Positions 1-32,618 of a DNA stretch of 32,618 nucleotides are shown here, in pieces. The DNA lies in assembly GCF_000276605.1 (NCBI RefSeq), contig NZ_AKJX01000125.1, positions 1 through 32,618 of the forward strand, given 5' to 3'. This DNA is from Acidovorax sp. CF316 (GTDB taxonomy: Bacteria > Pseudomonadota > Gammaproteobacteria > Burkholderiales > Burkholderiaceae_C). Numbering within the stretch: the stretch's first letter is position 1; every line of letters starts with the position of its first letter. A program made the translations under genes and the position numbers. The notes beneath the pieces were generated by a model. It was not told the DNA's origin, did not search any database, and saw only the letters and a program-made list of their open reading frames with translations.

Positions 1-746
1 GGCGGGGGCTTCGACTGGCTGCTGCTGGACGGAGAGCATGCGCCCAACGACGTGCCGCGCATGCTGGAGCAATTGCAGGGCATTGCCAGCGCACGCGCCA
101 TGCTGGGCGCGGGGCCTCACCCCGTGGCCCGCGTGCCCGTGGGCGACACGGCGCTGATCAAGCAGTACCTGGACATCGGCGCGCAGACGCTGCTGGTGCC
201 CATGGTGGATACCGCCGAGCAGGCCGCGCACCTGGTGCGCGCCATGCGCTACCCGCAGGACGACGGGCAGGGCGGCATGCGCGGGATGGGCGCGGGGTTG
301 GCGCGCGCTTCGCAGTGGATGCGCTACCCCGGCTACCTCAAAGAGGCCAATGCCCAGGTGTGCCTGCTGGTGCAGGCCGAAAGCACCCTGGCCATCGAGA
401 ACCTGGATGCGATCGCCCGCACGCCGGGGGTGGATGGTGTCTTCTTCGGCCCGGCCGACCTGTCGGCCAGCATGGGCCATGTGGGCAACCCGGGCCATCC
501 GGCGGTGCAGGCCGCCATCGAGGACGGCATCCGCAGCGTGCTGGCGGCCGGCAAGGCGCCCGGCATCCTGATGGCCGACGAAAAGCTCGCGCGCCGCTAT
601 CTCGAGCTGGGCGCCGTGTTCGTGGCCGTGGGGTGGACACCAGCGTGCTGGTGGCCGCCACGCGCGACCTGGCCGCGCGCTACGGGCGCGCGCTGCACCC
701 TGCGCAGCCGCAGCTGCCTGTGGCAGGCGCCTCGGTCTACGGCTGA
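1..746 (+). pseudogene. hpaI: HpcH/HpaI aldolase (4-hydroxy-2-oxoheptanedioate aldolase type), 5' end cut off and frameshifted
   Basis: The reading frame is open from base 1, so the 5' end lies outside the window. The family consists of class II pyruvate aldolases that cleave 4-hydroxy-2-oxo acids in aromatic and sugar-acid breakdown. Visible signatures are [14 protein letters not shown] (general-base His region), [10 protein letters not shown], a QAES metal-ligand Glu and [10 protein letters not shown] with the ligand Asp. The protein closely follows E. coli HpaI from memory. Near 631-635 the frame breaks: upstream reads ...VFVAVG in frame 1, while the expected continuation [14 protein letters not shown] reads in frame 3 and ends at the stop at 744-746. 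Adding one G to the G-run restores the whole family C-terminus. Without it, frame 1 runs on as unrelated sequence to 1248. It is either a sequencing/assembly slip in a G-run or a real recent inactivation; the aldolase identity itself is secure. Confidence 0.85.
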
Positions 747-755
747 GCGCTGTGT

Positions 756-2567
756 CTACAGCGGCCGCAGCCGGAGCTTTTCCGCCGGATCGGGGGGCTC
801 GGGCGTCGGCACGCCCAGGATGTCGTCGATGGAAGGCTCGTCGGGCATGTCCAGAATCTGGTCAGCCGACAGCTCGACCCGGGCGGCGATGGTGGCCAGG
901 GCGGCCGATGCCACCGCCTCGGGCGGCGGTGGCGTGCGCGTGCGTATCACCACGCCGCCGGGCCGGCGCTCGCCGTCCTGCCCCAGCACCGCGCGGGTCG
1001 GGGCGTTGCCGCAGCGGGCGCGCACAGCCTGCACGCTGTCCTGCAGCGCCTCTGCATCGACAATGCGCTCGCGCTGGCGCAGCAGCACCTGCTGGGCCAT
1101 GTCGGCCAGCTTGGAGTTCAGGGAGCTTTCGGCCAGCTGCAGCAGGTTGCGCACGGCGCCCTCGGCATCGCCGGCCAGGCTCTGGGCCATGGCCTTCTCG
1201 GCGGCCTGGTTGATCTGGGGCAGGCAGTCGCGCACGAGGTCGGCGTAGGCTGGGTAGACATTGCAGGCATTGGCCATCAGCTCGGTCAGGCCGCGCGTAT
1301 TGGCGTAGCGCATGCCCAGCGCATGCACCCATTTTTCTCCGTCCGAGAGGTCGATGGAGGTGGCCGCCAGCACGGCCAGCAGGCTGGCCAGGTTGCAGGC
1401 GGCCTCGAAGTCGAAGCTGGCCTCGCCGATCTCGCGCGCCATGTCGCGCACCGCCGCCACGGCGGCAGAGAACTGCCGCTGCTGGATGAGCAACAGGGTC
1501 TGGGCAATGCTGGCAAAGCGCTGGATGCGCTGGCTGTCCTGGTGGCGCTCCAGGATGCGGGCAAAGTCCGCCACGCAGCGCTCCATGCCCTTGCGGTCCT
1601 TGTCGGAAAAATAGGAAAAGGCCAGCAGCACCAGGGCCTGGAAATCGAACAGCTTGGAGTCGATGCCCAGCATGGCCGCGCGCGCGAGCACGCTGGCCGC
1701 AGTCTTGCGGTCACCCATGTAGAACGACATCATGCCCAGCTTCTGCATCCGCACCACCGAATCGGGGGTCAGCGCGCTGGCCGTGCGGTAGGTTTCGATG
1801 GCGTCCGTGAAGTTGCCGAGCTCCACCTGGGCACGGCCCAGCACGTCGTAGGCGTCGGCGAACGAGGCATCCTCGCCGATCAGGCCTTGCAAGGTGGTGA
1901 TGGCCCGGGTGGCCTGGCCCGACTCGATCTGCGCACGCGCCACGCCGAGCTTGGCCCAGGGCAGGGCACGTGCGGCGATCACGGCTTCGAACAGCGTGCG
2001 TGCCTCGTCATGGCGGTTCAGGCGCAGCAGCAGTTCGGTGCCGATGCGCGCGGCATACAGCCAGTAGGGCTTGCGTGCCTCGAAGCGTTCCACGCACAGG
2101 CGCGAGGCGAGCTCAAAGTCCTCCTGCTCGATGGCGTCGAAAATGGGCTTGAGGTGGATTTTGCGCAGGCGCGCCAGGCTCAGCCGCTCGAACAGGGCGC
2201 TCGGGGTGAAGGGCTTGAGCAGGTAGCCATCGAGCGCCGATTCGGCCGCCTCGGCCACGGCAGCGTACGAGGCCTCGGCCGTGACCATGAAGAACACGGT
2301 GGAAAAAGGCAGCATCTGCGCGCGGCGCAGGTCGTCCAGCAGGGTCTGGCCGGACTGCCCGGTTTCGGCAAAGGCCTGCTCGCACAGCACATAGTCGAAC
2401 ACGGTGTGCTCCAGCCGGCTGCGGGCGTCGCGCAGGCGGCTGCACTGCACGATCTTGGTGACCCCGTACTCGCGCAGCTGCCCCACCAGAATGCTGCGCG
2501 AGGTGGCATTGCTGTCGATGATCAGCGCCAGGCTCTCTGGCGGATCTGGGTCTTTGCCTGTGGCCAT
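756..2567 (-). CDS. Response-regulator receiver-like domain fused to TPR repeats
   Basis: The protein has 603 residues. Residues about 12-128 have the receiver fold pattern: IIDSN at the first strand end, the [10 protein letters not shown] switch Thr (T96) and LLKPF with the conserved Lys (K118). The phosphoacceptor position in FDYVLCEQ is Glu (E63) instead of Asp, and the usual acidic pair is reduced to one Asp, so normal phosphorylation is unlikely. Residues about 130-450 are helical repeats of TPR type (for example [20 protein letters not shown]). The tail after residue 530 is Pro-rich and acidic. Similar receiver-TPR proteins occur in Pseudomonas and Burkholderiales with unclear roles; a scaffold or protein-interaction function is inferred. 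It is convergent with the aldolase (9-bp gap) and divergent from the phosphoesterase gene. Confidence 0.85.
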
Positions 2568-2670
2568 CTGCGGCTCGGGGTGGTGTAATTAAAAGTAACT
2601 TACGCTGCAAGCACAGTGTATGCCCGGCCTGCGCGGACCGCGATGCGGGTTAGCCCGTCCCGGCCGGCCA

Positions 2671-2692
2671 TGTGTCGGTTGCTTGCGACACA
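2671..2692. promoter_or_regulatory. Inverted repeat just upstream of the phosphoesterase start
   Basis: TGTGTCG and CGACACA form perfect 7-bp arms around an 8-base spacer, ending one base before the ATG at 2693 and nine before the ATG at 2702. It could be an operator or an RNA hairpin that limits access to the start codon. No clear Shine-Dalgarno sequence is seen here. No regulator is identified. Confidence 0.35.
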
Positions 2693-2701
2693 ATGGCTGC
2701 C

Positions 2702-3439
2702 ATGGACAACACAGACATCCTGCGGGTGGCGACCTACAACATCCACAAGGGGGTGCAGGGCATCGGCCCGGCACGCCGCCTGGAGATCCACAACCTGGGC
2801 CATGCGGTCGAGCAGCTCGATGCCGATATCGTCTGCCTGCAGGAAGTGCGCCGGCTGAACCGGCAGGAGGCCCGGTACTTCCAGCGCTGGCCCGAGCTTC
2901 CCCAGGCCGAATACCTGGCGCCTGAAGGCTACGAAGCGGTCTACCGCACCAACGCCTTCACGCGCCACGGCGAACACGGCAATGCACTGCTGTCGCGCTG
3001 GCCGGTGATCGGCCACCAGCACGAGGACATCTCCGACCACCGCTTCGAGCAGCGCGGCCTGCTGCATGTGGAGGTGGACGCCCATGGCCGCAAGATCCAT
3101 GTGATCGTCGTCCACCTGGGGCTGATCCCGGGCAGCCGCATCCGCCAGATCGAGCGGCTGCAGCGCTTCATCGAGCGCGAGGTGCCGGGCGGCGCGCCGC
3201 TGGTGGTGGCGGGCGACTTCAACGACTGGGGCCTGCAGGTCAAGCGCATGCTTGCGGGTTTTGGTCTGTACGAGTTCGAGGAGCCCCGGGCCTTAACCTA
3301 CCCCGCGCGCCTGCCCCTGGTGCAGCTGGACCATGTGTATGTGCGCGGCCTCACGCCCCTGTCGCTGCACGTGCCGCGCGGCCGCATCTGGTGGCGCATG
3401 TCCGACCACCTGCCCCTCATTGCAGAATTTGGCCTGTGA
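2702..3439 (+). CDS. Endonuclease/exonuclease/phosphatase family protein (YbhP-like)
   Basis: This 245-residue protein belongs to the DNase I-like metal-dependent phosphoesterase fold. Motifs in order are ATYNIHKG (N-terminal Asn), CLQEVR (metal-binding Glu), GDFNDW, LDHVYV and the C-terminal SDHLPL (catalytic Asp-His). All key residues are present. No signal peptide is seen, so it is probably cytoplasmic. The substrate is unknown; relatives cleave nucleic acids, phosphoinositides or sphingolipids. It overlaps the cardiolipin synthase gene by GTGA, the same pairing as ybhP-clsB in E. coli, which hints at a phospholipid link. ATGs at 2672 and 2693 are also in frame. I prefer 2702 because the sequence before ILRVATYNIHKG is not conserved-looking and 2672 lies inside an inverted repeat. 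Confidence 0.88.
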   Translation: MDNTDILRVATYNIHKGVQGIGPARRLEIHNLGHAVEQLDADIVCLQEVRRLNRQEARYFQRWPELPQAEYLAPEGYEAVYRTNAFTRHGEHGNALLSRWPVIGHQHEDISDHRFEQRGLLHVEVDAHGRKIHVIVVHLGLIPGSRIRQIERLQRFIEREVPGGAPLVVAGDFNDWGLQVKRMLAGFGLYEFEEPRALTYPARLPLVQLDHVYVRGLTPLSLHVPRGRIWWRMSDHLPLIAEFGL

Positions 3440-4641
3440 GCTTCGCCGCCGACCACCGGGTGCGCCTGCTGCAGGGCGCGCAGGAGCTGTTTCCCGCGCT
3501 GGTCGAGGCCATGGATGCGGCGCTGTCCGACATCCAGTTCGAGACCTACATCTTCGACTTCACCGGCAGCGGCGCCAGTGTGGCCGAGGCCCTGGAGCGG
3601 GCAGCCCGGCGCGGCGTGCGCACCCAACTGGTGGTGGATGGCGTGGGCACGGGCGCTTTTCCGCTGGCGTGGACGCAGCGCTTCTCGGCCGCCGGGGTGC
3701 TCTTTCGCGTCTATTCGCCGCTCGGGCCACTGGGCCTGCTGCTGCCCCACCGCTGGCGCCGCCTGCACCGCAAGCTGTGCGTGGTGGACGGCTGCATGCT
3801 GTTCTGCGGCGGCATCAACGTGCTCGATGACCTGCACGACCCCCATTTCGGCGCGCTGGCCGCGCCGCGCTTCGACTTTGCCGTGCAGGCCACGGGCAGC
3901 CTGGTGGCGGTGGCCAGCGACACCATGGACCAGCTGTGGTGGCGCATGCAGGCCATGCGCGACATGCGCGAGCGCCGCCTGCCCGAAGCCCTGCAGGCAC
4001 TGCGGGCGGCCAGCGCCGCCCAGCACGCCGCCCAGGCGGCGCAGGAAGGGCCGACCATGCGCGCCGCGCTGCTGCTGCGCGACAACGTGCGCAACCGCAG
4101 CCGCATCGAGCGTGCCTACCGCCGCGCCATCGGCGCGGCGCGGCACGAGGTGATCATCGCCAACGCCTACTTCCTGCCCGGCGGCAAGCTGCGCCGCGCG
4201 CTGCTGATGGCGGCGCGCCGCGGCGTGCGCGTGCGCCTGCTGCTGCAGGGCCGCTACGAGTACTTCATGCAATACCACGCGGCGCGGCCGGTGTATGGCG
4301 CGCTGCTCGCGGCCGGGGTGGAGATCCACGAGTACGCGCCGAGCTTCCTGCACGCCAAGGTGGCCGTGGTCGATGCGCTGGGCGAGCGGCCCTGGGCCAC
4401 GGTGGGCTCGTCCAACCTCGACCCGCTGAGCCTGCTGCTGGCGCGCGAGGCCAATGTGGTGGTGGAGGATGCCGCCTTCGCCGCCGAGCTGCGCGCGCGC
4501 TTGGTGCAGGCCATGGAACAGGCCGGCCGGCGCATGGAACCGGCGCGCTACGCGGGGCGCCCGTTGCGCCAGCGCGTGCTCGACCAGGTGGCCCATGCGC
4601 TGATGCGCCTGGCCCTGTGGATCACGGGCCGCCGGTACTGA
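3436..4641 (+). CDS. clsB: Cardiolipin synthase B (phospholipase D family)
   Basis: ClsB condenses phosphatidylglycerol with another phospholipid at the inner membrane to make cardiolipin. The 401-residue protein has the two HKD motifs of the phospholipase D superfamily: H111-K113-D118 followed by GGINV, and H306-K308-D313 followed by GSSNLDP. Length and layout fit ClsB/YbhO, which lacks the N-terminal membrane helices of ClsA. The start is taken as the GTG at 3436, which overlaps the upstream TGA as GTGA and implies translational coupling. An ATG at 3391 is in frame, but it would add 15 residues lying over the upstream gene's conserved SDHLPL end. The YbhN-type third gene of the E. coli operon is not present. 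Confidence 0.9.
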   Translation: MSFAADHRVRLLQGAQELFPALVEAMDAALSDIQFETYIFDFTGSGASVAEALERAARRGVRTQLVVDGVGTGAFPLAWTQRFSAAGVLFRVYSPLGPLGLLLPHRWRRLHRKLCVVDGCMLFCGGINVLDDLHDPHFGALAAPRFDFAVQATGSLVAVASDTMDQLWWRMQAMRDMRERRLPEALQALRAASAAQHAAQAAQEGPTMRAALLLRDNVRNRSRIERAYRRAIGAARHEVIIANAYFLPGGKLRRALLMAARRGVRVRLLLQGRYEYFMQYHAARPVYGALLAAGVEIHEYAPSFLHAKVAVVDALGERPWATVGSSNLDPLSLLLAREANVVVEDAAFAAELRARLVQAMEQAGRRMEPARYAGRPLRQRVLDQVAHALMRLALWITGRRY

Positions 4642-4749
4642 TACCGATGGCAGGCTTTGCTGCTATATAAATGGTAGCTGTATCGCGATGCGGGCCGGGG
4701 GTAGCTAGGTAAAACCTTTGCCAGGCGTAGCGCCTCGTTCACTGTTACG
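4642..4749. repeat. Degenerate copy of a Comamonadaceae dispersed repeat in the clsB-folE gap
   Basis: Between clsB and folE the base composition turns AT-rich around GCTGCTATATAAATGGTAGC (4660-4679), a short imperfect inverted repeat. From memory it resembles the small element with GCTGCTAT...ATAGCAGC arms scattered through Acidovorax, Polaromonas and relatives. A second small hairpin, AGGCG-TAG-CGCCT, sits at 4723-4735, 14 bases before the folE start. No clear promoter or T-tract was found, so the element may separate the two transcripts or simply be a relic. Confidence 0.4.
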
Positions 4750-5487
4750 ATGCCGGACATGTCCAGTCCCACTGCCGCCGATATGACGACCACCCCGCCG
4801 GACGAAGAAGGCACGCCCGTCTCCGTCAAGATCCGAGAGCGCCTTGCCGCCGCACGCAAGCGCTTCAATGCCAACGACAACATCGCGGAGTTCATCGAGC
4901 CGGGCGAGCTGGAGAAGCTGCTGGACGAGGTCGAGGCCAAGATGCAGGGCGTGCTCGACAGCATGGTCATCAACACCGCGGGCGACCACAATACCCACAA
5001 CACCGCGCGCCGCGTGGCCAAGATGTACCTCAACGAGGTGTTCAAGGGCCGCTACGTGGCGCAGCCGCCGATCACCGAGTTCCCGAATGCCGAGCACCTC
5101 AACGAGCTCATGATCGTTGGGCCCATCACCGTGCGCAGCGCCTGCAGCCACCATTTCTGCCCGGTGATCGGCAAGATCTGGATCGGTGTGATGCCCAACG
5201 AGCACACCAACGTGATCGGCCTGTCCAAGTACGCGCGCCTGGTCGACTGGGTCATGGGCCGCCCGCAGATCCAGGAAGAGGCCGTGGTGCAGCTGGCCGA
5301 CCTGATCATGGAAAAGACCCAGCCCGACGGCCTGGCCATCGTGATGGAGGCCAGCCACTTCTGCATGTCCTGGCGCGGCGTGCGCGAGATGGACAGCAAG
5401 ATGATCAACTCCGTGATGCGTGGCGTGTTCCTCAAGGACCCCTCGCTGCGCCGCGAATTCCTGTCCCTCATTCCCGGAAAGAACTGA
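4750..5487 (+). CDS. folE: GTP cyclohydrolase I
   Basis: FolE converts GTP to 7,8-dihydroneopterin triphosphate, the first step of folate/pterin synthesis, as a cytoplasmic homodecamer. The protein has 245 residues with a poorly conserved N-terminal stretch of about 40. The zinc ligands are C132, H134 or H135, and C205, in SACSHHFCP and ASHFCMSWRG. HTNVIGLSKYARLVD and QIQEEA are typical active-site segments. In-frame ATGs at 4750, 4759 and 4783 are all possible starts and none has a strong ribosome-binding site; I give the longest. The BLUF photosensor gene begins two bases after the stop, so the two are almost certainly cotranscribed. Confidence 0.95.
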   Translation: MPDMSSPTAADMTTTPPDEEGTPVSVKIRERLAAARKRFNANDNIAEFIEPGELEKLLDEVEAKMQGVLDSMVINTAGDHNTHNTARRVAKMYLNEVFKGRYVAQPPITEFPNAEHLNELMIVGPITVRSACSHHFCPVIGKIWIGVMPNEHTNVIGLSKYARLVDWVMGRPQIQEEAVVQLADLIMEKTQPDGLAIVMEASHFCMSWRGVREMDSKMINSVMRGVFLKDPSLRREFLSLIPGKN

Positions 5488-5489
5488 CC

Positions 5490-5912
5490 ATGCTCGTACG
5501 CCTGCTCTATGCCAGCCGCGCGGTGGACACCTCGCCCGCCGCCATCGAAGCCATCCTCACGCAGTCGCGCCAGCACAACCCGGGCAGCGGCATCACCGGC
5601 GTGCTGTGCTATGGCGGCGGCATCTTCCTGCAGGCCATCGAGGGCGGCCGCTCGGCCGTGAGCGACCTGTACGGCCACATCCAGCGGGATGCGCGGCACC
5701 AGAACGTGGAGCTGCTGCACTACGAGGAAATCACCGAGCGCCGCTTCGGCGGCTGGACCATGGGCCAGGTGAACCTCTCCAAGATCAACCATTCGATCCT
5801 GCTCAAGTACTCCGAGAAGCCCGAGCTCGACCCGTATGCGGTGTCGGGGCGCGTGTCCTTCGCGCTGCTGGAAGAACTCATGGCCACGGCGTCCATCATC
5901 GGGCGGGCCTAA
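5490..5912 (+). CDS. BLUF-domain blue-light sensor protein
   Basis: BLUF proteins bind FAD and respond to blue light through hydrogen-bond rearrangement around a Tyr-Gln pair. The 140-residue protein is a single BLUF domain (residues 1-95) plus a short helical tail and no output domain. Key residues are in place: Y7 in LLYASRA, N30 in QHNPGSGITG, Q48 in FLQAIEG, and W89 and M91 in GGWTMG. Short BLUF proteins act by binding a partner, for example PapB or YcgF-type systems; the partner here is unknown. Its position two bases after folE suggests shared expression. The stop codon lies inside the stem of a terminator. Confidence 0.93.
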   Translation: MLVRLLYASRAVDTSPAAIEAILTQSRQHNPGSGITGVLCYGGGIFLQAIEGGRSAVSDLYGHIQRDARHQNVELLHYEEITERRFGGWTMGQVNLSKINHSILLKYSEKPELDPYAVSGRVSFALLEELMATASIIGRA

Positions 5913-5945
5913 AGAGGACTGGCCACCAGGCCCGCTCTTTTTTTT
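5903..5945 (+). terminator. Rho-independent terminator of folE-BLUF
   Basis: GCGGGCCT (5903-5910) pairs with AGGCCCGC (5928-5935), followed by TC and a run of eight T. The left arm includes the first base of the BLUF stop codon. Confidence 0.85.
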
Positions 5946-5962
5946 CAGACCTCCGAACCCGG

Positions 5963-5992
5963 GCCGCAGCCGCCGACGCGCTGCGGCTTTTT
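5963..5992 (+). terminator. Second, tandem terminator-like hairpin
   Basis: GCCGCAGC (5963-5970) pairs with GCTGCGGC (5980-5987) across a 9-base loop, followed by five T. With the preceding hairpin it should insulate the EamA transporter gene from folE-BLUF transcription, so that gene probably has its own promoter close by or relies on read-through. Confidence 0.7.
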
Positions 5993-6017
5993 GCATTCCT
6001 TTTTCCGCCGTCCCACC

Positions 6018-6899
6018 GTGACCCTCAATGCCTTCGGCCTCATCATCCTGGCGGGCCTGATCCATGCCTGCTGGAACATCGTGGCCAAGAAGGCGGGCGG
6101 CGACTCGCGCTTCGCATTCTTCACCTCGGTGCTGATGATGCTGGTCTGGGCGCCGCTGGGCTGGTACCTGGGACGCGATGCGGTGCCGCTGTGGGGGCCC
6201 ATGGAGTGGGGCTTCGTGGTGGCCAGCGGGCTGCTGCACGTGGGCTACTTCGTCATCCTGCTGCGCGGCTACCGCAAGGCCGACCTCACCGTGGTCTACC
6301 CGCTGGCACGGGGCTCGGGGCCGCTGATGTCGTCGCTGGTGGCGGTGACGCTGCTGGGCGAGCGCATCTCGGCGCTGGGCGTGGCCGGCATCGCGGGCGT
6401 GGTGGGCGGGGTGTTCCTGATCGCGGGCGGGCCCGGCCTGCTGCGCGCAGCGCACGACCCCGCCGCGCGCGAGCGCGTGTACAAAGGCATCTGGTATGGC
6501 CTGGTCACCGGCGCCTTCATCGCCAGCTACACGGTGGTCGACGGCTACGCCGTCAAGATCCTGATGATGTCGCCCATCCTCGTGGACTACATGGGCAATT
6601 TCGTGCGCGTGGCGCTGCTCGCGCCGGTGGTGCTGCGCGACCTGCCCACGGCCGGCCAGCTGTGGCGCGCGCAGTGGCGCTTTGCGCTGCTGGTGGCGGC
6701 CGTGAGCCCCGTGGCCTATGTGCTGGTGCTGTATGCGATGAAGGAGGCGCCCATGTCCCATGTGGCCCCGGCGCGCGAGGTGTCCATGCTCTTTGCCGCG
6801 CTGATCGGCGGGCACCTGCTGGGCGAAGGCGACCGCGTGGCGCGCATCTGCGGGGCGGTCTTCATCGCGGCCGGCGTCACCGCGCTGGCACTGGGATAG
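6018..6899 (+). CDS. EamA/DMT-superfamily membrane transporter
   Basis: The protein of about 293 residues is made of roughly ten hydrophobic segments arranged as two EamA repeats. The first holds HACWNIVAKKAGG and the conserved YPLARGSGPLMSSLVA; the second begins near residue 155 (GIWYGLVTGAFIASYTVVDG) and carries the parallel SHVAPAREVSMLFAALIGG stretch. The superfamily exports or exchanges small metabolites such as amino acids or nucleobases in the inner membrane; the substrate cannot be told from sequence. A GTG at 6018 begins the conserved N-terminus (TLNAFGLIILAGLIHACWN). A TTG at 5991 is in frame but lies in a terminator. The DUF429 gene follows three bases later. Confidence 0.85.
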   Translation: MTLNAFGLIILAGLIHACWNIVAKKAGGDSRFAFFTSVLMMLVWAPLGWYLGRDAVPLWGPMEWGFVVASGLLHVGYFVILLRGYRKADLTVVYPLARGSGPLMSSLVAVTLLGERISALGVAGIAGVVGGVFLIAGGPGLLRAAHDPAARERVYKGIWYGLVTGAFIASYTVVDGYAVKILMMSPILVDYMGNFVRVALLAPVVLRDLPTAGQLWRAQWRFALLVAAVSPVAYVLVLYAMKEAPMSHVAPAREVSMLFAALIGGHLLGEGDRVARICGAVFIAAGVTALALG

Positions 6900-6902
6900 T
6901 CC

Positions 6903-7748
6903 ATGCTGCTCGGGTGCGATTTTTCGAGCAGCCCCACGCGGCGCAAACCCGTGGTGCTGGCCCTGGGCCGGCGCGAGGGTGCGCGCGTGCAGCTCACCGG
7001 GCTGGTGCGCCTGGAAACGCTGGCGGCCTTGGGCCGCTGGCTGGCCGAGCCGAGGCCCTGGGTCGGCGGGTTCGACATGCCCTTCGGCCTGCCGCGCGAA
7101 CTGCTGCAGACCCTGGGCTGGCCGCTGCAGTGGCATGCCAGCATGCAGCACTACCAGGCGCTCACGCGTGCGCAGATCCGCGATGCCTTTGCCGCCTTCT
7201 GCGACGCGCGTCCCGTGGGCGGCAAGTTCGCGCACCGCGCCACCGATGGGCCCGCGGGCTCCAGCCCGTCGATGAAATGGGTGAACCCGCCCGTGGCCTA
7301 CATGCTGCACGCGGGCGTGCCCCTGCTGCTCGAAGCCGGCGTGCACCTGCCGGGCCTGCATGCGGGCGACCCCACGCGCGTGGCGCTGGAAGCCTACCCC
7401 GGCCTGCTCGCGCGCGAGGTGCTGCAGCGGCGCAGCTACAAGAGCGACGATGTGGCGAAGCAGACCCCCGAGCGCCTCATTGCGCGCAAGGACCTGGTGA
7501 CCGCGATGGAGCTGGGGCAGACGCGCCTGGCCCTGCGCCTGAAGCTCAGCCACGCGCAGCGCGATGTCCTGGTGGCCGATGCCAGCGGCGACAGCCTGGA
7601 CGCCGTGCTGTGCATGCTGCAGGCCGGCTGGGCCGAGCAGCGCCATGCCGAGGGCGATGCGCTCTACGGCCTGCCGCCCGGCCTGGACCCGCTGGAGGGC
7701 TGGATCGTCACCGCGCCCATGCCCCTGGCGGCCACAATGGCGCCATGA
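6903..7748 (+). CDS. DUF429 family protein
   Basis: This 281-residue protein starts MLLGCDFSSSPTRRKPVVLA and has GGFDMPFGLPRE near residue 57, the two acidic clusters typical of DUF429, a family with a predicted RNase H-like fold. Further recognisable parts are NPPVAYMLHAG and EAYPGLLAR. The biological role of the family is not established. It lies three bases after the EamA transporter and overlaps the next small gene by ATGA, so it is the middle gene of a three-gene operon. Confidence 0.8.
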   Translation: MLLGCDFSSSPTRRKPVVLALGRREGARVQLTGLVRLETLAALGRWLAEPRPWVGGFDMPFGLPRELLQTLGWPLQWHASMQHYQALTRAQIRDAFAAFCDARPVGGKFAHRATDGPAGSSPSMKWVNPPVAYMLHAGVPLLLEAGVHLPGLHAGDPTRVALEAYPGLLAREVLQRRSYKSDDVAKQTPERLIARKDLVTAMELGQTRLALRLKLSHAQRDVLVADASGDSLDAVLCMLQAGWAEQRHAEGDALYGLPPGLDPLEGWIVTAPMPLAATMAP

Positions 7749-7987
7749 CAGGTGCTGCCGCTTCGATCCAGGCGTGCCGGCTGTGGGCTGGGGTACTGGC
7801 CTGCGCCGTCGCCGCCACGGCTGCGCTCGCAGCACCGGCCCCTTGGTTCTACTGGCGCAGCAAGGTCGACGGCCAGCGCGTCTGCACCCAGACCTCGCCG
7901 GGCGCCGGCTGGGTCAAGGACAGCCCGCCCTACGACGGGCCGGGCTGCACCCCGCGCCGCAAGGTGCTCATCGTGCCGATGCGGTGA
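7745..7987 (+). CDS. Small exported protein of unknown function
   Basis: This 80-residue protein begins with a clear Sec signal peptide: a short N-region with one Arg, a hydrophobic core WAGVLACAVAATAALA and an AxA-like cleavage site near residue 31. The mature part of about 48 residues contains two Cys (in RVCTQTS and GPGCTPRR), which could form a disulfide in the periplasm, and aromatic PWFYWRSK at its start. The ATG overlaps the DUF429 stop as ATGA. Its stop codon abuts the stop of the opposing AhpD-like gene. I do not recognise the family. Confidence 0.7.
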   Translation: MTGAAASIQACRLWAGVLACAVAATAALAAPAPWFYWRSKVDGQRVCTQTSPGAGWVKDSPPYDGPGCTPRRKVLIVPMR

Positions 7988-8599
7988 TCAAACCTTCACG
8001 GCGGCCTCTTGGGGCTCTCCGAGGGACAGCATCAGCCGGTTGGCCCAGTTGAAGAAGGCCGCGCCGTGCAGCGCGTCCGAGATCGCGAAATCGTCCAGCC
8101 CCTGGTCGCGCAGCGCCGTGATGTGTTCGGTGCCGAAGTCCAGGGGGGTGTCCGTGAGCGCCACCGATGCCTGGGTGATCGCATTCCAGCGCGGGCCCAG
8201 GTCGGTGTCCGTGCCTTCGTCGAGCAGGCGCTGCACATCGTCCGCGCGGCCCGAGAAATGCGCGGCGAAGCGCGCATGCACCGAGGCGCAGTAGATGCAG
8301 CCGTTGTGGCGCGAGGTGGCAGTGGCCGACAGCTCGCGCTCGGCGCGCGGCAGGCCGGCGTCGGGGTTGTAGAAGATGTCCTTGTCGGTGCGGGTGCGGG
8401 CGCCCAGGATGTCGGGGTCGCGCGCCAGCAGCATGAAGTAGGGCGACTTGGCGCGCGCTGCGTCCACCAGGCCGGCCAGGTGGCGGTCGGTCAGCTCGGC
8501 CTCGGGCAGGGGTGCAAGCCAGGGCAGCCAGTTGAGCTGGGCCTGCGTGAAGGCCACCGGTTCCTGGCTGCCTGGGTGCGAAAGGGTGGTATCGCTCAT
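7988..8599 (-). CDS. Alkylhydroperoxidase (AhpD/CMD fold) protein, Avi_7169-like
   Basis: This 203-residue protein contains the AhpD catalytic pattern HNGCIYCASVHARF, with C101 and C104 as the redox pair and H108. AhpD-fold enzymes reduce peroxides by way of this CxxC or act as carboxymuconolactone-decarboxylase-like catalysts. Its place as the last gene after a second CMD protein and a luciferase-like monooxygenase matches the Avi_7169 family neighbourhood (TIGR04030, from memory). The start overlaps the upstream stop as ATGA. A role removing peroxide made by the flavin monooxygenase, or acting directly on its product, is inference. Confidence 0.85.
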   Translation of the reverse strand: MSDTTLSHPGSQEPVAFTQAQLNWLPWLAPLPEAELTDRHLAGLVDAARAKSPYFMLLARDPDILGARTRTDKDIFYNPDAGLPRAERELSATATSRHNGCIYCASVHARFAAHFSGRADDVQRLLDEGTDTDLGPRWNAITQASVALTDTPLDFGTEHITALRDQGLDDFAISDALHGAAFFNWANRLMLSLGEPQEAAVKV

Positions 8600-9267
8600 G
8601 CCTGTGTCTCCTCACTGGATGGGGTGGTGGTGCGTGGGACCGGCGCGGCGGCCAGGGCGCGCAGCCCGGCCACCACGCGGATCTGGAACGCCAGGAAGGC
8701 GATCAGCTGCGACAGGGTCACGATGTCGGTCGTGCCCCAGCCCGCGTCGAGCAGCGCCTGCAGCGCGGCCGGGCTGGCGTCGCGTGGGTGGAAGGTGAGC
8801 AGGTGCGCGTGTTCGAGCGCAGCCGACAGCGGCTTGCCCAGCACGGCGCGCTGTACCTCGCCCACGGTGTAGGCCGGGCCGGCCTGGTCTTCTTCGCTCA
8901 GCGGGCCGGGCGGGTAGCTGCCATAGGGGCCGTTGGCCGCGCCGCGCACCACCTCGGCCGCGATGGCCTGGGGCACGCCGGGGCGGGCCTGGCGTGCTCC
9001 TTCGGAGGCCAGCGCGGCGTTGTAGAAGGCCGTGGCATCGGGCTGCTGGTGCAGGCCGGCCACGAAGGCCGCCACGGCCTGGCGGTCGGCCAGGGTGAAA
9101 CGGCTTCCGGGCAGCAACTGCGCCGGCTCGAGCAGGGCCAGGTGGCTTTGCTGGGCGTGGGTGCGCGCCTGCAGGCGGTGGCGGCGGATGGTGTCGAGCC
9201 GGTCGCCCGGCTGGATGCCGGCGAGCAGGTCGATCACGTCGGGTGCGGTGTTGGCAGCTTGGGTCAT
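8596..9267 (-). CDS. CMD domain protein, Avi_7170-like
   Basis: This 223-residue protein is related to the carboxymuconolactone decarboxylase/AhpD fold, best seen in the C-terminal half (HPRDASPAALQALLDAGWGTTDIVTLSQLIAFLAFQIRVVAGL). It has no CxxC pair, unlike its downstream neighbour, so it cannot do classical AhpD thiol chemistry. Such Cys-less partners are paired with Avi_7169-type proteins (TIGR04029, from memory). It overlaps both neighbours by ATGA, which suggests fixed stoichiometry and perhaps a heteromeric complex with the AhpD-like protein. Confidence 0.82.
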   Translation of the reverse strand: MTQAANTAPDVIDLLAGIQPGDRLDTIRRHRLQARTHAQQSHLALLEPAQLLPGSRFTLADRQAVAAFVAGLHQQPDATAFYNAALASEGARQARPGVPQAIAAEVVRGAANGPYGSYPPGPLSEEDQAGPAYTVGEVQRAVLGKPLSAALEHAHLLTFHPRDASPAALQALLDAGWGTTDIVTLSQLIAFLAFQIRVVAGLRALAAAPVPRTTTPSSEETQA

Positions 9268-10400
9268 GCGGGCTCCGTGATGGGTTGGAGGTGGGGGGCG
9301 CGGGGCGTGGCCGCGGGCGGGTGCCGCGGCACCCAGCCCAGGGCGGGCGCCACCGCGGTGGCCGTGAGCTCGATGGAGCGCAGGATGGCCGCGTGCGGCG
9401 GATCGATGGAATGCACCTGGAACACGAGATCGGTCACGCGCTCGAGCGTGGTGTCGGCGCGCAGCGAGGCGATCACGTCCTCGGGCGTGCCCAGGTGCAC
9501 GTCGTAGGCGGCGATCAGCTGTTCCAGCGGTGCATCGGGGCCCAGCCGGGGCGCGGTACCCGACTTGGCGGCCTGCGCTGCGAAGCGCGCGGCCGCGCGG
9601 CGCAGGCCGGTATCGGCCAGGCGCAGCGCCTCCTGCCGGCTGTCGGCCACGAACAGGCTGCGCGAGCCCACGATGCGCGGCGTGCTGCCCGCGGGCAGGG
9701 CAGCCAGATAGGCGTCGACGATGGGGTTCTGGATCTCGGCCAGCGTGGCATGGGGCGCCTCGTCGGGCCGTGGCTGGGTGCGCGAGAGCATGAGCCCGTC
9801 GCCCGCCAGCCCGGCCCGTGTGCCCCCCGCCACGGAGAAGGTGGCCTGCCAGATGCGGCCCAGCAGTTGCCGGCCCGCGGGGTAGAGCGTGTCGCCGCCC
9901 GGCAGGGGTTGGCCGGCCCAGGCGGTGCGCAGCACGGCCAGCTGCCGGTCAAAGATCGCCGAGCGGTCCTCGCTGTGGAGACCGAAGGCCGCGAACGACT
10001 CGGGTGTGCCGCCCGTGCCCACGCCCACCTCGAGCCGGCCGCCCGCGAGCAGGTCGAGCACGATGGCGTCCTCGGCCACGCGCACGGCGTTTTCCAGCGG
10101 CAGGGTGATGATGCCCGTGCCCAGTCGGATGCGGTGGGTGCGCGCCGCCACGTGGGCCAGGAAGACCAGGGGCGAGGGCAGGCCGCCCTCATGCTCGTGG
10201 AAGTGGTGCTGCGCGACCCAGGCCGCGTCGAAGCCCAGGGCCTCGGCATGGGCGATCTGCTCGGCCACCAGGCGGTAGCGCTCGCCCGCCGGGGCGTCGT
10301 CAAGCAGCCTGCTGAAGAAGCCCAGGCGCTTCGGACCCGGCGTGGTGGTGGGTGTCGTGGATGGGGTGGAGGGCACGGTCGTTGTTCCTTGGGGCGGCAT
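9264..10400 (-). CDS. Luciferase-like FMN-dependent monooxygenase, KPN_01858-like
   Basis: The 378-residue protein has the bacterial luciferase TIM-barrel signatures: KRLGFFSRLL at the first strand, DAAWVAQHHFHEHEGG with the conserved His pair, RLGTGIITLPLENAVRVAEDAIVLDLLAGGRLEVGVGTG, and a C-terminal HLGTPEDV segment. These enzymes use FMNH2 and O2 to hydroxylate substrates or cleave C-S and C-N bonds; no flavin reductase is encoded nearby. The substrate is unknown. The ATG at 10400 places the first 34 codons over the 3' end of the ATPase gene. A GTG at 10376 is an alternative; either way the low-complexity Thr/Pro lead before KRLGFF is unusual. Confidence 0.85.
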   Translation of the reverse strand: MPPQGTTTVPSTPSTTPTTTPGPKRLGFFSRLLDDAPAGERYRLVAEQIAHAEALGFDAAWVAQHHFHEHEGGLPSPLVFLAHVAARTHRIRLGTGIITLPLENAVRVAEDAIVLDLLAGGRLEVGVGTGGTPESFAAFGLHSEDRSAIFDRQLAVLRTAWAGQPLPGGDTLYPAGRQLLGRIWQATFSVAGGTRAGLAGDGLMLSRTQPRPDEAPHATLAEIQNPIVDAYLAALPAGSTPRIVGSRSLFVADSRQEALRLADTGLRRAAARFAAQAAKSGTAPRLGPDAPLEQLIAAYDVHLGTPEDVIASLRADTTLERVTDLVFQVHSIDPPHAAILRSIELTATAVAPALGWVPRHPPAATPRAPHLQPITEPA

Positions 10401-12021
10401 GGCCGGGGATGGCGTTGATGAGTTCGCGCGTGTAGTCGCTGCCGGGCGAGAGGAACACGTCCTGCACGCGTCCCGCGTCCACCTGGCGGCCGGCCTGCAG
10501 CACCGAGACGGTGTCCGCGATCTGGCGCACCACGGCCAGGTCGTGCGAGATGAAGAGGTAGGTCAGCGCCAGGTCGCGCTGCAGCTGGTCGAGCAGCGCC
10601 AGGATCTGCGCCTGCACCGTCACGTCCAGGGCCGAGACGGCTTCGTCGAGCACCAGCACCTGCGGGCCCAGCACCAGGGCGCGCGCAATCGCCACGCGCT
10701 GGCGCTGCCCGCCCGAGAGGGCGCGCGGCGGGCGCTGCAGCACGGCCGGCGGCAGGCCCACGCGCGCCAGGATGTCGTGCACGCGGCGCTCGCGCTCGGC
10801 CCGGGCGATGGGCTCGAAGTTGAGCAGCGGCTCCTCGATGATCTGGTAGACCGTCTGGCGCGGGTCCAGCGAGCTGAAAGGGTTCTGGTGCACCAGCTGG
10901 ATGCGCCGACGCACCTGGCGCAGCGCCTCGCCGCGCAGCGTGGTCAGGTCCACCCCCTCGACGAGGATGCGGCCGGCCGTGGGGCGCGCAAAGCCCACCA
11001 CGTCGCGGATGGTGGTGGTCTTGCCCGAGCCCGATTCGCCCACCAGCGCATGCGTGGTGCCGCGGCGCACCTGGAACGACACGCCGTTGACCGCGCAGAA
11101 CGGCTGCCGCTGCCCCGCCACCGGGAACTCGTGCACCAGCCCTTCGACGGCAATGGCGATGTCCTGCGGCCCGTCGGCCGAGCCCGCAGGCGCGCGGCGG
11201 AAGCTGCCCGCCGAGAGCGAGGGCGCATCGGCCAGCAGCTGGCGTGTGTAGGCGCTTTGCGGCGCGCGCAGCAGCGCCTGGGTGGGGCCCTGCTCCTGGA
11301 TGCGGCCGCCCTGCATCACCACCAGCCGGTCCGCCCGGTCGGCCGCCACGCCCAGGTCGTGGGTGACCAGCAGCACGGCAGTGCCGTCCTCGCGGCGCAG
11401 CCCGTCGATCAGGTCCAGGATGCGCCGCTGCACGGTCACGTCCAGCGCGCTTGTGGGCTCGTCGGCAATGATGAGGGCTGGGCGCAGCGCGATGGCGATG
11501 GCGATCAGCACGCGCTGCTTCATGCCGCCCGAGAGCTCGTGTGGGTACTGGCGCGCGCGCAGCGCGGGCTGGGACAGGCCCACGCGCTCGAGCAGCTCCA
11601 GCACGCGTGCCGCGATGGCGCGGCGGTCGCCACGGCGGTGGATTTGGAGGATCTCGCCCACCTGTTCGCCCACGGTACGCACGGGGTTCAGCGAGCTGGT
11701 CGGGTCCTGGGGGATCAGGCTCACCACGCTGCCGCGGATGCCGTCCAGGCGCTTTTGCGGCCAGCCGGCGATGTCGGTGCCGTTCAGGCGGATGGCGCCG
11801 TGTTCGAGCCGGCCGTTGTCGGCCAAAAGGCCGATCACGGCCTGGGCCGTGGTGGTCTTGCCCGAGCCCGACTCGCCGACCAGCGCCACGACCTCGCCGG
11901 GCGCGATGGAGAACGAGACGCCGTGCACTACGCGCTGCGCGTGCTGCTGCTCGTCGTGGTAGGCAATGGCCAGGTCCTCGACCTCGAGGACCGGCGTGGG
12001 GAGGGGAGGGCTAGTGCTCAT
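10300..12021 (-). CDS. Fused double ATP-binding subunit of a peptide-type ABC transporter
   Basis: The 573-residue protein joins two complete ATPase domains as a DppD-DppF-type fusion. The first has Walker A GESGSGKTT at residues 49-57, signature LSGGMKQR and Walker B LIIADEPTSALD. The second, starting near residue 300, has GESGSGKTTTI, LSGGQRQR and LVLDEAVSALD. It should energise the two permeases encoded just upstream. The ATG at 12021 overlaps the permease stop as ATGA. The C-terminus runs about 30 residues past the usual ELINAIPG end, into the monooxygenase reading frame, and ends His-rich (DTHHHAG). Confidence 0.92.
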   Translation of the reverse strand: MSTSPPLPTPVLEVEDLAIAYHDEQQHAQRVVHGVSFSIAPGEVVALVGESGSGKTTTAQAVIGLLADNGRLEHGAIRLNGTDIAGWPQKRLDGIRGSVVSLIPQDPTSSLNPVRTVGEQVGEILQIHRRGDRRAIAARVLELLERVGLSQPALRARQYPHELSGGMKQRVLIAIAIALRPALIIADEPTSALDVTVQRRILDLIDGLRREDGTAVLLVTHDLGVAADRADRLVVMQGGRIQEQGPTQALLRAPQSAYTRQLLADAPSLSAGSFRRAPAGSADGPQDIAIAVEGLVHEFPVAGQRQPFCAVNGVSFQVRRGTTHALVGESGSGKTTTIRDVVGFARPTAGRILVEGVDLTTLRGEALRQVRRRIQLVHQNPFSSLDPRQTVYQIIEEPLLNFEPIARAERERRVHDILARVGLPPAVLQRPPRALSGGQRQRVAIARALVLGPQVLVLDEAVSALDVTVQAQILALLDQLQRDLALTYLFISHDLAVVRQIADTVSVLQAGRQVDAGRVQDVFLSPGSDYTRELINAIPGHAAPRNNDRALHPIHDTHHHAGSEAPGLLQQAA

Positions 12022-12971
12022 GGTCGGCCTTTCGCGATGGCCGCGCTGATGCGGTTGGCCGAGAGCACCACGGCCACCACGACCACGCCGGGCACGGTGG
12101 TGAGCCACCAGGCGGTGGAGATGTAATTGCGCCCCTCGGCGATCAAGAGGCCCCATTCAGGCGTGGGCGGCGGCGCGCCATAGCCCAGGAAACCCAGCGT
12201 GGAGATGGACAGGATGGCCGAGCCGAACTGCAGCGCCGCCATGGCGATCACCGAAGTGAGCGAATTGGGCAGCACATGGCGCCACAGCACGGCACTGAAG
12301 CGCCCGCCGCTGCCGAAAGCCGCCTCCACATACTCGGTGCGGCGCACGCGCACCACCTCCGAGCGCACCAGCCGCGCGAAGGTCGCGACCGAGGCCACGC
12401 CCACGGCGATGGCCGCGTTGATGGTGCCAAAGCCCAGGATGATGATGATGGACAGCGACAGCAGCAGCGGGGGCACGGAGAGCAGCACGTCCACCGTGCG
12501 CATGAGGGCGTCGTCCACCCATCGGCCCACCGAGCCCGCGACCAGGCCCAGCAGCGTGCCCAGCACCAGGCCCACGGCCACGGCCACGAAGGCACCGGAG
12601 AGCGAGTGCACGGCTCCATGCACCACGCGGGCGTAGACGTCGCGGCCCAGGGCGTCGGTGCCCAGCCAGTGCGCGGCGCTCGGCCCCTGCAGCTGGTGGC
12701 CGGCCGTGCCCTGGATGGGGTTGTGGCCCGTGAACAGGCCCGGCACCAGCGCCCACAGTGCCACCAGGGCGATCACCGCCCAGGCGAGCAGCAGCGTGGG
12801 CGGCGTGGCGCGCAGCGCGCGGGTACTGCGTGCCAGGAGCGACACAGGTGCCGCGTGGGGCGCCGAGGATGCGGGCGATACCGCAGCCACGCGCTGGAGG
12901 GCCGGTGCGGCCGAGGAGGGTGCGGGCGCTGCCAGCAGGCCATCGCCTGCGGTGTGTGCGTGGGTGGTCAT
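12018..12971 (-). CDS. ABC transporter permease (DppC-like)
   Basis: This 317-residue inner-membrane subunit has an Ala-rich cytoplasmic lead of about 65 residues, a first transmembrane helix (LLLAWAVIALVALWALVPGL), and the SAAHWLGTDALGRDVYARVVHG motif that marks DppC/OppC proteins. The coupling-helix (EAA-like) region follows the EYVEAAFGSGG segment. It pairs with the DppB-like permease, whose gene ends three bases upstream. The N-terminal extension is longer than usual for the family and low in complexity. Confidence 0.92.
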   Translation of the reverse strand: MTTHAHTAGDGLLAAPAPSSAAPALQRVAAVSPASSAPHAAPVSLLARSTRALRATPPTLLLAWAVIALVALWALVPGLFTGHNPIQGTAGHQLQGPSAAHWLGTDALGRDVYARVVHGAVHSLSGAFVAVAVGLVLGTLLGLVAGSVGRWVDDALMRTVDVLLSVPPLLLSLSIIIILGFGTINAAIAVGVASVATFARLVRSEVVRVRRTEYVEAAFGSGGRFSAVLWRHVLPNSLTSVIAMAALQFGSAILSISTLGFLGYGAPPPTPEWGLLIAEGRNYISTAWWLTTVPGVVVVAVVLSANRISAAIAKGRP

Positions 12972-12974
12972 GGG

Positions 12975-13916
12975 TCAGGTTCCAGGGGCGTGGCGCAACC
13001 GTGGGTCGAGCACGGGGTAGAGCAGGTCCACGGCCAGGTTGATGAGCACGAAGGCGGTGGCCGAGAACACCACCACGGCCTGCAGCACGGCCGTGTCCTG
13101 GTTGCCCACCGCCTGCTGGGTCAGGCTGCCCAGGCCGTTCAGGCCGAAGACCGCCTCGGTCACCACGGCACCGGCCAGCAGCTCGCCGAAGAGCACGCCG
13201 GCGATGGTCAGCGTGGGCAGCAGTGCATTGCGCGCCACGTGCTTCCACAGCACCCAGTGGCGCGTGGCGCCCTTGGCACGCGCCACCGCCACGAAGGGCT
13301 GGGTCAGCACCTCGTCGATGTTGCGCAAGAGGATCTGCGCCAGCGGCGCCGAAATCGGGACGGCAAGGGTCAGCGTGGGCAGCACCAGCCCTTCCCAGCG
13401 ACCGGGGTTGATCACCGGGACCCAGCCCAGGCGGAAGGACACGACCTGGATCAGCATGATGCCCAGCCAGAACACCGGCACCGAGACGAACAGCGAGGGC
13501 AGCGACTGCAGGACCGAGCGCAGCCAGCGCAGCGGCGCCAGCTGCGCCGCGAAGGCCAGTGCCACGGCCAGCAGCAGGGCCGTGGCAAAGCCGAAACTGG
13601 CCAGCCGCAGGGTGGGTGGCAGGTTGGTGGCCAGGCCCTGGCTGACAGGGACGCCGGCCTGCACCGAATAGCCGAAGTTGCCCGTGAGGAAGCCGGTGAG
13701 GCTGTGCAGGTACTGGCGCCACACGGGCGTGTCGGCCCCATAGGAGGCGCGGATGTCCGCGATCTCCTGCGGGCCCAGGGCGAACTCGGGACTCAGGAAC
13801 TTGATCAGGATCGCATCAGCCGGCAGCAGCTGCAGCAGCACGAAGGAGGCCGTGAAGGCCGCCCAGAGCACCAGCAGGGCCTGGCCGATGCGGCGCGCGA
13901 GGTAGGGCAGGTTCAT
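12975..13916 (-). CDS. ABC transporter permease (DppB-like)
   Basis: This 313-residue permease begins MNLPYLARRIGQALLVLWAA and has about six transmembrane helices. GNFGYSVQAGVPVSQGLATNLPPTLRLA is the conserved DppB/OppB periplasmic segment, and VARAKGATRHWVLWKHVARNALLP is the ATPase-coupling loop. It forms the membrane channel with the DppC-like protein. Its gene starts 30 bases after the binding-protein stop, and the downstream permease begins three bases after its own stop. Confidence 0.93.
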   Translation of the reverse strand: MNLPYLARRIGQALLVLWAAFTASFVLLQLLPADAILIKFLSPEFALGPQEIADIRASYGADTPVWRQYLHSLTGFLTGNFGYSVQAGVPVSQGLATNLPPTLRLASFGFATALLLAVALAFAAQLAPLRWLRSVLQSLPSLFVSVPVFWLGIMLIQVVSFRLGWVPVINPGRWEGLVLPTLTLAVPISAPLAQILLRNIDEVLTQPFVAVARAKGATRHWVLWKHVARNALLPTLTIAGVLFGELLAGAVVTEAVFGLNGLGSLTQQAVGNQDTAVLQAVVVFSATAFVLINLAVDLLYPVLDPRLRHAPGT

Positions 13917-13946
13917 GCTCGTGGTCCTTGACGGCGCCGGTCGTGC

Positions 13947-15623
13947 TCAGGGCTGCTTGCCGACCCAGGTGCCGTAGAAGCTGGGGCGGCCCACGGCCTC
14001 GAAGCCCACGTCACGCACCCAGGGCGCGCCGGCAAAGGCCTGGGGTTCCTCGAACACCGGGATCACATAGGCCTGGTCGATCAGGTAGTTCTGCACCTCG
14101 CCCGCCAGCGCCAGGCGCCTGGCCGGGTCGGTCTCGGCGGCGATGGCGTCGAGCAGGCTGTTGAGCTTGTCGTCGACGAAGCCCTTGACCTTGCTGCTCA
14201 CCCCGCCTTTTTGCAGCAGCACGTTGCGGTTGGTGGGGTAGTAGTTGCTCTTGATCACGTCGGGGTCGGCGCGGCCGACCATGCCGGGCGATACCGGGGT
14301 CTTCTCCGGGTCGAGGTTGTCCACCGTGCGGCTGCCGCTGTCGCCGGCCAGCACGTTGAGCTTGACGCCCACCTTGGCCCACTGCTGGGCGATGAGCTGC
14401 AGGGTCTCCTTGTTCTGCGGCTGGGGCAGGGATTCGTAGGCCGCGAGCACCAGCTCCTTGCCGTCCTTCTGGCGCAGGCCGTTGGCGCCCAGGGTCCAGC
14501 CGGCCTCGTCCAGTAGCTTCTTCGCAGCGGCCTCGTCGTACGCCAGCTTGGCCGACAGGTCCACATAGCCGGCCGCCGTGGAGGCGATGACCGACTTGGC
14601 CTGTGGGTAGTTGGCCGAGAACAGGGTCTGCACGATCTCCTGGGTGTTGGTGGCATGCAGCAGGGCCTTGCGCACCTTGACGTCGGCCACCAGGGCGTTG
14701 TCGGGGCGGAAGACCACGCTGTTGTTCACACCGCGCGTGGAGGGTGCGTAGACCTGGAACTTCTGCTCCTGCACGCGCTTTTCGTCATAGGCCTGCACCT
14801 GGCGGATGAAGCCGGCCTGGCCGGCCAGCAGTGCACCGATGCGCACGCTGTCCTCGGGCGTGACGATGAACTTGACCTCGTCGAGCCGTGCGCGGCCCTG
14901 ATGGGCCAGCTTGGCCGGGCCCCAGGCGTATTCCTTGCGCGCCGAAAGCGTGAGCTCCTTGCCCAGGGTTTCGCTGGTCACCACGAACGGACCGGAGCCG
15001 ATGATCTTGGTGGCGTCGCCCAGCTCTTCGAAGGGCCGCGCCAGCGTGGCCAGCGACACCAGGCCCGAGCCGATCACCGAGGTGCCCTGCAGGAAGCCTG
15101 GCGAGGGCTTCTTGAAGTAGAACTTCACCGTGAGCGGGTCCACCACCTCGCTCTTGTCGTAGTTGTTGATGACCTCCGAGACCGGCAGCTTGAGCTCCTT
15201 GTTGCCCAGGCCGTAGGTGTCGAAATTCCTGGCCACCGCGGTGGCGTCGAGCGGCGTGCCGTCCGAGAAGCTCACGCCCTTGCGCAGCTTGAAGGTGTAC
15301 TCGGTGGCCGTGGCGTTCACCTCCCAGGATTCGGCGATCCAGGGCTGGATCTCCAGCGTCTTGGGGTCCTGGTAGGTGAGCTTGTCGGTGATCTGGTTGA
15401 GCACACCGCCGTTGGGGTAAAAGCCCCCGGCTGGCGGGTACAGGGTGGTGTGCGCCTGCTGCTCCAGGTACACGAGCGTGCCGCCCTGCACGGGGCCGCC
15501 CCCGGCCGCCGCGGTGGACTCCGCTTCCTTCTTGGAGCAGCCGGCCAGCAGCGCGCCGAGCACCAACACCGGGATGCCCACGGCAGCCCAGCCCAACGAT
15601 TTTTTCAGGGGAAACACGTTCAT
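13947..15623 (-). CDS. Substrate-binding lipoprotein of the ABC transporter, KPN_01854-like
   Basis: This 558-residue protein of SBP family 5 (peptide, nickel and related ligands) delivers ligand to the permeases. The start at 15623 gives a lipoprotein signal: MNVFPLKK, a hydrophobic core, and the lipobox LLAGC with the lipidated Cys near residue 29. The mature protein begins with Ser/Ala/Gly-rich linker followed by GGTLVYLEQQAHTTLYP and WIAESWEV. A GAGG sequence lies immediately before the ATG. It is the first gene of a seven-gene operon running to 7988. The match to the KPN_01854 family (TIGR04028) is from memory and rests chiefly on the gene neighbourhood. Confidence 0.88.
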   Translation of the reverse strand: MNVFPLKKSLGWAAVGIPVLVLGALLAGCSKKEAESTAAAGGGPVQGGTLVYLEQQAHTTLYPPAGGFYPNGGVLNQITDKLTYQDPKTLEIQPWIAESWEVNATATEYTFKLRKGVSFSDGTPLDATAVARNFDTYGLGNKELKLPVSEVINNYDKSEVVDPLTVKFYFKKPSPGFLQGTSVIGSGLVSLATLARPFEELGDATKIIGSGPFVVTSETLGKELTLSARKEYAWGPAKLAHQGRARLDEVKFIVTPEDSVRIGALLAGQAGFIRQVQAYDEKRVQEQKFQVYAPSTRGVNNSVVFRPDNALVADVKVRKALLHATNTQEIVQTLFSANYPQAKSVIASTAAGYVDLSAKLAYDEAAAKKLLDEAGWTLGANGLRQKDGKELVLAAYESLPQPQNKETLQLIAQQWAKVGVKLNVLAGDSGSRTVDNLDPEKTPVSPGMVGRADPDVIKSNYYPTNRNVLLQKGGVSSKVKGFVDDKLNSLLDAIAAETDPARRLALAGEVQNYLIDQAYVIPVFEEPQAFAGAPWVRDVGFEAVGRPSFYGTWVGKQP

Positions 15624-15921
15624 ACCTCGTCGCCGCAACGGCAGTCAAAATGGCCTGGAAAACACCGCGGCCCGCCCCATGGCGCGGACCCGGTCCACGC
15701 ATTTCATGGTAGCGACGCTACATAAACGCATCGGTATATAAAGTAGGATCGTTATCTGAAAAACGAGGGTTGGCGCCGCCGGGCGGCATATCTGAAATGC
15801 GCATAAGCGCGCTCGGTTTTCTGGCTTCCCAAGCGCGTGCGGTGGCCCGAACAATGGCCTGACCGTCCGTGATCCGCCCGATGTCAGCGGCGGCGCGCAC
15901 GCATTGGAGAACCGCCGAGCC
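15624..15921. promoter_or_regulatory. Divergent control region between the lipoprotein operon and the OsmC gene
   Basis: This 298-bp gap must hold both divergent promoters. It contains the perfect odd palindrome TAGCGACGCTA at 15710-15720 and an AT-rich stretch (ATAAACGCATCGGTATATAA, 15722-15741). The 9-mer TATCTGAAA occurs twice in direct orientation at 15753-15761 and 15789-15797, 36 bp apart. These are plausible regulator sites. No regulator gene adjoins, and I could not assign -35/-10 boxes with confidence. Confidence 0.5.
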
Positions 15922-16500
15922 ATGACCCATCTGAACGACTACCTGGCCGAGAAGCGCGCCGCCGTGCTGGCGCGCCAGACCGCCATCGACGCGGGCACCG
16001 CCCAGCCCGCCGCATTGAAGGCGCGCGTGAGCGCCGAGGGCCGCAGCGGCGTGCGCCGCCTGCGCATCCGCGACCACCAGGTCATCAGCGACAGCCCGCC
16101 CGACTTCGCGGGCTACAACCTGGGGCCGAGCTCGCCCGAGCTGCAGCTGGGCGTGCTGGGTACCTGCGTGACCCACATCTTCCTGATCCACGCGGCCGAG
16201 CGCCAGGTGCCGCTGGAAAGCCTGGAGGTCGAGGTCACCGGCATCATCGACCCGCGCGGCGGCAAGCCCGGCCACGAGTCCACGCCGATCTGGCCGCACG
16301 AGATCGCCTACACCGTGCACATCGACTCGCCCGCGAGCCGCGCCGACATCGATGCCCTGTTCGAGGCGGTGGAGCGCAACTGCCCGATCCTGAACCTGTT
16401 GCGCAACCCGCAGACCATCCGCGCCGAGGTGAAGCTCACCAACTCCAAGGCTGCGGCATCTGCCGCCGCACTGCAAAGCGAAGAGGCGGTGGCCGCATGA
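15922..16500 (+). CDS. OsmC family protein
   Basis: The 192-residue protein has the OsmC/Ohr layout with both reactive cysteines: C82 in LGTCVTHIF and C154 in ERNCPILNLL. OsmC proteins reduce organic hydroperoxides through this Cys pair; one branch acts on sulfur-transfer or other thiol chemistry. The ATG at 15922 has GGAG about 11 bases upstream; a TTG at 15904 is in frame but less likely. It overlaps the VOC gene by ATGA and is transcribed away from the monooxygenase operon, which suggests shared control and a role in handling reactive by-products. Confidence 0.88.
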   Translation: MTHLNDYLAEKRAAVLARQTAIDAGTAQPAALKARVSAEGRSGVRRLRIRDHQVISDSPPDFAGYNLGPSSPELQLGVLGTCVTHIFLIHAAERQVPLESLEVEVTGIIDPRGGKPGHESTPIWPHEIAYTVHIDSPASRADIDALFEAVERNCPILNLLRNPQTIRAEVKLTNSKAAASAAALQSEEAVAA

Positions 16501-17321
16501 GCGCAGGTACTCCCGCCCAAGTCCTGAGCTTGCCGCTGGACCATGTGGTCATCGCGGTCAACGACCTTGACAAGACCATCGCCGACTACCAGGCGCTGGG
16601 CTTCAACGTGTTGCGCGGTGGCGATCACCCCGGCCGGCCCACGCACAACGCCCTGGTGGTGTTTGCCGACGGCAGCTACTTCGAGCTCATCGCCTGGCGC
16701 GAGCCGGCACCCGCCGACCGCTGGTGGCAGCTGCTGCAGCAGCATGGCGAGGGCATCATCGACTTTGCCTTGCTGCCACCGGGCACCGCCACCACCGTGG
16801 CCGCCGCCCAGGCACGCGGCCTGGCGCTGAGCGGCCCGCACGACGGCGGCCGCGTGCGGCCCGACGGCGAACAGCTGCGCTGGCAGACGGCACGCCCGCC
16901 CTCGCCCGACCTGCCCTTCTTGTGCGGCGACCTCACGCCGCGCGCGCTGCGCGTGCCCGAGGGCGATGCCCGCGTGCATCCCAATGGCGCGCTCGGTGTG
17001 GCCAGCCTGTCCATTGCCGTGCACGACCTGCCCGCCAGCCTGGCGCGCTACCGGGCCTTGCTGGGCGAACCACCGCAGGGGGCTCCGGCCAGCCATGCCA
17101 GTGCGGCGGTGGACCTGCCGCACAGCGACGTGCAGGTGGCGCTGGTGCGCGCCGGAGCCGCCACCCTGGTGCTGAGCGCGCCACGCACCGAGGCCGGTCC
17201 GCTGGCCCGGCACCTGGCCACACGCGGGGAGGGGCCCTATGCGCTCGTGCTTGCAGGGGCCCAAGGTGCCACGCAAGTGCTCGATCCGGCACTCACGCAC
17301 GGCGCCCCGATCCGGTTCTGA
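16497..17321 (+). CDS. VOC family (glyoxalase-like) protein
   Basis: The 274-residue protein contains two vicinal-oxygen-chelate units. The first starts LDHVVIAVNDLDKTIADYQALGFNV (residues 13-38) with a following FADGSYFELIAW; the second starts GVASLSIAVHDLPASLARYRALLG near residue 166. The layout fits the glyoxalase-like domain family of uncertain function rather than a true glyoxalase I. Possible metal ligands are H15 and the Glu in YFELIAW. It is coupled by ATGA to the OsmC gene. The substrate is unknown; an isomerase, hydrolase or binding role in the same pathway is possible. Confidence 0.82.
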   Translation: MSAGTPAQVLSLPLDHVVIAVNDLDKTIADYQALGFNVLRGGDHPGRPTHNALVVFADGSYFELIAWREPAPADRWWQLLQQHGEGIIDFALLPPGTATTVAAAQARGLALSGPHDGGRVRPDGEQLRWQTARPPSPDLPFLCGDLTPRALRVPEGDARVHPNGALGVASLSIAVHDLPASLARYRALLGEPPQGAPASHASAAVDLPHSDVQVALVRAGAATLVLSAPRTEAGPLARHLATRGEGPYALVLAGAQGATQVLDPALTHGAPIRF

Positions 17322-17399
17322 GCCGAGCCGGCAGCCCCGGAGCGCGCTGCCATGACCCGTTGCCAGCGTTTTCAGGGAAAGCACTGGCAGGTGACTTGC

Positions 17400-17427
17400 T
17401 TGCAATACTGTGCATGCATTCGATAAT
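17400..17427 (+). promoter_or_regulatory. Candidate sigma-70 promoter of the histidine phosphatase gene
   Basis: TTGCAA (17400-17405) and GATAAT (17422-17427) are separated by 16 bp. Transcription would start near 17433-17435, right at the likely ATG at 17435, implying a leaderless or almost leaderless mRNA. The spacer contains the palindrome TGCATGCA. Confidence 0.45.
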
Positions 17428-17434
17428 GGGTGGG

Positions 17435-18118
17435 ATGACTGAACTGATCTTGATACGCCACGGCGAAACCGACTGGAACCGTGAACTGCGCTTCCAGGGC
17501 CAGGTGGACGTGCCCCTGAACGCCACCGGCCACGAGCAGGCACGCCGCCTGGCCGAGCGCCTGGGCGCAGAGCGGCTGGTGGTGGACCACTTGGTCTGCA
17601 GTGACCTCATTCGCACGCGCCAGACGGCGCAGCCCGTGCTGGGTACCCTCTTGCCGCAGCTTCACATCGACAATGTGGTGGACGCCAGCCTGCGCGAGCA
17701 GAGCTTCGGCCTGGTCGATGGCATGCGCGTGGACGACATCAAGCTGCAGCACGCCGGGGCCTGGGAGAACTGGCTGCGCTTCGACGCCGACGGCGGCATG
17801 CCAGGTGGCGAGACCACGCGCCAGTTCCACACGCGCGTGATGGATGCCGTGCGCCGCCTGGCGCAGGAGCATGCGGGCAAGACGCTGATGGTGGTGACGC
17901 ACGGCGGCGTGCTCGACATGGTCTGGCGCACGGCCCGCGGCGTGGGCCTGCACGGCCCGCGCCAGAGCGACATCCCGAATGCCGGCTTCAACCGCGTGCG
18001 CCTCGACGGCGATGCCATCGAACTGCTGCACTGGGCCGACGTGCGCCACCTGGCGGACCTGCCGCCACAGCCGGTCTACGACCAGAAGAAACTGCTCGTG
18101 GAGAGCGCGGCCGAGTAA
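17435..18118 (+). CDS. Histidine phosphatase family protein (phosphoglycerate mutase-like)
   Basis: The 227-residue protein opens MTELILIRHGETDWN, with catalytic H9 in the RHG motif. Partner residues are seen in SDLIRTRQTAQP, the Glu of ASLREQSFG, and the second His in VVTHGGVLDMVW. These enzymes transfer phosphate through a phospho-His; members include cofactor-dependent phosphoglycerate mutases and broad phosphatases such as CobC and YtjC/GpmB. The short length fits the phosphatase (GpmB-like) branch, but the substrate is open. An in-frame ATG lies at 17426 inside the putative -10 box. The gene ends six bases before the stop of the convergent kinase-like gene. Confidence 0.88.
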   Translation: MTELILIRHGETDWNRELRFQGQVDVPLNATGHEQARRLAERLGAERLVVDHLVCSDLIRTRQTAQPVLGTLLPQLHIDNVVDASLREQSFGLVDGMRVDDIKLQHAGAWENWLRFDADGGMPGGETTRQFHTRVMDAVRRLAQEHAGKTLMVVTHGGVLDMVWRTARGVGLHGPRQSDIPNAGFNRVRLDGDAIELLHWADVRHLADLPPQPVYDQKKLLVESAAE

Positions 18119-18124
18119 GAGGCT

Positions 18125-18820
18125 TCAGGGCAGGGTGATGTCGACCTGGTGCTGCTGCGCCTGAACCTCTACCTTGAGCGGCTCGGCCAGCCGCAGCAGG
18201 GCGGCCAGGTCCAGTGCCGGTGGCCGTGCAGGGCCGCCGGCCTCGGGCGGCGGCAGGAAGTCCGGCGACGCGGTCGACGTGCCATGGGCGCGCACCCGCA
18301 CGCCGAGCGCGCCCACCGGCTCCACCGTGACCTGGGCAGGCGCCGGGCCGGGTTGTTCGGCCAAGTGGTAGATGGCGGCCAGCACCAGGTACAGCAGCGT
18401 GTGCGGCACCTTGGCGTCGCCCTCCCAGCCGGGGGCATCCTCGGCCAGCGGCTCCATCTCGGTGCCGCGCACCATCAGCATCGGGCGCGCCAGTTCCACC
18501 GCTTCGCGCGCCAGTTCCAGCACGGTGTGGCGGTCGTTGATCTGCAGGTCCCACAGCCGCAGCCGGCGGATGTGGCGCGAGATCTCGGAGAGTTGTTCCT
18601 CGATCTGCTCCACGCGTTCCACGGCCTGCTCGGGTGCCATGTCGCCCTGGCCCAGGCGGCGCTTGAGCAGCATGGTGCCCATGCGCATCACCGACAGGGG
18701 GCTGGCCACGTCGTGCCGCAGCACGGGCATGGCACGCATCAGCACGGCATGCTGCAGCCCGGCATCCGTCAGCTCCCGGGCAGTGTCGGGCACAGGGGGG
18801 GCGGGCTTCTTGGCAGGCAT
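18125..18820 (-). CDS. Degenerate histidine-kinase-like protein (dimerisation/phosphoacceptor domain with decayed ATPase domain)
   Basis: The 231-residue protein has a good H-box, VLRHDVASPLSVMRMG, with H36, in a two-helix dimerisation region (residues 20-90). The following part aligns loosely to the ATPase domain, but the N-box is replaced by YLVLAAIYHLAE and no G-boxes exist, so it should not bind ATP. There is no sensor or membrane segment. It is the last gene of the phytochrome operon, 25 bases after the response regulator. By analogy with ChpT-like phosphotransferases it may relay or drain phosphate to or from the regulator; this is inference. The start at 18820 is chosen as the ATG preceding the Lys/Pro-rich lead. 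Confidence 0.75.
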   Translation of the reverse strand: MPAKKPAPPVPDTARELTDAGLQHAVLMRAMPVLRHDVASPLSVMRMGTMLLKRRLGQGDMAPEQAVERVEQIEEQLSEISRHIRRLRLWDLQINDRHTVLELAREAVELARPMLMVRGTEMEPLAEDAPGWEGDAKVPHTLLYLVLAAIYHLAEQPGPAPAQVTVEPVGALGVRVRAHGTSTASPDFLPPPEAGGPARPPALDLAALLRLAEPLKVEVQAQQHQVDITLP

Positions 18821-18845
18821 GGGCGGGGTGGTCCTTGGAGGAATC

Positions 18846-19247
18846 TCAGGGGGTGGGCGGCGATTGCAGCGCGGCGGTGCAGCGTGCCAGCAGGGCGTCG
18901 AAGGCGTCGAAGTCGAGCGGCTTGCCCAGGATGTAGTCAAAAACGCCCATCTGTCCGGCGGCAGTGCGGGCGTTGCCCGAGGCCATGCCGGTGATGGCAA
19001 TCGCAAAGCAGGGACCTGCGCCGTGCGCGGCCACGCTCGCGCGCAGCAGGGGCACCAGGTCCGAGCCGCTCATGTCCGGCAGGTTCTGGTCCACCAGGAA
19101 GATCTGCACGGGCTTCTCGCGGGCCAGCTCCAGCGCACGGGCCGCGGTGGCGGCTGTGCGCACGGCATGGCCTTCCATGGACAGCAGTTCTTCCAGGAGT
19201 TCGGTGGCGTCCTGGTTGTCGTCGATGACAAGGATCTCTAGCGGCAT
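18846..19247 (-). CDS. Single-domain response regulator of the phytochrome operon
   Basis: This 133-residue protein is one receiver domain with all working residues: the acidic pair D9/D10, phosphoacceptor D53 in FLVDQNLPDMSG, T86 in AITGM and K109 in ILGKPLD. It has no output domain, so it must signal through protein contact or act in a relay. Its gene starts five bases after the phytochrome stop and precedes the kinase-like gene, making it the expected phosphate acceptor of the phytochrome kinase, as Rcp1 is for Cph1. Confidence 0.92.
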   Translation of the reverse strand: MPLEILVIDDNQDATELLEELLSMEGHAVRTAATAARALELAREKPVQIFLVDQNLPDMSGSDLVPLLRASVAAHGAGPCFAIAITGMASGNARTAAGQMGVFDYILGKPLDFDAFDALLARCTAALQSPPTP

Positions 19248-19252
19248 GGTGG

Positions 19253-21481
19253 TCAGGAAGAGGGGTGGTCGGCGGCGCCCGGCGGGCGCAGCGGCAGGTG
19301 CACGGTGAACACCACATGCGGTGCTGCGTGGGCGTAGCCGATGCGGCCGCCGTGGCCCTGCACGATCTGGTGCGCGATGTACAGGCCCAGGCCCAGGCCG
19401 GAGCGGTTGCGTGCCTTGCCCACGGAGGAGGACTTGAACGGGGTGAAGAGATCGGCCGCCACCTCGGGCGCGATGGGCGGTGCCACGTTGCGCACCTGGA
19501 CCACCGGGCCAGCCGGCGAGCCATGCGCATGCACTTCGACCGGGTGGCCGGCATCGCCATGGTGGCGCGCGTTGCTGATGAGGTTGGCAAACACCTGGGC
19601 GATGCGGTCGGGATCGGCCTCGGCGCGCAGGCTGTCCGGCAGGTGCCCCACCAGCTGCATGCCCGGGTGGGCCATGCGCGCCTCGTCCATCAAGTCGGCC
19701 AACAGCTGCACCAGGTCGATGGTGGCGGGCTGCAGGTCCAGGCCCAGTCGGCTTTGCAGGCGCGACATGTCCATCACCTGGCTCACCAGGCGCTGCATGC
19801 GGCTGCTGCTGGACTGGATGCGCCGGCCCAGCTTGCCGGTGCTGCCGTCGGTGCCGTTGTTCTTCTCGAGCACCCGGGCCGCCATGCTGATGGAGTGCAA
19901 TGGGTCGCGCAGGTCGTGGCCGAGCACGGCCATCAGGTGGGCGCGGGCGTTGTTCAGTTCGGCATGGCGCGCGCTCTGGGCGCGCACCAGTTCGGCGAGC
20001 AACTGGCGGGCGATGTCCAGGTCGTCACCGGCCCATTGTTCGGCGGTGGAACGCACGATCTCCTTCCACAGGTCGAACGAACCGCGCGGCGTGAGGCGCG
20101 GCCCCAGCGGGCCAGGGCGCACTTCCTTCTCGGGCTTGCCGCCCCAGTGGATGGTCTCGATCTGCTCCTTGCGCAGGAACACCAGCCAGCTGCCGCGGTG
20201 CATGTCCAGCGGCAGGGCCAGCACGCCACACCAGGGCGCCAGCTGCACGCCGACCTCGGGCGCCTCCAGCGGCAGGGCATGGGTAGCGTAGAGAGTGCCA
20301 CCGGCGTGCGTGGCATCGAGCCAATGCAGCAGGGCCCGGGCGGCCGTATCGCTGATCTCTCCTTCGATGCACAGCTTGCTGTGTTCGGAGACGATGATGG
20401 CCCCTGCGTGCATCGAGGTGGCTAAGGCTGCCGCGTGGGTACACAGCGCGGCGAACTCGTCGTCGGAGTGCAGCACGCTCTCCATCACGCGCGTGCGCAG
20501 CTCGGCCACCTGCTGCTGGCGTTCGGCCTGCTTGCGCGCGAGGACCGCCTGGATGGTGGCGCCCAGCATCTGCGCCATCACGTCGCAGGCCATGCGCACG
20601 CTGTAGGGCACCTGCCGCGGCCCCATGTGGTGGCAGGCCAGCAGGCCCCAGAGCCGGTTGTTGATGACGATGGAGATGCTCATGGACGCGCCCACGCCCA
20701 TGTTGCTGAGGTATTCGATGTGGATCGGCGAGACGCTGCGCAGGATGGCGGCGCTCAGGTCCAGCGGCTTTTCGTCGGTCTGCTGCAGGGGCACCGGCGC
20801 GGCGCGCACGTCGGCGATCAGGCGCAGCGTGTTGGCCACATACAGGGCCCGTGCCTGCGCGGGGATGTCGCTGGCCGGGTAGCGCCGGCCGAGGTAGGGA
20901 TCGAGGAAGTCCGCGCGCGATTCGGCCACCACGTCGCCGCTGCTGTCCGGCCGAAACCGGTAGGCCATCACCCGGTCAAAGCCGGTGAGTGCGCGCACTT
21001 CCTGCGTGGCCAGTTGCAACAGGTCGTCGATGGAAGCGCGCGGGCGGCGCAGCTTTTCCATCGCGCGGTGCGCCTGCACGGCAAAGCCCGCGAGCTCATC
21101 GCTCGATGCCTGGCGCGCCTCGAACTCGATCACCAGCAGGTCGTGCGACTGGTGCAGCACCACGTCGAAGCTGCGGCCTGCCGTCTCCAGTTCGGTGGGC
21201 ATGGGCAGATCGGTGGAGGCGCTCAGGGCCGCCAGGCCCTCGGCGAACAAGTCCTGCAGCAGGGGATGGTTGGCCACCAGGGGGCTGTCGCGCAGCAGCT
21301 CGCCAGGCTGTGCCGCATGGCCGAGCAGCGGCTGGGCATTGCTGCTCGCATGGCGCACCTGACCGGTCGCATCCACGGCCACGAGCACGCCGTGGGACTG
21401 GATGGAGCCCGGGATGTGGATGGGCTCGCGGTCGCAGTTGTCCAGCGTGGTGGGCTGCACGGGGGCCGTGCCGGAGGTCAT
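19253..21481 (-). CDS. bphP: Bacteriophytochrome histidine kinase
   Basis: The 742-residue red/far-red photoreceptor kinase starts with a PAS domain holding the biliverdin-binding C16 in NCDREPIHIPGSIQSHG. A GAF domain follows (about 145-310) with DIP at 205-207 and the CHHMGPR His. The PHY domain (about 320-505) carries the tongue motif PRGSF near 465. The kinase part has an H-box with H522 in GHDLRDPLHS, an N-box ANLISNARHH near 631-640 and GLGLGL at 695-700. The usual DxGxG box is NVAPPI, as in several phytochrome kinases. The ATG at 21481 overlaps the heme oxygenase stop as ATGA. Light-driven phosphorylation of the downstream regulator is expected from the family. Confidence 0.96.
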   Translation of the reverse strand: MTSGTAPVQPTTLDNCDREPIHIPGSIQSHGVLVAVDATGQVRHASSNAQPLLGHAAQPGELLRDSPLVANHPLLQDLFAEGLAALSASTDLPMPTELETAGRSFDVVLHQSHDLLVIEFEARQASSDELAGFAVQAHRAMEKLRRPRASIDDLLQLATQEVRALTGFDRVMAYRFRPDSSGDVVAESRADFLDPYLGRRYPASDIPAQARALYVANTLRLIADVRAAPVPLQQTDEKPLDLSAAILRSVSPIHIEYLSNMGVGASMSISIVINNRLWGLLACHHMGPRQVPYSVRMACDVMAQMLGATIQAVLARKQAERQQQVAELRTRVMESVLHSDDEFAALCTHAAALATSMHAGAIIVSEHSKLCIEGEISDTAARALLHWLDATHAGGTLYATHALPLEAPEVGVQLAPWCGVLALPLDMHRGSWLVFLRKEQIETIHWGGKPEKEVRPGPLGPRLTPRGSFDLWKEIVRSTAEQWAGDDLDIARQLLAELVRAQSARHAELNNARAHLMAVLGHDLRDPLHSISMAARVLEKNNGTDGSTGKLGRRIQSSSSRMQRLVSQVMDMSRLQSRLGLDLQPATIDLVQLLADLMDEARMAHPGMQLVGHLPDSLRAEADPDRIAQVFANLISNARHHGDAGHPVEVHAHGSPAGPVVQVRNVAPPIAPEVAADLFTPFKSSSVGKARNRSGLGLGLYIAHQIVQGHGGRIGYAHAAPHVVFTVHLPLRPPGAADHPSS

Positions 21482-22089
21482 GCGGGTGTTCCTTGCGTGG
21501 CGTCGAAATGCGCCTGCAGGCCCTGGAAGGCGGCCAGCGCGCCATCGCATGCGGCCGCAATGGCCTCGGGCGATGCCACGTGGGTGCGCAGCAGCGCCAT
21601 GAATGCCTTCCAGCGCGCACCCGTGCCCGCCCCATCGCCCTGCAGATAGCGCAGCGGGTGCGGTGCCAGCCGGGGCGCGAGGCTGCGGTAGAGCACCTGC
21701 CCGCCGAGCTGCGAACCTTCGACCACATAGGCCAGGCCCCAGCGCAGGGCATCGGCCTGGCCGGGGTGGCGCGCCAGGGCCTGCTCCAGGCACTGTGCGG
21801 TGGTTTCACTGGGCTTTGGCCAGGGCCGGCTGGCCAGGTCCTCGCGCAGCGCAGACAGCCGCCCTGCAGGCGCGAAGCCAAAGCTGGGTGTTTGCGCCTG
21901 CAGGTCCTGCAGCGCAGGCCAGAGCGCCTGCAGCCAGGCAGACAGTGCCTGGACATGCTCCAGGTAGTCGACCAGGCCGGCGTCGGCGCGGGCGATGGGC
22001 AGGCCGGAGTCGAGCTGCGCATGCCGCGCAGCCGTGGCAAGCCGCAGCGCTTGCAGGACATCGACCGCTGCGGCGGGCTGGGGTGGCAT
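21478..22089 (-). CDS. bphO: Biliverdin-producing heme oxygenase
   Basis: BphO opens heme to biliverdin, the chromophore of the phytochrome encoded immediately downstream. The 203-residue protein has the proximal heme ligand H23 in LRLATAARHAQLDS and the distal-helix glycine motif in YVVEGSQLGGQVLYRSL. Length is close to other bacterial heme oxygenases. The start at 22089 is the last ATG before the conserved helix; a GTG at 22152 would add 21 Pro-rich residues. Neither has a good ribosome-binding site. Its stop overlaps the bphP start by ATGA, tying chromophore supply to apoprotein synthesis. Confidence 0.9.
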   Translation of the reverse strand: MPPQPAAAVDVLQALRLATAARHAQLDSGLPIARADAGLVDYLEHVQALSAWLQALWPALQDLQAQTPSFGFAPAGRLSALREDLASRPWPKPSETTAQCLEQALARHPGQADALRWGLAYVVEGSQLGGQVLYRSLAPRLAPHPLRYLQGDGAGTGARWKAFMALLRTHVASPEAIAAACDGALAAFQGLQAHFDATQGTPA

Positions 22090-22286
22090 GGGGGCGAGGG
22101 CGGTGTGCGGCAAGGTACGGGCGACCTGTGGAGGGGGGAGGGGGCACCGCACTCCAGGGTACTGTGCGCTCCCATTCTAGAACCGGATTGCCCTTTGCAG
22201 GCCCCGTGCCGACAGGGGTTTGCACCGGTCCGCGGCCTGCCGCCGTGGCGGCGGGCTGCGCGGCTACGGCACCATGCGGCGTTGTC
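22090..22286 (-). promoter_or_regulatory. Leader region upstream of bphO
   Basis: This 197-bp gap separates the TTC38-like gene stop from bphO. On the minus strand a good -10 match, TAGAAT, lies at 22179-22174 within the palindrome TTCTAGAA; a weak -35 (CTGCAA) is 16 bp upstream. Transcription from here would start near 22167. No terminator with a T-tract was found after the preceding gene, so read-through from the upstream operon is possible. Confidence 0.35.
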
Positions 22287-23681
22287 CTACGTGGAGCGCA
22301 GGGCGCCGTCGAGGGCCAGGGCGGCATACACCGCCTGGAGCTGGCGTGCCAGGCGCAAGGACTCGGGCTGGGCATTGGCCTGGGGCTGCAGCAGGTTCTG
22401 CAACGCGGCCCACTGGCCGCTTCGGGCCAGGGCGTCGAGGTAGACCTGGTGGAACAGGTCGCGCTGGGCATGGCTGCCGCCCACGGCCACCAGCTGCGGC
22501 AGGGCCAGGCCCAGCTGCGATGCCGCCATGGCCCAGTCCCCGGTCGCATGCGCGAGCAGGCCATGGGCCGCGGGCACGCAGACCTGCTGCCACACGCGGC
22601 GCTCGTGCGCCTCGGTGCGGCTGGCGGCGTGGGCCTCGATGTGGTGCAGCAATGTGCGCGCTGCATCCACGCGGCCAGCGCGCGCCAGGCCGTAGAGGTA
22701 CTGCAGGTCCAGGAAGGGCAGCACCTGGTCGGACAGGCGCAACGCCAGGTGGCCGGCCAGGTCGTCCCAGCGCGCGCGTCCCACGTCCACGCCGGCCAGC
22801 TCCAGCCGCGCCAGCAGCGAGACGGCGTTGATCTGGTCCTGCGTGTATTCCTTGACCACGCCCCAGACCTGCTGGTCGTACAGCGCGAGCACTTCGGCAT
22901 GGCGCTCCTGCTCCAGCAGGAACAGGGCCTGGTGCCACCAGTTGTGCGTGACCATGAAGGAGTTCAAACCCGTCCAGGTGTCGCTCACGCCGGCCATGAA
23001 CTCCGTGCCCTCGGCAATGCGGCCCTGGGTCAGCATCACGTGCGCCAGGGCATGGTGGGCCCAGGGCTCCTTGCGGCACAGGCCGACCGCATGTCGGGCC
23101 GAGGCTTCGGCCCGGTCGAGCAGATGGCACTGCTCCCAGCCGAAGGCCAGCATGCCGTGCAGATAGGGCACTTCGGCCGCGGCCGGCAGGGCGGCCAGCG
23201 CGATGCGCAGCATGCCCGGCGAGTCGCCGCGGTTGAACAGGTGGTACTGGCCGAGCTTGAGCGAGGCCAGGTCACGCGGGTGCAGGCGGGCCTGCTCTTC
23301 ATGCAGCGCAATGGCGCGTGGCAGGTCGCCGGCGGCCCAGGCGGCCACGGCGGCGACGAAGCGCTGCTCGCGCTCCGTGGCCTGGCCAGCGGCTGCCTGC
23401 GCGCGCGCGAGGTAGGGAAGCGCATTGCGCGGTGCATCGGCGGATTCGGCGAACATGTGCAGCGCCGCGCAGCAGGCCTGCACGATGGCGCTGTGGTCCT
23501 GCTCGGCCGCGAGCACATTCACTGCGCGTGCCTCGCATGCGATGAAGCCGTCGACGAAGTCGTTCAGCGCCGCAAGGCTGCCCTGGTCGTGCAGGGTGAC
23601 GGGGTTGCCCAGGCTGTCGGTGGCGGTGTGCATCGGTGCATTGTGCGGGGCAGGCAGTCCCCCCGTCCTGAGGCAACTCAT
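22287..23681 (-). CDS. TPR protein resembling TTC38
   Basis: This 464-residue protein consists of helical repeats without a signal peptide. Recognisable TTC38-like segments are MHTATDSLGNPVTL near the start, EREQRFVAAVAAWAAGDLPRAIALHEE, HPRDLASLKLGQYHLFNRGD, VPYLHGMLAFGWEQCH, and HNWWHQALFLLEQERHAEVLALYD. The biochemical function of this family is unknown. The ATG at 23681 overlaps the preceding stop as ATGA and has GAGGG four bases upstream; the later ATG at 23633 begins the conserved part and is a possible alternative. Last gene of the amidase/ABC run. Confidence 0.8.
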   Translation of the reverse strand: MSCLRTGGLPAPHNAPMHTATDSLGNPVTLHDQGSLAALNDFVDGFIACEARAVNVLAAEQDHSAIVQACCAALHMFAESADAPRNALPYLARAQAAAGQATEREQRFVAAVAAWAAGDLPRAIALHEEQARLHPRDLASLKLGQYHLFNRGDSPGMLRIALAALPAAAEVPYLHGMLAFGWEQCHLLDRAEASARHAVGLCRKEPWAHHALAHVMLTQGRIAEGTEFMAGVSDTWTGLNSFMVTHNWWHQALFLLEQERHAEVLALYDQQVWGVVKEYTQDQINAVSLLARLELAGVDVGRARWDDLAGHLALRLSDQVLPFLDLQYLYGLARAGRVDAARTLLHHIEAHAASRTEAHERRVWQQVCVPAAHGLLAHATGDWAMAASQLGLALPQLVAVGGSHAQRDLFHQVYLDALARSGQWAALQNLLQPQANAQPESLRLARQLQAVYAALALDGALRST

Positions 23682-24286
23682 TTGCCCTCGATGAGGGCGA
23701 TGTATGCGGTGCGGGTGGCGGGCGACACCGAGGCCACGAGCTGCTCGTGCGGCGTCTTGTGGCGCGCCAGCATGCGCGCCGTGGCGATGGTCTTCGATTT
23801 GCAGAACCAGTGGCAGCTGTGCTGCATGAGCAGCAACTCGGCGGTCATCACGAAGGCCTTGTCCTTGGGCGTGCGGTGCTCGCTGTTCTCGGCCACGCTG
23901 GCGATGCCGCGCGCGTGGATGGCCAGGGCGCGGCGCATGTCGAAGGTGGCTGCGGGCAGGATGGCCTGCGCGAAGGGGATGGCCAGGGCCAGGCGGCTCA
24001 CGCGGGACTGGGCCTCGTCCACCTTGGAAAAGTCGGCGGCAAAGCGCGTGAACTGCTCGGCCAGCTGCGATTCGGTGGTCTCCAGCAGCGACCAGATCTG
24101 GCTGCGCCGCTCGTCGGTGCCTTCGCCCAGGGCACGCAGGTAGCCCTCGGTCAGCGCCTCCATGAGCTTTTCGATCTGGTAGTTGGCCAGGTGGGCGCCG
24201 AGCAGCGCAATGCGCTTGCGCTGCTCCTTGGCATTGAGCATGTAGATGCCGCTGGCGATCAGGATCGACAGGATCAGGACGTCCAT
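23678..24286 (-). CDS. Membrane-anchored protein of unknown function
   Basis: This 202-residue protein has one N-terminal hydrophobic segment, MDVLILSILIASGIYMLNA, probably a signal anchor. The rest is a largely helical, charged region (residues 20-195) with heptad-like stretches around SQIWSLLETTESQLAEQFTRFA and a KSKTIATARMLARHKTPHEQL part. I do not recognise the family. It starts five bases after the amidase stop and overlaps the TTC38-like gene by ATGA, so it is cotranscribed. The anchor might bring an operon partner to the inner membrane; that is speculation. Confidence 0.7.
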   Translation of the reverse strand: MDVLILSILIASGIYMLNAKEQRKRIALLGAHLANYQIEKLMEALTEGYLRALGEGTDERRSQIWSLLETTESQLAEQFTRFAADFSKVDEAQSRVSRLALAIPFAQAILPAATFDMRRALAIHARGIASVAENSEHRTPKDKAFVMTAELLLMQHSCHWFCKSKTIATARMLARHKTPHEQLVASVSPATRTAYIALIEGK

Positions 24287-24291
24287 GGCGA

Positions 24292-25695
24292 TCAGCCCTG
24301 GGGCGGCTGCGGCCAGGGGCGCTGCGGGCCCCGGACCAGCTCGAAGGCGCGCGAGACCTGCAGCACGCCGAGGTCGTCGAAGCGTACGCCCGCGATCTGC
24401 AGGCCGATGGGCAGACCGGCCTTGGTGTAGCCGCAGTTGACCGAGGCGGCCGGCTGCTCGGACATGTTGAACGGCACCGTGAAGCCGATGTGCTCCAGCG
24501 GGCGCAGCGGGTCGTTGGTGGGCGATGGCAGCTCGGCCTGGAAGGCGACGTTGGGCGCCACGGGCGAGATCACGTAATCGAAGGCGCTGCAGGCCTTGAC
24601 CGCGGCCACGCGCGTCAGGTGGAACTGCTGGCTGGCGTTGAACACCGCGGTGCCCGACATGCCTTCGGCACTGTCGGCCCAGGCGCGGATGTAGGGCAGC
24701 ACCTTCTCGCGCTTGGCCGCAGGCAGGGCCTGCATGTCGGTGAAGGAGCGCATGCGCCAGAAGTGGTCCATGCCATCGAGCAGGGCCTGCGTCATGAAGG
24801 GGCGCATGGGCACGATGGTGGCGCCGGCCGCCTCCATGAGGCGTGCGGCGTTCTCCACCGCGGCGCGCACCTCGGGGTCCACGGGCAGGCCGCAGCCGGC
24901 GTCCAGCAGCAGGCCGATGCGCAGGCCACGCAGGCGCTCGGTGCCCTGGTCGAAGCGGTCCCACGCGATGTCCTGCGCGGGCAGGCTCATGCTGTCGCGT
25001 GCATCGGGGCGGCTGAGCACCTGCATCATGAGCGCGGCATCGGCCACGGTGCGCGTCATGGGGCCGGCGGCGCGGCCGGTGTAGGGCGGATCGATCGGGA
25101 TGCGGCCCAGGCTGGGCTTCAGGCTGAAGATGCCGCACCAGCTGGCTGGCAGGCGCAGCGAGCCACCGATGTCGGTGCCGATGTGCAGCGGGCCGTAGCC
25201 GGCCGCCGCGGCTGCGCCGCCACCGGCGCTGGAGCCGCCGGGGCCCTTGCTGGTGTCCCAGGGGTTGCGCGACAGCGGGTGGAAGCTCGACAGGCCCGAC
25301 GACAGCATGCCGTAGTCGGGCATGGTGGTCTTGGCCACGATCACCGCGCCGGCCTCGCGCATGCGCGCAGCGGGCGGCGCATCGGCCGGGGCCGGTACCA
25401 GGTCCACGGCGGCGGTCCCCAGGGGCAGCGGATCGCCTTCGGTGGCGATGTTTTCCTTGATGGTGGCGGGCACGCCGTCCAGCAAGCCCAGGGGTTCGCC
25501 GCGGGCCCAGCGGGCCTCGGAGGCGCGCGCCTGCGCAAGCGCCGCTTCGGGGCGCAGCAGGTAGGTGGCCTGGATATGGGGCTCCCAGGCCTGGATGTGC
25601 TGGAGGACGGCCTGGGTGACCTCGACGGGGGACAGCGTGCGCTGGCGGTAGGCAGCGGTCAGTGCGTGGGCGGGCAGGTCGTGGAGATCACTCAT
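24292..25695 (-). CDS. Amidase (amidase signature family)
   Basis: The 467-residue enzyme hydrolyses a carboxamide to acid plus ammonia or amine. The catalytic Ser-cisSer-Lys triad is complete: K80 in ATIKEN, S155 in GPGGSSAGGG and S179 in IGTDIGGSLR, with the 75- and 24-residue spacings of the family. No signal peptide is seen, so it is cytoplasmic. It lies downstream of a peptide-type ABC importer, so the imported ligand is plausibly an amide or short peptide. Start at 25695 (MSDLHDLPA). Exact substrate cannot be read from sequence; GatA is unlikely because no GatB/GatC genes adjoin. Confidence 0.9.
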   Translation of the reverse strand: MSDLHDLPAHALTAAYRQRTLSPVEVTQAVLQHIQAWEPHIQATYLLRPEAALAQARASEARWARGEPLGLLDGVPATIKENIATEGDPLPLGTAAVDLVPAPADAPPAARMREAGAVIVAKTTMPDYGMLSSGLSSFHPLSRNPWDTSKGPGGSSAGGGAAAAAGYGPLHIGTDIGGSLRLPASWCGIFSLKPSLGRIPIDPPYTGRAAGPMTRTVADAALMMQVLSRPDARDSMSLPAQDIAWDRFDQGTERLRGLRIGLLLDAGCGLPVDPEVRAAVENAARLMEAAGATIVPMRPFMTQALLDGMDHFWRMRSFTDMQALPAAKREKVLPYIRAWADSAEGMSGTAVFNASQQFHLTRVAAVKACSAFDYVISPVAPNVAFQAELPSPTNDPLRPLEHIGFTVPFNMSEQPAASVNCGYTKAGLPIGLQIAGVRFDDLGVLQVSRAFELVRGPQRPWPQPPQG

Positions 25696-25724
25696 GGCAG
25701 GGGCTGGGGAGGGAAGGCGGGGCG

Positions 25725-25746
25725 GCTGCCGGCAGGGGCCGGCAGC
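25725..25746 (-). other. Intercistronic hairpin (amidase-proximal)
   Basis: GCTGCCGGC (25725-25733) and GCCGGCAGC (25738-25746) form a perfect 9-bp stem with a four-base loop. No T-tract follows in either direction. It lies 29 bases before the amidase start. Confidence 0.6.
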
Positions 25747-25768
25747 GCACGGGGGCAAGGCGTCACAT

Positions 25769-25796
25769 TGGCAGGGGCCTTGTGCAGCCCCTGCCA
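25769..25796 (-). other. Intercistronic hairpin after the binding-protein gene
   Basis: TGGCAGGGGC (25769-25778) and GCCCCTGCCA (25787-25796) form a perfect 10-bp stem with an 8-base loop, seven bases past the binding-protein stop. There is no T-tract. Such 3' hairpins commonly protect abundant binding-protein mRNA from exonucleases. Confidence 0.65.
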
Positions 25797-25803
25797 GTTG
25801 GCA

Positions 25804-27294
25804 TCAGGACCAGGACAGGGCCGAGATGTCGTTCACGAACACGGGCATGTCTTTCCACAGGCCCTTGAGGTTCTTGTTGGCCACTGTGATCCACTGGTTC
25901 TGGTAGAGGAAGGCGTGCACCGCGTCCTCGGCCAGCAGGCGCTGGGCATCGCCGAGCAGGCGCGAGCGATCGGCCGGGCGGGCGGCGTTCTTGATCTGGT
26001 TGAAGATCTCGTTGAACTTGGGCGAGTTGTAGCCCCAGTAGTAGTCGGGCTTGGCGAAGTTGCCCAGGTCGAACGGCTCCACGTGCGAGATGATGGTCAG
26101 GTCGTAGTTCTTGTTGCCGTAGGTGCCGCTGAGCCACTGCGCCCATTCGACGTTCTGCAGCTTGGCGGTGATGCCGATCTTGGCCAGCTGGGCCGCAATC
26201 ACCTCGCCACCCTGGCGCGCATAGGGCGTTGGCGGCAGGGTCACGGTCAGCTCCAGCGGCGTCTTCACGCCGGCCTCGGCCAAGAGCTTCTTGGCCTTTT
26301 CCACGTCGTAGGGGTTCACGCCGGTGGTGTCCACATAGCCGAAGGCGCCAGGCACGTAGTGGCTGCCGATGGGTGCGCCGTAGCCGTCGGCCGCACCTTC
26401 GATCACGGCCTTGCGGTCCACCGCGGCGGCGATGGCGCGGCGCACGCGCACGTCGTCGAGCGGCTTCTTGGCGTTGTTGATGGCCAGGATGGTCTTGGCG
26501 CGCGAGCCGCTCACCACCACCTGGAAGCGCGGGTTGGCCTTGAACTGCGCGACGCTGCGCGGCGTGACGCGCGGGAAGGCGTCCACGTCGCCGGCCAGCA
26601 GCGCGGCGACCTGGGCCGCCGGGTCGGAGATGAAGCGGAAGGTGGCGCGTTTGATCTTGATGCTGGCCGGGGCGCGGAAGCCGCTCCAGGCCGCCAGCAC
26701 CACGGACGAGCCCTTGTTCCACGCATTGAGCTGGTAGGGGCCGGTGCCCACGGGCTTGGTGGCGTTGCCCTCGGCGCTCTTGGGCTCGACGATGATGGAC
26801 GTGGCCTGGCCCAGGATGAACAGCAGGTCGGGGTCGATGTCCTTGTTGAGCACCACCACGGTGTAGTCGTCCACCACCTGCGTGGTGAGGTTGGCGAAGG
26901 TGCGCTTGTCCTTGTTGGTGCTCTTCTCGCCGCCGGCGCGGTCGTAGGAGAACTTCACGGCGGCGGCGTTGAAGGGTTCGCCGTTCTGGAAGGTCACGCC
27001 ACGGCGCAGCTTGAAGGTGTAGGTCTTGAGGTCGGGCGAGACTTCCCAGCTCTCGGCCAGCAGCGGCGAGACGCTGCCGTCGGCATTGATCTTGGTGAGC
27101 GTCTCGAAGATGTTGTACTGCACGATCTCGGCGATGGCCGAGGCGGCGCCGGCCGTCGGGTCCAGGCCTGGCGGCTCCAGCGTCATGGCCAGCACCACGG
27201 CATCCTTGCGGCCCTGGGCGAGGGCGCCGAAGGGGGTGGCCAGGGGGACGGTGGCAATGGCGCCAGTGGCAAGAACGGTACGGCGGTTCAGCAT
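25804..27294 (-). CDS. Periplasmic substrate-binding protein of the second peptide-type ABC transporter
   Basis: This 496-residue SBP family 5 protein begins MLNRRTVLATGAIATVPLATPFGALAQG, a signal peptide with an Arg-Arg pair that could be Tat-type, cut near residue 28. There is no lipobox Cys, so it is a soluble periplasmic protein, unlike the lipoprotein of the first locus. Typical elements are LAESWEVSPDLKTYTFKLRRGV, VGTGPYQLNAW and DDVRVRRAIAAAVDR. GGAGAG eight bases before the ATG is a good ribosome-binding site. Hairpins stand on both sides of the gene, consistent with separately tuned, high expression. Ligand unknown; peptide or amide inferred from the adjacent amidase. Confidence 0.92.
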   Translation of the reverse strand: MLNRRTVLATGAIATVPLATPFGALAQGRKDAVVLAMTLEPPGLDPTAGAASAIAEIVQYNIFETLTKINADGSVSPLLAESWEVSPDLKTYTFKLRRGVTFQNGEPFNAAAVKFSYDRAGGEKSTNKDKRTFANLTTQVVDDYTVVVLNKDIDPDLLFILGQATSIIVEPKSAEGNATKPVGTGPYQLNAWNKGSSVVLAAWSGFRAPASIKIKRATFRFISDPAAQVAALLAGDVDAFPRVTPRSVAQFKANPRFQVVVSGSRAKTILAINNAKKPLDDVRVRRAIAAAVDRKAVIEGAADGYGAPIGSHYVPGAFGYVDTTGVNPYDVEKAKKLLAEAGVKTPLELTVTLPPTPYARQGGEVIAAQLAKIGITAKLQNVEWAQWLSGTYGNKNYDLTIISHVEPFDLGNFAKPDYYWGYNSPKFNEIFNQIKNAARPADRSRLLGDAQRLLAEDAVHAFLYQNQWITVANKNLKGLWKDMPVFVNDISALSWS

Positions 27295-27328
27295 GTTCGG
27301 ACTCTCCAGACAAAAAACCAGACGAAAG

Positions 27329-27352
27329 CCCCGGTGCAAATTGTTACCGGGG
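27329..27352 (-). other. Hairpin in the leader of the binding-protein gene
   Basis: CCCCGGT (27329-27335) and ACCGGGG (27346-27352) form a perfect 7-bp stem around a 10-base AT-rich loop. On the minus strand a run of six T follows about 12 bases later, before the ribosome-binding site. It may be a weak attenuator or an mRNA 5' stabiliser in the 96-bp gap between the ATPase and binding-protein genes. Confidence 0.5.
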
Positions 27353-27390
27353 AGCACGGAAGCTTTTTACACCATCGGCAACACTTGTGG

Positions 27391-28263
27391 TTATGCGTTT
27401 TTGGCTGCCGCCGCTGCGCGGCGTGCCCGTGCCCGGCCAGGTTGCACCTGGGGCACGGCGCCCACCAGCGAGCGGGTGTAGGGATGCTGCGCGTTGCGGA
27501 ACAGCTCGGCCGGCGAGCCGCGCTCCACGATGCGTCCCTGGTAGAGCACCACCACTTCATCGCACAGGTGGTTGACCACGGCCAGGTCGTGGCTGATGAG
27601 CATGTAGGTGATGCCGAACTGCTGCTGCAGGTCCTGCATCAGATTGAGCACCTGCGCCTGCACCGAGACGTCGAGCGCACTCACGGGCTCGTCGGCCACG
27701 ATCAGGCGCGGGCGCGTGATGAGGGCACGCGCGATGGCGATGCGCTGGCGTTGCCCGCCCGAGAACTCGTGCGGGTATTTGTCCAGGTCGTTGGTGCGCA
27801 GGCCCACCTGCGCAAGCACCTGGCCGGCCTGCTCGCGCTGGGCTGCGCGGCTGGTCTCGCCCTGGGCCTGCAGCGGCTCGGTGACGATGCGCTCCACGGT
27901 CTGGCGCGGGTCGAGCGAGCCATAGGGGTCCTGGAACACCATCTGGAAATCGCGCCGCGCTTGGCGCAGCTCGGCCGGGGGCAGCGCATGCAGGTTGCGC
28001 CCGAGCAGGTGCACCGTGCCGGCGGTGGGTGCATCGAGCGCCATCACCGTGCGCGCCAGGGTGGACTTGCCCGAACCCGATTCGCCGACGATGCCCAGGC
28101 TGCGGCCCGAGGCGATGGAGAAGCTCACGCCGTTGACCGCATGCACCTTGCCTGGGGGGCGGAACAGGTGCTCGCGCGGCAGCGTGTACTCGCGCACCAG
28201 GTCGGTGACCTGGAGCAGGGCGGTGCCGGCGCTGGCCGGAGTTGGGGGCTGGGTGCTGCTCAT
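27391..28263 (-). CDS. ABC transporter ATP-binding protein (DppF-like)
   Basis: This 290-residue ATPase has Walker A GESGSGKSTLA, Q-loop FQMVFQDPYGSLDPRQTV, signature FSGGQRQR, Walker B LIVADEPVSALD and the H-loop LISHDLAVV. The domain begins after YTLPREHLFRPPGKVHAVNG, characteristic of the F subunit. The C-terminus stops soon after TRSLVGAVPQ with a basic Arg/Ala tail and lacks the cysteine-containing end domain of its partner. It overlaps the DppD-like gene by ATGA and should form a heterodimer with that protein. Confidence 0.94.
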   Translation of the reverse strand: MSSTQPPTPASAGTALLQVTDLVREYTLPREHLFRPPGKVHAVNGVSFSIASGRSLGIVGESGSGKSTLARTVMALDAPTAGTVHLLGRNLHALPPAELRQARRDFQMVFQDPYGSLDPRQTVERIVTEPLQAQGETSRAAQREQAGQVLAQVGLRTNDLDKYPHEFSGGQRQRIAIARALITRPRLIVADEPVSALDVSVQAQVLNLMQDLQQQFGITYMLISHDLAVVNHLCDEVVVLYQGRIVERGSPAELFRNAQHPYTRSLVGAVPQVQPGRARARRAAAAAKNA

Positions 28264-29300
28264 GCGGACACCTCGACGACTTCAACCGCCTGCTGCGCGC
28301 TCAGGGCCTGGTCGATGGCATCGCGGCGCAGGCAGCGTACCTCGTGGTCACCGTCTTCATCGCGTGCCACCAGTGTGGCGGCGGGGCGTTCGTGGTGGCA
28401 GGCGTCCACCGTGTAGCTGCAGCGGCCGGCGAAGGGGCAGCCGGCGGGCAGGTCCACCAGTTCGGGCACGGTGCCGGCGATGGTGGACAGGCGGGGGCGC
28501 TGGCCCGGTGCATGCACCGCGCCCAGGTGCGGGCGGGCGGCGAACAGCCCGCGTGTGTAGGGGTGCGCCATGGCCGAGAAGACCGAGGCGGTGGAGCCGC
28601 TCTCGACCACACTGCCGCCGTACATGACCATCATGCGGTCCACGTTCTGCGAGATCACGCCGAGGTCGTGCGAGATCAGGATCAGGGCCATGTTGCGCTC
28701 GGCCACCAGGTCGCTGATGAGGTCCAGGATCTGCTGCTGGATGGTCACATCGAGCGCGGTGGTGGGCTCATCGGCGATCAGCAGGTCGGGCCCGCAGGCC
28801 AGGGCCATGGCGATGGTGATGCGCTGGCGCTGCCCGCCCGAGAACTGGTGCGGATAGGCGTCGAAACGCTGCGCGGCGTTGGGGATGCCCACGCGGTCGA
28901 GCAGGGAGATGGCTTCCTTGCGTGCCTGCGCCGCACCCATGCCGCGGTGCAGGCGCAGCGGCTCGGCCACCTGGCGGCCGATGCTGTGCACCGGGTTCAA
29001 CGCGGTCATGGGCTCCTGGAACACCATGCCGATGCGGTTGCCGCGCATGCGGCACATCTGCGCGTCGGTGCGGCCCACGAGTTCCTCGCCGTCGAAGCGG
29101 ATGCTGCCGCTGACCTGGGCGCTGTCGGGCAAGAGGCCCATGAGCGACATGGCGGTGATGGACTTGCCGCAGCCCGATTCACCGATCAGGCCCAGGGTTT
29201 CGCCGCGCTCCAGGGCAAAGCTCACGCCGCGCACGGCGTCCGCTGGGCCCCGGTGGGTTTGCAGGCGGATCTGCAGGTTGGAGACTTCAAGCAAAGGCAT
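28260..29300 (-). CDS. ABC transporter ATP-binding protein (DppD-like)
   Basis: This 346-residue ATPase has Walker [12 protein letters not shown], signature FSGGQRQR, Walker [13 protein letters not shown] and H-loop LISHDLGV. The C-terminal oligopeptide-transporter domain carries four cysteines ([25 protein letters not shown]), the pattern reported to bind a [4Fe-4S] cluster in some DppD proteins. It works with the DppF-like subunit, whose gene overlaps its stop by four bases. The gene starts 57 bases after the upstream permease stop. Confidence 0.94.
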
Positions 29301-29357
29301 GGCAGCGGGTCTTTGTCTTCATCATCGTCGTCTTGTCGTTCTTGCTTGCAGTGCCAC

Positions 29358-31727
<2,370 letters not shown>

Positions 31728-31743
31728 CAGGTAGGGTTCCAGG

Positions 31744-31779
31744 AACAGAACAGCCCGCCAATTGGCGGGCTGTTCTGTT
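31744..31779. terminator. Bidirectional terminator, 36-bp perfect palindrome
   Basis: The two 18-base arms are fully complementary, centred on AATT between 31761 and 31762, with a GCCCGCC/GGCGGGC core. Each strand has a T-rich end (CTGTTCTGTT). It sits between the convergent ferredoxin (stop at 31727) and pth (stop at 31794) genes and can serve both. Confidence 0.85.
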
Positions 31780-31793
31780 GTGGGCCGGCGCAT

Positions 31794-32453
31794 TCACTCC
31801 GGGATCGGCGGCTGGGAGGGCCCTGGCGGTTGTGCCTTGGCGCCTGCCAGCTCGGGCGGCCGCGGTGGCTTGGGGCGGGGCGGCTTGACGGTATGGATCA
31901 ACAGCGTGGCCTTGTCCATCTCGCCGGCCAGCATCGCCGGGTAGGCCTTGACCGAGTGGATGATGCTGTCCTCGATCAGCGTGCGCTGGTCGGGGGCGGG
32001 CTTCTTGAGCACCCAGTTGGCGACTTCCGACTTCACGCCCGGGTGGCCGATGCCGATGCGCAGGCGCCAGTAGTCGGGCGAACCCAGTTGCGCATGGATG
32101 TCGCGCAGTCCGTTGTGCCCCGCATGGCTGCCGCCGCGCTTGAGCTTGACCTGGCCCGGGGGAATGTCGAGTTCGTCGTGCACCACGAGGACTTCCTCGG
32201 GCGTGATCTTGAAGAAACGCGCGAGCGACGCCACGGACTTGCCCGAGAGGTTCATGAAGGTCTGCGGCTGCAGCAGCCACACGCTCTGGCCATGCACGGT
32301 GGCGCGGGCTGCCAGGCCGTGGTAGCTGCGTTCGGGGACGAGGTGCACCTTCAGTTCGCGCGCGAGGGCGTCGATCCACCAGAAGCCGGCGTTGTGGCGG
32401 GTGGCTTCGTAATCGGGGCCTGGGTTGCCCAGGCCGACAAACAGCTTGATCAT
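31794..32453 (-). CDS. pth: Peptidyl-tRNA hydrolase
   Basis: Pth releases peptides from peptidyl-tRNA that drops off ribosomes, recycling tRNA in the cytoplasm. The 219-residue protein has the full catalytic set: N10 in GLGNPG, H20 in ATRHNAGF, N68 in FMNLSG, D93 in VVHDELD and N114 in GHNGLRD. The start [12 protein letters not shown] is canonical. Residues 193-219 form a Pro-rich tail ([15 protein letters not shown] and on) that is longer than in E. coli Pth and of unknown use. Confidence 0.96.
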
Positions 32454-32618
32454 GGGTGGGGATTATCGGTGGGGTTGCTGGTGGAATGGGTTTGCAGGCG
32501 TTGTAGGCGGTAGCCGTCGTCGTGCGGTTGGTTGTGGTTGTCGCATGCCTGTGTTGAGGGCGGAGGCCGGGATGTGCGCCCGGCGGCGCACCTACGGTCA
32601 GAAGGGGGTGGGAGCGGG
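32454..32618. other. Non-coding sequence upstream of pth
   Basis: These 165 bases to the window end contain no convincing gene, RNA or repeat. The pth promoter may lie here, but I cannot place it. Confidence 0.4.

Follow-up and report, generated by a model that had tools for sequence, protein, structure and literature searches.

Gene content of the locus

The window analysed here is the whole 32,618-nucleotide stretch (positions 1-32,618) of contig NZ_AKJX01000125.1 from Acidovorax sp. CF316 (assembly GCF_000276605.1), and the locus under study occupies positions 7988..17321 (Table 1). An initial annotation had described an operon of seven genes with two more genes diverging from its head, and all nine are present where it placed them. 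Two of its start sites are corrected here. The likeliest start of the substrate-binding lipoprotein (SBP) is ATG 15623, giving 558 amino acids with the lipobox LLAGC, and that of OsmC is ATG 15922, giving 192 amino acids. The description of most junctions as 4-base overlaps was also overstated, as this applies to three of the six junctions in the operon (permease C/ATPase, LLM/CMD and CMD/CMD). SBP and permease B are separated by 30 bases and the two permeases by 3 bases, while the ATPase and the luciferase-like monooxygenase (LLM) overlap by 101 bases if the latter starts at ATG 10400. Another 4-base overlap, outside the seven-gene operon, joins OsmC and VOC. The spacer between SBP and OsmC would contain the putative promoters of both divergent units, and no regulator site or binding protein could be assigned to its conserved stretches.

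Table 1. Features of the Acidovorax sp. CF316 locus, with profile scores against curated cut-offs where available
Feature	Position	Strand	Basis
SBP_bac_5 substrate-binding lipoprotein (SBP), TIGR04028 (KPN_01854) family	13947..15623	-	876.2 bits vs cut-off 468.5
ABC permease B	12975..13916	-	PF00528 + PF19300
ABC permease C	12018..12971	-	PF00528
ABC ATPase, two ATP-binding cassettes	10300..12021	-	PF00005 in two stretches
FMN-type luciferase-like monooxygenase (LLM), TIGR04027 (KPN_01858) family	9264..10400	-	549.1 vs 412.9 bits
Cys-less AhpD-fold protein (CMDn), TIGR04029 (Avi_7170) family	8596..9267	-	190.6 vs 100.75 bits
AhpD/CMD protein with CxxC + His (CMDc), TIGR04030 (Avi_7169) family	7988..8599	-	280 vs 233.15 bits
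OsmC-type thiol peroxidase	15922..16500	+	PF02566
VOC protein, Glyoxalase_3	16497..17321	+	PF13468, 136.4 bits
Spacer between divergent units	15624..15921	.	stretch conserved in four aligned Acidovorax loci

Family membership and redox sites

The core had been likened to the KPN_01854-KPN_01858/Avi_7169-Avi_7170 neighbourhood, and this identification is right, because four proteins score above the curated cut-offs set for the NCBIfam models TIGR04027-TIGR04030. All four families are found here in the order of that set (SBP, permeases, ATPase, LLM, CMD, CMD), but in Acidovorax a divergent OsmC-VOC unit is attached to it. In the profile output these models are labelled 'hypothetical equivalogs' and name no substrate.

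LLM has the luciferase-like fold in common with the FMNH2-dependent enzymes SsuD, SfnG and NtaA/DmoA and, by the present reading, a part in sulfur supply, but the importer and the AhpD partners set this locus apart. None of the corresponding families (TIGR03565, TIGR04021, TIGR03860) is among the best 25 of the 26 families ranked for LLM, and the 25th scores 19.5 bits, far under all three cut-offs. SBP likewise falls short of the models for nickel (NikA, 159.7 bits vs 393) and glutathione (GsiB, 97.6 bits vs 594) binding proteins. A relative of LLM in the same family has a solved structure (PDB 8k74; E 1.8e-116), namely PCX02514 of Klebsiella sp. PCX. Four of the five residues proposed to form its pocket (R10, R125, S186 and R187) are invariant in 12/12 aligned sequences, whereas His253, by count on the alignment, is not conserved. 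PCX02514 is the one characterised relative of LLM, and its reported poly(acrylic acid) activity, discussed below, counts against a sulfur role.

The AhpD fold of AhpD-type peroxidases was recovered. CMDc carries the redox CxxC and histidine of AhpD, with C101, C104 and H108 present in 95/95 aligned sequences; CMDn contains zero cysteines and so does not have this site. OsmC has the two redox cysteines of OsmC/Ohr proteins, C82 and C154 (numbered from ATG 15922), in 31/31 aligned sequences. It scores 47.7 bits against the cut-off of 95 for the OsmC-related (seleno)protein model NF041052. A selenoprotein form of OsmC was considered and rejected, since in the two orthologues flagged with an internal TGA this codon proved on translation to be the C-terminal terminator.

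Conservation of the gene set

We compared 80 named loci chosen by their LLM, which are the best-scoring 80 of at least 579 and are biased to close relatives. Three pairs (L042/L077, L142/L080 and L143/L066) each appear to be one genome reached twice, and absences are weak in L069, L101, L103, L106, L111, L128 and L137, for example, because these contigs or loci are short. The full seven-gene core lies in 58/80 loci and the LLM-CMD-CMD trio in 76/80, a clustering beyond chance. P values for co-occurrence ignore shared ancestry. Acidovorax, Variovorax and rhizobial genomes are among the carriers in this sample. The type of importer varies beside a constant enzyme trio, and such exchangeable importers fit an imported substrate.

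The linkage of OsmC and VOC to the core also holds. Within the genus, 7/47 genomes have the core and the identical seven carry this OsmC, about 8 kb away; in the family sample, OsmC accompanies the core in 5/5 core-bearing genomes. OsmC together with VOC occurs in 22/80 loci, spread over four layouts and two importer types, and all 22 are Burkholderiales-type. The initial annotation would have been abandoned had OsmC and VOC failed to co-occur with the core or had the core genes been scattered, and the neighbourhood counts reveal neither. The two neighbouring genes are apparently part of the operon's system. PF13468 VOC proteins of other subtypes adjoin the trio in L039, L051, L134 and L152.

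The two CMD proteins are fused in some relatives, with the Cys-less member kept as fusion partner. In the predicted model of one fused relative (L040), there are two AhpD-like domains, of which one is redox-active and the other is not, as in sestrins. On this modelled basis, the two AhpD-fold enzymes, taken together, are similar to sestrin, a human stress sensor. They differ from sestrins and bacterial double-AhpD proteins in that the Cys domain comes second and the two domains are separate genes here. The DDYDY hinge, which is sestrin-defining according to the accessible portion of PMC11429811, is absent from both CMD proteins in the window, and the available sestrin review text mentions neither 'sulfur' nor 'operon'.

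Evidence for a probable role in sulfur acquisition

The initial annotation read the locus as a system that imports and oxidises a compound possibly containing sulfur or nitrogen. An import-and-oxidation reading is still fair; of the two options, sulfur now has better support than nitrogen. Action of the AhpD and OsmC proteins on the product, also proposed there, stays a hypothesis. We infer that the most likely function is organosulfur scavenging, in which the system probably imports and cleaves a small sulfur compound, because regulation by McbR and CysR, CysB-family neighbours and MetQ adjacency in relatives, the sulfur neighbours and core linkage of OsmC, the redox sites, and the fusion and fold of the CMD proteins all point that way.

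The regulatory evidence comes from Corynebacterium glutamicum, whose importer/CMD operon cg2678-cg2674 is, in the parts of the literature available, given among the targets of the sulfur repressor McbR and shows reduced transcription in a cysR mutant. By the descriptions listed there, it encodes a peptide-type binding protein, a permease, a duplicated ATPase and a carboxymuconolactone decarboxylase-like protein. TIGR04028, TIGR04029 and TIGR04030 score above cut-off in C. glutamicum and in 0/13 other control genomes; this places three of the four families genome-wide, so the likeness to cg2678-cg2674 is not gene by gene, and among the best 120 matches listed for mapping cg2674-cg2678 the sole named species is Microbacterium. 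Unlike the locus here, C. glutamicum is without a TIGR04027 LLM above cut-off, which means that the importer and the CMD pair can occur in the absence of LLM and counts against our reading, as does the HrrA (heme) regulation also reported for this operon in the accessible part of PMC9491836. The label 'uncharacterised' has to be qualified: the C. glutamicum counterpart is listed as an McbR target, and one LLM relative has a structure and a reported activity.

Gene neighbourhoods add to this. V. paradoxus VAI-C and L095 each have a CysB-family regulator above cut-off next to the trio, and the OsmC orthologues found without the core all have sulfur genes as neighbours (4/4). A MetQ/NlpA-family protein adjoins LLM in 8/9 Bradyrhizobium-type trio loci (six of one genus, typed by likeness, G335, G111, G384, G035, G365 and G159, plus L110, L123 and L124), and in seven of those eight the genome has no other MetQ. 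This count leaves out three Bradyrhizobium-titled loci with LLM but without the CMD pair (L119, L128 and L137); a search of the L119 genome found no MetQ. Against a sulfur role, any probed sulfur marker occurs in only 6/44 alphaproteobacterial loci (of the best 80 of at least 579). An actinobacterial core has NtaA/DmoA-family ORFs and a sulfurtransferase-like ORF around it. Because NtaA/DmoA genes have many copies per genome and are rare near the trio (3/80 loci, L080, L111 and L131, plus L149 and L147; no enrichment), we use them to describe single islands and not as linkage evidence; L111 is part of neither the copy count nor the MetQ count. In Gordonia terrae C-6, according to the available part of PMC3868597, benzothiophene induces a peptide-type ABC importer numbered beside a reduced-flavin monooxygenase, a case that could not be assigned to this family. 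The literature found, with subscription papers mostly outside it and some sources seen in part, contains no statement of the operon's substrate and no OsmC-VOC link.

Proposed function and alternative explanations

Taken together, we consider a sulfur role of the system likely. The lipoprotein importer would capture a small organosulfur compound resembling an amino acid or peptide, and LLM, using reduced flavin from a reductase encoded elsewhere, would oxidise it at or next to the sulfur and thereby break the C-S bond. Both AhpD-fold proteins may act together as one sestrin-like pair, in which CMDn holds the ligand, or contributes only its fold, and CMDc reduces the oxidised sulfur product (a sulfenate or peroxide). 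The divergent OsmC would add another thiol peroxidase acting on these products, and the carbon fragment would be handled by the VOC protein as an accessory enzyme. An organosulfur-scavenging system of this kind is, with a probability of roughly 0.55, the best explanation as a whole; the particular C-S cleavage chemistry is tentative and somewhat doubtful on its own.

A simpler account of the accessory proteins is that scavenging is correct, but that the AhpD pair and OsmC only clear peroxide leaked by reduced-flavin enzymes during thiol shortage. Intact redox cysteines in both protein types suit this account, as do a peroxiredoxin above cut-off (213.9 vs 211) that comes after the trio in L107 and, in the accessible part of PMC5069961, an OsmC protein, candidate relative of the one here, that is the top up-regulated transcript in sulfur-limited Ca. 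Pelagibacter ubique. However, the CMD pair follows LLM in 76/80 LLM loci, tighter than general protection needs, and the Cys-less member is retained as fusion partner, so we regard the account as possible but rather unlikely. Degradation of betaine, hydantoin or another such nitrogen compound by the system, beside sulfur genes that are chance neighbours, seems improbable to us in view of the McbR/CysR regulation in C. glutamicum, the CysB-family neighbours, the MetQ linkage and the sulfur neighbours of OsmC, even though a Paracoccus trio lies in a sarcosine/betaine-type locus (sarcosine oxidase, ring-hydroxylating dioxygenase, glycine betaine binding protein), a Terrarubrum trio lies beside hydantoinase and GMC genes, and L052 has a GMC gene.

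Two further explanations concern single components. NikA and CntA (111.2 bits) are the next-best models for SBP, and KPN_01858 is raised in iron limitation in the available part of PMC7194016, which could mean that metals or metallophores are what the importer takes up and that the enzymes help to release the metal. This is very improbable: both scores are far under their cut-offs (800 for CntA), other importer types adjoin the same trio, and sulfate changed too in the iron data, because iron was added as Fe2(SO4)3 and TauC also rose. Finally, LLM might be an oxygenase of poly(acrylic acid) or another carboxylate chain, since PCX02514 reportedly shortens poly(acrylic acid), according to the accessible part of PMC11354265. 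The activity given there, with a kcat of 0.00214 per second, was seen with NADPH, while FMN and FMNH2, unlike in its family, failed to support the reaction; an importer of peptide size and regulation by sulfur are also ill-suited to a polymer, and we give this explanation hardly any weight.

Implications

If organosulfur scavenging is the function, a widespread 'hypothetical equivalog' gene set gains a testable role in sulfur acquisition and two extra parts, OsmC and VOC, and the odd Cys-less subunit gains a structural rationale. Soil sulfur is mostly organic, as stated in the available part of PMC4267179, and this, together with the Acidovorax, Variovorax and rhizobial carriers, suggests that a plant or microbial organosulfur compound overlooked so far may be the substrate. 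Bacterial sestrin look-alikes, treated structurally so far in the sources accessible to us, would also gain a genomic context. A bolder and unlikely idea is that the sestrin-like AhpD pairs of bacteria are enzymes of sulfur nutrition, whose Cys-less domain would bind the amino-acid-like organosulfur compound, or a fragment released by the monooxygenase, and offer its oxidised sulfur to the partner's CxxC domain. A second case would then be YciW of E. coli, which is also a double-AhpD protein (PMC11429811) and has a CysB-type site upstream (PMC10821248), both according to the accessible portions of these papers. If this idea is true, bacterial sestrin analogues would have their functional home in this operon, and the half of sestrin that senses amino acids would be an echo of a ligand-binding half that bacterial sulfur scavenging already had.

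Gene layout in the window

Features of the candidate locus in the window
Feature	Position	Strand	Remarks
Binding lipoprotein (SBP)	13947-15623	minus	over TIGR04028 cut-off
Two ABC permeases		minus	same operon as SBP and LLM
ABC ATPase, two cassettes		minus	same operon as SBP and LLM
Luciferase-like monooxygenase (LLM)	9264-10400	minus	over TIGR04027 cut-off
Cys-less CMD protein	8596-9267	minus	over TIGR04029 cut-off
CxxC CMD protein	7988-8599	minus	over TIGR04030 cut-off
OsmC	15922-16500	plus	divergent from SBP operon
VOC protein	16497-17321	plus	divergent from SBP operon, after OsmC

Three of the six operon junctions in the window are 4-base overlaps, as is the OsmC/VOC junction. The nearest named locus is that of Acidovorax soli, whose LLM is 90% identical. 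Between the divergent units, the spacer (15624-15921) contains AT-rich stretches that are kept across four aligned Acidovorax loci and are a possible regulator site.

A constant enzyme trio with exchangeable importers

An LLM over the TIGR04027 cut-off occurs in 16 of 398 genomes of the phylum, source genome included. The other 15 comprise seven with the full core (L039-L042, L048, L050, L051), seven with the LLM-CMD-CMD trio but without the TIGR04028 importer (L043-L047, L049, L052), and one with an LLM and no CMD matches (L053). This last LLM (9359-10408; 484.3 bits) lies in a 2.0-Mb genome among ORFs of phage- or plasmid-like appearance. Among the best 80 of at least 579 named loci, picked by LLM, 58 have the full core and 76 the trio, with the trio lacking a TIGR04028 SBP in 18.

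Where the TIGR04028 importer is absent, other importers can adjoin the trio: a branched-chain-amino-acid-type importer (PF13458/PF02653; L043, L078), a different family 5 SBP (L043) or MetQ/NlpA (L045). The enzyme trio is what stays constant and the transporter is what can be exchanged, a pattern that fits an imported substrate. In a Comamonas relative (L080, 2979-6500), one importer is preceded by a tandem pair of TIGR04028-like binding proteins that share 77% and 76% identity with the SBP of the window, an arrangement that suggests two ligand specificities. Tandem LLM relatives also occur (L054, 8985-15689, with further pairs in L056 and L057), at 223-255 bits and under the TIGR04027 cut-off; those of L054 adjoin a SurE-family ORF, another luciferase-like monooxygenase and a TonB-dependent receptor, and are perhaps another uptake-and-oxidise island.

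Linkage of OsmC and VOC genes to the core

Window-type OsmC is found in 22 of the 80 loci and window-type VOC in 24, with both in all 22 OsmC loci, whose titles name Acidovorax, Delftia, Comamonas, Variovorax and one unclassified proteobacterial MAG (L095). As we read the layouts, the pair diverges from the SBP gene in 15 of these, lies upstream on the same strand in three (L086, L093, L116), is interleaved with other ABC genes ahead of the LLM in three (L078, L095, L107) and follows the trio in one (L080). Linkage kept despite such rearrangement is stronger evidence than a single inherited layout. In the 47 genomes of the genus, TIGR04030 and window-type OsmC (E<=1e-30) occur in the identical seven, about 8 kb apart; of 220 sampled genomes of the family, five have TIGR04030, all of them among the nine with OsmC (hypergeometric P of 1.6e-8 and 3e-8, respectively, values that ignore ancestry).

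The OsmC link is confined to one order, which we counted against the reading: window-type OsmC was not seen in 46 of the 80 loci, namely all those of non-Burkholderiales type, and the 34 Burkholderiales-type loci include 12 more where it was not seen, 10 of them missing the TIGR04028 importer as well. In L039, L051, L134 and L152 the trio has a PF13468 VOC protein of another subtype next to it, in L152 with a 4-base overlap. M20 amidohydrolase-type enzymes can take off N-acyl groups, and one (TIGR01891 over cut-off; L051, 11775-12932) lies between a fused CMD gene and the PF13468 VOC gene, a position that may bear on the substrate.

Evidence on a probable sulfur-containing substrate

CysB-family regulators adjoin the trio in V. 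paradoxus VAI-C and L095 (NF009327; 413.5 and 444.1 bits against a cut-off of 402). MetQ/NlpA lies directly upstream of the LLM in eight genomes (G111, G384, G035, G365, G159, G664 at L110, G666 at L123 and G667 at L124), in seven of which it is the sole MetQ; G335 lacks it. In Variovorax it is inside the locus in L063-L065 and in none of the remaining loci of that genus among the 80. V. paradoxus VAI-C, L071, L080, L086 and L107 each have a multi-rhodanese sulfurtransferase close to the trio (raw occurrences), L071 along with a cystathionine beta-lyase over cut-off. The full core set is also present in an actinobacterium (G1012; nearest named relative of its proteins, among the matches listed, Microbacterium), where it lies among NtaA/DmoA-family ORFs, two over cut-off and two shorter and under it, with a sulfurtransferase-like ORF below its cut-off.

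Four OsmC genes lie apart from any core (L138-L141). The one in L138 is next to an NtaA/DmoA protein over cut-off, an SfnB-like protein and a CysB-like regulator, the last two each short of their own cut-offs. Those in L139 and L141 adjoin an O-acetylhomoserine sulfhydrylase over cut-off, and that in L140 has as neighbours a VOC gene, a binding protein of the SsuA family and a cystathionine beta-lyase over cut-off.

Matches over cut-off to TIGR04028, TIGR04029 and TIGR04030 occur in Corynebacterium glutamicum, and the 13 further control genomes have none. According to published work, cg2678-74 encodes a peptide-type ABC importer whose ATPase is duplicated, plus a putative carboxymuconolactone decarboxylase, and is listed under the regulator McbR* (PMC2807442); repression of cg2678 by McbR (PMC6892785), lower transcription in a cysR mutant (PMC2580772) and additional control by heme-responsive HrrA (PMC9491836) are also reported. 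We infer that these genes are the TIGR04028/29/30 members. In Klebsiella pneumoniae, higher levels of KPN_01858 and of the taurine transporter TauC were reported in the absence of added Fe2(SO4)3, which the authors ascribe to iron (PMC7194016); we note only that sulfate differed as well.

Several observations count against the sulfur-scavenging reading. Sulfur markers occur in just 6 of 44 alphaproteobacterial loci (our count on the probed markers), NtaA/DmoA is not enriched near the trio, and C. glutamicum has no TIGR04027 LLM above the profile cut-off. The trio contexts in Paracoccus and Terrarubrum, and poly(acrylic acid) activity reported for an LLM relative (PMC11354265), weigh the same way. 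In Paracoccus denitrificans (L148) the trio is kept in a plasmid locus of sarcosine oxidase/betaine type, a setting that could point to a sulfur betaine.

Proposed pathway

The families themselves, and the regulation in C. glutamicum, are already known, and bacterial sestrin look-alikes are noted in a review (PMC11429811); our literature search found no paper joining the three, nor an OsmC-VOC link to the core. Within sulfur scavenging, plain peroxide protection is the main alternative. Most likely, an organosulfur substrate would be imported, as the protein families predict, and then oxidised in a reduced-flavin reaction at the sulfur or close to it, breaking the C-S bond, after which the AhpD pair and OsmC would reduce the oxidised sulfur; family chemistry and gene association point to the latter two steps, and the order of all the steps is presumed.
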